A stretch of DNA of 64,000 nucleotides from contig JAJHOH010000001.1 in NCBI GenBank assembly GCA_021651055.1, positions 248,001-312,000 on the forward strand, in the 5' to 3' direction. Of the stretch, positions 1 to 64,000 are shown in pieces. How positions within the stretch are numbered: the stretch's first letter is position 1; every line of letters begins with the position of its first letter. A program made the position numbers and the translations under genes. The notes beneath the pieces are model-generated. The model saw only the letters and a list, made by a program, of their open reading frames with translations. It was not told where the DNA came from and made no database searches. This DNA is from Candidatus Manganitrophus morganii. Its GTDB lineage: Bacteria > Nitrospirota > Nitrospiria > SBBL01 > Manganitrophaceae.

Positions 1-54
1 CTTGGCGAACGAACCCGTCCCGCCTGTAACAAGAATTGATTTCCCTTTTAGCAT
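1..54 (-). CDS. Start of a UDP-sugar 4,6-dehydratase-like SDR protein (partial)
   Basis: Only the first 18 codons are inside the window; the gene runs off the left edge. The ATG at 54 is preceded by a GGGGA Shine-Dalgarno about 7 nt upstream. The visible residues carry the glycine-rich nucleotide-binding motif TGGTGSFA directly after a beta strand, which is the N-terminus of extended SDR enzymes of the PseB/CapD/FlaA1 type. The intact pseB at 51635-52621 starts in nearly the same way. Together with the downstream chain-length and export genes it suggests a polysaccharide locus continuing to the left. Exact substrate cannot be told from 18 residues. Confidence 0.7.
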   Translation of the reverse strand, partial: MLKGKSILVTGGTGSFAK

Positions 55-138
55 TTCAATATCCCCACGTTTTATATATGGATGAGGGTCCCAAGATCAC
101 TCGATGCTATAGAGGGAACCTCCCTGTTTTTCACTCAT

Positions 139-1335
139 TCATCGTAAATGCAACGGTTCATTTTCTAAACCCACCTTCAGAGGAAGGTCACGTTGACCAT
201 TTGCCTGTAGTGTCTTTGTCCTTTCGAGGAATTCCATAAAAAAAACCAAAAAGACAGCGATAAATGCTGCAGAGAAAATCGATAGGAGAACGATCTGCTT
301 CCTCTTTGGTTTTATTCTTACCCCAGACACTTTCGCGACATCCAGCACCTGCACCGTTGGGCTGTCTTTGGCTTCTTGGATTCGGGACATCTCATATTGT
401 TGAGTTAATAATCCAAATAGTGTCTCTTGGATCTTGGCATCTCTTAGAAGGCGGGCATATTGGAGTGCCAGGTCCGGTATCTTAGCGGTTGGGATGAAAA
501 TGCTTTTAGAAAGAGTTCCACTTTTTTTCCCCTCTTCCAGTTCCCGGAGACTTCCTTGAAGTTCTTCCACTTGGGATCTTAATAGCTCCGACTGGGGATT
601 ATTCGGTGTAGCAAAGGAGAGTAGTGTCTGAAGCTCAACTTCCTTCGCCATGAGTTGGCCCTTGACACGCCCCATCACATCGATGACCGCCTTCGACTGA
701 TCATCTAATTTAACCGCGCCATTCTTCTCTTGGAATGCCTTCACCTCCTCTTCTATCTTCACCAACTCTATTTTTTGTTCGCTTAATCGCTTCTCAATAA
801 ATGCCCTCATCCTTCCACCCGAAGTCATCACCACACGCTTATTTACCTTATCCAACTCTTCTACAAAGGCATTTGCGAGAGCGGCGGCTCGTTTAGGGTC
901 TTCGTCCTCGACACTGATGGAAAGGAGGTCTTCTTTCGACTTGGTTATCCTCACCATTCCATTCAATACATCGATGGCGTTTTCTTCCGACTGGGTCTTG
1001 AAAACACTCGCCAGTTCAAATCGGGCGACGATGGCATCCCGGACCGTTCGGCTCTTCAGAATAGCCATCCAGACATCAGCGGGAGACTTGCTACCCAAGA
1101 AACTTCCCGCCAGACCTCCTAGATTGCTTCCCAGTTGAGATGCAGCCATTCCAGGCATGCCGATAGTGCTTTCCTGCTGAGGAGGAAGAAGTGTGGTCGT
1201 GGAAGCATAGATCTTTGGAAGGAAAAAGCTGATGGCAATCGATGTAAAGAAAGCCCCTGCGACGATCCACAAAATCAGCTTTTTCCGTTTAATCAACAAC
1301 CTCCAGCAGTGGAGAATGTCTATTGTCTCGTCCAT
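139..1335 (-). CDS. Polysaccharide chain-length determinant, Wzz family
   Basis: Inner-membrane polysaccharide co-polymerase expected to control chain length of an exported polysaccharide. The 398-residue protein has the family layout: a short cytoplasmic N-terminus, a first membrane segment at about residues 20-40, a PLPPQQ-type proline-rich stretch just after it, a long periplasmic coiled-coil region (about 150-320) and a second membrane helix near 350-370. No cytoplasmic tyrosine-kinase domain follows, so it is the Wzz type rather than a BY-kinase fusion. Start is supported by AAAAGGA upstream of ATG 1335. It follows the SLBB export gene by 61 nt, so both are probably in one operon. Confidence 0.85.
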   Translation of the reverse strand: MDETIDILHCWRLLIKRKKLILWIVAGAFFTSIAISFFLPKIYASTTTLLPPQQESTIGMPGMAASQLGSNLGGLAGSFLGSKSPADVWMAILKSRTVRDAIVARFELASVFKTQSEENAIDVLNGMVRITKSKEDLLSISVEDEDPKRAAALANAFVEELDKVNKRVVMTSGGRMRAFIEKRLSEQKIELVKIEEEVKAFQEKNGAVKLDDQSKAVIDVMGRVKGQLMAKEVELQTLLSFATPNNPQSELLRSQVEELQGSLRELEEGKKSGTLSKSIFIPTAKIPDLALQYARLLRDAKIQETLFGLLTQQYEMSRIQEAKDSPTVQVLDVAKVSGVRIKPKRKQIVLLSIFSAAFIAVFLVFFMEFLERTKTLQANGQRDLPLKVGLENEPLHLR

Positions 1336-1396
1336 CTCTTCCTTTTAGAACAATTTAGATCGAGAGAGATTCCAGAACTGAAGTTCCTATCCATCC

Positions 1397-3562
1397 TCAA
1401 AACACTTTTATAATGATTCCCGCAGTGGCAGCGATCTGAAAAAGAATCTGAGTAATATCTTTGATCTCCTTTAACCAGGAAACACGTTCCAGCTTTTCTG
1501 GAACCACAATCGTATCTCCGGGATGAAGGCTTGAAGATAAAAGACCCTTGTTGAAGAATCCTCTTTCGGCTTTCTGGGAAACAGCTGAACCATCTATTTT
1601 AAGAACATAAAGCGCGCTCTCTTCAGCATCCTCTGTCATACCGCCTGCTCTTTTTAAGTATTCTGAGACGGTCCCATTCGAATTATAAATAAAGGCGGTT
1701 TGATTATAGACAGAGCCGATTACCTGTATGTGCTGGGGTCTTTCTGGAATAATCAAGGTATCACTCTCTTCCAGAAGAAGATCCGAAGAAGAACCCTTCA
1801 ATTCATCGAGGTGATTTAAGTTAATCGTGATTCTTCCCTTCGCTTTGGCCGCCTTCATCTTTTCAATAAGAGCACTTCTCTGCTCTAGCGCAGCCTTCTG
1901 CTGTAAGGCATCTTCAGGAGTCAACGCTGCCTGGATTGCGGTCGCCGACTTAGAAAGAACCTGCCGTTGAAGGCGTTCAATCGACTCGTCAAGCTGAGCC
2001 TGTTGGAGCTTCCGCACCGACTCCCTTGTAAACGTCGCTCCTTTTAAATAGGCTTTATCTGTAAACCCTCCTGCCCTCTCGATGAGACTTGAAAGTCTTT
2101 CTCCTTTTTTAATTGTGTAGCTTCCAGGGAATCTCACCTCTCCGACAATCTCGACCGTTTTGTACATTCCCCACTCGGGAACGGCCTTTATTAACAGGTA
2201 ATCGTTTTCTTTAAGAATTATATTCTCACTCAAACTTCCTGCTAGGGCTTTGTCCAGAGCAATCATCATTTTCTCTATCTTTGGCCCTTCCAGAGTAGGA
2301 GTAATCCGCGTCAGTTCAGCCTCATTGGTATAGGCATAATCCTTTAACCCGCCTGCCATTGAGATTAAATCTTTGATCGTCATCCCCGGGCTAGCAGCGT
2401 ATTCACCCTCTCTTTGGACTGCTCCGGACAATCTTACAAACTTTTTATCTTGAACGACCGAGAATACTTTGATGAGATCACCTGATTGAACTTTTATAGA
2501 TTTTGTTCTTATCTCGTCCAAATTTGATTCAAAAGTATTCTGTTCAGTGTTATGAAGAACACGACTAATCTGTATCCGGCCTTTAAAAGCAATTTCGTTC
2601 AACCCGCCCGCCATTTCGATAAAGCGATTGAGTTCCATCTCCTCTTTTAGCTCGTAAATTGCTGGAGAGCGAACATCCCCCGCAATTCCGGCAAGAGGAC
2701 CTATCGTTGGGATAAAGATGACATCCTCCGGCATTAATCGGATGTCATTCGTCTTGTCTCCTTTTAAGAGGAAGTCATACATATCGAAATGGACCAGGGT
2801 TTCTCCATTTCTCTTAACCTGAATATCCCGCATCGTTCCGGCTTTACTCGGTCCCCCTGCCGCAAAAAGGGCATTAATGAGGGTCGAAAGAGATGAGAGA
2901 GTATAACTTCCCGGTCTTTGGGCTTTTCCGACGACGAAAATACGGATCGATCGAAGTCGGCCCATGCTAACGTTCATCTTCACTTCAGAAGCTTTATAGT
3001 ACCGGCTGAACTCTGTTTCCAAAAAGGTCTTTGCTTCCGAAAAACGAAGACCCGCCAAATGAAGGACACCGATTTGGGGCAAGCTGATTTTCCCATCTCT
3101 ATCGATCGTCGCCGGATTTTCCGCATTTACTTTCCCCCATAAGGTAATCCGGATCTCATCTCCCGGTCCCAAGAGATAATCGGGACCCACTGGAACAGCA
3201 TCAATGGGGGCGAAAGTGCTCGGAGGTAGGAAAAGGTCATAACCGAACTGATTAATTTCAGTAGAAATCGTGTTCGGACTTTTTCCCTGAATATACTCTT
3301 CAAAGGAAGATAGTTTTTTAGAAGTCGTTTGGGCCGGCACTAGTCTAGCAGGCGTCTCAAACTGACTTTCTTGCAATCGCTCGACAACAGGTTGTTGTAT
3401 TGACTTTTGTTGGAACGCATCCTTTCCCTTTTTGATCTGATCGAAGCTAAACGATTCAGTGGTTATTGAGGGAACACCGAAGCTCTGAGGAGCGGATGGA
3501 AGTTCCTGAGCGAAGGAGATCGAGACAAACAAGATAACTTGCACTAGGACAGCTAAGATCAT
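1397..3562 (-). CDS. Outer-membrane polysaccharide export protein with SLBB repeats (Wza-like)
   Basis: Periplasmic/outer-membrane export channel protein. From the chosen ATG (3562, AGAGGA upstream) the protein is 721 residues and begins with a signal peptide ending near SFAQ; the upstream extension of the frame adds 40 residues before this signal peptide and is not used. A Poly_export domain with the motif LGPGDEI lies near residue 130. Several SLBB (soluble-ligand-binding beta-grasp) repeats follow, each with V-G-x-V-x-x-P-G-x-Y-like and AGG motifs, near 200, 370, 470 and 620. Twice the length of classic Wza, so it belongs to the long multi-SLBB form. A hydrophobic segment lies at the C-terminus. 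Works with the Wzz protein downstream. Confidence 0.85.
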   Translation of the reverse strand: MILAVLVQVILFVSISFAQELPSAPQSFGVPSITTESFSFDQIKKGKDAFQQKSIQQPVVERLQESQFETPARLVPAQTTSKKLSSFEEYIQGKSPNTISTEINQFGYDLFLPPSTFAPIDAVPVGPDYLLGPGDEIRITLWGKVNAENPATIDRDGKISLPQIGVLHLAGLRFSEAKTFLETEFSRYYKASEVKMNVSMGRLRSIRIFVVGKAQRPGSYTLSSLSTLINALFAAGGPSKAGTMRDIQVKRNGETLVHFDMYDFLLKGDKTNDIRLMPEDVIFIPTIGPLAGIAGDVRSPAIYELKEEMELNRFIEMAGGLNEIAFKGRIQISRVLHNTEQNTFESNLDEIRTKSIKVQSGDLIKVFSVVQDKKFVRLSGAVQREGEYAASPGMTIKDLISMAGGLKDYAYTNEAELTRITPTLEGPKIEKMMIALDKALAGSLSENIILKENDYLLIKAVPEWGMYKTVEIVGEVRFPGSYTIKKGERLSSLIERAGGFTDKAYLKGATFTRESVRKLQQAQLDESIERLQRQVLSKSATAIQAALTPEDALQQKAALEQRSALIEKMKAAKAKGRITINLNHLDELKGSSSDLLLEESDTLIIPERPQHIQVIGSVYNQTAFIYNSNGTVSEYLKRAGGMTEDAEESALYVLKIDGSAVSQKAERGFFNKGLLSSSLHPGDTIVVPEKLERVSWLKEIKDITQILFQIAATAGIIIKVF

Positions 3563-3996
3563 CGATCCTCTATGAAGTAGTTGGAAGTTTTTTAAACTCC
3601 TGCACAAGGAAATATTCACCTTATCGGATAAAACCAGAGTCATTTTGAAGGCGTGACGAGTAAATATAAATGGACAAAGCAAGTGACATTACGGCTTGAC
3701 ACACATTCACTTCAAAACACATCACCGAAGAACGGGTATATCAGTACCATTCAGACTTTTTAACGATGTTTGCCTTTGCTAAGAGATCCCAATTGTGAAT
3801 TGGGATAGACCAAAATGTGGAAGTGAAAAAAAGTATAGCCCATGTTTGTGTTTTGTCAAGTTTATGACGGCGAGCATCCTAATATGGTTTTATTTGGTAT
3901 ACTGACTATACTTTGTAGCAGTTTTATGACGCACAAAATGATACTGCACCGCGTCAGAAATCAATCGATAGATAAAAAAGCATAACCGAGGTATCC
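3563..3996. other. Intergenic region between divergent wza-like and outer-membrane protein genes
   Basis: 434 bases without a convincing gene. It is clearly more AT-rich than its surroundings and must hold the divergent promoters of the export gene (minus) and the outer-membrane protein gene (plus). Several TATACT- and TATATT-like boxes are present (for example at 3907-3912), but no pair with a convincing -35 box stands out. The one clear structure is the perfect palindrome at 3785-3805. Confidence 0.6.
3785..3805. repeat. Perfect 9-bp inverted repeat, possible operator
   Basis: Arms ATCCCAATT and AATTGGGAT are perfect complements separated by GTG. The position, midway between two divergent genes, and the absence of a following T-run favour a protein-binding operator over a terminator. 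The binding protein is unknown. Confidence 0.45.
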
Positions 3997-4857
3997 GTGT
4001 ATCGTCTTTATCTGACGGTAGTCTTCATCATGACTCTTATCGCTCCAATGGCTTGGGCTGCAGAAACAGCACTCATCCGGCTCCCCTCCACGACCTCCGG
4101 ACCGAGCGGCCTCCTCTTTACCCAATCGACAGATACCCTCTCTCCTGGAAAAGTGGAGATCGGCATGGGGTTCGCTCACGAACAGAGCAGCAACAACCCC
4201 GACTACACGATTAATGAGGTCTTTGCCACGGTCACGGCCGGCGTCTTGCCTTGGGCGGAGGTCTCCGCGCGTGTTCCTTACATGTACAGCTTTGAAAGTC
4301 ACGGGATCGAAACGGATGGAATTCAAGGAGGGGAGCTTTCGCTGAAGTGGCGTTTTCTCAATCAAGATGAAGATTTCGGTCTTCCTGCAATGGGTGCTTC
4401 TCTGACCTATTTCTCACCGATCGACAGCAAGGTCAGTGCATTCGATGTCGTCGACTCCTGGGGGCTGAAGGGACTCTTCTTGGCATCGGCCGAAGTCGAC
4501 ATCTCTCCTTCGTTGCACTACTACTATCACGCCGGTCTCTATGCCAATGCGGGTATTTTTATTCGAGACCTCGGCAAACCGACGGAAGAAAGACACGGAT
4601 TACTCGATCTGGGAATGGCGCTCCCCCTCAGTCCATCCCGCCAAATCCAACTGATCTTTGAAGCAAACACGACCCTGAGAAACGAAATCCCGCTGCAGGG
4701 TAATTATACAGGCCTGACCGCAGCGCTCCGATATGTGACCTCTTCTTTCCAGCTGACGGGAGGGATGCAACGCCGCTTAAAACAGGATGATGAGGATGTA
4801 GAAATCGAGGATACCAATCCCGATCGATTCATTCTTTATGCAAGCTACCTGTTCTGA
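3997..4857 (+). CDS. Putative outer-membrane beta-barrel protein
   Basis: 286 residues with a GTG start 5 nt after GAGG. A Sec signal peptide ends at about MAWAAE (residue 22). The rest is rich in alternating aromatic/hydrophobic strands and ends in phenylalanine (SYLF), the C-terminal signature of barrel proteins recognised by the Bam complex. The pattern resembles the transporter-like family related to MetA of phenol degradation, but no specific substrate can be assigned. It stands alone on the plus strand between two polysaccharide genes and converges on wzi, whose stop codon lies 2 nt away. Confidence 0.65.
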   Translation: MYRLYLTVVFIMTLIAPMAWAAETALIRLPSTTSGPSGLLFTQSTDTLSPGKVEIGMGFAHEQSSNNPDYTINEVFATVTAGVLPWAEVSARVPYMYSFESHGIETDGIQGGELSLKWRFLNQDEDFGLPAMGASLTYFSPIDSKVSAFDVVDSWGLKGLFLASAEVDISPSLHYYYHAGLYANAGIFIRDLGKPTEERHGLLDLGMALPLSPSRQIQLIFEANTTLRNEIPLQGNYTGLTAALRYVTSSFQLTGGMQRRLKQDDEDVEIEDTNPDRFILYASYLF

Positions 4858-4858
4858 T

Positions 4859-6136
4859 CTAGAATTGCCACGCGGCCGTCAAAATCCCATACATGTTTTG
4901 TTCATCCAACGAGAGGAGGTTTACGTTCTCAATCTCCTCATAGATCAGCCGAACGGAATAGGAAAATCCTGTTCTTTCGGAATAAACGGCATCTCCCCCC
5001 CAACGGCGTATTTTCTCTTGAACAGGCGAAGAGAGGCGACGATTCTGCTGTTCATAATCCACTCCACCGATCCATCCTCCCCGAAATGGTAATTCCGCCC
5101 GAACATAAAGATCTTTCGCATCGCTCCCCATATGATGGCCGATGATGTTGTCACGATAGGTATAGCCGGAGGTGTAGAGAGAATGGTTATACCAAACGTT
5201 CGGGAACCCACTCACATGGTTATTCGCATATTCGATAATGACTCTCCGGTTTTGATACATCCATTCCACTCCGACGAGAAGGGCCGGCTTGCTCGGCCGA
5301 AAACCGGCCTCATCCTCCCCTCCGTACTCACCATAAATTTCCAGAGCCTGTCCCGGCAAGATCCCTCCGATCGGTAGAAGCAAGCGCACATCGACTCCCC
5401 CCAGCTCGTTGACCTCGTACTTGCCGGACCGATTGGGATCGCTGAAATACAACCTTGCAAAGTCGACCGGCGAGAGATCCGGACGACCCTCCCCGCCGAA
5501 CATCGTGATGCGAGAAACGCCGATCGTGATTTCCTCTCGCGGACGATAAACCAACCGAAGACCCAATAAGCGGACGTTCGAAAAATCCCGATTCTCTTCG
5601 AGCCGGGTCAAAAAACTTTCCACTTCAAACCTTCCCAGCCGCGCCAAAAAACCGGGCAGAGAGAAGGGGGCGGCGGATCCGACGTGGATGAGGTCAAACG
5701 GGAACGCATTGTTGGAAACAAGCAGCGCCCCGTGACGACCCGGCCCCCACCAGAGGGAGTCGCGTCCGATCTTCAGCGCGACATTCCAAAACTCGAAACG
5801 AAGATAACCCTTTCGCAAAAACAGGTCTCTCCCCTCCCGCGGAGAAACTTGAACCGGCATCAAGACCGCAGAGAAAGAATCCCCGACGGAAAACCGGGAA
5901 TAAAGCGACGTTTGAAGATTGGGACCGTCGAAGATCAGATCTCCCCAGTGATTCTCACGGAGGCGGCTTTCCTCTTTCTCTAAATCGGCCCAGGAAAATT
6001 CGGTCGTCAGGGTATTCTCAACCTCGAAAGCTTTTGTGTAGGAGGGAAATGAAACGGCGAAGAGGAAAATCGTGATCAAACAAAAATGGTTTCTCTTATA
6101 AAGATGCATGATCATCCGAAGAAGCGTATCGTTCAT
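4859..6136 (-). CDS. Capsule assembly protein, Wzi family
   Basis: Outer-membrane beta-barrel of the Wzi family, which anchors or organises capsular polysaccharide at the cell surface. The diagnostic stretch GRDSLWWGPGRHG followed by SNNAFPFD lies near residue 120, and the protein ends in an aromatic residue (AWQF). Start ATG 6136 gives 425 residues with an N-terminal signal peptide ending near YTKAFE; the frame continues upstream without any recognisable sequence, so the longer forms are rejected. A later ATG (6115 or 6109) is also possible. Neighbouring wza- and wzz-type genes support a capsule/exopolysaccharide role. Confidence 0.85.
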   Translation of the reverse strand: MNDTLLRMIMHLYKRNHFCLITIFLFAVSFPSYTKAFEVENTLTTEFSWADLEKEESRLRENHWGDLIFDGPNLQTSLYSRFSVGDSFSAVLMPVQVSPREGRDLFLRKGYLRFEFWNVALKIGRDSLWWGPGRHGALLVSNNAFPFDLIHVGSAAPFSLPGFLARLGRFEVESFLTRLEENRDFSNVRLLGLRLVYRPREEITIGVSRITMFGGEGRPDLSPVDFARLYFSDPNRSGKYEVNELGGVDVRLLLPIGGILPGQALEIYGEYGGEDEAGFRPSKPALLVGVEWMYQNRRVIIEYANNHVSGFPNVWYNHSLYTSGYTYRDNIIGHHMGSDAKDLYVRAELPFRGGWIGGVDYEQQNRRLSSPVQEKIRRWGGDAVYSERTGFSYSVRLIYEEIENVNLLSLDEQNMYGILTAAWQF

Positions 6137-6373
6137 AACCTTTACAGTATAGTCGAGGTTCCGGAATTTGTAAGTTAAACCACAATAAGCACCATCCTCA
6201 TTGCTTTTAATCTGAGTTTCGTTGCAAATCGCTGCGAAGATCCTGCAGCGTCCTTCCCCCTTATCGTTAAATCTGCGAAAAAGCGCTCTTACCTTCTTGC
6301 TTTCCCCAGGTATAGAGGTTGCACACCGACGAGCGACAGGATTTTTCTTTTGCAATGACATTGTTGAAATCAA

Positions 6374-7948
6374 ATGCGCAAAATCAAAATGGGCCGTCCT
6401 GATTGTCGATTCAACCAAATCCTTTCCGTTGACCTGGTTTTCTTCCGGCCGGTTGCTCTTTTCTCAATTTTTGTTTTGATCGGCATCGTCTTGGCCGGAT
6501 GCTTCAGGCTGCGCGGCTCGCACGGAGGCGGCGAAACCACTTTCGATCCGCCGAGGAAGATCTCCCCCCGCGACATCGCACTCCCCGACGGGTACCGGAT
6601 CGAGCCGGCGGCGACCGAGTTGACCTTTCCAACCGGTGTGACATTTGATGAAGAGGGCCGGGCCTATGTCGTCGAATCGGGTTACTCCTACGGCGAAGTC
6701 TGGACCACCCCCCGGCTGCTCCGGATCGACCCGGCGGGAATCACCGTGATCGCTTCGGGCGGGAAAAACGGTCCTTGGAACGGCGTCGCTTACCATCAAG
6801 GGGCCTTCTATGTCGCCGAGGGGGGAACCCTTCTCGGAGGGCGCATCTTGAAGATCACCCCGGACGGAACCATTACCCCATTGATCGAGAATCTCCCGAG
6901 CATGGGAGATCATCACACCAACGGCCCGGCGATCGGCCCCGACGGCGCGCTTTACTTCGCGGTGGGGACCTTCACCAACTCCGGCGTCGTCGGAGAGGAT
7001 AACGCCCACTTCGGATGGCTGGCGCGTTATCCCGAAGCGCACGACATTCCCTGCCGGGACATCACCCTGAACGGCGAAAACTACACCTCCAACGATCCGA
7101 GGACCCCCGATCCGAACGACACCGCCGTCACCGGCGCCTTCTCCCCGTTTGGCACGGCAACAGCAAAGAATGAAGTCATCTCCGGAAAGATCCCCTGCAG
7201 CGGATCAATTTTGCGAATTCCGATCGACGGCGGAGAACCGGAGCTGGTTGCCTGGGGGTTTCGCAACCCGTTCGGATTGGCCTTCGCTCCGGACGGAGCG
7301 CTTTATCTGACCGAGAACAGCTATGACGACCGCGGCAGCCGGCCGGTACATGGAACGGGCGACCCGCTCTGGCGGGTCACGCCGGGCACCTGGCATGGAT
7401 GGCCCGATTTTCACGGAAGATCCCCGCTCGATCGTGGAGATCACCATATCCCTCCCGGCAAGGAGCGCCCGAAACGCCTGCTCGCCGTTCTTCCGGACGA
7501 ACTCCCCGAGCCGGTCACCCTTCTCGGTGTCCATTCGTCCTCAAACGGATTCGATTTCTCACGGAACCCTCAGTTCGGTTACACCGGCCAGGCCTTCATC
7601 GCTCAGTTCGGCGATCAAGCGCCGGTGGTCGGCAAAGTCCTCTCCCCGGTCGGCTTCAAGGTCGTCCGGGTCGATGTCGAGACCGGCGTGATCCATGACT
7701 TCGCCGTCAACAAAGGAAAGACCAACGGGCCGGCCTCCCGGATCGGCGGCGGGGGTTTCGAACGCCCGGTGGCGGCGCGGTTCGATCCGAACGGAATCGC
7801 CCTCTACGTCGTCGATTTCGGCGTCATGACGATGGGCGAGGGGGGTGAGGTCCGGGTTCCCTTCTCCGAGCCGGAAGTCACCAGCGAGCCGCGGAAGGGA
7901 ACCGGCGTGCTCTGGCGGATCACCCGCGCGGAAGGGACGATGCCGTGA
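6374..7948 (+). CDS. Lipoprotein beta-propeller, sorbosone/glucose dehydrogenase-like
   Basis: 524 residues. A hydrophobic signal with the lipobox IVLAGC (Cys about 43) predicts a lipid-anchored periplasmic protein. The body carries repeated propeller blades of the form G-x-x-F/I-x-x-D/E-G-x-x-Y (near 90, 190, 300), typical of the PQQ-dependent sorbosone/glucose dehydrogenase-like propellers. Whether it binds PQQ cannot be decided from sequence by eye. Its stop overlaps the GTG of the cytochrome c gene, so electron transfer from this protein to that cytochrome is likely. It is the first gene of the run leading into the ebo genes. The exact start is uncertain because no clear Shine-Dalgarno precedes ATG 6374. 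Confidence 0.7.
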   Translation: MRKIKMGRPDCRFNQILSVDLVFFRPVALFSIFVLIGIVLAGCFRLRGSHGGGETTFDPPRKISPRDIALPDGYRIEPAATELTFPTGVTFDEEGRAYVVESGYSYGEVWTTPRLLRIDPAGITVIASGGKNGPWNGVAYHQGAFYVAEGGTLLGGRILKITPDGTITPLIENLPSMGDHHTNGPAIGPDGALYFAVGTFTNSGVVGEDNAHFGWLARYPEAHDIPCRDITLNGENYTSNDPRTPDPNDTAVTGAFSPFGTATAKNEVISGKIPCSGSILRIPIDGGEPELVAWGFRNPFGLAFAPDGALYLTENSYDDRGSRPVHGTGDPLWRVTPGTWHGWPDFHGRSPLDRGDHHIPPGKERPKRLLAVLPDELPEPVTLLGVHSSSNGFDFSRNPQFGYTGQAFIAQFGDQAPVVGKVLSPVGFKVVRVDVETGVIHDFAVNKGKTNGPASRIGGGGFERPVAARFDPNGIALYVVDFGVMTMGEGGEVRVPFSEPEVTSEPRKGTGVLWRITRAEGTMP

Positions 7949-8292
7949 TCTCCAGAACGCTCCTTCGGCCTCCTCTCCCCATGCTTTTGGCCACCCTCCT
8001 CTCCATCACCGGATGCGGCTCGGCCCGACGGGGCGAGCCGATCACCCCTCCCCCCCCGATGACCGCTCCGACGCTCGTTCGAGGAGAAGAGATATTCATG
8101 AAACGGTGCCATCAATGCCATCCCGGAGGGGAAGCCGGTCTCGGTCCCGCCCTCAACAACAAACCTCTTCCCGAGTGGATGATCCGGTTTCAAGTCCGCC
8201 ACGGTCTCGGCGCCATGCCGGCCTTCTCGGAAAAGGAGATCGGCGATCGAGAGCTCGACGATCTGGTTGCATACTTAAAAGCGTTGCGTTAG
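7945..8292 (+). CDS. Lipoprotein mono-haem cytochrome c
   Basis: 115 residues, GTG start overlapping the previous stop (GTGA), which indicates translational coupling. A lipobox ITGC (Cys 24) anchors it in a membrane on the periplasmic side. One haem site CHQCH lies at residues 55-59 and a candidate axial methionine in GAMPAF near 92; the C-terminal helix LDDLVAYLKAL is typical of class I cytochromes c. Expected to take electrons from the upstream dehydrogenase-like propeller and pass them to a terminal oxidase or another carrier. 74 nt separate it from eboC, so it probably belongs to the same transcript. Confidence 0.88.
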   Translation: MISRTLLRPPLPMLLATLLSITGCGSARRGEPITPPPPMTAPTLVRGEEIFMKRCHQCHPGGEAGLGPALNNKPLPEWMIRFQVRHGLGAMPAFSEKEIGDRELDDLVAYLKALR

Positions 8293-8366
8293 AATCAACC
8301 GCAGATCGGGAAGACCGGTCAACGCGATCGCCTCTCCACCTCCACCCCATGAAGAGGACCCTGCCG

Positions 8367-9287
8367 ATGCTGAGGACAAAGGAGCCTTCCCTCTTTCTTC
8401 AACGGGATCACCCTGCCCGACCGCTTTTCCTAAAATCCTATCTGGAGTTGATCCGCGCCGCCAACCTTTGGACGGCCGCGGCCGATATTTTCGCCGGCGC
8501 CGCCGTCGTCGGCGCCGCCGGTCCTGCAATCCTCCTCCTTGCGCTCTCGACGATCGGCCTTTACGGCGGCGGGGTGGTCCTCAACGACCTCTTCGACGCG
8601 CGACGGGACGCCGCCGAACGGCCGGAGCGGCCGATTCCGAGCGGGCGGATCACCCCCCGCCGCGCCGCGCTCTTCGGAACGGTTCTCCTCTTATCCGGAA
8701 TCGGCGCTGCGTTCACGGCGGGACTCGCCAGCGGACTTCTCGCGATCGCCATTGCCCTCTCGGCGGTTTGCTACGACGCCTGGACGAAGGAGCATCCGAT
8801 CGTCGGCCCGCTCAATATGGGGCTCTGCCGGGGACTCAATCTTCTCCTCGGTCTCAGCGCCGCACCGCTCCTCCTCTTCGACTATGCACCGCTCGGCCTG
8901 ATCCCGCTGACCTACATCGCCGCCGTCACCCTGACCAGCAAAGGAGAGGTCCACGGCGGAAGGCAAGGGACGATCCTCCTCTCGATCGGATTGATCGGTG
9001 CGGTTCTGCTGGCCCTCGCCGCGCTCGCCTTTCAGAGCGCGATTCCTCTTTGGGAGACGCTCCCTTTTCTGGCGCTCTTCGCTTTCCGGGTCGTCCCTCC
9101 CTTTTGGGAAGCATATCGCGTCCCGCAGGCCGTTCCGATCCGGACCGCGGTGAAGCGCGGGGTTCTCTCAATTGTCCTGCTCGACGCAACCCTCGCGGCT
9201 CTCTATGCCGGTTTCCTTCCCGGCTTGATGATTTCTTTATTGGCGCTATTCGCTTCCCGGACCGCCCGTCTCTTCGCAGTCACCTGA
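8367..9287 (+). CDS. eboC: UbiA-family prenyltransferase of the ebo cluster (EboC)
   Basis: Integral-membrane UbiA-type prenyltransferase, 306 residues. The first Asp-rich motif is NDLFDARRDAAE and the second region reads YDAWTKE; both bind the Mg-prenyl-diphosphate in this family. About eight or nine hydrophobic helices are visible. Start chosen at ATG 8367 because AGAGGA lies 8 nt upstream; ATG 8349 has no ribosome-binding site. The assignment to EboC rests on the family plus the neighbours eboD, eboB, eboE and eboF. It probably transfers a prenyl chain to the product of the pathway, placing it in the membrane; acceptor and prenyl length are unknown. Confidence 0.85.
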   Translation: MLRTKEPSLFLQRDHPARPLFLKSYLELIRAANLWTAAADIFAGAAVVGAAGPAILLLALSTIGLYGGGVVLNDLFDARRDAAERPERPIPSGRITPRRAALFGTVLLLSGIGAAFTAGLASGLLAIAIALSAVCYDAWTKEHPIVGPLNMGLCRGLNLLLGLSAAPLLLFDYAPLGLIPLTYIAAVTLTSKGEVHGGRQGTILLSIGLIGAVLLALAALAFQSAIPLWETLPFLALFAFRVVPPFWEAYRVPQAVPIRTAVKRGVLSIVLLDATLAALYAGFLPGLMISLLALFASRTARLFAVT

Positions 9288-9333
9288 ATCGGTCGGCTGC
9301 ACCGGCCACGCCTCCATGATTGAAAGGACCTCT

Positions 9334-10530
9334 ATGTCGGAATCGATCCACGCTGCTTTCGATGTTCCTTATCACTACCCCGTTCACTTCACGATGCATC
9401 TCTTCTCGCCGGAGAATCGACTTTTCATCGATACGGTTGGGGCAGGGAATCCGGATCGGCCGTACAAGACGCTGTTCGTCATCGATCGGGGCCTCTACGC
9501 GCATCATCCGGAACTGCCGGCGGCGATCGAGGCCTACTGCAGCGAATATCACACCCACCTACAACAATCCCTTCCCCCTCTCCTCATCGAGGGGGGCGAA
9601 GCGGCGAAAAATCATCCGGAGCATGTCGTGCGCGTCCATGAGGCGATTCATGAAGCCGGACTCTGCCGGCACTCCTATCTCGTTGCGATCGGAGGCGGGG
9701 CGTTGCTCGACATGGCCGGTTACGCCGCGGCGACGGCGCACCGGGGAATTCGGCTGATCCGAGTGCCGACGACCGTGTTGGGGCAAAACGACGCGGGGGT
9801 CGGGGTAAAAAACAGCATCAACGCCTTCGGGAAGAAAAATTTCCTCGGCGCCTTCAGCCCCCCGCATGCCGTCCTGAACGACCGCGCGTTTTTATCGACC
9901 CTCTCCGACCGGGATTGGCGGAGCGGAATCGCCGAGGCGATCAAGGTCGCCCTGATCAAAGATCCCGACTTCTTCTCCCTCCTGGAGCGTCAGGCCGACT
10001 CCCTTGCCTCGCGCGAGATGGATCCCATGGCCGCGCTGATCCATCGCTGCGCGGCGATGCACGTCGCGCACATTGCGGCGAACGGCGATCCGTTTGAGCG
10101 CGGCGCCTCCCGCCCGCTCGATTTCGGCCACTGGTCGGCCCACAAGCTCGAACAATTGACCGGCTATACCGTCCGGCACGGCGAGGCGGTCGCCGTCGGA
10201 ATCGCCCTCGATACCACCTACTCTTATCTCGCCGGTCTGCTCGAACGGTCCGAGTGGGAGAAAATTCTCGCGCTCCTTTCGGCCGTCGGACTTCCCTGCA
10301 CCCTTCCGGAGCTGCGCCACCCGGCATTGATGCACGGCCTCGATGAATTTCGGGAGCATCTCGGCGGACCGCTCACGATCACCCTTCTCAAGGCGATCGG
10401 TCGAGGAATGGAGGTTCATGAGGTTGAACGGGAAATTCTTCTGAAGAGTATCGACCTCTTGGAAAAAAGAGAGATCCGCGGAGCAAAAGGAGAACAACGA
10501 TGGAAAGCCGTCCCTTCGCCGGCCCAATGA
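9334..10530 (+). CDS. eboD: 3-dehydroquinate-synthase-like sugar phosphate cyclase (EboD)
   Basis: 398 residues from ATG 9334, chosen because AAAGGA lies 5 nt upstream. The NAD-binding region IGGGALLDMAGY and the block PTTVLGQNDAGVGVKN are sugar-phosphate-cyclase signatures; the QNDAGVGVKN form differs from the DHQ synthase consensus (VDSSVGGK) and fits the EboD branch. Zn ligands are visible as Glu in GIAEAIK, His in FGHWSAHKLE and His in RHGEAVAVGI. It likely closes a sugar phosphate to a cyclitol-type ring, the expected soluble precursor for prenylation by EboC. Its 3-prime end overlaps the next gene by 31 nt. Confidence 0.85.
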   Translation: MSESIHAAFDVPYHYPVHFTMHLFSPENRLFIDTVGAGNPDRPYKTLFVIDRGLYAHHPELPAAIEAYCSEYHTHLQQSLPPLLIEGGEAAKNHPEHVVRVHEAIHEAGLCRHSYLVAIGGGALLDMAGYAAATAHRGIRLIRVPTTVLGQNDAGVGVKNSINAFGKKNFLGAFSPPHAVLNDRAFLSTLSDRDWRSGIAEAIKVALIKDPDFFSLLERQADSLASREMDPMAALIHRCAAMHVAHIAANGDPFERGASRPLDFGHWSAHKLEQLTGYTVRHGEAVAVGIALDTTYSYLAGLLERSEWEKILALLSAVGLPCTLPELRHPALMHGLDEFREHLGGPLTITLLKAIGRGMEVHEVEREILLKSIDLLEKREIRGAKGEQRWKAVPSPAQ

Positions 10531-10811
10531 CCGGCGTGCAATTAGTCGATGAATATTTTATTGAAAACCGGACCCGGCTGCTCGATCTCGCCGCTTTCTT
10601 GGACCGTCTCGACCGCGCCGCCGATCCCGCCGTCGATGCCGACTTTCGGATGCGGGCGTTTCGGGAGGCGGTCCGTACCTTGTCCGACTCAGACGGGGAC
10701 CGCGTCGGGCGGATTCAGATGATCTTCAGCGATCCGCGGACGGAGCCGACCGACGGCCTCGACCAAAAGTCGGCCTGCGGGGCCTACCGCCCGGAAAAAG
10801 GAGAACGATGA
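10500..10811 (+). CDS. Small conserved-looking protein of the ebo operon, unknown function
   Basis: 103 residues, mainly helical, with no signal peptide or membrane segment. A strong AAAGGAG lies 7 nt before ATG 10500; an internal ATG at 10527 overlaps the eboD stop (ATGA) and is an alternative. The N-terminal half reads like an amphipathic helix pair ([19 protein letters not shown]), followed by an acidic and basic C-terminus. Its TGA overlaps the ATG of eboB. It sits in the cluster where a classical EboA (about twice as long, as I recall) is absent, so it may replace or partner that protein. I do not recognise the family. Confidence 0.75.
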
Positions 10812-11671
10812 TGGAGTATATCGACATGCACGCCCACATGGCGTCCCGAACGACCGACGATTACGAACAGATGGCGCTGACCGGCTGCGTGGCGCTGACC
10901 GACCCCGCCTTCTGGGCCGGCTTCGACCGCTCCTCGGCCGACGGCTTCGACGATTATTTCCATCAGCTCACGGAAGTGGAGCCGAAGCGGGCGGCCCGGG
11001 TCGGCATCCGCCACTACACCTGGCTCTGTCTTAATCCGAAAGAGGCCGATAATCGTCCCCTGGCACGGGCAGTCATCGAAAAGATCCCGAAGTATCTCGA
11101 CCGGCCGAATGTCCTCGGGATCGGGGAGATCGGATTGAACCGGGTCACACGGAACGAGGTGGCGACCTTTCAGGACCATCTCGACCTCGCCGTCGCGCAC
11201 AATCAGATGATCCTCATCCACACCCCTCATCTTGAGGACAAATACAAAGGAACACGGATCATCGTGGAGACCCTTTTGAAAGATGGGCGGATCGATCCCG
11301 GACGGATACTGATCGATCACGCGGAGGAACATACAATCGGGATGATCCTGGAAAACGGCTTTTGGGCAGGGATCACCCTCTACCCCCAGACCAAGGTTTC
11401 ACCCCAGCGGGCGATCGACATGGTCGAGCGGGCCGGACCGGAGCGGATCTGCGTCAGCTCCGCCTGCGACTGGGGGCCGAGTCTTCCGATCGCCATTCCC
11501 CGCTTCGCCCTGGAGATGCGGCGGCGGCGCCATACGGAAAGATCGATTCGAAAAATCATCTATGAGAATCCGGCCGCCTTTCTGAGCCAGTCTCCCCGCT
11601 TCATGCTTGAAGACGCGACGGACCGGAACGGGCAGAAAGCGGCTCCCTCCGCTCCTTTGGGAGCGCGGTAA
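10808..11671 (+). CDS. eboB: TatD-like metal-dependent hydrolase of the ebo cluster (EboB)
   Basis: 287 residues of the TatD/amidohydrolase TIM-barrel superfamily. Expected metal ligands are all visible: HAH at residues 8-10, Glu in GEIGLN near 115, His in IHTPH near 140, His in DHAEE near 175 and Asp in CDWGPS near 218. Start ATG 10808 overlaps the preceding stop and follows AAAGGAGAACG; an in-frame ATG at 10811 is equivalent. In published ebo operons the TatD-like member is EboB, and its substrate is unknown. The 4-nt gap to eboE supports one transcript. Confidence 0.85.
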
Positions 11672-11675
11672 AAAG

Positions 11676-12890
11676 ATGCGGATCGGACCGGACAAGGGCT
11701 TTCATCTGACTTATTGCTCCAACATCCATCCCGGAAACGGATGGCCGGAGGTTTTCGGCAATCTGGAGAAGTATGCGCCGGCGCTCAAATCACGCCTCTC
11801 CCCTGAGGCGCCGTTCGGCATCGGCCTGCGCCTCTCCTCCAAAGAGAGCGAGGCGCTGCTGGCGGGAGAAGAAATCGATCGGTTCAAATCGTTCCTCGAC
11901 GATCATGGTCTTTATCTCTTCACCCTCAACGGATTTCCCTTCGGCGCCTTTCACCGGCAACGGGTCAAGGCGGGGGTCTTCGCGCCCGACTGGCGGACCG
12001 AAGAGCGGCTGCGCTATACCCTCCGGCTGATCGAGATCCTTCGGAGGCTCCTCCCCGACGGGATGGAAGGGAGCATCTCGACCTCCCCGCTGTCATATAA
12101 AAGATGGGTCATCCCCAATGATCCGGAGAGCTGGGAGACGATGATTCGCCATCTCGTCCGGGTCGCCTCCGCCCTGGTCTGCACAAAAGAGGAGACGGGA
12201 AAAGTGATCCACCTCGACATCGAGCCGGAGCCGGACGGCCTGATCGAGAACAGCATCGAGGCGGTCGATTTTTTCAGAAAATACCTCCTCCCGATCGGCG
12301 CGCCGCTTCTGGCCGCCGCGCTCCAACGCCCGGTTCCCCGGGCCGAACGCGATCTCCTCGAACATATCCGAATCTGTTACGATACCTCCCATATGGCGGT
12401 CGAATACGAGGAGGCGGAGAGCGCCCTCGACCTCCTCCAAAAGGCGGGGATCCAAATCGGAAAGGTTCAGATCAGCGCCGCGCTGAAGATGGCCGTTCCC
12501 TCCGATCCGGAGCCGCTCAAGGCGCTTTCCGATCGGCTCCGTCCTTTTTCGGAGTCGATCTACCTTCACCAGGTCATCGAGCGCACTGCGCAAGAAGGTT
12601 TTCGCCATTATACCGATTTAAGCGATCTCTTCCCGATCATCCGAAGCCTCGATTCCAGCGAGTGGCGGATTCACTTTCACCTTCCCCTCTTTTTCCCCGG
12701 GGAGGGACCGCTTCACTCCACACGGGACGAAACCGCTCGTCTCCTCCAACTCATTAACAAACGGCGGTTCACCTCTCATCTCGAGATCGAGACCTACACC
12801 TGGGACATCCTCCCCCCAGGTTTGAAGCGGGACCTGGTTGAATCGATCGCCGAGGAGTATCGTTGGGTGTTGGAGCAGATGAAATCATGA
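11676..12890 (+). CDS. eboE: Metabolite traffic protein EboE (AP-endonuclease/xylose-isomerase-like TIM barrel)
   Basis: 404 residues from ATG 11676, 4 nt after the eboB stop; the frame is open further upstream but that part overlaps eboB. The opening HLTYCSNIHPGNGWPEVF is the characteristic EboE start. The rest fits a sugar-isomerase-like TIM barrel, with acidic/histidine sites such as HLDIEPEPDG and CYDTSHMAVEYE that could bind a metal. In published work EboE is needed with the other Ebo proteins for movement of a secondary-metabolite precursor; its reaction is unknown. No signal peptide, so it probably acts in the cytoplasm. Confidence 0.85.
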   Translation: MRIGPDKGFHLTYCSNIHPGNGWPEVFGNLEKYAPALKSRLSPEAPFGIGLRLSSKESEALLAGEEIDRFKSFLDDHGLYLFTLNGFPFGAFHRQRVKAGVFAPDWRTEERLRYTLRLIEILRRLLPDGMEGSISTSPLSYKRWVIPNDPESWETMIRHLVRVASALVCTKEETGKVIHLDIEPEPDGLIENSIEAVDFFRKYLLPIGAPLLAAALQRPVPRAERDLLEHIRICYDTSHMAVEYEEAESALDLLQKAGIQIGKVQISAALKMAVPSDPEPLKALSDRLRPFSESIYLHQVIERTAQEGFRHYTDLSDLFPIIRSLDSSEWRIHFHLPLFFPGEGPLHSTRDETARLLQLINKRRFTSHLEIETYTWDILPPGLKRDLVESIAEEYRWVLEQMKS

Positions 12891-12900
12891 ACGGTCCCTC

Positions 12901-14337
12901 ATGCTGAAGAAAACCGTCGTCATCAATGTGGTCGGACTCACACAGCGGCTTCTCGGCCCCGCCACCCCTTCTCTGTCGGAATGGGCAAAGCAAGGGAAGG
13001 TTGTTCCGATCGAAACGGCCACCCCGGCGGTGACCTGCGCCGCCCAGGCGACCTACCTGACCGGAACCTGGCCCGCGCAACATGGGATTGTCGGAAACGG
13101 CTGGTATTTTCGGGATGAATGTGAGATCAAACTTTGGCGGCAGTCGAACCGGCTGGTTCAGGCGCCGAAGCTCTGGGAGATCGCCCGCGCGGCCGATCCG
13201 AGTTTTACCTGCGCCAATCTCTTCTGGTGGTTCAACATGCACTCGACCGTCGATTATTCGATCACGCCGCGCCCGATGTATCCCGCCGACGGCCGAAAGA
13301 TCCCCGATATCTATACCCAGCCGGGAGCGCTCCGGCAAAAGATCCAGGCCGATCTTGGTCCCTTCCCCCTCTTTCACTTCTGGGGGCCGGCCACCTCGAT
13401 CCAATCAAGCCGGTGGATCGCGGAAGCAGCCCAGTGGATCGACCGGCGCTACAACCCGACCCTCACCCTGATCTATCTTCCGCACCTCGACTACAACCTG
13501 CAGCGGCGCGGCCCCGACGATCCTTCTCTCGCGCACGACCTCCGGGAGATCGACGCCGTCTGCGGCGACCTGATCCGGCACTACGCGGCGGCCGATGCGG
13601 AGATCCTCTTTCTTTCGGAATATGGGATCACGCCGGTGACAAAACCCATTCACCTCAATCGAATTTTCAGGGAACAAGGTTGGATCGCTATCCGCGAGGA
13701 GATGGGGCGGGAATTGCTTGATCCGGGGGCGAGTGCCGTCTTCGCCGTCGCCGACCATCAAGTCGCCCATATCTATCTGAACGACCTGTCGAAGGAGGAT
13801 GCGGTCCGCGCCGTCCTGGAGAAGACGTCCGGGATCGAATTGATCTTCGATGAAGACGGGAAACGCCGACATCACTTGAATCACCCGCGGGCCGGGGAGA
13901 TGATCGCCGTCGCTTCAAGCGACGCCTGGTTCACCTATTATTATTGGTTGGATGATCGCCGGGCGCCCGACTTCGCGAGGACGGTCGATATCCATCGCAA
14001 GCCGGGATATGACCCGGTGGAGCTTTTCATCGATCCCGCGATCTCTTTCCCGAAATTAAAAATCGGAGGGCGGCTCCTCCAAAAAGCGCTCGGATTTCGG
14101 GCCTTGCTCGATGTCATTCCGCTCGACGCCGCCCTGGTTAAAGGCTCCCACGGACGGGTCACCGACTCGGCCGACGAGGGACCGCTCTTCATCACGCAAC
14201 GCCCCGATCTCCTGAAAGCCGATTCGCTCCGAGCGGTCGATCTCTGCAATCTGCTCTTAAGCCACCTCGGCCTGGAACGCGACGAGCGGATCCATTCACC
14301 GATCGTCGCTCCTCATCCATCTTTCAAAGATTCTTGA
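12901..14337 (+). CDS. eboF: Type I phosphodiesterase/nucleotide pyrophosphatase-like protein (EboF)
   Basis: 478 residues of the alkaline-phosphatase superfamily. The catalytic Thr lies in TPAVTCAAQATYLTG near residue 40, and metal ligands are suggested by LPHLDYN, SEYGI, ADHQ and the C-terminal KGSHGR. It lacks an evident signal peptide, so it is probably cytoplasmic. Start ATG 12901 lies 10 nt after the eboE stop and has only a weak ribosome-binding site, so translation is probably coupled. It may remove or transfer a phosphate on the Ebo product. It is the last ebo gene; a promoter for sodC overlaps its stop codon. Confidence 0.85.
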   Translation: MLKKTVVINVVGLTQRLLGPATPSLSEWAKQGKVVPIETATPAVTCAAQATYLTGTWPAQHGIVGNGWYFRDECEIKLWRQSNRLVQAPKLWEIARAADPSFTCANLFWWFNMHSTVDYSITPRPMYPADGRKIPDIYTQPGALRQKIQADLGPFPLFHFWGPATSIQSSRWIAEAAQWIDRRYNPTLTLIYLPHLDYNLQRRGPDDPSLAHDLREIDAVCGDLIRHYAAADAEILFLSEYGITPVTKPIHLNRIFREQGWIAIREEMGRELLDPGASAVFAVADHQVAHIYLNDLSKEDAVRAVLEKTSGIELIFDEDGKRRHHLNHPRAGEMIAVASSDAWFTYYYWLDDRRAPDFARTVDIHRKPGYDPVELFIDPAISFPKLKIGGRLLQKALGFRALLDVIPLDAALVKGSHGRVTDSADEGPLFITQRPDLLKADSLRAVDLCNLLLSHLGLERDERIHSPIVAPHPSFKDS

Positions 14338-14363
14338 CTCTCTGCACCGAACCGTCCTATACT
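14334..14363 (+). promoter_or_regulatory. Sigma-70-type promoter candidate for sodC
   Basis: TTGACT at 14334-14339 and TATACT at 14358-14363 with an 18-nt spacer. It overlaps the eboF stop codon and lies about 95 nt before the sodC start, so sodC can be transcribed separately from the ebo operon. Confidence 0.6.
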
Positions 14364-14458
14364 CTCTGAATTATTCCCGCCCGGTGTCGCAGTCACCTTG
14401 AGACACGGACCGCTTCCCACATCATGAACATACGTCGACGAAAAGGAGGAACTCTGAT

Positions 14459-14971
14459 ATGAGATACGCTCTTCTGGTTGCTTTTGGATTGGTTCTGCTC
14501 GGCTCCAACGCTTTCGCGGAGACGAAAGCGGAAGCCGATATCATCAATGGACAGGGGGAAAAGATCGGCGCCGCGACATTTACGGAAGGGGGAGAGGGGG
14601 TGAAGATCGCAATTTCCGTTTCCAAGCTCTCGCCCGGACAACATGGCCTTCACATTCACGCCGTCGGGAAATGCGAGGGTCCCGACTTTAAATCGGCCGG
14701 AGGACATCTTAACCCGGAAGGGAAAAAACACGGCTTGCAAAGCCCGGAGGGTCCCCATGCCGGCGATCTTCCGAACCTGAGCGTCGGCCCCGACGGGAAC
14801 GCCAAGACCGAAGTGACGACCAAACGGGTCACCTTAGGTGAGGGAAAGAACTCCCTCTTCCAACCGGATGGCACCGCTCTCGTCATTCACGTCGCTCCCG
14901 ACGACGAAAAGAGCGATCCGATCGGCAACGCCGGCCCCCGGGCCGCGTGTGGGGTGATTAAGAAGAAATAG
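14459..14971 (+). CDS. sodC: Periplasmic Cu-Zn superoxide dismutase
   Basis: 170 residues with a Sec signal peptide ending at NAFAE (about residue 20). Cu and Zn ligands are visible in order: HGLHIHAVGKCEG (two Cu histidines and the disulfide Cys), AGGHLNP, KHG, GPHAGDLPN (Zn site) and the last Cu His in VIHV. The C-terminal GNAGPRAACG contains the essential Arg and second disulfide Cys. AAAGGAGG precedes ATG 14459. It converts superoxide in the periplasm to peroxide and oxygen. Adjacent to a periplasmic dehydrogenase/cytochrome pair in the same direction, it may protect against superoxide made there; that link is inference. Confidence 0.95.
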   Translation: MRYALLVAFGLVLLGSNAFAETKAEADIINGQGEKIGAATFTEGGEGVKIAISVSKLSPGQHGLHIHAVGKCEGPDFKSAGGHLNPEGKKHGLQSPEGPHAGDLPNLSVGPDGNAKTEVTTKRVTLGEGKNSLFQPDGTALVIHVAPDDEKSDPIGNAGPRAACGVIKKK

Positions 14972-14986
14972 TAATGACGAATCGAG

Positions 14987-15020
14987 AACAAGGGGTGGGG
15001 GTTCACCCACACCCCTTGTT
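14987..15020. terminator. Bidirectional terminator between sodC and lon
   Basis: A long stem with arms AACAAGGGGTGGGGG and CCCACACCCCTTGTT, one mismatch, loop TTCA. It lies between the convergent ends of sodC (plus) and lon (minus), with T-containing sequence on either side. Confidence 0.7.
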
Positions 15021-15021
15021 T

Positions 15022-17493
15022 CTAGACCAATAATCCGCTCTCCGTTGGAACAGGGATGAGCGCGTTCTTCAACACCTCCTCCGCAGAACCAAGCAAAATA
15101 AAGGTGAGGGAACGTTTCACCTCCTCCGGCACATCCTCAAGGTCATTCTCGTTCCGTTGCGGAAGAAGAATCGTCTTCACCCCCACCCGGTAGGCGGCCA
15201 AAACCTTCTCTTTAATACCGCCGACCGGCAGCACTTTCCCCCGAAGGGTAATCTCCCCCGTCATGGCGAGATCGTTCCGCACCGGCCGGCCGGATGCAAG
15301 TGAAGCAATCGCCGCGACCATCGTGACCCCGGCAGACGGACCGTCTTTCGGAATCGCGCCGGCGGGGACGTGGATGTGGACGGTCTTCCCATCGAAGACC
15401 TTTGGATCGATTCCCAACCGCTCCGCATTCGATCGAACGTAGGAAACGGCCGCCTGCGCCGACTCCCGCATGACGTCGCCCAACATTCCGGTCAAAATCA
15501 AATGCTCTTCATGGCTCTGCATCATCGTCGCCTCGACAAAGAGGACATCGCCGCCGGTCGGCGTCCAGGCCAATCCCGTTGCGATGCCGGGCCGATCGAT
15601 CCGTTCGGCGACTTCGTTCATGAATCGAGGCCGCCCCAGATATTCCGGAATCTTGTCGGCGGTGACGGCGATCGGCGTCTGCGCCCCCTCGCTGATCCGC
15701 CGGGCCACCTTCCGCAAGACTCCGGCGATCGCCCGCTCAAGGTTTCGCACCCCCGCCTCGCGTGTGTATTCCCGAATAATCCGCCGGATCGCTTCATCTT
15801 CGAGGGTCACCTCTTGCTCCTGCAGGCCATGGGCGCGAAGCTGCCTCCGAAGAAGGTAACGGCGGGCGATGTGAAGCTTCTCTTCTTCGGTATAACCCGA
15901 CAAAGAGACGATCTCCATCCGGTCCTGAAGGGCGGATGGAATCGTATCGATCGTGTTCGCGGTGCAGATGAAAAGGACTTTTGTGAGATCCACCGGAACG
16001 CCTAAGTAGGTATCGACAAAAGCATGGTTCTGGGCCGGATCGAGCACCTCCAATAAGGCGGCGGAGGGATCGCCTTGAAAGCCGACGCCGAGCTTGTCGA
16101 CCTCATCCAACATAAAGACCGGATCGAACGTCTCGGCGCGCCGGAGCGCTTGAATGATCCGGCCCGGCATGGCGCCGATATAGGTCCGCCGATGCCCCCG
16201 GATCTCCGCCTCGTCATGGATTCCGCCAAGGCTGATTCGGACGAATTTCCGGCCCATCGCCCGCGCGATCGACTGGCCGAGCGACGTTTTGCCGACCCCC
16301 GGCGGCCCGACGAAGCAGAGAATCGGCTCGCGAAGCGCTTCATCTTCAGGCGTTTGTGGAAGCGGCCCCGCTTCCGCGACAAGTCCCGCCTCACCGGCCC
16401 CGGTCAGGGGAACGGCGGCGCGGCGCTCTTCCCGCAACTTTCTCACCGCCAGGTATTCGAGAATCCGCTCTTTGATTTTTTCGAGGTCGTAGTGATCCTC
16501 ATCAAGGATTTTCCGCGCATGACCGACGTCGATTTGCCCCCCGGTCGTCTTTCCCCAAGGAAGGCTCAACAACCAATCGAGATAGGTGCGAATCAGACCA
16601 TGCTCCGCGGCGGCCGGCGGCAGACGCTCCAACCGGGATAATTCGCGCTCGGCTTCTTTCCGCGCCTCTTCCGGAAGCGGCGCTTCTTGCAGCCGGCGTC
16701 GGAACCCCTCGATCTCCGCCTGTTCGGGATTCTCCTCCCCCAGCTGCCGCTGGATCGTCTTCATCTGCTCGCGAAGAACGTAGTCCCGCTGCGCCTTCGA
16801 CATCTCCTCTTCGGTCTCGCGCGTGATTTTCTGCCCCAGCTCTCGAACCGCCACTTCATGCTGCAGCAATTCGATCAGCCGCCGCAATTTGGCCGGCAGG
16901 GAATTGATCTCTAAAAGATCCTGGCGCGCGGCGACCGAAATCGGAACGCTGGACGCCACCAGATAGACGATCTGACGCAGGTCGGTGAGCGCCTGAATGG
17001 CGCCGCTGAGTTCATCGGGAAGCTCGGGGATCAGCGGCGTCAGTCGCTGGATCAGATCTCGAACGGCGCGAATAAACGCTTCGACCTCGACCCCTTCTTC
17101 GATGATCTCGGGTGCCCGTTCAATCCGGGCGACAAGGTAGGGCTCCGTCCTGGCGAAATCGACGATTCGGACCCGCTCCAATCCTTGGACCACCAGACGG
17201 AGGGTCCCATCCGGCGCCCGAAGGAGTTGCTGAATGACCGCCGCGGTCCCCATCCGATAGAGATCTTCCGGCCCGGCGGGACGCGCCTCGACGCTCTTTT
17301 GCGCGACCAATAAGATCATCCGATTGGAGCGCATCGCATCCTCCACCAGCTTCACCGAGCGCTCCTGGCCGACGAGAAGCGGGATCACCGCCATGGGGAA
17401 CGCCACCGTGTCTCGTAATGGAAGGACCGAGAGCGCGTCCGGGAGGGAGGTTCCTTTCACATCTTCTCTTCCATCTCTTTCATCCGCCGTCAT
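15022..17493 (-). CDS. lon: ATP-dependent protease Lon
   Basis: 823-residue LonA: N-terminal substrate-binding domain (about 20-210), coiled-coil region, AAA+ module with Walker A GPPGVGKT near residue 400 and Walker B FMLDEVDK, and a C-terminal protease domain with the Ser-Lys dyad (Ser in KDGPSAGVT). Normal family length. It degrades misfolded and regulatory proteins in the cytoplasm. ATG 17493 overlaps the hsp20 stop, and its Shine-Dalgarno (GGAGGTGAA) lies inside the hsp20 end, so the pair is translationally coupled in one stress operon with rpsD upstream. Confidence 0.95.
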
Positions 17494-17900
17494 CGATTCA
17501 CCTCCATTTTCGGTAAGATCACACAGAGAAAGCCGAGTTCATATCGGGCACTGACCTGCTCGCGATCGATATTCGGTACAACAGGCACTTCGATGCGAAA
17601 AGGACCGTAACGAACCTCCATCGCGTGAAAACGCGCCGCGTCGGAAAGCAGCCAGGAGCGCACCCCCTCCACCACCAATGTATCGTCATAAAGGGTGATC
17701 TCAAAATCCTCCTCCCTCAATCCGGCAATCTCCACTTTCACGATCAGCCGATCTTCGGTCTCATAAAGATCGACCGGCGGCCGCCATTGGGGCCGGGCCA
17801 CCATCACGCGGCGCCGGGATCCCCATAAATCTTCCAAAGATTGCGGCGGCGCATCTTGAGCGACCTCCGCATAACGGTAACGTATCAAGCGATAGCGCAT
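17490..17900 (-). CDS. Small heat-shock protein, Hsp20/alpha-crystallin family
   Basis: 136 residues from ATG 17900, chosen because AGGAGG lies 4-5 nt upstream; a longer frame starting at 17951 overlaps rpsD and adds an unrelated tail. The alpha-crystallin core spans about residues 45-130, with PPVDLYETEDRLIVKVEIAG at its start and the conserved G-x-L-type strand as GFLCVILPK at the end. The C-terminal I-x-I tail motif is missing, so oligomer assembly may be atypical. ATP-independent holdase. It lies between rpsD and lon in the same direction. Confidence 0.85.
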   Translation of the reverse strand: MRYRLIRYRYAEVAQDAPPQSLEDLWGSRRRVMVARPQWRPPVDLYETEDRLIVKVEIAGLREEDFEITLYDDTLVVEGVRSWLLSDAARFHAMEVRYGPFRIEVPVVPNIDREQVSARYELGFLCVILPKMEVNR

Positions 17901-17931
17901 ATTCCCTCCTGTCGTCGCATGACTCAGCCGG

Positions 17932-18528
17932 TCAACGAGTGTAGAACGCAACGATCAACGCTTCATCGATCTCGAGATCGATCTCTTCCCGATGGGGCCG
18001 GTCGGTCATCTCCCCCCCTCCGTTCTCCCGACGAAGCCAGGAAACCGTCGGCTGGCGCGTAGTCATTTCCTCCTGCACTTCCGGCATCGCCAATGCCCCT
18101 TCTTTCAAGTCGATCTTCTCGCCGGGGGAGACAAGATAAGAGGAGATCGTCACCGTCTCATCATTTACCAGAACGTGCCGATGCGCGATCATCTGACGCG
18201 CCATCAAACGGGTCCGCGCCAGCCCCAATCGATAAACCACATTATCCAGGCGGCGCTCGAGCATCTCCAACAAGGCCCGCCCCAGCGGCTCTCCCGAACG
18301 CTGCGCTTCGGCTACATACCGACGGAACTGCGCTTCCCGCACGCCATAGATATCTTTGACCTTTTGCTTTTCGCGCAATTGGAGGGCATACTCCGTCGGC
18401 CGGCGCACGCCGCGGCTTCCCCCCGGAGGAACATTCAGCCGGCGCTGGAGAGACGCTCCCCCCGTACCGAAGAGGTCCATGCCGTAGCGCCGGGAAGTTT
18501 TATGTCTCGGTTCCCGCTTTGCACCCAT
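17932..18528 (-). CDS. rpsD: 30S ribosomal protein S4 (rpsD-like), apart from the ribosomal operons
   Basis: 198 residues with the S4 N-terminal domain and the S4 RNA-binding domain (LERRLDNVVYRLGLARTRLMARQMIAHRHVLVN near 95-130). Cysteines of the zinc-binding form are absent, so this is the C-minus type. Start ATG 18528 has AAAGGA upstream. S4 nucleates 30S assembly and represses its own operon. No other ribosomal gene, rpoA or rpsK/rpsM is nearby; instead it heads a hsp20-lon stress operon. It may be the only S4 moved from its usual place or a second paralogue; this window cannot tell. Confidence 0.9.
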   Translation of the reverse strand: MGAKREPRHKTSRRYGMDLFGTGGASLQRRLNVPPGGSRGVRRPTEYALQLREKQKVKDIYGVREAQFRRYVAEAQRSGEPLGRALLEMLERRLDNVVYRLGLARTRLMARQMIAHRHVLVNDETVTISSYLVSPGEKIDLKEGALAMPEVQEEMTTRQPTVSWLRRENGGGEMTDRPHREEIDLEIDEALIVAFYTR

Positions 18529-18608
18529 ACGCTTCCTTTCTCAGCAGGTTTTATAGAAATAAGTCCGAATCTACAAAAAACAAGGGCGATCTTTTTGCGT
18601 CTATTTCT

Positions 18609-18637
18609 ATTATAGGGAAGGGGGATCCGTAAGGAAA
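18609..18637 (-). promoter_or_regulatory. Promoter candidate for rpsD-hsp20-lon
   Basis: A perfect TATAAT at 18609-18614 (read on the minus strand) with TTTCCT 17 nt upstream at 18632-18637 as a weak -35 box. It would start transcription about 75 nt before rpsD. No clear heat-shock sigma-32 promoter was recognised. Confidence 0.4.
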
Positions 18638-18687
18638 TGGGTCGGTAGGGATCAGTTTGAGTCGAATAGAAAGAAATACCGACATTA

Positions 18688-18719
18688 AAAATAATAGGGC
18701 GATCACGAAAATCGCCCTA
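18688..18719 (-). terminator. Rho-independent terminator of proS
   Basis: Nine-bp stem TAGGGCGAT/ATCGCCCTA with a 7-nt loop at 18695-18719, followed on the minus strand by a T-rich run (TTATTTTT). It lies 25 nt after the proS stop. Confidence 0.75.
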
Positions 18720-18743
18720 CGGAACAGATTCGAATTGAGAAAT

Positions 18744-20477
18744 TTAAGAAGCGGGCTGAGGCCTGGGACCTTGAACTAACTCGATGAGGTGGTCGATCGT
18801 TTTTTCAACTTCGATCTTTTGTTTTTCGCCGGTGCGGCGGTTCTTTAGTTCCACAAATCCTTCGTGGAGATTCTTCTCGCCGAGGACGACCTGGTAAGGG
18901 ACGCCGAGGAGATCGGCATCATTGAACTTGACCCCAGCCCGCTCGGAGCGGTCTTCGATAATCGTCTCGATCCCGGCGCGGATCATCGACCCGTAGATCA
19001 ACTCCGCGGTGATCATCACCCGCTCCGATTGATCCTGAACGGGGATGATATGGATGGCGAACGGCGCGATCGGCATCGGCCAGATGATTCCCTTCTCGTC
19101 ATGGTTCTGCTCGATCGCCGCCGCGATGATCCGGGAGACCCCGATGCCGTAGCATCCCATGACAAAGAATTGCTCTTCCCCCTTCGGATCGAGGAAGGTC
19201 GCTTTCATCGCCTCGCTATACTTCGTTCCGAGCATGAAAACATGCCCGACCTCGATGCCGCGATCGATCGACTCCGGCGCGCCGCATCGGGGACAGGCGT
19301 CCCCTGCCACGGCATTCCGGAGATCGGCGAAACGATCGACCTTGAAATCCCGTCCGGGAACCGCATGCAGATAGTGGGCGTCTTTTTCGTTTGCGCCGAC
19401 GATCGCCTCCGGCATCGCTTCCACGGAAAGGTCGCCGATGATTTCGATATTTTTTAGGCCGACCGGTCCGGAAAATCCGGAGGGTCCGCCGGTCCAGGCT
19501 TCGACTTTTCCCGCGTCGGCCAGCACGAGATCGGAAACGCCGAGGAGGCGCCTGACCTTGATCTCATTGACCTGATGATCCCCGCGAACCAGCACCGCCA
19601 GAGGCCGCCCGTCGGCCGAGAAAAGAAGGGTCTTCACCAGCTGGGGCGGCGTCGCCTTCAAAAAAGCGCTCACCTCTTCTACCGTTTTCTTGCCCGGTGT
19701 TTGAACTTTCTCCAAGTTTTCGGCTTCCCCTATCCCCTGTCCCCTACCCCCTACCCCCGGCTTCAACTCCGCCCGTTCGACATTCGCGGCATAGTCGCAC
19801 TTCGTACAGGAGGCGATCCCCTCCTCGCCGGTCTGCGCTAAGACCATGAACTCGTGCGAGGAGCTGCCGCCGATCAAGCCGGTGTCGGCCTCCACCGCGC
19901 GAAACCGGAGGCCGAGACGGCTGAAGATCTTATGATAAGCGTCGTACATCTTCTTATAGTTTTCTTTCGCCCCCTCCAGGTCGGCGTCGAAGCTGTACGC
20001 ATCCTTCATGACGAATTCGCGCCCGCGCATCAAACCGAAACGGGGGCGGATTTCATCGCGGAATTTGGTCTGGATTTGGTAAAGATTGATCGGAAGCTGG
20101 CGGTACGATTTAACTTCGCGCCGGACCAGATCGGTGATGACCTCCTCATGCGTCGGACCAAGGCAGAAGTCGCGATCATGCCGGTCCTTGAGGCGCATCA
20201 GCTCCTTGCCGTACTGCTGCCACCGGCCGGTCTCCTGCCAAAGCTCCGCCGGCTGGAGCGCCGGCATCAAGATCTCCTGGGCGCCGGCGTGCTCCATCTC
20301 TTCCCGGACAATCTTCGCAACTTTAGAGAGAACACGGAGTCCCACCGGAAGAAAATTATAAATTCCGGCGGAAACTTTCCGGATCATCCCCGCCCGCATC
20401 ATCAGGCGGTGGCTGATCACCTCCGCTTCGGTCGGATCTTCACGCAATGTCGGTATGAGAAGTTTGGAGTAACGCAT
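18744..20477 (-). CDS. proS: Prolyl-tRNA synthetase
   Basis: 577 residues, bacterial-type ProRS: class II motifs (motif 2 region FRDEIRPRFGLMRGREF near 150, motif 3 GCYGIGVSRI near 450), an inserted editing domain (about 240-400) and a C-terminal anticodon-binding domain. It charges tRNA-Pro in the cytoplasm. Just before the editing domain, at about residues 240-250, there is an in-frame glycine-rich insertion coded by a run of short G-rich repeats (19726-19758), which is not part of the usual ProRS sequence. It follows ispG by 39 nt. Confidence 0.96.
   Translation of the reverse strand: MRYSKLLIPTLREDPTEAEVISHRLMMRAGMIRKVSAGIYNFLPVGLRVLSKVAKIVREEMEHAGAQEILMPALQPAELWQETGRWQQYGKELMRLKDRHDRDFCLGPTHEEVITDLVRREVKSYRQLPINLYQIQTKFRDEIRPRFGLMRGREFVMKDAYSFDADLEGAKENYKKMYDAYHKIFSRLGLRFRAVEADTGLIGGSSSHEFMVLAQTGEEGIASCTKCDYAANVERAELKPGVGGRGQGIGEAENLEKVQTPGKKTVEEVSAFLKATPPQLVKTLLFSADGRPLAVLVRGDHQVNEIKVRRLLGVSDLVLADAGKVEAWTGGPSGFSGPVGLKNIEIIGDLSVEAMPEAIVGANEKDAHYLHAVPGRDFKVDRFADLRNAVAGDACPRCGAPESIDRGIEVGHVFMLGTKYSEAMKATFLDPKGEEQFFVMGCYGIGVSRIIAAAIEQNHDEKGIIWPMPIAPFAIHIIPVQDQSERVMITAELIYGSMIRAGIETIIEDRSERAGVKFNDADLLGVPYQVVLGEKNLHEGFVELKNRRTGEKQKIEVEKTIDHLIELVQGPRPQPAS
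19726..19758 (-). repeat. G-rich short-repeat tract inside proS, G-quadruplex-like
   Basis: On the coding strand there are five runs of four or five G separated by 2-3 nt (TA, TA, ACA, ATA). The tract keeps the proS frame and encodes a Gly-rich stretch. Such spacing meets the usual rule for intramolecular G-quadruplexes in DNA or mRNA. Confidence 0.75.
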
Positions 20478-20516
20478 CTTAAATCCAAGAAACGGGAGGA
20501 GGAAGGCGGTGGGCGC

Positions 20517-21608
20517 CTACCCCTTCCCCTCTTTCAAGGCCTTCCTCTCTTTAACTAACTGCTCCACCTCGAACAAAAGGACCGATTCCAGTTGCTCGGA
20601 AGGAACCTTCCGGATGATTTCGCCGTTTCGGAAAAGAAGCCCGACGCCGCGCCCGCCGGCAATGCCGATGTCGGCTTCTTTGCCCTCGCCGATGCCGTTC
20701 ACAACGCAGCCGAGGACCGAGATGTCGATCGGCTCGGTGATGTGGCCGAGCTTCGATTCCAATGTCGCCGCCAGCTTGATCACGTCGATTTCAAGACGGC
20801 CGCAGGTCGGACAGGCGATGATATTGACCCCTCGTTTTCGAAGGTTGAGCGATTTGAGGATTTCGTAGCCGACGCGGACCTCTTCGGTGGAGTCGGCCGC
20901 CAAGGAGATCCGGATTGTATCCCCGATCCCTTCGGAGAGGAGAATGCCGATCCCGACAGACGACTTCACGGCGCCGGTTGCGGCGGTCCCCGCCTCGGTA
21001 ATGCCGAGATGAAGGGGATAATCCGACTGCTTCGAGAAGAGCCGGTATGCCTCCACTGCCAGGCCGACATGCGAGGCCTTCAGCGAAACTTTTGTATCAT
21101 AGAAGCCGAGCGACTCCAAAATCTCGATATGGCGCATCGCCGATTCGACCATCGCTTCGGCCGTCGGATAACCGTATTTTTCCAGAAGCTCCCGCTCCAG
21201 GGAGCCGGCGTTGACGCCGATCCGGATCGGCACCCCTTTGTCTTTCGCCATTTTGACGACACGTTCGACCCGCTCGCGCGACCCGATGTTGCCGGGATTC
21301 AATCGAAGCCCATCCACCCCCGCCTCCAGCGCGGCCATCGCGAGATGGTAGTCGAAATGAACATCGGCAATCAGCGGAATGCGGATTTGGGCGCGGATTT
21401 TCGGAAGGGCTTCGGCCGATTCTTTCTCTGGGACGGCGACGCGGACGATCTCACAACCGACCTCTTCGAGCCGTTTGATCTCGGCGACGGTGGCGGCGAT
21501 ATCTCGAGTATCGGAGGTGGTCATCGATTGGACCACCACCGGTGCATCCCCCCCGATCTTCACCGAGCCGACCGAGATTTGTCTCGTCTTCCTGCGGGTC
21601 ACCTTCAT
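20517..21608 (-). CDS. ispG: 4-hydroxy-3-methylbut-2-en-1-yl diphosphate synthase
   Basis: 363 residues, penultimate enzyme of the MEP isoprenoid pathway, reducing MEcPP to HMBPP. The TIM barrel starts with [19 protein letters not shown], and the 4Fe-4S ligands are visible as CPTCGR near 265 and [10 protein letters not shown] near 300. Start set at ATG 21608; the open frame beyond this reads into a palindromic repeat element (21624-21690) and is not real protein. Dxr of the same pathway lies two genes upstream, so the region supplies precursors for undecaprenyl phosphate (uppS) and for prenyltransferases such as EboC. Confidence 0.95.
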
Positions 21609-21623
21609 CGTTTTTTCAAAACC

Positions 21624-21690
21624 GTAGGGGGCGCAATTGATTGCGCCCGGATTTGATTTCATGCAAGGGCGCGATGAATCGCGCCCCTAC
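21624..21690. repeat. REPIN-like paired palindrome between rseP and ispG
   Basis: Outer inverted repeats GTAGGGG (21624-21630) and CCCCTAC (21684-21690) enclose two hairpins: GGGCGCAA/TTGCGCCC (21629-21648) and GGGCGCGAT/ATCGCGCCC (21667-21686). The two-hairpin, head-to-head layout is that of REPIN/REP-type elements. A single related hairpin lies at 53707-53732. Confidence 0.7.
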
Positions 21691-21692
21691 GA

Positions 21693-22769
21693 TCATCCCT
21701 GCTTGATAAACAACCGCATAATATCGTTATAGAACGCGAACACCATGAGCGAGATGATAATGAAGAGTCCCACCTGTGAAGCGATCTCCCGCGTCTTCAG
21801 GCTCAGCGGATGGCCCATGATCCCTTCGATGATAAAGAAGAGAAGGTGGCCGCCGTCCAGAATGGGGATAGGAAAGAGGTTGATGATTCCCAAGTTGATG
21901 CTGAGAATGGCGATGAAGAGGACCACATTCAAGATCCCCTCATTCGCCTGCTGGCCCGCCATCTGGGCGATCAGGATCGGCCCGCCGATCGAATCGGACG
22001 AGATTCTCCCCTGAATGAGCCTAAAAATCCCGGTCACGTTCAAAGAGATCATCTCCCAGGTCCGCTTGGCCCCCATCATCGCCGCCGTCAGCGGATCATA
22101 CTGCTTGATCGTGTGTGTTCCCTTCGGAAGAATGCCGATCAGCCAGAGCTGGTGGGAGTCTCCAAGGACATCCTGGGTCTCCTTCAACATCGGGGTGATC
22201 TTCAGATTCACTCTTTGTCCCTCCCGCTCGACGACAAACTGGAGCTCTTTTCCCCCGTTCATCTGCAGCGTCTCGCGGATCTCCTCCCATTGGTTGATCG
22301 GCTTCCCTTCAATCTCGACGATCCGATCCCCCGGCTGCATGCCGGCTTGCCCCGCGGCGGAGCTCGGCTGGACCTCGCCGACTTCAGAGGTCAACGAAGG
22401 AACCCCGGTCATGAAGACGCCGACAAAAATAAACAGCGCGAGGAGAAGATTAAAGAGAGGACCGGCCACAACAATGGCGATCTTCTTCTTCACACTTTGG
22501 GTCAAGAACGACCGGTCGCGCTCTTCCGGGCTGATCTCTTCCTTCGGATCGTCCCCCAGCAACCGGACGTACCCCCCCAATGGGATGATCGAGATGCAAT
22601 ATTCCGTCGGCCCCCATTTACGAGAGAAAAGTCTCGGCCCAAACCCCAACGAAAAGGTTTGCACCTGAACTCCGCAGAAACGGGCGACAATATAATGACC
22701 GAACTCATGAACAAAGACCAATACCCCCAACACAATGAGGAAGGTCACGATGGCCGATAAACTAAACAT
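21693..22769 (-). CDS. rseP: Site-2 intramembrane zinc metalloprotease RseP
   Basis: 358 residues, M50 family. The HEFGH zinc motif is at residues 21-25 in the first membrane helix, a single PDZ domain follows (about 110-190, with GDRIVEIEGKPI), and the third zinc ligand is in NLFPIPILDGGHL near 300. One PDZ rather than the two of E. coli RseP. It cleaves anti-sigma factors and remnant signal peptides in the inner membrane. It lies between dxr and ispG, a common order in bacteria. Confidence 0.93.
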   Translation of the reverse strand: MFSLSAIVTFLIVLGVLVFVHEFGHYIVARFCGVQVQTFSLGFGPRLFSRKWGPTEYCISIIPLGGYVRLLGDDPKEEISPEERDRSFLTQSVKKKIAIVVAGPLFNLLLALFIFVGVFMTGVPSLTSEVGEVQPSSAAGQAGMQPGDRIVEIEGKPINQWEEIRETLQMNGGKELQFVVEREGQRVNLKITPMLKETQDVLGDSHQLWLIGILPKGTHTIKQYDPLTAAMMGAKRTWEMISLNVTGIFRLIQGRISSDSIGGPILIAQMAGQQANEGILNVVLFIAILSINLGIINLFPIPILDGGHLLFFIIEGIMGHPLSLKTREIASQVGLFIIISLMVFAFYNDIMRLFIKQG

Positions 22770-22802
22770 GCTCCTTCTCCTTCCGATCTGCCGCTGCGAT
22801 TT

Positions 22803-23963
22803 TCATGCGCTGCATCTCTGAATTTGCCGGCGGGCCTCCAGCCGGGCCCCGCGGTCCGCTGAGATCACATCGTCCAGCGTACGAATCGCAGTGGGCAAAT
22901 GGGCATCCATGGTGCGACGGATCACCTTGTGAATATCGAGAAAGCCGATCTTCTCCGATAAAAAGGCTTCGACCGCCTCTTCGTTGGCCGCATTGAGAAC
23001 GGCCGGAACCGATCCCCCCGCCTTGAGCGCCTCATAGGCGCAGGAGAGGAGTGGAAACGCTTTCAGATTGGGCTTTTCGAAGGTGAGCTGCCCCACTTCT
23101 TCCAAGCTGAGCGAAGGGAGAGAAAGCGGCGCCCGCTCCGGATAATGAAGCGCATAAGAAATGGGGACCCTCATATCAGGGAGTCCCATTTGGGCAACGA
23201 CCGATCGGTCCACAAATTCTACCATGGAATGGATAATGCTTTGATGGTGGATCACAACGTCAATTTTTTCAGGAGGCGCGTCGAAGAGCCACCGCGCTTC
23301 CATAATTTCAAACCCTTTGTTCATCAGGGTGGCGGAATCAATCGAGATCTTCGGACCCATCTTCCACGTCGGATGGGCCAACGCCTCTCTGGGAGAGACG
23401 GTCCGCTTCGCCTTGTTGGAAAAACGAAGAAGCGGCCCCCCCGATGCCGTCAGGATGATTCTTCGGACATCTTGGAGCCGCTCTGAAACCATCACTTGAA
23501 AGATCGCGGAATGCTCACTGTCGATCGGGAGGATCTGGACCCTTTTCTGCCGGGCCTCGCGCTGGATGATCTCCCCCGCCATGACCAACGTTTCCTTGTT
23601 GGCCAGCGCCACGCTCTTGCCGCTTTGAACTGCGGAGAAGGTCGGAAGGAGCCCCGCTCCTCCCACCATGCCCGAGACGACCAGATCGCTCTCGGCCATC
23701 CGGGCCACTTCCACCGTTCCGGCCTCCCCTGCCAATACCTCGACGCCGGCTCGCCGAAACTTCTTTCCAAGGGCAAGGGCGGCTTTTTCATCCGACAAAG
23801 AAACAACCTTCGGCTTAAACCGCCGGATTTGTTCTTCTAGCTTAACATTGTTGGATCGGGCCGTCAAACCAACGACCTGAAAGTGATCGGGAAAACGACG
23901 GATAACATCCAGCGTATTGGTGCCGATCGAACCGGTTGAGCCGAGGATCACGATTTTTTTCAT
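22803..23963 (-). CDS. dxr: 1-deoxy-D-xylulose 5-phosphate reductoisomerase
   Basis: 386 residues, NADPH-dependent second enzyme of the MEP pathway. The N-terminal NADPH motif GSTGSIG lies at residues 8-14, the metal-binding ELDSEHSAIFQ-type site appears as PIDSEHSAIFQ near 148, and the catalytic loop region GPKISIDSATLMNKG near 205. Length is normal. It is followed by rseP (33 nt) and preceded by cdsA (40 nt), so it is inside the uppS-to-ispG operon. Confidence 0.96.
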   Translation of the reverse strand: MKKIVILGSTGSIGTNTLDVIRRFPDHFQVVGLTARSNNVKLEEQIRRFKPKVVSLSDEKAALALGKKFRRAGVEVLAGEAGTVEVARMAESDLVVSGMVGGAGLLPTFSAVQSGKSVALANKETLVMAGEIIQREARQKRVQILPIDSEHSAIFQVMVSERLQDVRRIILTASGGPLLRFSNKAKRTVSPREALAHPTWKMGPKISIDSATLMNKGFEIMEARWLFDAPPEKIDVVIHHQSIIHSMVEFVDRSVVAQMGLPDMRVPISYALHYPERAPLSLPSLSLEEVGQLTFEKPNLKAFPLLSCAYEALKAGGSVPAVLNAANEEAVEAFLSEKIGFLDIHKVIRRTMDAHLPTAIRTLDDVISADRGARLEARRQIQRCSA

Positions 23964-24003
23964 CAGGTCTCTCTATTTAAACCTAGCTGCTGAACCTAGC
24001 TTC

Positions 24004-24822
24004 CTACCCCTTCACCCAAAAGAGGTAATAATAAAGGACCGGGGCGGCAAAGGCAACAGAATCCAGCTTATCGAAAAGACCGCCGTGGGCCGGAATCAAG
24101 GCACTGGAGTCTTTGACGCCGGCGCTTCGCTTCATCATCGATTCCGCCAGGTCCCCTAATTGGCCCATCCCGCCGACAAGAAGAGGAATCAAAATGAAAT
24201 CAACCCCTTTAAAAATGGGAAGAAAGGTGAATTGGGCCGCGAGCGTTCCAAGAAAGCTTCCGAACAAACCGCCGATCGCCCCCTCGATCGTCTTGTTGGG
24301 ACTCACTTCCGGATAGAGTTTATGCTTCCCCATCGACCTTCCGACGTAATAAGCGGCCGCGTCTCCCGCCCAGACAATCAGAAGAAGGAAGAGAATCAAC
24401 GCGCTTCCCTGAGCCATCTGCCGAAGGAAGATGAGGTGGCTGAGAAAGCCGGAAATATAAACGATCCCCAGGAAGACGGCAGCGGAATGAGTCAGTGTCA
24501 TCTTGATATCGCGAAAAGAAAAGAGGGTGACGATCAAAACGGCCATCAACGAAAGGGTGACGAGCGCCGGACCAGATCCCCCCCCCCAGAAGAGATCGGC
24601 CCGATAAAAACTCCAAGAGAAAAGAAAGCCGAGCCCTAAACCGGTGAAGATCGGAACCCTCTCCCGATCCTGAAAAACGAGAAGGTAGAATTCGTATTGC
24701 ACCCGAAGAATGACCATAGCGGCAAAAAGGGAAAAAAGAAGCGGTGGGAGGTATCGAATAAGAAGATAAAGAATCGGGAGAAGCACGACGGCCGTCGCGA
24801 GACGGCTCGACTTAAAATTCAC
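24004..24822 (-). CDS. cdsA: Phosphatidate cytidylyltransferase
   Basis: 272 residues, polytopic membrane protein with about seven or eight helices. The family signature near the C-terminus is present (SPNKTIEGAIGGLFGS, then LGDLAESMMKR, D-x-x-S/K-R type). It makes CDP-diacylglycerol from phosphatidate and CTP for phospholipid synthesis. Its start overlaps the uppS end by 11 nt. Confidence 0.93.
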   Translation of the reverse strand: MNFKSSRLATAVVLLPILYLLIRYLPPLLFSLFAAMVILRVQYEFYLLVFQDRERVPIFTGLGLGFLFSWSFYRADLFWGGGSGPALVTLSLMAVLIVTLFSFRDIKMTLTHSAAVFLGIVYISGFLSHLIFLRQMAQGSALILFLLLIVWAGDAAAYYVGRSMGKHKLYPEVSPNKTIEGAIGGLFGSFLGTLAAQFTFLPIFKGVDFILIPLLVGGMGQLGDLAESMMKRSAGVKDSSALIPAHGGLFDKLDSVAFAAPVLYYYLFWVKG

Positions 24823-25681
24823 GCTCTTCTCCCCCCTGAAGGTCTTCCAACAATCGTTTCACGGAAGTACCCGGGGAACCTTCCTTTCGAGGGACGCCTG
24901 GATGAGAAACCTGTTCCGTCACCAAGCCGAATCGACGCTCTCTTCCCTGGTAATCGAGCAGGGCCAGGAGGAAGTCTTTCCGCCTGAAATCGGGCCAAAA
25001 CGTTTTGGTGAAAAAAAGCTCGGTATAAGCAAGCTGCCATAGAAGAAAATTGCTGATCCGGATCTCGCCGCTGGTCCGGATCATGAGGTCGGGATCGGGA
25101 ATCTCCTGCGTATAGAGATAACGGGAGAAGAGTGTTTCATCCAGATCTTTGATCGAGATTTTCTCTTCCTGAAACTCCTCCATCATCCGCCGGACCGCAT
25201 CGACCATCTCCGCCCGGCCGCCATAGCTCAATGCCAGGATCAGCGTCATTCTTTTATTTTTTTCTGTTTTCTCTTCAACCGATCGGATCATCCGGAGCAC
25301 GGAAGAGGGAAGACGTTCGATCTGTCCGATGGTTCGAAAGCGGATCTCGTTCTCCATCATCGTCTTCAACTCTTGCTTTAAGTATCTCTCCAAAAGCATC
25401 ATCAGTTGGGATATTTCCGGAACCGGACGGTTCCAGTTTTCATTCGAGAAAGCAAAGAGGGTCAAGGCTTCTATTCCCAATTTCCGGGAGAACGTCACGA
25501 TCTCTCGGACCGATTGGATTCCCCTTCGATGGCCGGCGATACGGGGAAGGTTTTTCTGGGCGGCCCACCGGCCGTTTCCATCCATAATGATCGCGACATG
25601 TTTTGGAAGATTTTGGGGATCGAGCATTGCGAAGAGCGCTTCTTCGCTCAATTTCTCCGAATCCTTCATCCGATCAGCCAT
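24812..25681 (-). CDS. uppS: Isoprenyl transferase (undecaprenyl diphosphate synthase)
   Basis: 289 residues. The catalytic Asp is in IMDGNGRWA near residue 35, and the C-terminal signature RTSGEIRISNFLLWQ is present. It condenses isopentenyl diphosphate units in the cis configuration to the C55 carrier lipid used for peptidoglycan and for the surface polysaccharides coded elsewhere in this window. ATG 25681 has AGGAAA upstream; a TTG one codon earlier is less likely. First gene of the uppS-cdsA-dxr-rseP-ispG-proS run. Confidence 0.95.
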   Translation of the reverse strand: MADRMKDSEKLSEEALFAMLDPQNLPKHVAIIMDGNGRWAAQKNLPRIAGHRRGIQSVREIVTFSRKLGIEALTLFAFSNENWNRPVPEISQLMMLLERYLKQELKTMMENEIRFRTIGQIERLPSSVLRMIRSVEEKTEKNKRMTLILALSYGGRAEMVDAVRRMMEEFQEEKISIKDLDETLFSRYLYTQEIPDPDLMIRTSGEIRISNFLLWQLAYTELFFTKTFWPDFRRKDFLLALLDYQGRERRFGLVTEQVSHPGVPRKEGSPGTSVKRLLEDLQGGEEREF

Positions 25682-25713
25682 CAATCAAACTTTCCTACAG
25701 ACAAGGTGAGAAA

Positions 25714-26475
25714 TTAATTCGGCTGCGCCTGTTGCCTTTGGAAGAGCTGGTATTGCAGATGTTCCAAGATTAAATCACTCTCTTCCGATTGGACCACCTG
25801 GACCGTCATCTCCGAGAGAGATTTCCCCGTTTGCGTATTCTGAATCTCAAGCTTCATCAGAAAACGGCCCTCTTCTTTGGAAGTGGTCAGTCGAATCAGG
25901 TAGAGCTTATTTCGCTTTAATGCATCACTCGCGTTCGTTTGCAGAGGGAGAAGATCGACTCGGAATCGTCCCGTCTCCGAGAGCGCGGAGACCAATTCGG
26001 TCGCCAAAAAATCGGGTCCGTCCGAAGAAAGGGAGGTTACACCGACCGGGATTCGGGCGGCGGAGAGGCGGACCAGGTCTCCCACACGAATCGGCTCGGT
26101 GATTGAGATCTTTCGGGCGCTCAGATGATCCCCCTCCACCTGATCGACCTCAATCATCCCAATCTCCTCTTCGAATCGGCCCAATTCAACCCCCGTCACC
26201 GGATGATAAAAAGACTCCTTTTCCCTGTAGACGGTTAAGAGGACTCCCTTGGTGACCCCTTTTTCTTTCCCCAGGTTAACGATCACAATTTCATTATCAA
26301 CCGAGGTCACCGATCCATTCACCTTTGGGAAATAGGTCAAGACGGTCTTCGCGATGTCGTCGATATTTCCCTGGACAACACCAGGATCTATTGCGGCAGA
26401 TCCATCACGGGAGGAAAAGAGGAAAAAAAACGAAATAAATAGGACAGGGAGAGAAAGGAATTTTATTCGTCTCAA
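25714..26475 (-). CDS. Secreted protein with FlgT C-terminal-like domain
   Basis: 253 residues. I choose a TTG start at 26475 because GGAG lies 8 nt upstream and the signal peptide (about residues 1-27, very hydrophobic, ending near DGSA) then begins at once; the frame stays open upstream but adds a tail without a ribosome-binding site. A FlgT_C-like beta domain is visible at about 40-130 (NGSVTSVDNEIVIVNLGKEKGV, then HPVTGVELG and EEEIGMIEV). In Vibrio, FlgT forms the H ring of sodium-driven motors; such domains also occur in other envelope proteins. Function here is inferred only from the domain and nearby motility genes. Confidence 0.65.
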   Translation of the reverse strand: MRRIKFLSLPVLFISFFFLFSSRDGSAAIDPGVVQGNIDDIAKTVLTYFPKVNGSVTSVDNEIVIVNLGKEKGVTKGVLLTVYREKESFYHPVTGVELGRFEEEIGMIEVDQVEGDHLSARKISITEPIRVGDLVRLSAARIPVGVTSLSSDGPDFLATELVSALSETGRFRVDLLPLQTNASDALKRNKLYLIRLTTSKEEGRFLMKLEIQNTQTGKSLSEMTVQVVQSEESDLILEHLQYQLFQRQQAQPN

Positions 26476-26634
26476 TTTTGTTACTCCGGTCTCCTTCTTT
26501 ATCGGAGGATACAAGTTTTTGAGAATATGCTTCTGAACGGAAAAAGTCAAATGTTTTATGAGGATCGTGAGGATTTCACAACTTCCAATCGGGCTGTCAG
26601 GAGACCGCGTCAATCGATTCGAAACACCTTTCGC

Positions 26635-27234
26635 CTATCTTGTATTTCTTTCCTCTCTCTGGAGCTGGAGCTGCCTTTTCACGACGTAGTGGATAATATG
26701 TTCCCGGTCGGTCTCTTTGATTTTCCGGAACTCAATGGCAACCTCATATTCACCGGAAAGCTCTTCGTTATCGGAGCGAACGCACCGGACCACCTCTCCC
26801 ATCAAGCTCATTTCACGGAATGGAAGAATCGGCAGAATAAATTCAAATTCGAGGATGCCTCTCGCTTTCACCTCCTTCGCAGTGGAAAATCTCATTCCGG
26901 TCGCGCTCAGATCGATGATCACCGCCTGATAGGGGAAAATCTCCGCATCTTTTTCTTTTGTCAGAGCTTTAAAAAGATAGTTCATTTTCCAATCGAGCCA
27001 GAGAATCAGCTCGATGATCTGCGGGTTCAATCCCTCCTCGGTTCCTCTCGTCTGCGTCAGATCAAAAGGAGGAAGGGAAGGAACATGATGGATCTTTTTT
27101 TTAGGGTTTCTTTTAGGGGCGGCCGGATCAACAATCCGATAGATGACGGGGCACTCCGCAGCGACACGGATATATCCTCTCCGGTTCGCGCCGCTTTGGG
27201 AAGCTTCATCGTTTTCTTTATCGTCGAATTCCAT
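26635..27234 (-). CDS. PilZ-domain cyclic-di-GMP receptor
   Basis: 199 residues from ATG 27234, which lies within the end of the upstream diguanylate cyclase gene (17-nt overlap). The c-di-GMP-binding motifs are both present: RxxxR (RGYIR near 19-23) and DxSxxG (DLSATG near 110). Between them is an inserted helical segment (about 40-95), as in some extended PilZ receptors with an N-terminal module. It probably reports the c-di-GMP level made by the overlapping GGDEF enzyme to the motility or secretion machinery. Confidence 0.85.
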   Translation of the reverse strand: MEFDDKENDEASQSGANRRGYIRVAAECPVIYRIVDPAAPKRNPKKKIHHVPSLPPFDLTQTRGTEEGLNPQIIELILWLDWKMNYLFKALTKEKDAEIFPYQAVIIDLSATGMRFSTAKEVKARGILEFEFILPILPFREMSLMGEVVRCVRSDNEELSGEYEVAIEFRKIKETDREHIIHYVVKRQLQLQREERNTR

Positions 27235-28681
27235 CAATTTGAGATCCCCCCCGCGCTCCGACCGCAGACAACGGCGGACTCTCAATTCGATTCCGTCCCT
27301 TCTTTTTGGCGGCATACAACGCCTGATCGGCCAATCGGAAAAGATCTTCCGGTGTTTTGATCAACGAGGCGGGACACTGAGCGATTCCCATGCTGATTGT
27401 AATGCGGACAGTTTGATCGCCGCACTGAAAGAGCGCGGTCCGGATGCGCTTCCGAATTCGTTGCGCCGCAATCATCGCTTCCTGAAGATTTGTCTTCGGC
27501 AGAACCACGACCAATTCATCTCCGCCGTAACGGGCGACGGTATCGACATCACGAACGCTCTTGATGATGAGCTGAGAGATTTCCCGGAGCACCTGGTCGC
27601 CGACCAGATGTCCGAAACCATCGTTGATCTCCTTGAAATTATCGACATCAATGAGGATGAGCGCCAGAGACGTCTCGTAACGCGCCGTTCTTTTAAACTC
27701 TCGATTGACCACATTCAAAAAGGCGCGCCGATTCAAGAGAGAGGTTAATTCATCTTTAGACGCCAACTCCTGCACTTCCTGATGAATCTCGGCATTTCGA
27801 ATGGCCAATGAAATAGAGGTCGAGATCATGGCAAGAATTCTCGATTGATAATCGTTAAATACCTCCTTCGAAAATCGAATCAACCTCAAAATCCCGATCT
27901 TTTCCGTCGCGACCCGGAGGGGAACCAATATCTCAGCCCCCCCCTTGCGAACAATCGGTCCCGATGGAAGATCCCCCTTCTCAAGCAGCTGTTGCGCGCT
28001 TCGGATGGTGTCGGAGGAGACCCGCTCGAGAAAAGCAGCCGACTTTTGTTGATCGGTATAGATCTGCACTTTCTGCCCGTTTTTGAGAAAGAGACAAGCG
28101 ATGTCATACGGAATAACTTTTCGCAAATTGACGGTCAGTGATTGTGCGACTTCCTCAATTTCGAGCGATTCGCTTAAGGTTTGATTCAAGGTATAAAGCC
28201 GTCCGAGATCGTCGCTCCACTTCTGGAGATGATTTCGATCCTCCTCCAACTGTTTGTATGCAGAATCAAGCCGATCGGAGAGTTGAAGGATGCGGGTCAG
28301 TTTTTGTCGATTCTTTAAACCTTGCCGAATCATCCTCTCCAGTCGATCGAGAGGGCAGGGTGTTTTCAACATGTCGAAAATCCCGGCTCGAAGAAGCGCA
28401 GCGGCCTTATTCCCATCCGAAACGACTTCGGAAAGGAGAACACAGGCGGTGGATTGCATCGAGCGGAGCTTTTTCAGGAAATCGAAAATAGACGCGTGAG
28501 AAAGACCCCCGTCTAAAACAATGACATCAACTTTTCCGATATCGATTGCCTTAAAGAAAGACCCGATCTTCGAAGCCGAAAGAGAAGAAACGCCAAAACC
28601 GCGGCTTTTTAAAAACGAAATCTCTCCGTCTATTTTATCGAGGTTCTGGTGAATCAGAAGAATATGAGCCGATTCTTTCAT
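27218..28681 (-). CDS. Receiver-GAF-GGDEF diguanylate cyclase
   Basis: 487 residues. Domain order: receiver-like (1-120), short coiled coil, GAF (about 170-305) and GGDEF (about 325-480) with the active-site form GGDEL. Asp (VDVIVLDGG) and Lys (MLKTP) of the receiver are present, but the usual acidic pair near the N-terminus is replaced (LLIHQNLD), so phosphorylation may be impaired. GGDEL is a minor variant that can still be active. It makes cyclic di-GMP. ATG 28681 (GGAG 10 nt upstream) is preferred over a TTG at 28705. It is coupled to the PilZ gene downstream. Confidence 0.85.
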   Translation of the reverse strand: MKESAHILLIHQNLDKIDGEISFLKSRGFGVSSLSASKIGSFFKAIDIGKVDVIVLDGGLSHASIFDFLKKLRSMQSTACVLLSEVVSDGNKAAALLRAGIFDMLKTPCPLDRLERMIRQGLKNRQKLTRILQLSDRLDSAYKQLEEDRNHLQKWSDDLGRLYTLNQTLSESLEIEEVAQSLTVNLRKVIPYDIACLFLKNGQKVQIYTDQQKSAAFLERVSSDTIRSAQQLLEKGDLPSGPIVRKGGAEILVPLRVATEKIGILRLIRFSKEVFNDYQSRILAMISTSISLAIRNAEIHQEVQELASKDELTSLLNRRAFLNVVNREFKRTARYETSLALILIDVDNFKEINDGFGHLVGDQVLREISQLIIKSVRDVDTVARYGGDELVVVLPKTNLQEAMIAAQRIRKRIRTALFQCGDQTVRITISMGIAQCPASLIKTPEDLFRLADQALYAAKKKGRNRIESPPLSAVGARGGSQIDGIRR

Positions 28682-28809
28682 TATGAGCCTGCTCCGGGAT
28701 AACAAATTCTCTCAAGATATATGCAATGACTATACCAAACTAGGCAAGAATGATTTCTTCTTCTCTCCGAGCACTTTTATCGCAGGAAAATATTTATCAG
28801 AAGGGATTC

Positions 28810-29367
28810 TTACTTTACCTGATTGATGGGACCGGTCCGAGTATAAATTTGCAGGAGCTGACGTTGGAGGGCTTGGAGCAATTCCAAGTTTCTATTTTCC
28901 CCTCCTAAATTTTCATCAGGAGGATTTTCTTTCATTTTCTGATGGACCATCTTCAACTCATCGAAAAGCTTTTTGTTTTCCTTGATTAACTTGATCCGTT
29001 CAACTGCATTTTTGACGGCGATATAAAGCTCCTCGATTCGGAAGGGCTTTGTTAAATAATCGTAGGCCCCCTCCCGGACCGCCTCGATGGCCGAGTCAAG
29101 GGAGGCATACCCCGTCATAAAGATGACGATCGTTTCGGGAGATCTCTCTCGAATCTGCCGGAGCAATTCGATGCCCCCCATCCCAGGCATCTTAAGGTCC
29201 GTTAGAACGAGGTCGAAATGTTCCGCGTCAAACATTTGACAGGCCTGACGGCCGTTTTTGGCGATTTTGACCTGAAAGCCGCGACTCGCCAAGGCAATCC
29301 TGAGGACCTCTTGCGGTCCATCTTCATCATCCACGACGAGGATTTGAATCGACTCTTGTCCCGGCAT
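28810..29367 (-). CDS. Response regulator with receiver domain and coiled-coil tail
   Basis: 185 residues from ATG 29367, preceded by AGGGGA. The receiver is canonical: VVDDED (acidic pair), phospho-acceptor Asp in LTDLKMPGMGG, Thr in FMTGYAS and Lys in YLTKPF. After residue 125 there is only a helical, coiled-coil-like tail of about 60 residues and no DNA-binding or enzymatic output. It may act through protein contacts, like a CheY-type or stand-alone NtrC-receiver regulator. The cognate kinase is not in the window. Confidence 0.85.
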   Translation of the reverse strand: MPGQESIQILVVDDEDGPQEVLRIALASRGFQVKIAKNGRQACQMFDAEHFDLVLTDLKMPGMGGIELLRQIRERSPETIVIFMTGYASLDSAIEAVREGAYDYLTKPFRIEELYIAVKNAVERIKLIKENKKLFDELKMVHQKMKENPPDENLGGENRNLELLQALQRQLLQIYTRTGPINQVK

Positions 29368-29427
29368 TTTTTCCCCTGTATTGCTTATCTTCTCCACCTA
29401 ATATGGAGGTGCAAGATCTTCGCCTGG

Positions 29428-29601
29428 TTATCTTTCCTCGGATTGGGGAATTTCCTCTAATCTCTTTTTCGCTTCGGGAGAAATGGTCACACGGTCGCGA
29501 GAAGACAAACTTTCCTGTTCTTTTGAAATTGATTCAACTTCTTTCGAATTGAAAAGGTAAAAGTACGTTCTCAGAACATTATGGATTTGATGAACGGTCA
29601 T
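29428..29601 (-). CDS. 57-residue protein with a FlgM-like DRVxIS motif
   Basis: ATG 29601 to TAA 29428. The protein has an aromatic, helical N-terminus (VHQIHNVLRTYFYLF) and a C-terminal half with RDRVTISPEAKKRL. The pattern DRVxISxEAKxxxxL also occurs in FlgM of this window (57297-57608), but the C-terminal sigma-binding helices of FlgM are absent. Only a weak GGGGT precedes the start. It lies between fliT and the response regulator on the same strand. Compatible length, frame without stops and motif support a real gene; function is unknown. Confidence 0.65.
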   Translation of the reverse strand: MTVHQIHNVLRTYFYLFNSKEVESISKEQESLSSRDRVTISPEAKKRLEEIPQSEER

Positions 29602-29722
29602 TTCGATGAAGACCCCGGCGTAAGGGCACGCTATCTTTCAACAGAATGATTAAACCGCGATGCTTGTTCTAACTTTTTCGTCGACTAACAACACGGATGT
29701 AGGCGAGAGGAATCGGCAGGAG

Positions 29723-30049
29723 TTATCCTCCGGAATGCTGGTGATAGGCTTGAAACATTTTCTTTCCATCATTGTAATTCTTTTGCAGCGCTCCCATCTT
29801 CTCCTCGATCAACGATTGCATCTCTCCATTCATTTCGAGGCATTGACGAATCAGATCGGACCAGCGCACCCGCTCGGAGAGGTCGGTCATAAAGGTATCA
29901 TCGAGCGCCATCAACTCTTTCAGCAGCTCTTCGCGGCGCTCCCCGATTTGAGCAATGCGGTCCCATTCATCGTTTCTAACGCTTTCTAACATCTGCTGTG
30001 TTAATACTCTGAACATCTCATACTCTTTGATGAGCTCCTCCGCACCCAT
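29723..30049 (-). CDS. fliT: Flagellar protein FliT-like chaperone
   Basis: 108 residues, almost entirely helical and charged, as in FliT, the export chaperone of the filament cap protein FliD. Start ATG 30049 is chosen because GGAAAGG lies 9 nt upstream; an ATG at 30067 would overlap the fliS end by 14 nt. Sequence identity with known FliT is too low to judge by eye; assignment rests on size, composition and the conserved order fliD-fliS-fliT. Confidence 0.7.
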   Translation of the reverse strand: MGAEELIKEYEMFRVLTQQMLESVRNDEWDRIAQIGERREELLKELMALDDTFMTDLSERVRWSDLIRQCLEMNGEMQSLIEEKMGALQKNYNDGKKMFQAYHQHSGG

Positions 30050-30053
30050 GGCG

Positions 30054-30512
30054 CTAGACCTTTCCATAACTGCCTGTAACGGTCTGCTGCGGGTGAGGTT
30101 CAGGAGCGCTCTCCGCCACCGTTTGCTGAAGGTTGATCGCAGCCCACCCGCTTCTTAACTCGGTCAGTAGCTGTCCCACGTGGCTTAAATCCTCCGGATT
30201 GTTGTCGATACTGGCATTGAGCAACTCAACGGTCATGTGCGCGTATAAAAGCCCCAGGCTCGCCGCGATTTCCCCGCCCACTTCATAGTTCAAGCTGCTG
30301 GCCAGTTCCCCGATAATGGCAATCGCCTTGGAAACCGCCCGGCCTTTTTCTGAATAATTTTGATCGAGCATATATTCATTGGCGGAATGAACCGCTTCGA
30401 TCGCCCCGTCAAATAACATCAGTATCAACTTGTGTGGGTCGGCGGTAGGCGCCGCGGTTTGGAGGCTGGCCTGAACATAGGCGTTCATCGGGTAATTGGG
30501 ACTGAGATTCAT
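30054..30512 (-). CDS. fliS: Flagellin export chaperone FliS
   Basis: 152 residues from ATG 30512 (GGAG 8 nt upstream). It begins with YPMNAYVQASLQTAAPTADPHKLILMLFDGAIEAV, the FliS N-terminus, and continues as a four-helix bundle with the conserved LLYAHMTVELLNASI stretch. It binds the flagellin C-terminus before export. A longer open frame to 30569 overlaps the space after fliD and has no better start. It follows fliD by about 60 nt. Confidence 0.92.
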   Translation of the reverse strand: MNLSPNYPMNAYVQASLQTAAPTADPHKLILMLFDGAIEAVHSANEYMLDQNYSEKGRAVSKAIAIIGELASSLNYEVGGEIAASLGLLYAHMTVELLNASIDNNPEDLSHVGQLLTELRSGWAAINLQQTVAESAPEPHPQQTVTGSYGKV

Positions 30513-30573
30513 TGTGTCGGCTCCGTCGTGTTGGTGTGAGTGGCGCTCCTTTAAATGGCGTTCAGACAAAATA

Positions 30574-32010
30574 TCATCCGCCGGATGAGTCGCTTCCGTT
30601 TGTGATCGCCGCGAGCCGCTGCGATAAAAAGTTGCCGCTCGCCTGAAGTTGTGAAATCGTCTGCTCCAAGGCGGAAAATTGCCTTCTGTAGGTCGCCTCG
30701 ATCGTTTGAAGCCGGAAGGTCAGGTTGTCGATGTTCCTTTGAACCCCCTTGCTCGAAATGTTCAGCCCATCATTGCGCGCGGGAATCTGGACATTGATAA
30801 AATCGGTCACCGTCTCTTCAAGCGCCTCCGCCATGCCGTCAAAAGTATCGATCACCCCCTGTCGGTCGGCTTCGATTGCGGCATCCAAAATTTCTGTGTC
30901 CAAAGAAAGCGCCCCTTGCGAATCATGGCTCAAGCCGAGGCTCGCCGGGCTCTTTCCGGCATAGAGGGAGGTGATCGCTGAATTCAATCGATTGATAATT
31001 CCATTCGCGGTGCTGTCCCCCGCCAGAAGAACCGATCTCCCCGGCGTGGGTTTAGAGAGACCTCTGGCAAGCCCCATAACCGTGTTATACGCCCCGACGA
31101 ATGCGTTGACATTATCCTTTATCTTTTGTGTATCCTTCGAAACGGTGAGGGTCAATGTGTTCCCGTCCGAGTCGTTTAATAAATTCAGGGTGACCCCGGT
31201 GAAAATGTCGGTGATGGTGTTGGCGTTCCGGGTAATGGTCAACCCATCTACCAGCAAAGAGGCGTCGACCGCCGCTTGGGATTGCGTCATGTTGGTGATA
31301 CCGCCGGTCACCGCCCCGGCCGCATCATACGTTGCGTTCAGGGCGAGTTTGGAAAGTCCCGTCGTATCCGACTCGGCCCCTGCCTCCGAATAGACCCCGT
31401 CATTGTCTTCATCCGCTTGGAGGATGATCCGGTTGGACGCCCCAGTAGTGTTCGAGGAGAGGATGAGTCTGTACCCGGTTCCATCGTTCACAATGGAGGC
31501 CGTCACCCCCGCCTCTGCGTCGTTAATCGCGTCCCGTACGCCGTTCAGCGTATTATTCGTCGCATCGACCGTCACCTCGACGGCGGTAGTAGAACCGACC
31601 TGTATTCTTAGCTTCTGCGACGCAACCGAGGAAAGATCGGCGACTTCAGATCCGTCCGAAAGAAACGTCTCTGAATAAACGCTTTGTTTCGTGGCGAGAT
31701 TGCTTACCCTGATATTATACGTCCCCTCCGAAGCGGAGGTATCGGCGGTGGCGGTGAAAACGGCTGAATCCGAGGAAGAAGCGGTCATCCCCTCGATCGA
31801 TGCCGATTTAAGGGAAGAAAGGGAGGTCTTCAACTTGGAAAGGGTGCTCGAAAGATTTCCATAGGCGGTGATCTTCGATTCAAAAGCGGCCTTTCTGTTG
31901 GTCAGCGACTGAAGCGGCTGTCTTTCGACAATCATCAACTGACTGATAATAGTAGTGGTCTCTATGCCGGTGATGTTGGATAACATTCCGGAAAGGGGGT
32001 TCGTCGCCAT
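30574..32010 (-). CDS. fliD: Flagellar filament cap protein FliD
   Basis: 478 residues, flagellar hook-associated protein 2. N-terminal domain with SGLSN-like start (PLSGMLSNITGIETTTIISQLM), central Thr/Ser-rich variable domains and a coiled-coil C-terminus (about 410-470, IEATYRRQFSALEQTISQLQ) that docks at the filament tip. Normal length. It starts one base after the flaG stop, so the two are coupled. Confidence 0.95.
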   Translation of the reverse strand: MATNPLSGMLSNITGIETTTIISQLMIVERQPLQSLTNRKAAFESKITAYGNLSSTLSKLKTSLSSLKSASIEGMTASSSDSAVFTATADTSASEGTYNIRVSNLATKQSVYSETFLSDGSEVADLSSVASQKLRIQVGSTTAVEVTVDATNNTLNGVRDAINDAEAGVTASIVNDGTGYRLILSSNTTGASNRIILQADEDNDGVYSEAGAESDTTGLSKLALNATYDAAGAVTGGITNMTQSQAAVDASLLVDGLTITRNANTITDIFTGVTLNLLNDSDGNTLTLTVSKDTQKIKDNVNAFVGAYNTVMGLARGLSKPTPGRSVLLAGDSTANGIINRLNSAITSLYAGKSPASLGLSHDSQGALSLDTEILDAAIEADRQGVIDTFDGMAEALEETVTDFINVQIPARNDGLNISSKGVQRNIDNLTFRLQTIEATYRRQFSALEQTISQLQASGNFLSQRLAAITNGSDSSGG

Positions 32011-32340
32011 TTATGCCTCAAGGTGGAATAGGGTTTTGCTGTTTTCTAAAAGCGTTTCCGCCATTTTCAAATACTCTGCCGGCGGGATCTGTTTGACGAC
32101 ATTCCCTTCAGCGTCTTTAATTCTGATCACCACATTCTTGTTCTCATCAATCGCAAAAAATGCCTTAAAAGCGATGGTTTCAAAGTTTGTGGCTGCAGGA
32201 GCACTTTGAGCATCCTGATGCTTCGCGCTGATCTGCGCTGCCACCTGTTCTTTTTTTTGGACGTTCTTCCCACCCTTTTTGGTCCGGCCAATCTCGGGAA
32301 CAATGGAGGGAGAGCCCGCGTCTATGCTTTTTATCTCCAT
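32011..32340 (-). CDS. flaG: FlaG family flagellar protein
   Basis: 109 residues. The basic, low-complexity N-terminus is followed by the FlaG core (about 55-105): FAIDENKNVVIRIKDAEGNVVKQIPP. FlaG affects filament length in other bacteria. It lies immediately before fliD. No promoter is evident in the 52 nt after fliC, so some read-through past the fliC terminator or a hidden promoter is needed. Confidence 0.85.
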   Translation of the reverse strand: MEIKSIDAGSPSIVPEIGRTKKGGKNVQKKEQVAAQISAKHQDAQSAPAATNFETIAFKAFFAIDENKNVVIRIKDAEGNVVKQIPPAEYLKMAETLLENSKTLFHLEA

Positions 32341-32350
32341 ATTATCTCAA

Positions 32351-32378
32351 AAGGGGGTGGGGAACCCCCACCCCCCTT
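32351..32378 (-). terminator. GC-rich terminator after fliC
   Basis: A long stem with G5TG4 and C5AC5-type arms and a 2-nt loop; on the minus strand it is followed by TTTTGAG. It lies 15-40 nt after the fliC stop, a place where strong termination lets flagellin be made far above flaG-fliD. Confidence 0.7.
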
Positions 32379-32392
32379 CCTCCTTGACTGAG

Positions 32393-33925
32393 TTATGCTC
32401 CTTGTAATAGCGCCAACACCTGCTGAGGCAGGGTGTTCGCTTGAGCGAGGATCGAGATACCGGCTTGCTGTGTGATGAGCGATTTTGTTAAGTTCGCGGT
32501 TTCTGCCGCGAAATCGGTGTCCATGATTCGGGATCTCGCTGCAGTGGTATTTTCATTGGCATTCATGATGTTGGCAATGGTCGACTGAAGCCTGTTCATG
32601 ACGGCACCGAGTTTGGATCTTTCGGCGTTGAGGCTGTCCAATCCCTGCTTCGCCGCCAAGATCGCCAGGTTGGCGCTCCCGACCGTATTGACGGTCACCG
32701 AGTTGATCGACGCGCTGCCGCTGATCGAAATCGACGCGGCCGCAGAGCCGAAACCAAGCCCGAGGGTATCCGAGGCGGCGTTGGTCGCCGCGCTGGTTGT
32801 CCCCAAGGGGGTGCTGACGATGATCTGTCCATTCTGCCCCGCGGAGACACTCCCTCCGGTTGCCCCGAAGTAAGCGACCGCCGCGCTCCCCGCTCCGGCG
32901 TTCACCGTTGCAATGGCCACGGTGATCGCCGCGCCGGTCGTATTGACCAGCGCGATGCTGGCGGTATTCGCAGAACCGACATCAAAGGTGCCGAGCACAA
33001 TGGCATAAACCCCCGTGGAGGCTGTTTTGGCGTTGATCGCCGAAGCGAGGGCGGCGGCCACCACGGAACCGCTCGAAAGCGCCCCCAACGAGGTTGAGCC
33101 GATGGCGATACCATTGATCGTAATATAGCCGCTGTTAACATCGCCTGCGCTCGCGTTACCGGTCGCTGCGGTTCCGACATAGGCATTCCCGAAGGAAAAT
33201 GCGGTCACATTAGTCGACCCGGTAAATTGATTGACCCGGTTAATGATGGAGAGACTGTTGTTCTTCGCATCGCTTTGGGTAATGGCGTTTCCTAAATCGA
33301 CCCCGGCCAATGTCGCGGACGCTGAGATACCGTTCGCCCGGAGGGTGGCCCCCGCGACCGCACTCGCGATCACCGTTCGGTTAGTGGCGGTGTCGGTAAA
33401 ATCGGTCCTCGATGACTGGACACCCAACGTGTCGGGCGACACGTTGGTGGTCGAGATCGAGATTGTCTCATTGACCTCGATCCCCACCTGGAAGGCGCCG
33501 CTGAACGCCTGGTTCAAGAAGGTTTCCCCATTGAATCGGGTCTGGCTGACCACCCTGTTCAATTCAGAAACCAGCTGGGCGACCTCCTGGTTCATGGAAC
33601 TCCGATCGGTCGATGTATTGTAGCTCGCCGCCTGGTTGGCCAATTCATAAATTCTCTGAAGGTTGTTGAGCATCTCCCCCATGGCACCTTCCGCCGTCTG
33701 AGCGAAAGAAACGCCGTCGTTGGCATTTCTCGCGGCGACGGTGAGACCGTTGATCGACCGGGTCATCCGGGTGGCGATGGCCAAACCGGCCGCGTCGTCC
33801 CTGGAAGAGTTGATTCGAAGGCCCGAAGAGAGGCGCTGCATCGACGTCATCAACGGTCTTTCCGTTTTAGATAGGTTCCCCTGCGCGATGACTGAAAACA
33901 TGTTGGTATTAACTGTTAAAGCCAT
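32393..33925 (-). CDS. fliC: Flagellin
   Basis: 510 residues from ATG 33925 with AAGGAGG 7 nt upstream. The conserved D0/D1 N-terminus (ALTVNTNMFSVIAQ, RLSSGLRINSSRDDAAGLAIA) and C-terminus (DTDFAAETANLTKSLI, ending LPQQVLALLQGA) flank a long Ala/Thr/Ser/Gly-rich variable region (about 180-420) that would be surface-exposed and offers many Ser/Thr sites for O-glycosylation. It is the only flagellin gene in the window. A sigma-28 promoter and CsrA-type sites lie upstream; the glycan locus follows beyond fliW. Confidence 0.96.
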   Translation of the reverse strand: MALTVNTNMFSVIAQGNLSKTERPLMTSMQRLSSGLRINSSRDDAAGLAIATRMTRSINGLTVAARNANDGVSFAQTAEGAMGEMLNNLQRIYELANQAASYNTSTDRSSMNQEVAQLVSELNRVVSQTRFNGETFLNQAFSGAFQVGIEVNETISISTTNVSPDTLGVQSSRTDFTDTATNRTVIASAVAGATLRANGISASATLAGVDLGNAITQSDAKNNSLSIINRVNQFTGSTNVTAFSFGNAYVGTAATGNASAGDVNSGYITINGIAIGSTSLGALSSGSVVAAALASAINAKTASTGVYAIVLGTFDVGSANTASIALVNTTGAAITVAIATVNAGAGSAAVAYFGATGGSVSAGQNGQIIVSTPLGTTSAATNAASDTLGLGFGSAAASISISGSASINSVTVNTVGSANLAILAAKQGLDSLNAERSKLGAVMNRLQSTIANIMNANENTTAARSRIMDTDFAAETANLTKSLITQQAGISILAQANTLPQQVLALLQGA

Positions 33926-33932
33926 GAAAAGT

Positions 33933-34001
33933 CCTCCTTGAATTGTGTCGGGCCGGAACGCGCGATAAAACGCCCCAGACACCGCCGGGCCTCCTTGCCC
34001 G
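33933..34001 (-). promoter_or_regulatory. Paired CsrA-type binding sites in the fliC leader
   Basis: On the transcript the upstream site is a hairpin with a 5-bp stem CGGGC/GCCCG and loop AAGGAG (33986-34001), i.e. GGA exposed in a loop. The second copy of CAAGGAGG (33933-33940) is the Shine-Dalgarno of fliC. Two sites, one over the ribosome-binding site, match the arrangement known for flagellin mRNA control by CsrA and FliW in Bacillus. Confidence 0.65.
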
Positions 34002-34069
34002 AATGATTAAGACCCTGTTTCTCTTCTCCGAACGGGATTCCATAGGAATAGTGTTCCCGCTCCCTTTAC

Positions 34070-34096
34070 TTATCGGTTCGGAAAAGAAAAACTTTA
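34070..34096 (-). promoter_or_regulatory. Sigma-28 (FliA) promoter of fliC
   Basis: TAAAGTTT at 34089-34096, an 11-nt spacer, ACCGATAA at 34070-34077. This differs from the FliA consensus by one base. The predicted start is about 138 nt before the fliC ATG. The -35 box overlaps the end of the upstream fliW gene. Confidence 0.9.
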
Positions 34097-34546
34097 GGTT
34101 CGGCCGGAGGCGGCCGGCATCAATAGAGGCTCCCTGTGGCTATATTGCGTATCATTCAGAATGACTTGTTTTCCCACACGAATTTTGGCATTGATGACCA
34201 GCGGCGCCATAAAATTGGCGGTCATTTTAAGGGGGTCTTCTTGAGGAACATTCACAATGACCAGCAAGGCGAGCGACTCTCCCCCGTCAATTTCAAGATG
34301 CTTGAACTCTTCCAAGGGGACTTGAGGTTTGTAATCCGGATTGAAGAGCATCGGATCGGTCACGACAAAAGCAAGCTCCGGGTCCTCCACCGCTTGGAGC
34401 CAACCCAAGGGATGTCCTATATCATTCTCGATGAGGAAATACCGTTTCACATTCGGAAATCCCGGAATGCCGTCCGGAAAAGTAATCAGCTGATCCGATT
34501 CCACCTTCAGAGGTCCCAATTTCGCGCTGTTGACTTCGATGACCAT
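34094..34546 (-). CDS. fliW: Flagellar assembly factor FliW (copy near fliC)
   Basis: 150 residues. Typical FliW sequence: TFPDGIPGFPNVKRYFLI near 23-40, WLQAVEDPELAFVVTDP near 49-65 and the C-terminal NDTQYSHREPL. FliW binds flagellin and antagonises CsrA. It is clearly related to, but not identical with, the second FliW at 52952-53428, with differences spread over the whole length. It lies directly upstream of the fliC promoter and downstream of the glycosyltransferase gene. Confidence 0.93.
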   Translation of the reverse strand: MVIEVNSAKLGPLKVESDQLITFPDGIPGFPNVKRYFLIENDIGHPLGWLQAVEDPELAFVVTDPMLFNPDYKPQVPLEEFKHLEIDGGESLALLVIVNVPQEDPLKMTANFMAPLVINAKIRVGKQVILNDTQYSHREPLLMPAASGRT

Positions 34547-34601
34547 CGACTCCGATCTCCTATTCGGTTTCCATACTTGTGTAAGGCCTCCCGCTTGTGC
34601 A

Positions 34602-36623
34602 TCACACCTTCAATAGATCTTTTGCGAACTGCATGAAGTTCTCGTCTTTCGGAAGCTGTCCAACCCATTTGGCGAAAAACCGGACTCTCCGTTTCCACGT
34701 ATCATCGGAATCTGAGACCTCGTCGCCGGTAACAGGATTGAACGTGTCTTTAAACAAAACACCGAGACATTCCGGAAGATATTGCGGTGGATGATTTTTC
34801 TCTTTTGCGGAAAGACAAAAATCGACCTCGACAAGATGATTCGCGATCCCTTCATCGAATCCCCCGATCGATTCAAAGAGCGCCCGCGCCACGCCGATCA
34901 TCCCCCCTCCGACGAACTCCGGATTCTGAAATCCCTCATTCGCCCAAATCTCCGTCATGATTCGATAAGGGGCCGCATTGAAATCAAACGCCATCCCAAG
35001 ACAATAAGGGGTCATGTCGACATTCCGGATCGGCGCTCCCGCGATCCCCTCCTGGATGGCCTCCGGCCACCCGGTCCCTTTAAGATAAAGAACCCCCGGC
35101 TTCATAAAAATGAAACGATCGCCCGTGGCGCACTCCGCCCCCCGGTTGTAAAGAAACGGAAGACGGTCATCGTTGGCCTCTACGATCCTCAGATCGCCGG
35201 AAAGCGCCGGGAGGAATGGCTTCATCTCCTCATCGTTCACAACGATCACCACTTCCCAATCGGGCCATTGAACTTTTTGGGCGAGGGATGTCATTGTCGC
35301 GAGGAGCGCTTCAGCGTCGGAACCGGAAGGGACGATCACGCTGACGCGGCCCGCAACAGCTTCTTGCAATTTAAGCCGTTTCGATTTTGCGCGCCCGCTC
35401 CGCGTCTCAAAAATCGTCCCCATCACCTCGACCGCCCGCTCGACTGACTTGCCGTCAATTTTATAAAAATATTCCTTCAGATATTGATCCACTTTTACCG
35501 TCACCTCCGGAGGGACGCCGCTTTGAACCGTATTCAGCAGATTCGACCAATTCCCCGGGGGAAAGGCGGTTTGAGCGATCCCCATCTTGACGTAATAGTC
35601 ATCCAGGGTATCCGCCGTCGGAAGGGTGAAAAGGGGTTTCCCGAAGGCCAGGGCCTCGATCGCCAGGGTGGTTTTTCCCAACGACACGCAGTAATCCGAG
35701 ATGGCGATTAATTTATAAGGGTCGTACATGTAATAAAGAGTAGCCGACGGATAGATCTCCTTGAACATCGCTTCGATTTTTTCATACGCCCCCTGTATCA
35801 CGTTGGGATGCCACTTAAAGAGCAGCACCGCCTCCGAATCGAGTTGGTCCAGACCTTTCAGGAAACTCTGCCAGTTCTCTCGATCGACGATCCCCCCATA
35901 TTTAATATCGACCAGAAAAAGAATGACCTTCTTATCGCCGGGGATGGACAGCTCCTTCTTGATCTGATCGACCGTTCCCGGGGAGCCATACGTCTTGATG
36001 GCGCTGTCGATATGGGTGTTTCCGATCAAAAACATTTTATCGTCCGAGCAGAGATATTCTTTTAATACCTCCTTCGTTTTGTTTCCCCACAATAAATCGA
36101 CATTCGAGTATTCGGTATGAACGATGAGCCCAATGTAGTCGTTGTAGTAATCTCCCTCCTGAAACGTCACGAAGGGAACCTTTTTTCCCCGGGCCAGATG
36201 TCCGATGATTTGGCCCCATCGATTACACTCATGGTGGGCGATGAACATATCCGGATTTTCCACCTCAATATACTTCTCCATGCAGAAGTACTCTTCAACG
36301 AGGGAATCGAAAAACCAGCCCTGCTTGAACAAAGACCATCGACTGAATCCATCCCATTTATAACTGGTCTCCGTCCAGCGACCGGACAATTCGATGTGGG
36401 TCTCTCGGATCTTCTGTCGCACGTCCGCCGTCATATAATCGGTAAAATACTTAAAAGAAAGATTTCGTTTGATCAAATCCCTTTCGAAGGGATAGTCGGA
36501 CAAGGGGACGATGAAAGTGATCTCCCCTCCCTGCTTTTTAATCTCCTCCCGAAGCGGGATGAAAAACCGAGTATGGTGGGGGAGCGCCAGAAAACAGGCA
36601 ATCTTTTTATTTTTCAACTTCAT
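34602..36623 (-). CDS. Two-domain glycosyltransferase (surface-glycan/flagellar)
   Basis: 673 residues. The N-terminal part (about 1-400) resembles GT-B-type transferases of surface polymers related to CDP-glycerol glycerophosphotransferases (for example the stretch ISDYCVSLGKTTLAIEALAFGKPLF near 310). The C-terminal part (about 410-650) is a family-2 transferase: it opens with RVSVIVPSGSDAEALLAT and has a late GGGMIGVARALFESIGGFDEG with ends typical of GT2 acceptor sites. No signal peptide. It overlaps the upstream gene by 17 nt and precedes fliW and fliC, so flagellin is a likely acceptor; that is inference. Confidence 0.7.
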   Translation of the reverse strand: MKLKNKKIACFLALPHHTRFFIPLREEIKKQGGEITFIVPLSDYPFERDLIKRNLSFKYFTDYMTADVRQKIRETHIELSGRWTETSYKWDGFSRWSLFKQGWFFDSLVEEYFCMEKYIEVENPDMFIAHHECNRWGQIIGHLARGKKVPFVTFQEGDYYNDYIGLIVHTEYSNVDLLWGNKTKEVLKEYLCSDDKMFLIGNTHIDSAIKTYGSPGTVDQIKKELSIPGDKKVILFLVDIKYGGIVDRENWQSFLKGLDQLDSEAVLLFKWHPNVIQGAYEKIEAMFKEIYPSATLYYMYDPYKLIAISDYCVSLGKTTLAIEALAFGKPLFTLPTADTLDDYYVKMGIAQTAFPPGNWSNLLNTVQSGVPPEVTVKVDQYLKEYFYKIDGKSVERAVEVMGTIFETRSGRAKSKRLKLQEAVAGRVSVIVPSGSDAEALLATMTSLAQKVQWPDWEVVIVVNDEEMKPFLPALSGDLRIVEANDDRLPFLYNRGAECATGDRFIFMKPGVLYLKGTGWPEAIQEGIAGAPIRNVDMTPYCLGMAFDFNAAPYRIMTEIWANEGFQNPEFVGGGMIGVARALFESIGGFDEGIANHLVEVDFCLSAKEKNHPPQYLPECLGVLFKDTFNPVTGDEVSDSDDTWKRRVRFFAKWVGQLPKDENFMQFAKDLLKV

Positions 36624-37791
36624 GGAATGTCCTCACGCAACGATTTAAGATATCGACGACCCCCACCTTTTTTCTCTTCTCCTCATAGGCTTTCTTCAGC
36701 GACGCCGTGAGGTCTTCCAGACGGTTCTTAAAGTTCACCCCATTCACATCCGGGAGCGGATCATAACAGGGGTTATACACCCACGCTTTAATACCGTATC
36801 GGGCGGCAAATTCCAACGGCACGACATAAGTTGGCGCAATCACCACATCGGAGGTCATTACAATCGGGACCAGACTCGGCTGCTCTACCAAATAGAATCG
36901 ACAACCGATCTTCCGGATCGGATCGAAGAAGAGATCTTTTATGATTTCGTCTTCCTGCAATTCTCGAATTACGAAATCCCGCTTCAATAAAAACAACACC
37001 ACCGGTATCTTCGATTCCTCGAGCGCCTTAAAAACTTCGATAATCTGCGGCCTGAGTTTTCCATGGTTGCAAACGACGACCCCCAACTCATCCCGGCTTA
37101 TTTCGATTTGAGAATTGTAGATATGGTTTTTATACGTGTCCTCGATGGTGGAAAGGGAATAGATGTCTTTCTCCTCCGTCAGCAGGTGGATCTTTTCAGG
37201 AGCGATCCCCATCTTGACATGGAATTCCCTTTCAAATTCCTTCCGGACGATAATCGCGTCCATCAACTGCGGCATCAACTTCACCCCGTTGAAAACAGGA
37301 TAAAGCTGATAACCGACCACCTTGATCCCGGCTTCCTTCGCCATAAAGAGGAGGGTGGTGTAAAAAATATCGGTCTCCTCCCACGGCGCGTCGTCATGAG
37401 ACATCAACGGGAACATCACCACATCGGCGTCGACCGTCTGTATCTCGGGAAAAGCGCAGGTGGAGATATGCCCCCAGAAGTCGTCGAACGCGGCGGTCTT
37501 CCATATTTCCAGATCGGTCTTCGGCAGGCAAAGATCATGCGTATATTGAACGAATATCTTTGCAAGGTTATCCCGATAGTCAAACGTGAGCGGCAGAAAC
37601 TTCGGCTCGACAAACGTGACGACAATAGGATGATCCGGGCCGAGTTTTTGATTCAGGTCGTCGCAAACCTCTTTGGAATTGGTGATCAGCTCCACCCGGA
37701 ACGTCTTCGACAATAATTTCACCAGGTTCCCAATCCTTCCTTGGGTCGTTTCATAATCTCTTTGGCCGATCGGCAACAATAACTTTTTCAT
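36607..37791 (-). CDS. Putative GT-B-like protein of the flagellar glycan locus
   Basis: 394 residues from ATG 37791, which overlaps the stop of the upstream TPR gene. Two Rossmann-like halves can be seen: an N-terminal part with KLLLPIGQRDYETTQGRIGNLVKLLS and a C-terminal part with LGVVVCNHGKLRPQIIEVFKALEESKIPVVLFL and TSDVVIAPTYVVPLEFAARYGIKAWVY near 330, the latter like the nucleotide-sugar site of GT-B enzymes. No close family is recognised. Context argues for a glycosyltransferase or sugar-binding role. Confidence 0.55.
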   Translation of the reverse strand: MKKLLLPIGQRDYETTQGRIGNLVKLLSKTFRVELITNSKEVCDDLNQKLGPDHPIVVTFVEPKFLPLTFDYRDNLAKIFVQYTHDLCLPKTDLEIWKTAAFDDFWGHISTCAFPEIQTVDADVVMFPLMSHDDAPWEETDIFYTTLLFMAKEAGIKVVGYQLYPVFNGVKLMPQLMDAIIVRKEFEREFHVKMGIAPEKIHLLTEEKDIYSLSTIEDTYKNHIYNSQIEISRDELGVVVCNHGKLRPQIIEVFKALEESKIPVVLFLLKRDFVIRELQEDEIIKDLFFDPIRKIGCRFYLVEQPSLVPIVMTSDVVIAPTYVVPLEFAARYGIKAWVYNPCYDPLPDVNGVNFKNRLEDLTASLKKAYEEKRKKVGVVDILNRCVRTFHEVEK

Positions 37792-38354
37792 CAATGCTCC
37801 TGTTGATTCCGCGGGCAGTCGATTTTGTCGATAATCTCATACGCTTTTTTGAGCCATTCATTCCGGGCGGCGTAGGATAACTTCCGGACGAGCGCTTTAA
37901 TCTCGACCTGCTGGAAGGCGAGCCGATACGACGTCGGAAGGAGATTTTCGTAGACCTCTTTTAAGACCCCTTCGTGGCTGTATCGATAATCATAAACCGC
38001 CGCGTCTCCATTCCCCTTCGCCAACAGATAATGGATCAGCGTCTCCAGCATCTCGTCATATCTTTTTTGGTCCATCAGGAGAAGCGCTTTGATAAAAAGA
38101 AAATCGAGATAATCTTTTTTGACGGAAAGCCCTTGATCGACATATCGGCAGGCCCCCTCGAAATCGGCCTGTTCCAGCGAGAGAACGGCGAGGGTCGATA
38201 CGATCCCCAAATAGACCGGGTTGTCTTCCCGTATTTCTTCCTGGGAGACCTGCGTCAGCGCCCTTTTTAGCGTCTCCCTGGCCGGATCCTTCAAGTTCAA
38301 TTTAAGATAGGAGAGGCCCGAATGATAATTGGCCGTATACGATTCAGTCGTCAT
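37791..38354 (-). CDS. TPR-like protein
   Basis: 187 residues of helix pairs with tetratricopeptide spacing (for example YHSGLSYLKLNLKDPARETLKRAL at 10-33 and DFEGACRYVDQGLSV at 64-78). No signal peptide or membrane segment, so probably a cytoplasmic adaptor. AAGGA precedes ATG 38354. Its start overlaps the end of the decayed pseI frame (stop at 38344-38346), which shows that the two genes were once translationally coupled. TPR proteins occur in protein-glycosylation systems, but no partner is shown here. Confidence 0.7.
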   Translation of the reverse strand: MTTESYTANYHSGLSYLKLNLKDPARETLKRALTQVSQEEIREDNPVYLGIVSTLAVLSLEQADFEGACRYVDQGLSVKKDYLDFLFIKALLLMDQKRYDEMLETLIHYLLAKGNGDAAVYDYRYSHEGVLKEVYENLLPTSYRLAFQQVEIKALVRKLSYAARNEWLKKAYEIIDKIDCPRNQQEH

Positions 38355-38549
38355 CTGATTTTCCTTCGACGAGCGCCCATGTCAGCGGCGCTCCTCTTTG
38401 AATGTGACACTTCTATTTTTTCCCAAGGACCTTTCCAAGGTATTTTGGGGCAAGGCAAATCCAAACCGAATCGACCGGACGTTTTCCTCGGTAAACATCT
38501 CCCCGGCCTTGATCTCCTTCACGACAAAGAAGTTGCTCCTTTTTGGAAA
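38344..38549 (-). pseudogene. pseI: Decayed C-terminal SAF domain of a nonulosonate synthase (pseI/neuB type)
   Basis: In one minus-strand frame the sequence reads FFVVKEIKAGEMFTEENV then RSIRFGFA, the SAF (antifreeze-like) domain of PseI/NeuB. Near 38450 the match jumps to the next frame: LAPKYLGKVLGKK, an in-frame TAG, then KCHIQRGAPLTWALVEG and a stop at 38344-38346, which is the normal end of the family. So at least one frameshift and one nonsense codon break it. The N-terminal TIM-barrel (about 250 residues) is absent. Its stop overlaps the TPR start, as in an intact operon. PseI condenses phosphoenolpyruvate with the hexose released by PseG. Confidence 0.8.
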
Positions 38550-38696
38550 TCATGCAGTCGGAATACATCCACTTTCGAGCTCCCTCATGATTTCGTCCCC
38601 TCGAACCCGTCCACTCCCGGCGCCCAGATGGTTAAAATTGATTAATCTGAAACTGTCTAATCAGCGTTTTGTCTCAAACGAACTCCTTTCAAGCGC
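38550..38696 (-). other. Non-coding stretch between an unknown gene and the pseI remnant
   Basis: 147 bases with no frame I can match to PseI or another family. AAAGGAG lies just after the upstream stop, like an orphan ribosome-binding site. It may be the junction of the deletion that removed the front of pseI. Confidence 0.5.
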
Positions 38697-39452
38697 TTAT
38701 CCATTCGAGACATCGGCAAACACCATTAACCTCTTGTATCTCTGGACCGTGTTTCTCGGGATATCGAAGAAATTATAATAGCTGCCGTCGGACCGAATTG
38801 CGTAAAAAGTATGGAACTGCGGACATTCGCTCAGTCGGATTATTTCGGGGTCGCCGTCTGCGGGTCGATGATTGAGGAAATCGGAATATCTTTGGAGGAT
38901 CTCCCCTGTCTGCGCCGGATACCGGAAGAAAGTTGGATACTGATCCACGACGGTTTTGAACTCGAAAAATCCCTCCTTCGAGTAATACATCGGCAGGTCG
39001 ACCGGATGGATATTCCAGATCTCCTCCGAATCGAGCATGGCGATTTTGAATTTAGAGGCCGATTCGATCTCTCGTCTGATCTCTTCTGTCGCATCCCCTT
39101 TCTCCGAATCCCAAACCAATCTGAAATGATCTCTAAGGACCCATTCATGTTTTTTGTATCGCTTCTTGCTCATCAATCTCGCCCCCCGCGTGAAGGGGTT
39201 GTAGCTGCAAAAGAGAGGCCCGATATTGGTATAGGCAAAGGCGACCTCTGCCGTCTTCCCCGATCCCGGAGCGTGCCCCAGATGGGTCGTTTCCGATTTC
39301 CCCCAGAAAGAATATCCATTGATGAGGACATGCGGCAGGTCATACGTCTCGATATGTTCAGGACGGTTGGATGCGATGGCGTCATCCGGGACCATAAAGG
39401 TCCTTAATGAAGCGCCATCCAGCAACCGTTGAACGATCTCTTGATCGATCAC
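38697..39452 (-). CDS. Unknown protein of the flagellar glycan locus
   Basis: 251 residues with a GTG start at 39452, chosen because AAGGAG lies 7 nt upstream; ATG candidates further upstream overlap the previous gene. A soluble, mixed alpha/beta protein without signal peptide; aromatic-rich C-terminal half. A GHAPGSGKTAEVAFAY segment looks like a P-loop at first sight but lacks the following helix and Walker B, so ATP binding is doubtful. It starts 5 nt after the aminopeptidase-like gene. I do not recognise the family. Confidence 0.6.
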   Translation of the reverse strand: MIDQEIVQRLLDGASLRTFMVPDDAIASNRPEHIETYDLPHVLINGYSFWGKSETTHLGHAPGSGKTAEVAFAYTNIGPLFCSYNPFTRGARLMSKKRYKKHEWVLRDHFRLVWDSEKGDATEEIRREIESASKFKIAMLDSEEIWNIHPVDLPMYYSKEGFFEFKTVVDQYPTFFRYPAQTGEILQRYSDFLNHRPADGDPEIIRLSECPQFHTFYAIRSDGSYYNFFDIPRNTVQRYKRLMVFADVSNG

Positions 39453-39456
39453 GCTC

Positions 39457-40770
39457 TCACTCCTTATCAACAAAGGAAACCAGTCCCTTTTCCTCGTACT
39501 TCTGAACGTACTGATGGAGCTTGGTGTAATCGATATCGTGTTTGATTGCGATCTCGAGCAGGGTCGTCTTTTCGTCGAAATACCGGCCGAGACAGTCCAT
39601 CAGATAATTCCATTTTTTCTGATCTTCGGCCACCGTCGGACGGATGCTCGGATCAGCGGTCGAAATGTAGAGATCATATTTCGGGTTGCTGAGGGCGACC
39701 AGTCCCTTGAAATGGCGCTTCAACGTCGTGTTCGTCTCGAGGATATTGAGCATCCCCAAGACGGTCTGGACCGCTTCCTCCAGCTTGTCCTCGAAGATGA
39801 TCCGCTCGTCATCAAGACTGGAATGATACTCCGGATACATCGGGTGGGCGCGGGAGAGCGAGATGAAGGGGATCTCGAAGCCGGGGGCTTCCCAGACGGT
39901 CTCGTCGTTTCCGACCACCTTCCTAAAGTCGGCCTCATGGATGTCGGAGAAATTTCGCGTGAGATAGACCTTCGCCGCTTTGTCGATGAGGCTCTCTCCG
40001 GTGAACGATTTCTGCAAGGCAAATCGGTTTTGATGTCCAAGCATTTCGAGAAACATCCCCCCTCGGAACGTCTTCACCACCTCCTCCGGGAGGTTCGCCA
40101 GATAAAAAACGGTTCCCAAATGCTCCGGCGCGATGATCGCCCGGTAGCTGTATTTTCTCTTCTTTCTCTGGGCCAGACGCTTCATGATCTCCACCGTCAC
40201 GACGATCCCGGAGACGTCGTCGTTCGCTTGTCCCGCGTGGCAATCATGGGCGTTGAAGAGAATGGTCTCTTTCGTCTCTCCTTCCAAAAAATAATCCAAC
40301 ACTTTCATCGTCCCAGGTTCGGCGACGGTCTCCAAGATCACCTCGTACTCCCCCCGATCGAGCTCTTTGTAAAGCTGATGCGGAATCGACATCCCCCAGT
40401 CCCGCCGCCACGGCTTGTAGTAGTAATCGCAGTGATAAACCAGCGCCTCCGGAAAGACCGGGTGATAGAAGAGATGCTTTTTCAGCTCTTCCAGAGAGAC
40501 TTTCCCGGTGAAAGAGGTGGAGTAGCCGATCACCCCCAATGGATGCTTCATTCCGTCGTAGATCGTCTTTCCGTTTTTCTTGATCTCCGCCCGGACCGCT
40601 TTCCATTTTTGCGGAACGGTCCAGCCGTTGTGCTCCAGGCTCGACGCGTATTCGTGGATTTGAAACGGCAGGACGCCGCGGAGGATTTCCGCCGCCTTGT
40701 CGGTGTCTTCCGACACCGGGGCCAACCGAAGAGGGTAGATTTTTTTCAGAAGATCAAACATCGCGCTCAT
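39457..40770 (-). CDS. M28-like peptidase-fold protein (DUF4910 type) with C-terminal winged helix
   Basis: 437 residues. The co-catalytic metal region of M28-type peptidases is visible: HDCHAGQANDDVSG near 200 (His and Asp ligands), Glu in APEHLG near 238 and His in YHSSLDD near 330. The last 70 residues look like a winged helix (LLEIAIKHDIDYTKLHQYVQKYEEKGLVSFV). Proteins of this layout occur in surface-sugar loci, where they may remove an N-acyl or amino-acid group from a sugar rather than cut peptides; that is inference. It overlaps the formyltransferase-like gene by 4 nt. Confidence 0.75.
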   Translation of the reverse strand: MSAMFDLLKKIYPLRLAPVSEDTDKAAEILRGVLPFQIHEYASSLEHNGWTVPQKWKAVRAEIKKNGKTIYDGMKHPLGVIGYSTSFTGKVSLEELKKHLFYHPVFPEALVYHCDYYYKPWRRDWGMSIPHQLYKELDRGEYEVILETVAEPGTMKVLDYFLEGETKETILFNAHDCHAGQANDDVSGIVVTVEIMKRLAQRKKRKYSYRAIIAPEHLGTVFYLANLPEEVVKTFRGGMFLEMLGHQNRFALQKSFTGESLIDKAAKVYLTRNFSDIHEADFRKVVGNDETVWEAPGFEIPFISLSRAHPMYPEYHSSLDDERIIFEDKLEEAVQTVLGMLNILETNTTLKRHFKGLVALSNPKYDLYISTADPSIRPTVAEDQKKWNYLMDCLGRYFDEKTTLLEIAIKHDIDYTKLHQYVQKYEEKGLVSFVDKE

Positions 40771-41846
40771 TTTTCTTCCTCCGTTGCATGCAGTGTCCCA
40801 CCCTGTTCTTCTACCAGGCCGGCCGCATTGTACTCGGCGCTGTAGAGCATCGCCTCCTCCAGGACCTTCATCGGCGTAAAGAAACGCTGTCCCACTTTGA
40901 GAGTAGGAATCAAATCGCGCCCCTTCTCATCCGACACCTCGCGGACCACCAACGCCCCCTCGCGGGTCGCGATGAAAACGGAGCGATCGACCATCCGGTA
41001 GATCAGCCCCGACATAAAAGGATGGAACGGCCCCTCACCAGCATCGGCTTGGCATTGTTTCAGAAAAACCCGACGGCCGTTTAAAAAAGTCGACGCCCCA
41101 GGGTAAGGATCGTCAAAGGCGGAAATCATCGTCTCGATCTCGTCGCAATTCCACGACCAGTTGATCCATCCATGCCGCAGGGTATGAAGCCTCGGGAAAT
41201 AGGAGCTGAAGTTTTCCTGGAGTTTTGCCAGCCCGAATTCTTTCCCGGACTGGACTTCATCGAGAAACTCGCAGAAGAGCTTGAACCCTTCCTCGTGCGC
41301 GGCGTCGTAATAATCGTTCGGGATCTTGGCCGACGGCGGGAGAAAATACTCCCTCGTTTTTAAAATCTCGCCGGAGTCAAAGACACCGGGGATCATCTCT
41401 TCATTGATCACCTGAATATTCCAACAGCCGATCCGGTTCTTTCGAAGGATTTGCCAAGTAAAATGCGCCCCCCCCCGATATTGCGGAAGCCGGATCGTCA
41501 TGAAATCGAAGAGCTTCCCTTGAAAGAGGGCGATCGTCTCCTTCGAAAAAGTGTATGCCTCGCCGAGCCCGATTCCGATCGCCGCGCTCGAAACCACGGA
41601 GGGAAGCTCCGGAGCGCGGTTGATATCGTCGGCATGGAAGAAAGGGATCTTTTCTTTCTCCAACACCTCGCGCAACGTGGGACCGCCCCCTCCTTCCAGC
41701 GCCTCTTCAAGGTGGCGTTTCACGGCGAAGAGGGTCGTTTTGATTTTTCGCTTGATCGCCTCTTTTGCGAACGCGACCATCAACGGCCCCCCTCCGAAGA
41801 GGACCAGATGGTCAATCGGGCCGATTTTAATTGTCGATTTCATCAT
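40767..41846 (-). CDS. Formyltransferase-family protein of the glycan locus
   Basis: 359 residues from ATG 41846 (in-frame second ATG at 41843). The fold is shown by IRLPQYRGGAHFTWQI near 120-135 and GVFDSGEIL near 160, the region that carries the active site of Fmt/ArnA-type formyltransferases. By alignment the catalytic Asn and His of the N-x-H-x-S-L-L-P motif are replaced (D-x-M-x-I-R-L-P), while the catalytic Asp (FDSGE) remains. So it may be inactive as an N10-formyl-THF transferase or use other chemistry. A C-terminal FMT-like domain follows. It lies 28 nt after pseG. Confidence 0.7.
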   Translation of the reverse strand: MMKSTIKIGPIDHLVLFGGGPLMVAFAKEAIKRKIKTTLFAVKRHLEEALEGGGGPTLREVLEKEKIPFFHADDINRAPELPSVVSSAAIGIGLGEAYTFSKETIALFQGKLFDFMTIRLPQYRGGAHFTWQILRKNRIGCWNIQVINEEMIPGVFDSGEILKTREYFLPPSAKIPNDYYDAAHEEGFKLFCEFLDEVQSGKEFGLAKLQENFSSYFPRLHTLRHGWINWSWNCDEIETMISAFDDPYPGASTFLNGRRVFLKQCQADAGEGPFHPFMSGLIYRMVDRSVFIATREGALVVREVSDEKGRDLIPTLKVGQRFFTPMKVLEEAMLYSAEYNAAGLVEEQGGTLHATEEEK

Positions 41847-41874
41847 GAAAGTCGTCCCTTTCTCGCCGGCGGAT

Positions 41875-42864
41875 CTAAAGCCCCAATACGAAATCTCGGA
41901 CGCGCCCGCTTCCTCCGCCATCGACGAGTCTTTTCCCAAGATGACTTCTTCGCGCTCTTTCCCCTTGATCTCTCAACCGAATGAGGGAGGTGAGGACCCT
42001 TTCAAGGGCGGTGTGATTTTCCCACCAGCCGGCGTAATCGATAAAGCCGGCGCGCTCCCATCCCATCACGTTGTTCACCTGATTCTCCGCGACGGCCATC
42101 GCGACCGCCGGCAAGCCGATCCTCGCCAACTCATAGAGTGTTTGCCCGCCGGCGGAGACGGCCACGTCGGAATCGAGCATGGCTCTCTTCATCCCATCGG
42201 CGCCCGGAAAATAAATCAGCTCGGTACGGCTGTCCTTCAACCGTTCAATTTTTTCAACGTCCCGGAAACCTTTTCCGATAATGACCCTCTTGCTGCACTC
42301 CGGGAAAGCGTCGACGAGCAAACCCAATACCTTTGGCGTCATCCCGCGCGCATCATCTCCGCCGAACGTGATCAGAATACGACCGATCGTCTCTGGGGTT
42401 TCTCTCTGGGGCGCCTCCCAGAATTCCCTGCGAAGGAGAATATATTTGCTCCCCAACAGATAGCTCCTTCCGCCCCCTTGCGGATAATCCATCTCCTCCG
42501 CGTAAAGGGTTCCGTTCACCACCACCCCTTCAGGATAGTCGAGCCGCTGAGTATCGTCGATGAAAACGGGGCATTTCGCCTGCTTCGAGACTGCCTCGTA
42601 GACCCCCTTCTCGGCGAGATAAGAATCGACCACCATAATTTCGGCGCCCGTCATCAACGAAGAGAGCTTCGACCGATCGCTCCGCCAAGAAAGGATTCGG
42701 TATTGTTTCCCGTGAAGCAGCCCCACGACACTTTCATCCCCTTCCACGATCAGTTCGGCCGGAATCCCCCTCTCCTCGAACGCCTGATACAACGCGGTGC
42801 ATCGGGTGACATGTCCAAAACCGATTTCGCGACGCCCTTCCGTTAGAATCAAAACCTTAATCAT
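41875..42864 (-). CDS. pseG: UDP-2,4-diacetamido-2,4,6-trideoxy-beta-L-altropyranose hydrolase
   Basis: 329 residues, GT-B fold without transferase activity. The UDP-binding region and catalytic His lie in GFGHVTRCTAL near residue 15; the second half has ITFGGDDARG and SAGGQTLYELARIGLPA, typical of MurG-like enzymes and PseG. It releases UDP from the doubly acetylated sugar, giving the hexose that PseI would condense with phosphoenolpyruvate. ATG 42864 overlaps the pseH end; AGGAAAAG precedes it. Intact, although its partner gene pseI is decayed. Confidence 0.88.
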   Translation of the reverse strand: MIKVLILTEGRREIGFGHVTRCTALYQAFEERGIPAELIVEGDESVVGLLHGKQYRILSWRSDRSKLSSLMTGAEIMVVDSYLAEKGVYEAVSKQAKCPVFIDDTQRLDYPEGVVVNGTLYAEEMDYPQGGGRSYLLGSKYILLRREFWEAPQRETPETIGRILITFGGDDARGMTPKVLGLLVDAFPECSKRVIIGKGFRDVEKIERLKDSRTELIYFPGADGMKRAMLDSDVAVSAGGQTLYELARIGLPAVAMAVAENQVNNVMGWERAGFIDYAGWWENHTALERVLTSLIRLRDQGERARRSHLGKRLVDGGGSGRVRDFVLGL

Positions 42865-43447
42865 TTCGTCTTTTCCTGTTCCAGTCCGGCCGAATGAGGC
42901 CCAAGAGTATATCTTCGACGTAGGATCCATTCGAATAAAACTGGTCCTTTCGAACCCCTTCCACCACAAAACCGGCCTTCAGAAACGCCTGGGCGGAGCC
43001 TCCATTGGAACCGTAACACCCGGCGGTCACCTTATGGAGATTTAAAACGTTGAAGGCATAATCGGAAACCAGTTGAATCGCCTCGGTCGCATACCCTTTT
43101 CCCCAACACTCTTTCTCGCCGATTAGAAGGCCGATGTCGGCAATACGATGAATCCATTGGATCGGCCCCAACTTGATATTTCCGATGTGGCGATCCTTCT
43201 TTTTTAAGACAATCGCAAGAAAGGTATTGTCGCGATCCCCCAGTTTGCCGGCGACATAGTCACGGAGATTCTCGATCGCGTTCGGAGCAAACCGGCTCTC
43301 CAGGAACCGGGTTGTCTCCGGATCGTTCATCCAATGATAGTAGCGCTCGTTGACGTCCGAAGGCCTCACCTCGCGGAGATAGATCCGTTTTCCTTCCAAA
43401 AAGTAGGTCAATGCTTCACCTTTTTTCCGGCCCCCGGCCTCTGGCAC
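42857..43447 (-). CDS. pseH: GNAT N-acetyltransferase, PseH-like
   Basis: 196 residues of the GNAT fold: LEGKRIYLREVRPSDVNERYYHWMNDPE at the start, the acetyl-CoA loop in GKGYATEAIQLV near 118 and FLKAGFVVEGVRKDQ near 155. It acetylates the 4-amino group of UDP-4-amino-4,6-dideoxy-AltNAc before PseG. The GTG start at 43447 has GGAGGGGG upstream; a TTG at 43411 with AAGGTG is possible and would fit the family length better. Coupled to pseG by overlap. Confidence 0.85.
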   Translation of the reverse strand: MPEAGGRKKGEALTYFLEGKRIYLREVRPSDVNERYYHWMNDPETTRFLESRFAPNAIENLRDYVAGKLGDRDNTFLAIVLKKKDRHIGNIKLGPIQWIHRIADIGLLIGEKECWGKGYATEAIQLVSDYAFNVLNLHKVTAGCYGSNGGSAQAFLKAGFVVEGVRKDQFYSNGSYVEDILLGLIRPDWNRKRRND

Positions 43448-43461
43448 CCGCCCCCTCCCTT

Positions 43462-44250
43462 CTATCGATGCATTCGAATCGGAATTCCGGCATTTCGGAT
43501 TTGAGACCGGGTCTGCATCGGGTTTTCATCTTTAAAACAAAAGTAGGTGCCGGCGGCGACGGCATCGGCCCGTCCGGTTTGGAGCCCCTCCACGAAATGA
43601 GCGGCCGCGCCGCACCCGCCCGACGCAATGACCGGAATCGAGACCGTTTCCGCCACCCGCCGGGTCAGTTCCAGATCGAGTCCGCAGCGCATCCCGTCGC
43701 GGTCGATCGACGTCAGCAGAATCTCGCCCGCGCCGCGCCTTTCCCCCTCGATCGCCCACGCGACCGGATCGAGCTCTGTTTTGATTCTTCCTCCGTTGAT
43801 CCACACCCGGAAGTCCCCTTCTTTTTCGCTTCGACAATCGATGCTCAACACCACACACTGCGCGCCGAAGACCTCCGCCGCATCGTTGATAAGGTCCGGG
43901 GTTTCAACAGCCGCGGTGTTGATGCTGACCTTATCGGCCCCGCTCGAGAGGAGATCTCGAAAATCGTCAATCGACCTCACCCCACCCCCGACTGTAAACG
44001 GCATGAAGATCTCCTCCGCCGCTCTGCGGATCACCTCCAAGATCGGCTTACGATGATCCGACGAGGCATCCAGATCGAGAAAAATCAGCTCATCCGCCGC
44101 CTGCGCTTCGTAGATCTTCGCCTGAGAGACCGGATCGCCGATCTCCAGGACTTCCTTAAATTGAATCGTGGTGACCAGGACTTTTCGATCCGATCCGCCA
44201 TGAGCGCTCGTCTTCATCTGAAGCTTCGGGATCAATCGGCGCTTCAGCAT
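43462..44250 (-). CDS. HisF-like cyclase subunit of a sugar amidotransferase system
   Basis: 262 residues, HisF fold: FTVGGGVRS near 85 and ASGGCG near 205 are the phosphate-binding loops of this TIM barrel. It is not part of a his operon; the neighbours are a HisH-like glutaminase and a PseA/WbpG-type amidotransferase. In Pseudomonas and Campylobacter such HisF/HisH paralogues supply ammonia for adding an acetamidino group to surface sugars. The start 7 nt after the HisH-like stop supports coupling. Confidence 0.82.
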   Translation of the reverse strand: MLKRRLIPKLQMKTSAHGGSDRKVLVTTIQFKEVLEIGDPVSQAKIYEAQAADELIFLDLDASSDHRKPILEVIRRAAEEIFMPFTVGGGVRSIDDFRDLLSSGADKVSINTAAVETPDLINDAAEVFGAQCVVLSIDCRSEKEGDFRVWINGGRIKTELDPVAWAIEGERRGAGEILLTSIDRDGMRCGLDLELTRRVAETVSIPVIASGGCGAAAHFVEGLQTGRADAVAAGTYFCFKDENPMQTRSQIRNAGIPIRMHR

Positions 44251-44257
44251 CGTCCCC

Positions 44258-44875
44258 TCACGGCTTCCAACTGAGAAAATGCTCCAGGACCTTCAGGCCG
44301 TAATCCTGGCTCTTCTCCGGATGAAACTGGGTCGCAAAAATATTGCCCTTCCGGACCGCGGCGGTCACCGGCCCGCCATAATCGCAAGTGGCCTCGATGA
44401 TCGCCTGATCGTCGCATTTTACGAAATAAGAGTGGACGAAGTAGAAATCGGGCGACGGAGGAAGCGTTTCGAAAAACGGACTCCCGGTCCGGTAACGGAT
44501 CTCATTCCAACCGATCTGAGGCACGCGGAGAGAAGGCTCCCCCGGTTGGAGACGAACCACATCGGCCTCCAGCCAACCGAGCCCGGAATGCTCCCCTCCC
44601 TCAAAGCTTCGCCGGGCCATCGCCTGCATTCCGAGACAGATCCCCAGGATCGGCTTGCCCAAACGAAGCACCGCTTCTTCCAAAGCTTCGATCAGGCCAT
44701 TATTTTTGAGATTCATCATGCAATCCCGGAACGCGCCGACGCCGGGCAGGACAATCCGTTCAACCTGTCTCAGATCATCCCCCTCCCGGCAAAGGGTCAC
44801 TTCGGCCCCGACCATCTCCAATGCATGACGGACCGAGAGGAGATTTCCCATTCCGTAATCGACGATGCCGATCAT
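44258..44875 (-). CDS. HisH-like glutamine amidotransferase subunit
   Basis: 205 residues, class I glutaminase. The catalytic Cys is in GICLGMQAM near 80, and the His-Glu pair in FATQFHPEKSQ near 182. It releases ammonia from glutamine for the HisF-like partner. ATG 44875 overlaps the stop of the upstream amidotransferase gene, and AAAGGGG lies before it. Not a histidine-biosynthesis gene by context. Confidence 0.85.
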   Translation of the reverse strand: MIGIVDYGMGNLLSVRHALEMVGAEVTLCREGDDLRQVERIVLPGVGAFRDCMMNLKNNGLIEALEEAVLRLGKPILGICLGMQAMARRSFEGGEHSGLGWLEADVVRLQPGEPSLRVPQIGWNEIRYRTGSPFFETLPPSPDFYFVHSYFVKCDDQAIIEATCDYGGPVTAAVRKGNIFATQFHPEKSQDYGLKVLEHFLSWKP

Positions 44876-46104
44876 GGAGCCCCTTTGCCGTTCGTCACAC
44901 CCGCTTGTGCATTTCTCTGCCGCCACCGATTGAGCTGAACCTCCGCCTCTTTCCGAGGCATGGCACCTTGTCTCGACCAGAGATCATAATCATGGAGCTT
45001 CTCTCCCGGAAGAACCTTCAACGGATCATGCTCGTAAGGTGAAACGACGTGGCTCAGGGCGATCTGAACAAATTCTTCTTCACTCAAGCCGACATACTCC
45101 AGAAACAGATCGAGACTAGGTGGGCGCTTCCCTTCATATTTTTGGATCAATGCGACCGCCTCTTCACGGGTCATCCGGTGGTTTCGAATATCGAGAGAGG
45201 CGAGATGGGAGGGACGGGTGTATCCTCGTTTGATGAATTTGATGTAATCCCGGACCCCCTGCATGTAACATTCGATCTTTTCGTATCCATAACCCGGGGG
45301 AACATTCTCCACCTGATCTTCTCTCCATCCCAATTCTTCCTGAATGATCCTGACCTGCCGCTTGACGTCCCAAGGAATGTAAGAGCCGAGGCAGACCGAT
45401 CGATAATGGATCTTCCGCAACTCTTTGAGCGGGGGATAGGTAAACGGTTTCAGATCCCGCTCATCCACCGCCCCCTCCAGCCGAACGAGCATATCTTGGG
45501 CGGTGATTCCCAAATTCACAAAGCGGTTAAACCGCTTCTCATCGACCTCCTCCGGCTGGTCGTAACTATAGTAAGCCGTATATTCCGAGGAAGGCTCTCC
45601 CCATATCACCAGCGGAACATTGTAACGCAGAGCGACCCGCATCGGGTAGGCGAAGATCCCGGTGTGGCAATGCCAGCAAAAGTCCCCCTTCTCCAGAAAC
45701 GTCTGAAGCATCAACTTCTGCACTACTTTCCAGTTCGGGGTAAAGTGATGGAAATCGACCCCCAGTTTCCGGAGGGTCCGACGGGTGTTTTCGATGACGT
45801 TCGGACGGAGAAATCCGTGATCGAAACGGACCACCAACGGCCGGAGACCGTATTCCTTGACGAGATAGTAAAGGGTCCAGGTGCTGTCTTTTCCGCCGCT
45901 AAAAGGGATGATGCAATCGTAATCGGATTTGTCCCGATGCGCCGCGATCAAAACATCGAGTTCCTTTTTCTTCGCCGCCCAATCGATCTGAGTCTGCTTG
46001 TACTCCTGCTGACGGCAGATGTTGCAGACCCCTTCCGCGTCGAAGGTGATCGTTTCGTGGGTCTCCGGAAGAACACACCGGGTGCAGCGCCTCAATTCCG
46101 CCAT
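44872..46104 (-). CDS. N-acetyl sugar amidotransferase, PseA/WbpG type
   Basis: 410 residues, ATP-PPase family. The PP-loop is FSGGKDSTWTL near 69. Cysteine pairs CTRCVLP and CNIC near the N-terminus and CWHC near 143 probably bind a metal. With the HisF- and HisH-like genes downstream this forms the three-part amidotransferase set known for acetamidino modification of pseudaminic-acid-like sugars and of LPS sugars. It activates the acetamido oxygen with ATP. Coupled to the HisH-like gene by overlap. Confidence 0.85.
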   Translation of the reverse strand: MAELRRCTRCVLPETHETITFDAEGVCNICRQQEYKQTQIDWAAKKKELDVLIAAHRDKSDYDCIIPFSGGKDSTWTLYYLVKEYGLRPLVVRFDHGFLRPNVIENTRRTLRKLGVDFHHFTPNWKVVQKLMLQTFLEKGDFCWHCHTGIFAYPMRVALRYNVPLVIWGEPSSEYTAYYSYDQPEEVDEKRFNRFVNLGITAQDMLVRLEGAVDERDLKPFTYPPLKELRKIHYRSVCLGSYIPWDVKRQVRIIQEELGWREDQVENVPPGYGYEKIECYMQGVRDYIKFIKRGYTRPSHLASLDIRNHRMTREEAVALIQKYEGKRPPSLDLFLEYVGLSEEEFVQIALSHVVSPYEHDPLKVLPGEKLHDYDLWSRQGAMPRKEAEVQLNRWRQRNAQAGVTNGKGAP

Positions 46105-46114
46105 CTTCGTCTCC

Positions 46115-48157
46115 CTAAACCTTCCGAAAGACCGGCTCCAGAAACCGTCCTTCGATCATTTCATCGAGTATGTTGTATTCCAGGGTGTATTTCAGGATCT
46201 CCATCACTTCGTCGTAGACCGACAAGACCCGGTCGATTTTTTCATGATCGTGAGGGAGAGAAACATTATGCCCTCCGGTAAAGAGGACCCCCCGCTTGAC
46301 GCACTCTTGCTGGAAGAGCGTTTTCATCTTCAGGACCGCCTTCTCCTCCCCTTTGAAATTGAGGACCGTCCGAATCGGATAGCCGTCGATCGAAAGGGTC
46401 GCTTCCAGCCCCTTCTCACGAATCTGCTGCTCGATTCCGTTCTTCAACCGCTCCCCTTGCTTCCAAAGGAAAGGGGTCACCTTATTTTCAAGGATGTATT
46501 GGATCGTCGCGATCGCCGCCGCAATCGAAAGGGTCTCACCCCCGAAGGTAAACGAGAAGAAGATCTCATCGAAGAACTTCATGATGTCCCGTTTTCCGAC
46601 AATGGCGGAGACCGGCATTCCGTTGGCCATCGCTTTGCCGAAACAGGCGAGGTCGGGGGTCACATCGAAATAGGCCTGCGCGCCGCCGATATCAAACCGA
46701 AAGCCGGTGACCACCTCGTCGAAAACCAGAATCGCCCCCTGTTCGTGCGCCATCTTCTTCACTTTGGCGAGAAAATTCTTTTGAGGCGGTTCGAGGCTGA
46801 CCGGCTCCAGGATCACACAGGCGATCTGATTCGGATGGCGGTCGAAAACGGCCTGAAGACTCTCGATCCGGTTGTACTGGAACGTGACCGTTTTTTTCTT
46901 CACCTCCTCCGGAATGCCGAGGCTTCGCGTCGTGGTGGCGATATACCAATCTTGCCAGCCGTGATAACCGCAGCAGGCGACGATTTCCCTCCCGGTGGCG
47001 GCCCGCGCCAGACGGACGGCGGCGGAGGTGACATCGGAGCCGTTCTTCCCGAACCGGACCATCTCGGCGGAGGGGATGATCCGGGTGAGCAGCTCGGCCA
47101 GGTCGTATTCGAGATGATGAGGAAGGGTATAGGCCGTTCCTTTTTTCAGCGTCGCCTCGATCTCTCGGTTGACCGGCTCAAACGCATACCCGAGAAGACA
47201 GGCCCCCAGCCCCATCGTGAAGTCGATGAATCGGTTTCCATCAAGATCGGTCAGAAGCGCCCCCTTTCCCTCCCGCACGAAAAGCGGCGCGGCGCCGACG
47301 CTGAACTGGAGGGACGACTTGCTGAAGGTCTGCGATCCCCCCGGGATGATCCGCATGACCTTGTCGAATTGGGAGAGACTCTTCTCGAATCGGAGCGGCT
47401 TCCCTTTCATCGCTTGAATGCCGGTCTTGTCCCCTTCCAAAGAACGCCGATATCCCTCGTTCGGCACGATGTGTTTTGTCTTTTCGACCAATGTGGGATT
47501 CGCTTTGACGAGACCCGCCACGTCGGCGTAGGTGAAGTCGCGTCCTTCCAATTGTTTGAGGATCGATTCGAGAACGTCGGCATCTTCCTTGTAATCGAGA
47601 CTGAGATGAATATGGGAGAGGTCCTCCTCCTCATAAGGAAGAAAGGCGGTGTTGAACCGCTTTGATCGTCGAAGATACGGCCCTACATGTTCCCGCTCGG
47701 ACGGCAGCTTCGCCTCCGAGTCGGCCTTCAGGATCGCCTTCCCCGACATCACCTCCACGTCGAAGCCGTCGATGATCCTCGTCAGGATCAGGTAGTCGGG
47801 TTTGAGCGCATCGAATTGGGTCAGCGCATGCTGGACAAGCCGAGGGTCGGTGAGAAGACAATCGCCGGTGATCCGGACCACCGCGTCAAGCCGATAGGCC
47901 CGAACCGCCTTGGCAAACCGGCTGAGGACATCCTCCACGCTCCCCCGGACCACCTGCCAACCGCGCCTCTGGGCAATCTCCGCCAAAGGATCGTCCTCCT
48001 TTGCCTCGGAGGTGGCCAAGATCCGTTGATCGATCGCGATCTTCTCGCATCGCTCCAGGACCCATTCGATCGCCGGACGTCCGAGTAAAGGATGGAGCAT
48101 CTTCCGCGGATAACGACTGGAACCGTTTCTGGCCTGAACCACCACCGCACGCGGCAT
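46115..48157 (-). CDS. Fusion of SpsF-like cytidylyltransferase and class III aminotransferase
   Basis: 680 residues. The N-terminal part (about 1-240) is an SpsF/CMP-sugar cytidylyltransferase-like domain: VVQARNGSSRYPRKML at the start, RITGDCLLTDP near 95. The C-terminal part (about 250-680) is a class III PLP aminotransferase of the glutamate-1-semialdehyde aminotransferase type, with PGGSQTFSK, GKNGSDVTSAAVRLAR and the PLP Lys in CFGKAMANG near 520. No stop or frame change between the two. The first would activate a sugar acid with CTP, the second may aminate or isomerise an intermediate. Ten nt separate it from the next gene. Confidence 0.85.
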   Translation of the reverse strand: MPRAVVVQARNGSSRYPRKMLHPLLGRPAIEWVLERCEKIAIDQRILATSEAKEDDPLAEIAQRRGWQVVRGSVEDVLSRFAKAVRAYRLDAVVRITGDCLLTDPRLVQHALTQFDALKPDYLILTRIIDGFDVEVMSGKAILKADSEAKLPSEREHVGPYLRRSKRFNTAFLPYEEEDLSHIHLSLDYKEDADVLESILKQLEGRDFTYADVAGLVKANPTLVEKTKHIVPNEGYRRSLEGDKTGIQAMKGKPLRFEKSLSQFDKVMRIIPGGSQTFSKSSLQFSVGAAPLFVREGKGALLTDLDGNRFIDFTMGLGACLLGYAFEPVNREIEATLKKGTAYTLPHHLEYDLAELLTRIIPSAEMVRFGKNGSDVTSAAVRLARAATGREIVACCGYHGWQDWYIATTTRSLGIPEEVKKKTVTFQYNRIESLQAVFDRHPNQIACVILEPVSLEPPQKNFLAKVKKMAHEQGAILVFDEVVTGFRFDIGGAQAYFDVTPDLACFGKAMANGMPVSAIVGKRDIMKFFDEIFFSFTFGGETLSIAAAIATIQYILENKVTPFLWKQGERLKNGIEQQIREKGLEATLSIDGYPIRTVLNFKGEEKAVLKMKTLFQQECVKRGVLFTGGHNVSLPHDHEKIDRVLSVYDEVMEILKYTLEYNILDEMIEGRFLEPVFRKV

Positions 48158-48158
48158 G

Positions 48159-49559
48159 TCAACACACCTCCAGAGAATAAAGCTTCGCCCCTTCGACGAA
48201 AATCTTCAACGTCACCTCTCCCCTTACGCCGGTCCGGAGAAGGTGATCCGAAGAATCGATCCCCTCCATCCGGCAAGATTCCACCGGTTGTCCCCCTTTG
48301 AACAGATCGATCCTCACCCTTCCCCCGGTGGCGTCTGCATTGATCCGGAGGGTTCCTTTTCGACAGGTCAACGGTTTTGTCGTCATTGTCCCCTTCGCGC
48401 CGGCGGCATACACAAACCCATCTTTCCTCAACGTGGCCAGGCCGACGCTGAACCGATGGCTCTGTTCGTCGAACAGAAGTTGGGCGTTGCCGACGCCGTG
48501 GCTGAAATTCGACCCGCCGTAGTAGAGATCGATTCCCTCTTTCCTGAAGAGGGGGAGATTCGCTGTGGTGATCATCCCCGAGTCCCATCCCGATTCGCTC
48601 AGCGGAATCAACGGCTCATCCGAGAAACGGGTCCACTGTTTCCCGTCGGGACTGGTCGCGAGGAAAACTTCCATCTTTCCCTCGTGGGTTCCTTTTGCAA
48701 ACTCATAATCCATGTAAAAGAGCCAGAGAAGTCCAAGGTAACCGGCGCCGTAATTGAAACCGCAAAGCCCGTAGAAGTCGGCCCACTTGAATCCACGCGC
48801 GACGGCCAGCCGATCGTCCGCCGCGGAGGGGGTCCAGATCGTTTCGGGCGGCGACCACCGGATAAAGTCGTCGCTTTCGGAATAACCGACCGATCGCCGC
48901 GTCCTTCCCTCTTCATCGATGACGTAGGTTTTGGCAAAGGCGATAAACTTCTTTTTTAGATCGTCCTTAAAAACGGGGGAGACATCGCTGACCCAATTTT
49001 TCTTTGTTTTCGGATTCGGAAATCGCATCAGCGGGAGGACGGGATTTCCCTCATACTCCTTGAAGTGAATCCCGTCCTCTGAAAATGCGACGCGGTAGCC
49101 TTCATTGGTAAAGCCGAATAATTTATAGGGGCGCTTCGAATCCTCCGGATCGTAGATCACGCTCGGGATGTGGTAAGTCGAAACGATGTTCGTCTTCCAG
49201 TAACCCGGGCTTCCATTTCTGAACGCAATCGCCTTTGTTTCTCTTTCTTTCTCCGATTCGATGGTGGGATAAAACCGCCTCTCATCGACCCGCCACTTGT
49301 TGATGAGGGGCTTCTCCCATTTTTTCCCGTCGCGGGATCGCGCATAGTTCACGAAGAAATCATCTCCGTCGAGATAGGATTGATACCACATATGAAGCTG
49401 TCCGTTTTTCTCCAAAACCGAACCGTAGAGATAGGCGTGAATACCCTCCCAAGGATATTGTGGAAAGAGGACCGGCCCCTCTTTCGTGACCAACCCCTGC
49501 TTTAGTTCAATCCCTTCCACAGAGGCGAGAGACGTCGTATCGGGAAATTGGATTTTCAT
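48159..49559 (-). CDS. Five-bladed beta-propeller, glycoside-hydrolase-like
   Basis: 466 residues. Repeated blades with the pattern S-x-D-G-x-x-W/F (ARSRDGKKWEKP, AFSEDGIHFKEY, ATSPDGKQWTRF) are typical of GH43/GH32/GH130-like five-bladed propellers. No signal peptide, so it acts in the cytoplasm on an internal sugar or phospho-sugar rather than outside. The start ATG 49559 overlaps the preceding stop (ATGA). The catalytic carboxylates cannot be chosen by eye. It may trim or phosphorolyse an intermediate of the glycan. Confidence 0.65.
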   Translation of the reverse strand: MKIQFPDTTSLASVEGIELKQGLVTKEGPVLFPQYPWEGIHAYLYGSVLEKNGQLHMWYQSYLDGDDFFVNYARSRDGKKWEKPLINKWRVDERRFYPTIESEKERETKAIAFRNGSPGYWKTNIVSTYHIPSVIYDPEDSKRPYKLFGFTNEGYRVAFSEDGIHFKEYEGNPVLPLMRFPNPKTKKNWVSDVSPVFKDDLKKKFIAFAKTYVIDEEGRTRRSVGYSESDDFIRWSPPETIWTPSAADDRLAVARGFKWADFYGLCGFNYGAGYLGLLWLFYMDYEFAKGTHEGKMEVFLATSPDGKQWTRFSDEPLIPLSESGWDSGMITTANLPLFRKEGIDLYYGGSNFSHGVGNAQLLFDEQSHRFSVGLATLRKDGFVYAAGAKGTMTTKPLTCRKGTLRINADATGGRVRIDLFKGGQPVESCRMEGIDSSDHLLRTGVRGEVTLKIFVEGAKLYSLEVC

Positions 49560-50437
49560 CTTTTCCACCGGTAAGGAAGAAGGATATCCTCGTCGTCGAC
49601 CTCCAGGTCGGCCAGTTGACCGGCGATCTGGCGATATCGGAGGAGGTTCTCATGGGTGAGGGCCTGGAGATTTGTTTTCAGATGATCCGCGGAATCAACC
49701 CCCATCACCACCCCATCGATCCAAGGGTCGGTCGCGACAAATGCCAGCGGGAGCCATTCCGGCCGTAATTGAGCATTTTCAGAGAGTTCCCGAATCTTCC
49801 TCACCTTCTTCTTCACCTTGCTCAAGTCGACCCCCAGCGCCTCCTCTTGCATGAAAAAGAGCCCCTGTAGAAAAACAGACCGCGCCAGCAAAAACACCCC
49901 CTGCGACTTCAGCCGTTCGAGGAGATTTCCCTTCTGAAAACGCCGGTCAAAGAGATTGATCGGGAACTCGATCGCAAGCGCTCCCGTTAAATCGCGGGCC
50001 GCTTCCAATGCTTCCTCCGGGTGATAAACGGAGAGACCGTAGCGTCCGATGACCTTTTCCTTGGAAAGTTTTTGAAGAACAGGCAGGATCACCTTCCCGA
50101 ACCGCCGAACCGTTTCATACGAGTGGAGAAGGAGAACATCGATCGAAGGAACGTTCATCGCGCGAAGAGAATCGGTGATTTCTCTCTCCACCTCCATCGA
50201 ATCGGCATACTCCTTCGAAGGGAGTTTGGTAATGACCCGGAGAGTCTTCCCCCGCGCTTTAAAATATTCCCCGATGATTTTTTCCGCGTCGCCGTATGCT
50301 TTGGCGGTGTCGATCCCCCAGACCCCTTGGGACTGCGCCGACGCGAGGATGCCGAAGACCTCCTCCCGGCTCAACTTTCTTTCATTCGCGATTCCATAGG
50401 ACAAGCCGAAGTTCGCAGATCCGAGGATCCACTTCAC
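49556..50437 (-). CDS. Aldo/keto reductase
   Basis: 293 residues, GTG start at 50437 supported by GGAGGA 6-7 nt upstream. TIM-barrel reductase: catalytic Asp/Tyr in GIDTAKAYGDAEK near 40, Lys in VITKLPS near 70 and His in LLLHSYE near 100. NADPH-dependent reduction of a sugar carbonyl is likely. Followed at once by the propeller gene; preceded by pseC with a 40-nt gap. Not a standard member of the pseudaminic acid pathway, so it points to a modified sugar. Confidence 0.85.
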   Translation of the reverse strand: MKWILGSANFGLSYGIANERKLSREEVFGILASAQSQGVWGIDTAKAYGDAEKIIGEYFKARGKTLRVITKLPSKEYADSMEVEREITDSLRAMNVPSIDVLLLHSYETVRRFGKVILPVLQKLSKEKVIGRYGLSVYHPEEALEAARDLTGALAIEFPINLFDRRFQKGNLLERLKSQGVFLLARSVFLQGLFFMQEEALGVDLSKVKKKVRKIRELSENAQLRPEWLPLAFVATDPWIDGVVMGVDSADHLKTNLQALTHENLLRYRQIAGQLADLEVDDEDILLPYRWKR

Positions 50438-50477
50438 ATGAATCTCCTCCCCGACGAAGGAAGGAGAGGAAAGAATG

Positions 50478-51638
50478 TTATGCGCGGTCACGGAAGACCC
50501 GATCGACTGTTTCGATGACATAGGTCACCTCTTGTTGAGTCATCGCCGGAAAGATCGGAAGGCTGATCTCTCTTTGATAAAAGTTTTCCGCCGCCGGACA
50601 GAGGCCCTTTCGGTAGCCCATCTTCCGATAAACCGGATGCCGGTAAACAGGAAGATAGTGAACCTGGACTCCCAGGCCCTTCTCCCGGAGTAGATGGAAA
50701 ACTTCTTTTTTATCTGCTTTAAGAGAATCTTTCAATCGGATCGGATAAAGATGGTAAGAGGACACCGAGCCTGCGGCTTCCACGGGGAGATCGAAATAGG
50801 GATTCCCGTTGAACGCCGTGTGGTAAAGGGCCGCGATCTCTCTTCGCCTTGCAACGAACCGGTCGACTTTTTTTAGTTGAGAACGTCCTAACGCCGCTTG
50901 AAGATCGGTCATGCGGTAGTTGTATCCGAGCTCTTGTATTTCGTGGTACCAGTCGCCGTGGGAGGGCTCCAAAAAATCGGTTCGCTCAATTCCATGCGAC
51001 CGGAGCCGGTTCAGCCGTTGATAATAATCCTCACGGTTGGTGACAATGGCCCCCCCCTCTCCGGTGGTAATCGTCTTCACCGGATGAAAACTGAAAACGG
51101 TCATATCCGACAAACCGCCGATCTTCTTATTGGCATAGGAGGCGCCCAGCGCGTGGCAGGCGTCTTCGATCACGAGAAGCCGGTGTCGCTCCGCGATCTT
51201 GGCGATCGACTCCATGTCACAGGGGGTTCCCGCATAGTGAACCGGAACGATCGCCTTCAGATGACCCCGTTCTGCCTGAAGGGCCGATAGCGTTTTCTCA
51301 ATTTCAGAGGGACTCAGGTTGAAGGTCGCCGGATCGATATCGGCGAAGACCGGCTTTGCTCCCAGGAAGAGGGCCGCATTGCCGGTGGCTGCAAACGTAT
51401 TCGGAGAGGTCATGACGAGATCACCCGGTCCGAGGCCGGCGGCCTGATAAGCGAGATGAAGCGCGGCCGTTCCCGAAGCACAAGCGACGGCATACCGGGC
51501 GCCGCAATAGGCGGCGAGCGCCTCTTCAAAGGCGTCGACGGCCGGCCCCTGGGTCAGCCGGTCGGAACGAAGGACATCGACCACCGCCTGGATGTCTTCC
51601 TCGTCTATGGTCTGTCTCCCATAGGGGATCGTCTTCAT
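50478..51638 (-). CDS. pseC: UDP-4-amino-4,6-dideoxy-N-acetyl-beta-L-altrosamine transaminase
   Basis: 386 residues from ATG 51638, which overlaps the pseB stop (ATGA); the longer frame lies within pseB and is rejected. DegT/DnrJ/EryC1 aminotransferase: SGTAALHLAYQAAG near 60 and the PLP Lys in FSFHPVKTITTGEGG near 185. It aminates C4 of the PseB product with glutamate. Length and adjacency to pseB fit PseC exactly. Confidence 0.93.
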   Translation of the reverse strand: MKTIPYGRQTIDEEDIQAVVDVLRSDRLTQGPAVDAFEEALAAYCGARYAVACASGTAALHLAYQAAGLGPGDLVMTSPNTFAATGNAALFLGAKPVFADIDPATFNLSPSEIEKTLSALQAERGHLKAIVPVHYAGTPCDMESIAKIAERHRLLVIEDACHALGASYANKKIGGLSDMTVFSFHPVKTITTGEGGAIVTNREDYYQRLNRLRSHGIERTDFLEPSHGDWYHEIQELGYNYRMTDLQAALGRSQLKKVDRFVARRREIAALYHTAFNGNPYFDLPVEAAGSVSSYHLYPIRLKDSLKADKKEVFHLLREKGLGVQVHYLPVYRHPVYRKMGYRKGLCPAAENFYQREISLPIFPAMTQQEVTYVIETVDRVFRDRA

Positions 51639-52621
51639 CCGTTCTGAAGTTCCCTCACCATCTTTTCGATCTCTCCCGTCGTCAGCCGCCAGGGATTCTG
51701 ATCGCTGGAGTAGACGAATCCATCCCTCACAGGTTCCCCGCCGTTCTTTCGTTTTTCGTCCGACCACCAGGGAAAGTCGGGCTGGATCACAAAATGCTCC
51801 GGATACTCCAGGGTCCGCCTTCCATCTTCGATCGAGATCAGAAGTTCATGGAGTTTCTCGCCCGGACGGACGCCGATGATTTTAATCTTGCATTTGGGAA
51901 CGATCGCTTTGGCGATATCGACGATCGTCGCCGTGGGAATCTTCGGGACAAAAATCTCCCCTCCCTTCATTTGATCGAGCGCCTTTAAGACGAAGTCGAC
52001 CCCCTGATCGAGGGTAATCCAGAAGCGGGTCATCCTCTCATCGGTCACCGGGACGGAATCCCCTTTCTTTAGTTGCAGGAAATGGGGAACAACGCTCCCC
52101 CGGCTTCCGACGACGTTACCGTAGCGGACCACGCCGAAACGGGTGATCTTTCGACCGGCATAGGAATTCCCGGCGATGAAGAGCTTGTCCGAGCAGAGCT
52201 TGGTCGCCCCGTAGAGATTGACCGGGTTGCAAGCTTTGTCCGTGCTCAAAGCGACGATCCGCTTGATCCCGATGTCGATCGCGACGTCGATGATGTTTTG
52301 CGCGCCGATGATATTGGTTTTGATCGCTTCAAAAGGATTGTATTCCGCGGAGGGAACCTGTTTTAACGCGGCGGCGTGGATCAGGTATTCGACCCCCTCG
52401 AAAGCGCGGTAGAGACGGTCCTTATCCCGGACGTCTCCAATAAAGAAACGGAGGCAGGGATCGTCCATCATCCGCTGCATTTCGTATTGCTTGAATTCAT
52501 CTCTGCTGAAGACGATCAGCTTTTCAGGCCGGAACTTTGAAAGGACCCGCCGCACGAAACGCTTTCCAAAAGAACCGGTTCCCCCGGTGACCAAAATTGT
52601 TTTCCCGTTGAGATCGATCAT
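51635..52621 (-). CDS. pseB: UDP-N-acetylglucosamine 4,6-dehydratase (inverting)
   Basis: 328 residues, extended SDR. NADP motif GGTGSFG near 12; the region STDKACNPVNLYGATK near 120-140 holds the catalytic Thr/Asp/Lys and the YxxxK motif. It starts the pathway by making UDP-2-acetamido-2,6-dideoxy-beta-L-arabino-hexos-4-ulose. First gene of the long glycan operon running to fliW. The same N-terminus is seen in the partial gene at the left edge of the window. Confidence 0.95.
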   Translation of the reverse strand: MIDLNGKTILVTGGTGSFGKRFVRRVLSKFRPEKLIVFSRDEFKQYEMQRMMDDPCLRFFIGDVRDKDRLYRAFEGVEYLIHAAALKQVPSAEYNPFEAIKTNIIGAQNIIDVAIDIGIKRIVALSTDKACNPVNLYGATKLCSDKLFIAGNSYAGRKITRFGVVRYGNVVGSRGSVVPHFLQLKKGDSVPVTDERMTRFWITLDQGVDFVLKALDQMKGGEIFVPKIPTATIVDIAKAIVPKCKIKIIGVRPGEKLHELLISIEDGRRTLEYPEHFVIQPDFPWWSDEKRKNGGEPVRDGFVYSSDQNPWRLTTGEIEKMVRELQNG

Positions 52622-52951
52622 CGTTTGCGCCTCGCCTGAAATACCCTTTCAAGGTATGTGCAATAATCTTGCCGCTATCTCTTTCCGGGAATAGTTCAAA
52701 AAGCGGATCGCTTCCCGACCTTAAAAAAGGGAGGTGTCAATCATTTGACAGGGGGGGGCATTTTCAATGACGGGAAAAACGAGTTCCTCAGAGGAAGGAA
52801 GACGCGGAATCGAGAGAACAAATCGTTCTTCCCTTTGATTGAAGCTCCCCACAGCAAGCTGCGAGGAATGTGCCCACAGGAATGAAGCGCGAAGCGCCTC
52901 TGCTCACATCGTGAGTGAAAGCGAACCATGCGACGCGCGTGCGTGTTCACG
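52622..52951. other. Intergenic region between pseB and fliW
   Basis: 330 bases. Holds an inverted repeat TGTCAA/TTGACA (52735-52750, 4-nt gap), poly-G and GC-rich patches, and one copy of a 22-nt repeat (52928-52949). A short minus-strand frame through 52741-52971 uses none of the usual codon patterns and is not believed. A promoter for pseB must be here, but no clear -35/-10 pair was found. Confidence 0.55.
52928..52949 (+). repeat. Direct repeat, copy 1 (just after fliW)
   Basis: ATGCGACGCGCG followed by TGCGTGTTCA. The same 23-nt sequence with one extra base lies at 53741-53763. The two copies flank the fliW-csrA pair. Confidence 0.7.
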
Positions 52952-53428
52952 TTATTTTGCGCCGGCGACACCCTGCTCCGAAGCGCTCAAGACATGCGCG
53001 GGGAAAAGAGGTTCCCGATGGCTGTAGTTCAGGTCGGAAAGGACGATCTGTTTGCCCTTCCGGGTTTTGGAATTGATGACCAACGGCGCCATCAGGTTTG
53101 CGGTCAGTTTGAGCGGGTCTTCCTGCGGAATGGTTAAAATCGTCAATACCACCAGGGAGTCCGAGCTTTCGATTTCAAGCTCTTTCATCTCCTCCGGAGG
53201 GAGGGCCGGTCGATAGTCCGGCCGGAAGACCAGCGGATCGATCACCACAAAGGCCAACTCAGAATCTTCCACCGCCTGGAGCCAAAAAAAAGGGTGGCCC
53301 TTGTCATTATTGACCAACGTATACTGCTTGACCGTTCGGAAACCGGGGATCCCTTCCGGGAAAGTGAGCAGCCGCTCGGGATCGATCGACACCGGTCCCA
53401 ATTTTGCGCTCTGAATCACGGTGTTCAC
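52952..53428 (-). CDS. fliW: Flagellar assembly factor FliW (copy next to csrA)
   Basis: 158 residues with a GTG start overlapping the csrA stop (GTGA), so fliW and csrA are translationally coupled, the usual order in many bacteria. Family motifs: LTFPEGIPGFRTVKQY near 20-35, WLQAVEDSELAFVV near 50 and NYSHREPL near 140. The last 13 residues are not conserved with the other FliW and run up to a repeat element. This is the canonical antagonist of CsrA; the other copy lies beside fliC. Confidence 0.93.
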   Translation of the reverse strand: MNTVIQSAKLGPVSIDPERLLTFPEGIPGFRTVKQYTLVNNDKGHPFFWLQAVEDSELAFVVIDPLVFRPDYRPALPPEEMKELEIESSDSLVVLTILTIPQEDPLKLTANLMAPLVINSKTRKGKQIVLSDLNYSHREPLFPAHVLSASEQGVAGAK

Positions 53429-53682
53429 GGTTTGGATCCTTTCCCTTTCCCCGGCGGAGGAACCCCCTTGCTCAAAATATCTTTCAGCTGCTTCGGATCG
53501 ACGCCGGCCGCTTTTTTGTTCTCAAGCATGATTTTGGCCAAGACCTCTTCCCGGTAGATCTTGATGCCGGCCGGCGCTTCAATGCCGAGCCGGACCTGAT
53601 TTCCATGGACTTCGATCACCACCACCCGGATCTGATCCCCGATGATGATTCCCTCTCCCGACTTCCGTGTCAGGACCAGCAT
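53425..53682 (-). CDS. csrA: Carbon storage regulator CsrA
   Basis: 85 residues. Begins MLVLTRKSGEGIIIGD and contains IRLGI-like VRLGIEAPAGIKIYREEV, the RNA-binding beta strands and Arg (about 44). The C-terminal tail (from 60, with KGKGSKP) is longer than in E. coli CsrA and is probably flexible; extended C-termini occur in FliW-regulated CsrA proteins. It represses translation by binding GGA in mRNA leaders such as that of fliC. Confidence 0.96.
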   Translation of the reverse strand: MLVLTRKSGEGIIIGDQIRVVVIEVHGNQVRLGIEAPAGIKIYREEVLAKIMLENKKAAGVDPKQLKDILSKGVPPPGKGKGSKP

Positions 53683-53706
53683 CCGACCTGCCTTTCTTTA
53701 AATGGT

Positions 53707-53732
53707 GTAGGGGCGTATTGCAATACCCCTAC
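53707..53732. repeat. REP-like palindrome upstream of csrA
   Basis: Arms GTAGGGG and CCCCTAC enclose GTATTGCAATAC, itself palindromic. The outer arms equal those of the paired element at 21624-21690. It lies between flgL and csrA and could end the upstream transcript. Confidence 0.6.
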
Positions 53733-53740
53733 CAGCGGAA

Positions 53741-53763
53741 ATGCGACGCGCGATGCGTGTTCA
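53741..53763 (+). repeat. Direct repeat, copy 2 (between flgL and csrA)
   Basis: ATGCGACGCGCGATGCGTGTTC plus A; identical to 52928-52949 apart from one inserted base. Same orientation as copy 1. Confidence 0.7.
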
Positions 53764-53786
53764 TTCCGACGCCCCGACCCTCTTCG

Positions 53787-55007
53787 TTATCGAAGGAAAT
53801 CAAGGAGCGAGTTTTGAATCAACCGGGCCGCCGTGGCCCGGGTGGCTTCCAAGGCGACCTGCTGAAGCGAAAAATCCGAAATCGCCTGCGTAAGATCGAT
53901 ATTTTCAAGATCGGACTTGAACCGGGTGATCGAGAGCTTGAAATCCTCGAGCACCGTTTTGGTCGCATCCATCCGATTGAGTCGAGCGCCCAACAAAGCG
54001 CGTTCACCGATCACCTGCTCCTGCGCCGCGCTGATATTGGTGAGTGCCGCTTGGATTCCGGCGGTGTCATTCGTCTCCAAAGCCGCCTGTAGCCCCCCCA
54101 CCGCCGAAAAGAGATCGACCCCTCCCGTCACGCCAACCCCTTTAAAGAGCCGGTCTCCGGGGAGGTTCATGATCACCGGTGTATTGGGGCCGATCAGAAA
54201 AGAGATTTCTCCCGAGTCGCCCATATAGGTTCCCGACGGCTGGTTCGTTCCCGCGGCCAATCCCAAATCGGCCAGCACGGTCCCTGCCGTGGGGACGGCG
54301 GCGGAAGTGCCTCCTTCCGAATTCGAGGTGATCACCAAATGGTCGGTATCGAAGGTGACGGTGGCCGAAGCCCCGGCTGCCTGAAAGGTCGGATCCGCGT
54401 TGATTGCGGTTTGGACCATCCCGGCCAACGCCGTCCCTGTCGCATAACTTCCGGCCGGCAGGGTGAGGGTGGAGGAGATCCCGTCCAATGAAAGGGTCAA
54501 CTGATCATTCACCGCCGCCGTGACGGTCACCGGCAAGGTCACCGCCGTTCCAAGATAGCGCCCCTGCTCGAGGAACGGGAGGGTCCTGGTCTGATTTCCC
54601 GCAAAAATGTATCGGCCCTCGACGGAACGGTTTCCCATCGCAATCAGTTGATTGAAAATCTCCCGCACCTCATTCGCCGCGTTGGTCCGGTCGGTCGAAG
54701 AATAGGAATCGTTCGCCAACTGCAGCGCCAGTTCGTGGGCCCGCTGCAGTTGATCCCCCACATCCTGTAACGTCGATTCGGTGCTGGTCAGATACGTCTC
54801 GCCGCGATCGATGTTCTGCAAATACTGTTCGGTCGTCGCAAGCGTTTTCCCATAGTTCAGAACCAACGGTTGACCGATCGGATCATCCGAAGGTCGATTG
54901 ATCTTCTTCCCGGAAGCAACCTGCTCCTGAATGTGAAGAAGCGATCCGGTCTGCCGCTGCAAGTGCACCATCATCGATTGAAAGAGCATTTGATCCGATA
55001 CACGCAT
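53787..55007 (-). CDS. flgL: Flagellar hook-associated protein 3
   Basis: 406 residues. Flagellin-like N-terminus (RVSDQMLFQSMMVHLQRQTGSLLHIQEQVASGKKINRPSDDP) and C-terminal helices (LTQAISDFSLQQVALEATRATAARLIQNSLLDFL) are kept; the middle is a Thr/Ala/Gly-rich variable domain. FlgL joins the hook to the filament. It follows flgK by 17 nt. Confidence 0.95.
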   Translation of the reverse strand: MRVSDQMLFQSMMVHLQRQTGSLLHIQEQVASGKKINRPSDDPIGQPLVLNYGKTLATTEQYLQNIDRGETYLTSTESTLQDVGDQLQRAHELALQLANDSYSSTDRTNAANEVREIFNQLIAMGNRSVEGRYIFAGNQTRTLPFLEQGRYLGTAVTLPVTVTAAVNDQLTLSLDGISSTLTLPAGSYATGTALAGMVQTAINADPTFQAAGASATVTFDTDHLVITSNSEGGTSAAVPTAGTVLADLGLAAGTNQPSGTYMGDSGEISFLIGPNTPVIMNLPGDRLFKGVGVTGGVDLFSAVGGLQAALETNDTAGIQAALTNISAAQEQVIGERALLGARLNRMDATKTVLEDFKLSITRFKSDLENIDLTQAISDFSLQQVALEATRATAARLIQNSLLDFLR

Positions 55008-55024
55008 CTACTTTCTCTCTTTTT

Positions 55025-56671
55025 TTATCGCTTTATGGCCAAAATCGTTTGTAACAGTTCGTCCGCGACGGAGATCAACCGCGCCGATGCTTCAAAGGCC
55101 CGCTGGAACTTGATTAAATTGGCCGTCTCTTCATCAAGAGAAACGCCGGAAATCTCTTCCCGTTGATGGATGAGGTTCTGATCGATCACTTGTTCGGCAA
55201 GAAGAGACCGCTGGGCCAACCGCGACCTCGATCCGACTTCCCCGACATATTGGCTATAGAAACTCTGAAACGTCGCGTCTCCAAGCCCCGTCACCTCTTT
55301 CTCCTGTAGTTGCGCGAGGAGAAGGGCATTGCTGTTGTCTCCCGGCACGCCGGCTGCCGTAGAGGATGCGGCAATTTCATTCGGATCGATCGCGGAAAGA
55401 GCGATGGAACCCGACATCCCCCGATGGACGCTGATCTCAAAGGTATCTCCATTCGCCGGCGCCCCGCTCATGGCAATTTGAATCCCCTCGAACGCGACCG
55501 TCGTCGGGTCGACATAAGCGGCGGTGGCGGAGCTCCCTGTCCTGAGGTTCTGAATCGTATAATTCGCCCCGGCGAAGGTCAGCTGATAGGCGTCCAATGT
55601 CAGAAGGGAAGGATCATTCACCGTCGCGGCAATTGTCCCCGATCCGGTATTGCCGCTCAATCCCGTCACGGTCGGCGCCAGAGGAGAGAAGAAATCATTT
55701 CCGGTGGAACCGTCGAGACCGTAGCCGGCCCGGTGCTGCTGGTTCACCTCATTGACGATCGCGGCCGCCATTTGGTCAAGCTGATTGATATATCCGGGAA
55801 GAAGCGTATCCCGGAGATCAACCAATCCTTTGAGGCGGCCGTTTTCGATAAAGGAGGTGATGTCGGTGATCGTGCCGGTTCCCGGGTCATACCCCACGTC
55901 GGCGAACCCGGCGTTGTCTTGGTTCACCACCCCCCGAAGCGTAAACGACGCCGTCGATTCGACCAAGAGCTTTCCTCCGATGAGAATCGAGACCTCTCCG
56001 AGGTCGTTTTCAAACGAGGAGAAATTGATCTTTTCGGCAAGATCCTGTAAAAGACGCTCCCGCTGATCGCGCAGATCATTCGCATTTTGTCCTGAAATCG
56101 TCACTTGAGCAATCTGGCCGTTTAAATCGGCAACTTGCTCCGCGAGCGTATTGACCTCTCCAAGCACCCCCTCGACCTCGGTGTTGAGATCCTTTCGTAT
56201 CTGCTGTAGCTGATCGTTCATCTGCGTAAAGTTCGCTGAGAGGGTCCTCGCTTGCTCCATCAGGGAGACCCGTTCAGGAAGTCCCTGCGGATTGTTGGCA
56301 AGATCATGAAACGCCGCAAAAAACTCCGACAAGGACTGATGGAGGCCGACACCGTCAGAATCATTAAACACCGCCTCCACCCGCCCGAGCGCTCCCCGCT
56401 CGACTCCAAAACGACCCAGATTCGATTTCTGCGCCGTCAATTGATCCTGAATGAATTTATCAAAAACGCGTCGAACCTCGCTAATCTGGACACCGGTTCC
56501 CAACTGTCCGGGAGCGCTGTCCATCGGCGTCGTTGACGAAAAAATCGCTTGCTGTCTAGTATACCCGGGGGTGTTCACGTTGGCGATATTCTGGGACGTG
56601 ACGGAGAGGGCCCGCTGATTGGCGAAGAGGGCCAGCCTTCCGATGTTGAAAATCCCGAAGATACTCGACAT
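55025..56671 (-). CDS. flgK: Flagellar hook-associated protein 1
   Basis: 548 residues. N-terminal rod/hook motif with LALFANQRALSVTSQNIANVNTPGY (about 11-35) and C-terminal helix LDEETANLIKFQRAFEASARLISVADELLQTIL; the middle is a long variable domain. Normal length for FlgK. It starts 3 nt after the flgN stop, so the two are coupled. Confidence 0.96.
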   Translation of the reverse strand: MSSIFGIFNIGRLALFANQRALSVTSQNIANVNTPGYTRQQAIFSSTTPMDSAPGQLGTGVQISEVRRVFDKFIQDQLTAQKSNLGRFGVERGALGRVEAVFNDSDGVGLHQSLSEFFAAFHDLANNPQGLPERVSLMEQARTLSANFTQMNDQLQQIRKDLNTEVEGVLGEVNTLAEQVADLNGQIAQVTISGQNANDLRDQRERLLQDLAEKINFSSFENDLGEVSILIGGKLLVESTASFTLRGVVNQDNAGFADVGYDPGTGTITDITSFIENGRLKGLVDLRDTLLPGYINQLDQMAAAIVNEVNQQHRAGYGLDGSTGNDFFSPLAPTVTGLSGNTGSGTIAATVNDPSLLTLDAYQLTFAGANYTIQNLRTGSSATAAYVDPTTVAFEGIQIAMSGAPANGDTFEISVHRGMSGSIALSAIDPNEIAASSTAAGVPGDNSNALLLAQLQEKEVTGLGDATFQSFYSQYVGEVGSRSRLAQRSLLAEQVIDQNLIHQREEISGVSLDEETANLIKFQRAFEASARLISVADELLQTILAIKR

Positions 56672-56674
56672 GTC

Positions 56675-57277
56675 CTATCCTTGGCTGATCGCCCTTCCCC
56701 CCGATGGAAAATGCTGAAGCGCTCCATTCGGTTGGTAGATCGGATCGGTGGACGAAAGGTGCCGCAAAAGGCCGACCAGCGCCGTGATCCGTTCCTGGAT
56801 TCGGTCAATTAAAAGTCCGTTGATCTGATTGAGTTCCTGAATGCTGGCGGTCAACGCCTCGAGCCGGGTATGGCAATCAGTCAGTCGTCCCCGGAAAGGC
56901 TCGGGGACCCGCTGAGCCAGCTGTTTGAGCGTGAATGGCCTATCTTCTCCCCCCCATTGTCGGGCCATCGGGGCGATCTCCGCTTGGCGCCGTTGCTCCA
57001 ATCCGCGGAGACGGCTCAGAAGGTTTTCTTTTTCCTGAAGACAGTGGAGAAGATCGTCGAGCTCTCCACCGATCATCAGCTTCTTCTCGCGCTGAAGGAG
57101 AGAGAGCATTTCCTGTTGAACGAGGATCATCTCCTCCAGGGTCGAAACGAGCGATATCAATAGTGCATCCGGGACGGTCAGGGTTTCGGGGGGGGGAAGC
57201 GCCGATGGCAGGGGACGGGACGCGGAATAATCGATGTGTTGCTCTTCACGCTTCATTCCGAATTCAACGTCCCGCAT
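56675..57277 (-). CDS. flgN: Flagellar export chaperone FlgN
   Basis: 200 residues from ATG 57277 (GGGGG about 8 nt upstream); the upstream open frame lies inside flgM. The helical FlgN core is visible at about 40-160 (LISLVSTLEEMILVQQEMLSLLQREKKLMIGG), with the conserved heptad-like region and the LIQRIQERI-type helix near 155. The extra N-terminal 35 residues are not typical. It escorts FlgK and FlgL to the export gate. Confidence 0.85.
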   Translation of the reverse strand: MRDVEFGMKREEQHIDYSASRPLPSALPPPETLTVPDALLISLVSTLEEMILVQQEMLSLLQREKKLMIGGELDDLLHCLQEKENLLSRLRGLEQRRQAEIAPMARQWGGEDRPFTLKQLAQRVPEPFRGRLTDCHTRLEALTASIQELNQINGLLIDRIQERITALVGLLRHLSSTDPIYQPNGALQHFPSGGRAISQG

Positions 57278-57296
57278 TGATGAACCCCCTTCGAAC

Positions 57297-57608
57297 TTAT
57301 AGAACCGCATCCAGCAGTGTCGATCGAACCAGCTTTTCCGCGATCTCTTCGCTTTGTGGATGGTAGGTCCCCGCCTCAATTTCCTGCTGAAGGGCCGCCA
57401 CCCGCTCGGATCGGACTTCCGGGAGGGATGCAATCACCTGATTGAGCTGCTGGTACTCTTTGGCCTCGCCGGAGATCTCGACGCGGTCTGTCGGAGCGGC
57501 CTCCCCCTTCTGATCGGAGGAACGGACAGGGCCTTTCTGATCGGTCTTCTTGACGCCGAAAAGAACGGTTTCCAGAAGGCGGGTTCGGTCATCTCCAGGT
57601 ATCTGCAT
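57297..57608 (-). CDS. flgM: Anti-sigma-28 factor FlgM
   Basis: 103 residues. The conserved start of the family core DRVEISGEAKEYQQL lies near 42-56, followed by two C-terminal helices (SERVAALQQEIEAGTYHPQSEEIAEKLVRSTLLDAVL) that bind sigma-28. FlgM holds FliA inactive until the hook is complete and FlgM is exported. A sigma-28 promoter lies upstream, giving the usual feedback loop. It overlaps neither flgN nor flgJ. Confidence 0.92.
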   Translation of the reverse strand: MQIPGDDRTRLLETVLFGVKKTDQKGPVRSSDQKGEAAPTDRVEISGEAKEYQQLNQVIASLPEVRSERVAALQQEIEAGTYHPQSEEIAEKLVRSTLLDAVL

Positions 57609-57652
57609 TTTTTTCTCCTCTTAAGCCGTCGTAAGGGTGCTTATTACCTCAC

Positions 57653-57679
57653 TTATCGGTCTAATCCCTTAAAACTTGA
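57653..57679 (-). promoter_or_regulatory. Sigma-28 (FliA) promoter of flgM
   Basis: TCAAGTTT at 57672-57679, 11-nt spacer, ACCGATAA at 57653-57660. It overlaps the last codons of flgJ and starts transcription about 38 nt before the flgM ATG. The -10 box is identical to that of fliC. Confidence 0.85.
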
Positions 57680-57979
57680 GGATTGATCCGCCAATTTTTT
57701 GACGAGGAGCTTCGCCAGCCCAATACCCTCACTCTGCGCCATTTTCGTTGCCATGGTTTCGTCGAGCAACGATTCGTAGATCTCTTTCCCCGGTCCCGAC
57801 CCGAGGAACCCTCCCGCCGGCACGGTCTTTCGCATCTCTTTGAGCAGAGAGAAGATGAAATAGGCCTCAAACGCCTCGGCCGCCTTCTTGATCTCTTCCG
57901 GGTTGCTTGTGGCCTGCTCCAGCGCCTTCAACGGATTGGCTCCCGTCCCGCCGATTCCCGAAAGCCCGCCCCCTTCCAT
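57653..57979 (-). CDS. flgJ: Rod-binding protein FlgJ, N-terminal domain only
   Basis: 108 residues carrying the rod-capping domain (AAEAFEAYFIFSLLKEMRKTVP near 35-55, then ESLLDETMATKMAQSEGIGLAKLLVKKL). The C-terminal muramidase domain of enterobacterial FlgJ is absent, as in many non-enteric bacteria, so peptidoglycan must be opened by a separate enzyme. Its ATG overlaps the stop of flgI. Confidence 0.9.
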   Translation of the reverse strand: MEGGGLSGIGGTGANPLKALEQATSNPEEIKKAAEAFEAYFIFSLLKEMRKTVPAGGFLGSGPGKEIYESLLDETMATKMAQSEGIGLAKLLVKKLADQSSSFKGLDR

Positions 57980-59127
57980 TAGAGAATCTCCAATTCGGCT
58001 TGAAGGGCCCCGGCCGCCTTGATCGCCTGGAGAATGGCGATCAAGTCGCGCGGCGTCACGCCGATCGCGTTTAAACCGCGAACCACCTCGCCGATCGTCG
58101 CCCCCCTCAGCATCAGGATCTGCGCATCTTCTTCCCGAACCTCGGTTTGCCGTTGCGGGACAACGACTGTTTCCGATCCTTCCGGAGCGAAGGGAGGGGG
58201 CTGAGAGACCTGAAAGTCGGTCTTCACCCGGATCGTCAGATTGCCGTGGGAAACGGCGACCTCGGAAATCCGCACCTGATCCCCCATGACAATGGTCCCG
58301 GTCCGCTCGTTGACGACGACCCGCGCCGGCAGGTCGACCGTCACTTCCAGACTTTCGATCGCAGCCAACAACTCGACCAGCCGTCCTTTGTAGAAGTCGG
58401 GAACCTGAAGGGTGATCGTTCCTGAATCAACCGCACTCGCAACCGATTCTCCTCCCAACTGTGCATTAATCGCCTGGGAAATCCGGAGGGCCGTGGTGAA
58501 ATCTTGCTGGCGCAGGAGAAGATTGAATCGCTCTTTATGCAAGAAAGGGAATCCGACCTCCTTTTCCACCTGGGCCCCTTCGGCCACCCTCCCGGCGGTC
58601 GGGTGATTCTTTTGGACTGAATCGCCCTCTTTCCCGCCGATGAACCCGCCGATCGAAATCGGTCCCTGGGCCACGGCATAAACCTGTTGATCGGCCCCCT
58701 TCAAAGGAGTTAACAAAAGGGTGCCCCCCTGCAAGCTCGTGGCGTCGCCCAAAGAGGAGACGACAACATCGATCCGGCTCCCCGTCTTAACGAACGGAGG
58801 GAGCTTGGCGGTCACCATCACCGCCGCCACATTCTTCACCTTCACCGCGCTCGGCTCGACCGCGATCCCCATCTTCTTCAACATACTGGAGAGGGTTTGA
58901 ACCGTAAAGGTCGTCCCGGTCTTATCGCCGGTTCCGTTCAATCCGATCACCAGCCCATACCCGATGAGCGAATTCTCCCGCACCCCTTCCACCGCGGCGA
59001 TATCCTTGATCCGAACCGCCTCCGCGTCGATCGGGAGGACGGAAAAAAAGATCCCGACGAGGAGAACCAATCCCTTTTGGATTCGCTTGCGATCTTCACT
59101 CCGCATTCCGCACCCCGCATTTCGCAT
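57979..59127 (-). CDS. flgI: Flagellar P-ring protein FlgI
   Basis: 382 residues, periplasmic P-ring subunit with a signal peptide ending near DAEA. Conserved VRIKDIAAVEGVRENSLIGYGLVIGLNGTGDKT follows, and the end is LQAIKAAGALQAELEIL. ATG 59127 lies directly after the flgH stop, but the first codons are made of an ATGCGG-type repeat, so the real start may be ATG 59106, after GGGGTGCGG. Confidence 0.93.
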   Translation of the reverse strand: MRNAGCGMRSEDRKRIQKGLVLLVGIFFSVLPIDAEAVRIKDIAAVEGVRENSLIGYGLVIGLNGTGDKTGTTFTVQTLSSMLKKMGIAVEPSAVKVKNVAAVMVTAKLPPFVKTGSRIDVVVSSLGDATSLQGGTLLLTPLKGADQQVYAVAQGPISIGGFIGGKEGDSVQKNHPTAGRVAEGAQVEKEVGFPFLHKERFNLLLRQQDFTTALRISQAINAQLGGESVASAVDSGTITLQVPDFYKGRLVELLAAIESLEVTVDLPARVVVNERTGTIVMGDQVRISEVAVSHGNLTIRVKTDFQVSQPPPFAPEGSETVVVPQRQTEVREEDAQILMLRGATIGEVVRGLNAIGVTPRDLIAILQAIKAAGALQAELEIL

Positions 59128-59823
59128 TTAGAAGGGCCATATCCAATCGAGAATCCGGATCAGCCACCCCGGCCGTTGTTTATCGTTGATGACGCCACGG
59201 CCGGTGTATTCGATTTTTGCGTCGGCGATAAAGGTCGACAGAATCGTGTTCCTCGGACCGATATCCTCGGGACGGATCACCCCGGCGAGAGAGATCAATT
59301 CTTTTTCGCTGTTGATGAGGACCTCCCGCTTCCCTTCGATCACCATATTCCCGTTCGGGAAAACGGCTGTCACCACGGCGGTGATATCGGCGGTTAAGGC
59401 TCCGCTGCGGCTGGTTGATCCCGAACCGTCAAAATCATCCGAAAAGGTGGCATCCGCCTGGAGTTTTTGAGTGGTATTCGTCGGAATCCCCAAAAAAGCG
59501 CTCGTGCTGGCGCCGATCGTTGAAGAGCGGCCCGACGTGGTCTGGGCATCCTTCGATCCTCTGGCATTCTCGACAATCCGCACCGTGACGATATCGCCGA
59601 CATGGCTTGCCTTTGTATCTTGGAAGAAAAAGGTCCGCGATTGATCGGCGGTCCAGAGAGAGCCCTCCGGCTGATGGAGTTCCGTGGGTTGAAGGTAGGC
59701 GGGGGGAAGGCTTTCTTCCGGCTTCATTTCCCTCGGAACCGCCGCACAGCCGGCAAAAAAAGCGAAAACCACGAGAAGCAACCGGACGGCCATTTTCCGA
59801 CTTAAAATTTCTCTATCTGTCAT
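59128..59823 (-). CDS. flgH: Flagellar L-ring lipoprotein FlgH
   Basis: 231 residues. Lipobox FFAGC (Cys about 26) after a hydrophobic signal. The body has SLWTADQSRTFFFQDTKASHVGDIVTVRIVENA near 55-88 and ends with GVINDKQRPGWLIRILDWIWPF, a typical L-ring C-terminus. AAGGGG precedes ATG 59823; a start at 59793 is possible. Presence of an L ring confirms an outer membrane. Confidence 0.94.
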   Translation of the reverse strand: MTDREILSRKMAVRLLLVVFAFFAGCAAVPREMKPEESLPPAYLQPTELHQPEGSLWTADQSRTFFFQDTKASHVGDIVTVRIVENARGSKDAQTTSGRSSTIGASTSAFLGIPTNTTQKLQADATFSDDFDGSGSTSRSGALTADITAVVTAVFPNGNMVIEGKREVLINSEKELISLAGVIRPEDIGPRNTILSTFIADAKIEYTGRGVINDKQRPGWLIRILDWIWPF

Positions 59824-59837
59824 TTCCCATTTCCCCT

Positions 59838-60587
59838 TTATCTCGGAAGGGTGATTTTCACCGTCGCGGCGTCGATCACCTCTCCGTAGACCGTCTTCTG
59901 GGAATCGAGGTTGACCACCGCCATCTGTCTTCCGAGAAAACCCTCTTCCTTGGCCCGGCCCATCGTAGCGATCCGCAATCCGCCCGATTCAACGATCATC
60001 GTCACCCGATCTCCCGAACGAATCACCGGCGCCGTCTCGACCATCTCGACGGAGATCGGCAGGCCAGCGCCGACGGAGCGGATCACCCTCTTTCCGATCA
60101 GCGCGTCGGGATCGAAGAGATAAGATTCCCCCGCGCGGGTCACTGCGACCGACCGGATCTCGACATCGTCCGGTCCGATCACTTGAGCGCGGCGGAGGGG
60201 CCGAATGGAAACGACGATCGATCGGATCATTTCGACATTCGCGGTGACCCACTGATGTGCGGCCGGTTTCCCGTTCGGTCTCGAAGAAATGAGGAAGACC
60301 ACCCGGCCAAGCAATCCGCCGCGCGACCCTTCCTTGACCTCCAATCCGTCCTCCATGACAAATGAACCGTCCGGTGGACGGAGAAGGCGAACCCGTATAT
60401 CGCTTTCATTTGAGGTAAGACGTTCCGCCACATAGGCGCGTATGGCGGTGCTGATCTTCTCTGCCGGGCCGGGAACGGTTTCCTGTTGAACGGCTGCTCC
60501 ATTTTCCAAACCATCCGCCGCCTCAACCGCGCCGACACCCGTGAAGATCACCATGATCAAAAACAGGATTCTAAAAAAACCGCTCAT
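59838..60587 (-). CDS. flgA: Flagellar P-ring assembly chaperone FlgA
   Basis: 249 residues with a signal peptide ending near EAAD. The C-terminal SAF domain and following beta domain are visible: PLRRAQVIGPDDVEIRSVAV near 130, LIGKRVIRSVGAGLPIS near 165 and GDRVTMIVESGGLRIATMGRAKEEGFLG near 195. It assists FlgI assembly in the periplasm. Located between flgG and flgH as in many gene orders. Confidence 0.92.
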   Translation of the reverse strand: MSGFFRILFLIMVIFTGVGAVEAADGLENGAAVQQETVPGPAEKISTAIRAYVAERLTSNESDIRVRLLRPPDGSFVMEDGLEVKEGSRGGLLGRVVFLISSRPNGKPAAHQWVTANVEMIRSIVVSIRPLRRAQVIGPDDVEIRSVAVTRAGESYLFDPDALIGKRVIRSVGAGLPISVEMVETAPVIRSGDRVTMIVESGGLRIATMGRAKEEGFLGRQMAVVNLDSQKTVYGEVIDAATVKITLPR

Positions 60588-60615
60588 CTTCCTTTACCTT
60601 TTGCTTACCCTTTGC

Positions 60616-61401
60616 TTACCGTTTGAGGTTATTGACCATCGACAACATTTCATCGGTCGTCTGGATCGCTTTGGAGTTCAATTCATAGGCGCGCTGCGCG
60701 ACGATCATGTTCACCATTTCCTCGGCGATGTTGACGTTCGAACCTTCAAGGGAGCCTTGTTGGACGGTTCCGAATCCTTCCTGTCCCGGCGCGCCGGTCA
60801 CCGCTTCTCCGGAGGCGTCTGTCGCCTGATAGAGGTTTTTTCCCATGCTGTGAAGACCGGCCGGATTGGTGAACCGCGCCAGTTCAAGCGTTCCGACCAG
60901 CTGCGGCGCCGCCCCGTTCGCCACAACGGCGGAAATCACCCCGGTGGGAAGGATGGTCACCGTTTGCGCGCCGGACGGGATCGTGACATTCGGAAGAAGC
61001 GGATAACCTTCGGCGGTCACGATGCTCCCTTCGCTGTCGAGGCTCAACGATCCGGCGCGCGAGTAGCCGGTGGAGCCGTCCGGAAGGGTCACCTGGAAAA
61101 AGCCGTCCCCCTCGATGGCGAGATCGAACGGATTCTGCGTCAGCTGAAAGTCGCCCTGTGCAAACGTCCGGTGGACCGAGACCGGAATCACCCCCGATCC
61201 GAGTTGAATCCCGACCGGCAGCGTTCCCGTTGCGGTGGTGGTGCCTGCCGATTTCAGGGTCTGATACATCAGGTCTTGGAATTCTCCCCGGCTCTTCTTG
61301 AAGCCGACGGTCGAAACATTGGCCAAGTTATTGGCAATGACCTCGACCGAAAGCTGCTGGGATCCCAAGCCGGTACTGGCGATGGATAACGCACGCATCA
61401 T
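60616..61401 (-). CDS. flgG: Flagellar distal rod protein FlgG
   Basis: 261 residues, the normal FlgG length. The N-terminal rod motif reads MMRALSIASTGLGSQQLSVEV and NNLANVSTVGFKKSRGEFQDL; the C-terminal helix carries LEGSNVNIAEEMVNMIVAQRAYELNSKAIQT. It forms the distal rod. It is preceded by flgF with a 28-nt gap. Confidence 0.96.
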   Translation of the reverse strand: MMRALSIASTGLGSQQLSVEVIANNLANVSTVGFKKSRGEFQDLMYQTLKSAGTTTATGTLPVGIQLGSGVIPVSVHRTFAQGDFQLTQNPFDLAIEGDGFFQVTLPDGSTGYSRAGSLSLDSEGSIVTAEGYPLLPNVTIPSGAQTVTILPTGVISAVVANGAAPQLVGTLELARFTNPAGLHSMGKNLYQATDASGEAVTGAPGQEGFGTVQQGSLEGSNVNIAEEMVNMIVAQRAYELNSKAIQTTDEMLSMVNNLKR

Positions 61402-61429
61402 AGCTCACTCTCCTCCCGATTTACTCATC

Positions 61430-62182
61430 TTATAGACGCCCGACTTCATTGGCCGCCTTGGAGGCGACCTCATCGGCGGTTTGAATCGCTTTTTGGGCCG
61501 ACTCATACAGGCGCATGACCGTAATCATCGCGACCATCTCTTCCACCGGATTGACATTCGCTCCTTCCAGGGCCCCCTGGCTCACCCTTCCTTCCGGAAA
61601 AGGAACCGCCCCTCCGCCGACCGATTCAAAAAGGGTATTGCCGACCTTCTTCAATCGAGACGGATCGGAAAACCGGTAGAGCGCCAAGGCATCGACCTCG
61701 GTCGGCTGCGCGCCGACTTCGGTCCCCTTCACCGAGAGGCGTCCCTCGGCGTCGATCTGGATCGACCCCGGTGGGAGGGTGATCGGCCCGCCGGTTCCCA
61801 AAAGCGGGAATCCGTCGTGCGTGGTGATCTGTCCCTGTGCATCAAGGGTGAAGCTCCCCCCGCGGGTATAACGAACCCCCCCCGGGGTCTGCACCGAAAA
61901 GAAACCTTCTCCTTCAATCGCAATATCGAGCGGCTCTCCCGTCATTCGGATCGGACCGGAGGAGAAATCGGTGAAAACGTGGTGAAGGATCTCGAAAGTC
62001 GGGCTGGGGGTGATCGATCCGCTCGGCCCTGCATTCGGTCCGGGCGGCAGCCCGATTCCCTCGAAGAGAGGATGATCTTTCTTGAATCCCGCGGTGTTGA
62101 CGTTCGCCAGATTATTCGTGATAACCTCCAGACGCTTTTCTTGAGCCAAGGCTCCCGAGAGGACCGGATAGATTGCATCCAT
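61430..62182 (-). CDS. flgF: Flagellar proximal rod protein FlgF
   Basis: 250 residues from ATG 62182 (GGAG 10 nt upstream). The family N-terminus is YPVLSGALAQEKRLEVITNNLANVNTAGFKKD, and the C-terminus has LEGANVNPVEEMVAMITVMRLYESAQKAIQTADEV. The open frame upstream (to 62419) has no signal and runs across a sigma-54 promoter, so it is not coding. First gene of the flgF-G-A-H-I-J run. Confidence 0.95.
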   Translation of the reverse strand: MDAIYPVLSGALAQEKRLEVITNNLANVNTAGFKKDHPLFEGIGLPPGPNAGPSGSITPSPTFEILHHVFTDFSSGPIRMTGEPLDIAIEGEGFFSVQTPGGVRYTRGGSFTLDAQGQITTHDGFPLLGTGGPITLPPGSIQIDAEGRLSVKGTEVGAQPTEVDALALYRFSDPSRLKKVGNTLFESVGGGAVPFPEGRVSQGALEGANVNPVEEMVAMITVMRLYESAQKAIQTADEVASKAANEVGRL

Positions 62183-62240
62183 TGTTTTTCGACTCCGAAT
62201 GAAAAAGAAGACCGCTCCGCTATTCCTGAGTGGAATCATA

Positions 62241-62256
62241 AGCAAGGGATGTGCCA
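62241..62256 (-). promoter_or_regulatory. Sigma-54 (RpoN) promoter of the flgF operon
   Basis: TGGCAC, 5 nt, TTGCT on the minus strand: a perfect -24/-12 match. It would start transcription near 62230, about 48 nt before the flgF ATG. It implies that an RpoN-dependent activator (FleQ/FlrC type), not seen in this window, controls the rod and ring genes. Confidence 0.85.
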
Positions 62257-62401
62257 GGACGAGAAATCGCGCTGAGAGGGATTCATTTGCCGGGAAAAAG
62301 TCGAATCGGCGCTTTTTGCCGATCGGGGTAGGCAGAAGTTTCCTTTCTGGAGGGATGACGGAATTGAAATTCAGAATTGTGCAGATGGGTTTGCAAGGAG
62401 C

Positions 62402-62419
62402 TTGACAGGTCTGTGTCAA
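62402..62419. repeat. Inverted repeat TTGACA/TGTCAA upstream of flgF
   Basis: TTGACA (62402-62407) and TGTCAA (62414-62419) with 6 nt between. It lies about 160 nt upstream of the sigma-54 promoter, a usual distance for an activator site. A similar pair is at 52735-52750. Confidence 0.35.
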
Positions 62420-62449
62420 AAAGATGACATCGCCGAAACAAGCGGCGTT

Positions 62450-63682
62450 TTAAAAACCGGCGCTGAGCTGATTCATCCAGGAGATCGCTCCCCGTTGAGC
62501 GCTCATCAAGTCGCTGAGTCTCAGCCCGGACTGTTTGAGCAAGCGATCCACCCCTTTGAAATCGGCCGCTTCCTGGCGCTCACTCAGGGAAAGAAGGAGG
62601 CCGAGGGATCCTTCATGCGCCAGCAGCGCCTGCCGCACATCGTCCGACAGATTGAGTTGCTCGACCACTTCCTTCATCGGCGTTCCAAGCAATACGTCGA
62701 TCAACGAGAGGAGTCCCGTCATAAAGGCCAGATCGGAATACCCCATCCCCCGGTAAAGATCGGGCCGCGATTGGACGAGAAGCTCCATGATCCGGCCGCG
62801 CAGCGTTGCCGTTTGCATAAGCGGATTATGGATCCCCCCTTTGCCTCCTTGCGTAAAGAGAAGGAGCTGGACCCAACGTTTGAGCTGTTGCCTCCCCAGC
62901 ATGGTAATGGCGTGGGAGATGGCGGTGATTTTTTGCCGCGTTCCGATCGCCACCGAATTGACCAGACGGAGCAGATTGTAGCTGAGGGCGGGGTTTCCCT
63001 TGAAAATCTGTTCGATCTCGTTTGTATCCGCGTCCTTCATCACCTTTTCATTCAGCTTCATCAGCGACACCATGGCGGGGTCGGCCCGCTTCTGAGATAA
63101 AATGGAAGGGCGGGCGAAATAATATCCCTGGAAAAGTTCAAATCCCATCGGACGGCACCGTTGAAAATCCTCTTGCCGTTCGACTTTTTCAGCCAACAGC
63201 CGGATCGATCGCTTTTTGAACGGTTGAATCCCCGCCCATAATTTTTCTCCCGTCATCTCGGCGATATTGATTTTGACCACGTCGATGACCTCAAGCAGCG
63301 GGAGATGCGACCCATCGTCGCGGAAATGTTGAAGGGCAAAACTGAATCCTTTCTTTTTAAGCGCCTGCATCCTCTGGACCACCCGCGGTTCGATCTTTGG
63401 CGTCCCAAAAACCTCAAGAACCATTTTTTCTTTCGGAAGAAGCTCAATTGCATCGCTGAGGAGGATCTCTTCATTGACGCCGACAAACCCCTTTCCTCCA
63501 CCCAAGAGCGTCTCAATCCCGAATTGGGTCAGCGCACCGGCGATCACACTCGCCGATGTCTGCAAGACGTTGTCTGCCTGAGACAGGTGACTCTCCGAGT
63601 GAAAAAGGAGTTCGTAAGCGACGATCTCCTCATCTTTATTCAGAATTGGATTCCGTCCCAAGAAAATCGCTTCTTCACGCAT
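62450..63682 (-). CDS. EAL-like/HDOD two-domain protein (YuxH type)
   Basis: 410 residues. The first half is a degenerate EAL domain: the motif position reads YELLF instead of EALVR, and KINIAEM near 140 replaces KID-type metal ligands, so phosphodiesterase activity is unlikely. The second half (about 205-395) is an HDOD domain (NPALSYNLLRLVNS, TAISHAITMLGRQQLKRWVQ, MGYSDLAFMTGLLSLIDVLLG), lacking the HD metal site as HDOD domains do. Such proteins act as signalling adaptors in motility. It lies between motB and the flgF operon. Confidence 0.85.
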   Translation of the reverse strand: MREEAIFLGRNPILNKDEEIVAYELLFHSESHLSQADNVLQTSASVIAGALTQFGIETLLGGGKGFVGVNEEILLSDAIELLPKEKMVLEVFGTPKIEPRVVQRMQALKKKGFSFALQHFRDDGSHLPLLEVIDVVKINIAEMTGEKLWAGIQPFKKRSIRLLAEKVERQEDFQRCRPMGFELFQGYYFARPSILSQKRADPAMVSLMKLNEKVMKDADTNEIEQIFKGNPALSYNLLRLVNSVAIGTRQKITAISHAITMLGRQQLKRWVQLLLFTQGGKGGIHNPLMQTATLRGRIMELLVQSRPDLYRGMGYSDLAFMTGLLSLIDVLLGTPMKEVVEQLNLSDDVRQALLAHEGSLGLLLSLSERQEAADFKGVDRLLKQSGLRLSDLMSAQRGAISWMNQLSAGF

Positions 63683-63729
63683 AAAACACTTCGATCGTTG
63701 AAATCACGGAAAGCGAATACCGGTGTGGG

Positions 63730-63756
63730 TTATCGGTTTAATCTGATTACGGATTC
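63730..63756 (-). promoter_or_regulatory. Possible sigma-28 promoter of the EAL/HDOD gene
   Basis: ACCGATAA at 63730-63737 is identical to the -10 boxes of fliC and flgM, but the sequence 11 nt upstream (GAATCCGT) is a poor -35 box. It lies about 48 nt before the ATG. Confidence 0.4.
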
Positions 63757-64000
63757 TTCATGTCGGCGCCCGATCCATCCGGACCTCTGGGCGGGGGAAA
63801 AGGGTTAAATTCCGGATCGGCTTTTTCCTCCGGCGGATTTAAAAGAACGATCTCGACGCGGCGATTCTTTGCGCGTCCTTCTAACGTATCGTTGACGGCG
63901 ATCGGCCGGAACTCGGCATACCCGGCGATCGAAAATCGATCGGGAGTCATCCCGTGTTCTGTTGTAAAGTAGCGGACAATCTGTGTCGCCCGGGTCGCGG
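63747..64000 (-). CDS. motB: Flagellar motor stator protein MotB, C-terminal part (partial)
   Basis: The last 84 residues are inside the window; the gene continues beyond the right edge. They show the OmpA-like peptidoglycan-binding domain: ATRATQIVRYF, GYAEFRPIA-ND and GRAKNRRVEIVLL, which anchors the stator to the cell wall. The C-terminal tail is proline-rich. The N-terminal plug and Asp-bearing membrane helix are not visible, so assignment as MotB rather than another OmpA-family protein rests on this sequence and on the flagellar context. Confidence 0.8.
   Translation of the reverse strand, partial: ATRATQIVRYFTTEHGMTPDRFSIAGYAEFRPIAVNDTLEGRAKNRRVEIVLLNPPEEKADPEFNPFPPPRGPDGSGADMKNP

Follow-up and report, generated by a model that had tools for sequence, protein, structure and literature searches.

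Remnants of pseH and pseI in the flagellar glycan cluster of Candidatus Manganitrophus morganii, and a second pse cassette that probably supplies the lost steps

The stretch of DNA considered here (the window; 64,000 nucleotides, positions 248,001 to 312,000 of contig JAJHOH010000001.1) belongs to Candidatus Manganitrophus morganii, whose genome (G000) is a single 4.29-Mb contig, and it was compared with five other members of the genus (G001-G005), some of whose genomes are incomplete. The window carries a flagellar glycan cluster on its minus strand. Genes pseB (51635..52621) and pseC (50478..51767) score 507 and 526 bits, above the curated cut-offs of 407.75 and 423.5, respectively. On the same strand lie a fusion of a cytidylyltransferase (CTP_transf_3) with a class-III aminotransferase (46115..48157), which is a candidate CMP-transfer enzyme, a GNAT acetyltransferase gene (42857..43447), a gene for a PseG-like UDP-sugar hydrolase (41875..42864; 139 bits, just below the cut-off of 153.55) and one for a formyltransferase-like protein with a Pfam match to Formyl_trans_C (40767..41939). 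The cluster also has an intact 258-aa gene (38697..39473) that has no Pfam or NCBIfam match, and an intact TPR gene (37791..38354) that was recovered in all five of the other genus genomes and in one genome from another family of the same taxonomic order.

A preliminary description of this DNA had placed pseB, pseC, pseG and pseH at the locus. The first two stand, and the third does so as a PseG-like gene scoring just under its cut-off, but the presumed pseH at 42857-43447 is another acetyltransferase: it reaches 35.2 bits against the PseH (TIGR03585) cut-off of 93.1, the solved proteins that it matches best are spermidine acetyltransferases, and the congeners carry it besides a true pseH. No protein of G000 passes the PseH cut-off. 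The cluster also includes, at 39457-40770, a gene for an M28/DUF4910 aminopeptidase-like protein that is strongly conserved in the genus. Three conserved proteins without a Pfam match (395 aa, 36607-37794; 673 aa, 34602-36623; and the 258-aa protein of 38697-39473) are candidates for the transfer or modification of the flagellin glycan. An Rfam search of the 64-kb window returned no match.

Between the 258-aa gene, which ends at 38697, and the TPR gene, which starts at 38354, the minus strand holds no intact gene. What is found there, at 38344..38529 (minus), is a remnant of pseI, recognized by tblastn and by alignment with the intact pseI of G001-G004. It comprises the last ~186 nucleotides of the gene, that is, the C-terminal SAF part only; the TIM barrel is absent, and a 1-nt frameshift and an in-frame TAG interrupt what is left. 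Across 38344-38549 one minus frame reads FFVVKEIKAGEMFTEENVRSIRFGFA, and the next frame reads LAPKYLGKVLGKK, a stop codon, then KCHIQRGAPLTWALVEGKSDDD and a second stop. This terminal TGA (38344-38346) overlaps the TPR start (ATG at 38352-38354, minus), so that the pseI stop and the TPR gene overlap by 11 nucleotides in G000 as in the congeners. With the genome's own intact PseI (described below) as query, tblastn matched both frames of the remnant, at E values of 6e-12 and 6e-6; the alignment scores 108, and the best of 150 shuffled versions of the gap reached 55. By itself the remnant scores only 14.5 bits with the Pfam SAF profile, below the cut-off of 21, and the decisive evidence is therefore the DNA alignment with the congeners, which shows 87% identity over 160 aligned nucleotides.

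The preliminary description had proposed a decayed pseI in this gap, with a SAF start in one minus frame, a shift into the next frame with a TAG, continuation to the family C terminus, and a stop overlapping the TPR gene. All of this agrees with the comparison, and four of the five relatives hold an intact pseI at exactly this place. Its proposed span of 38344-38549 is correct up to about 38529; the remaining positions, 38530-38549, are pseH sequence. The profile search that it called for gave the sub-threshold SAF match just noted, and the congener alignment nevertheless identifies the segment as pseI. Another SAF match, at about 60036-60218 of the window, was considered as part of PseI and rejected, as it belongs to a distinct protein of 251 aa encoded at a different locus.

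The pseH sequence is itself a remnant (38530..38713, minus), identified by alignment with pseH of G001-G004. It represents about the first third of the gene at ~75% DNA identity, is frameshifted and contains stops, and its start lies within the end of the 258-aa gene. In G001-G004 a pseH of about 190 codons lies directly 5' of an intact pseI, which in turn directly precedes the TPR gene with the same overlap. The G002 ortholog of the deleted gene scores 150.1 bits with TIGR03585, above the cut-off, and its best solved match is 4ri1, a PseH. The DNA of G000 is collinear with G002 and G004 save for one gap of ~1.26 kb, with its junction at 38529..38532 (minus) and at most 2-4 nucleotides of microhomology. 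This single deletion took the 3' two thirds of pseH together with the TIM barrel of pseI, and fused the stumps of the two genes within the flagellar glycan cluster. Two further parts of the preliminary description, that pseI was broken mainly by a frameshift and that an intact pseH remained in the window, do not hold: the loss of the TIM barrel is due to the deletion, and the same event also truncated the true pseH. In G001, where the contig is short (L015 1768-2207), pseH is broken into two frames, which may reflect misassembly, damage or a further loss in progress.

At least four lesions are present, namely the large deletion, a 1-nt deletion in pseI, a change of TCG to TAG in pseI, and indels in pseH; the additional small lesions in both genes indicate that decay went beyond the large deletion. 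Changes specific to G000, pooled over both remnants, fall at codon positions 1 and 2 versus 3 in a ratio of 23:13, whereas the flanking genes show a bias to position 3, at 19:29 (Fisher p = 0.047, from few sites). Judged by these changes, by the disabling lesions in pseI and by the intact orthologs directly 5' of TPR in G001-G004, the remaining pseI and pseH sequence is that of a pseudogene under relaxed constraint. The rest of the cluster differs. Its scored genes, which exclude the formyltransferase, give dN/dS values of 0.05-0.29 against G002, similar to those of the control pair G002-G004, and the PseG-like hydrolase is among those under purifying selection. Such normal constraint indicates that the pathway is still in use and that losing the pair did not shut the cluster down.

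A second pseI elsewhere, one of the possibilities raised in the preliminary description, was borne out by a search of the whole genome. PseI2, an intact gene for a protein of 348 aa at 238964-240007 of the contig (minus), lies ~46 kb from the pseI remnant and 8 kb to the left of the window. It scores 508 bits with TIGR03586, well over the PseI cut-off of 340.25, and 276 bits with the NeuB model, under the cut-off of 399.65; it resembles 8h2c, a pseudaminic acid synthase of solved structure (E = 4e-80), and dN/dS against the copy in G005 is 0.056. It is the sole PseI/NeuB nonulosonate synthase of the genome. The other PF03102 match, at 2.6 Mb, was rejected as a second synthase, as its sequence and its position between an aminotransferase gene and a prephenate-dehydrogenase-like gene mark it as a DAHP synthase.

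PseI2 is the last gene of a cassette with the order pseB2-pseC2-AKR-SpsF/aminotransferase-PIG-L-pseG2/GNAT-formyltransferase-pseI2, in which pseB2 and pseC2 are both over their cut-offs, AKR is an aldo-keto reductase, SpsF/aminotransferase is a cytidylyltransferase/aminotransferase fusion, PIG-L is a deacetylase, and PseG2 is fused to a GNAT domain. The cassette is a complete second pse gene set. From its sugar-nucleotide and glycosyltransferase-like neighbours the host locus is read as polysaccharide-related. The cassette recurs in G005 with an identical gene order, beside a homologous chain-length-type gene, with most genes 78-91% identical to those of G000 and PseG2 59% identical, while G002 has different polysaccharide genes at this site. 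PseI2 and the resident PseI share 52-54% identity and fall on separate, fully supported branches of the tree, a difference in descent of the kind that defines xenologous displacement. Outside the genus, the nearest relatives of PseI2 (up to 85% identity) are mostly from Pseudomonadota, and it groups beside synthases of freshwater proteobacteria; no donor is named, since support for the inner order of the tree is weak and the branch of one row is extreme. A fusion of cytidylyltransferase and class-III aminotransferase occurs in both pse clusters (46115-48157 in the window and L019:10975-13014).

The reading favoured here, with a probability of roughly three in four, is that the pseH-pseI pair was deleted, that the cassette replaces both steps in trans, and that redundancy permitted the loss. 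The comparisons show that pseH and pseI formerly stood in the flagellar cluster, after the 258-aa gene and before the TPR gene as in four congeners, and that the ~1.26-kb deletion, small indels and a nonsense change ruined both; the presence of the complete second cassette is equally plain. PseI2 and the acetyltransferase domain of PseG2 would then supply the two lost steps, flagellin would still be modified with a pseudaminic-acid-type sugar, and the flagellar cluster and polysaccharide cassette would draw on one soluble pool. It would have been the redundancy brought by the cassette that made loss of the resident pair possible. That the strain has lost its final sugar, another possibility raised earlier, is disfavoured by the normal constraint on the rest of the cluster and by the presence of a complete second pathway.

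Of the two steps supplied, that of PseH is the less secure, as no G000 protein passes the PseH cut-off; the GNAT domain of PseG2 itself reaches 36.1 bits against 93.1. None of 10 genomes with PseI2-type synthases has a PseH above the cut-off either, and at all four of the loci inspected in such genomes a gene of PseG-GNAT size lies directly or one gene 5' of pseI, with the best PseH-like match falling inside that gene at two of the four. This arrangement suggests that the fused domain performs the PseH step. Sharing of one sugar pool by the cassette and the flagellar cluster is plausible by analogy with Aeromonas caviae Sch3N, in which, according to PMC7874193 (citing Tabei et al. 2009), a single pse locus adjoining the O-antigen genes provides for LPS as well as for polar flagellin. 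The PIG-L and formyltransferase genes of the cassette point to a sugar whose N-acyl groups are different, and so the pool may differ chemically from the former product of the flagellar cluster.

Other explanations bear on what flagellin now receives. The pathway may have been redirected, so that PseB, PseC and the formyltransferase yield an aminated or formylated hexose as the end product, which is now put on flagellin, with the cassette serving the polysaccharide only. The retention and constraint of the GNAT, amidotransferase and PseG-like genes, and the lack of any G000 gene passing the PseH cut-off, would fit such a change; the constrained PseG-like hydrolase and the cytidylyltransferase fusion, however, have no obvious role in a hexose product, the downstream genes are the same as in congeners that have pseI, and an intact PseI2 resides in the same cytoplasm, so that redirection is considered improbable. 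Still less probable is that the flagellar glycan was simply lost and the remaining genes await decay. Destruction of two pathway genes is what such a loss would bring, yet the scored remaining genes are open at dN/dS 0.05-0.29 while the remnants already bear several lesions, and G005 is in the same state at far greater divergence with its other genes still constrained. An assembly or sequencing error is very hard to credit, even though the deletion is known here from the assembled sequence: 1.26 kb missing, several separate lesions on either side, in a single 4.29-Mb contig, and remnants 75-87% identical to intact relatives resemble neither base-call errors nor a chimera of near-identical strains.

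Loss of the resident pair with replacement in trans, as favoured above, has parallels among known systems. The resident pseH-pseI of G001-G004 has the same place, neighbours and pseI/TPR overlap, but pseI is intact there whereas G000 keeps only the two stumps; in terms of the PseI family (TIGR03586; 8h2c), what is left of the resident member is its SAF end, without a TIM barrel or an open frame. The A. caviae Sch3N locus is alike in that one pse set next to polysaccharide genes can supply O-antigen as well as flagellin, and unlike in being a single locus, whereas the second, flagellar cluster of G000 persists with two steps lost. Gene loss backed by an unrelated copy is a known process, of which G000 is a clear and well-resolved example. 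As in other cases of non-orthologous displacement beside a xenolog, a resident stump remains in place while a distant, probably functional homolog lies elsewhere; the difference is that two adjoining genes of a pathway would be replaced together, and that a fused domain is predicted to stand in for PseH. The genome preserves well an intermediate of gene displacement, with stumps, intact relatives and the likely replacing cassette all within one genus. It is also a warning that a glycan pathway should not be judged dead from one cluster when the missing steps are 46 kb away. If supply in trans is true, flagellin glycosylation and the surface polysaccharide would share a common sugar pool.

The pair is also missing from G005, the most distant genus member, which has a larger deletion at the same site (L017 ~11100-11270) that leaves ~70 nucleotides of pseH and ~110 of pseI. 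Since G002 and G004 are closer to G000 and yet intact, two losses, in G000 and in G005, are the simplest reading; a nested deletion handed on by recombination is a possible alternative. The pair is lost in both genomes that have the cassette and in none of the four without a detected cassette synthase, in which pseI is kept (Fisher p = 0.067), a link between cassette and loss that, in six genomes of which some are incomplete, is suggestive only. More tentatively, and with somewhat less than an even chance of being right, lineages of the genus with a pse cassette in a polysaccharide locus may repeatedly lose the flagellar pseH-pseI, so that the flagellin sugar comes to depend on a swappable (serotype-like) cassette. 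If so, the flagellar glycan would be tied to the surface-polysaccharide type.

As to its history, the deletion may have been imported by recombination from a relative that is more divergent and had already lost the pair, an origin compatible with supply in trans and considered possible rather than probable. Identity to G002 and G004 falls over 38250-39500 from mostly 94-99% to 78-92%, and this stretch of locally high divergence includes the intact 258-aa gene 5' of the deletion, with a dS of 0.57 where most of the cluster has 0.07-0.27; trees nevertheless group both this gene and the remnants with G002 and G004, so that a locally high rate could also account for the divergence. On these comparisons the low-identity stretch itself is likely a recombined allele, a locally high rate being the possible alternative. 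A second, smaller dip in identity occurs at 42750-43250, over the GNAT gene (dS 0.47-0.55).
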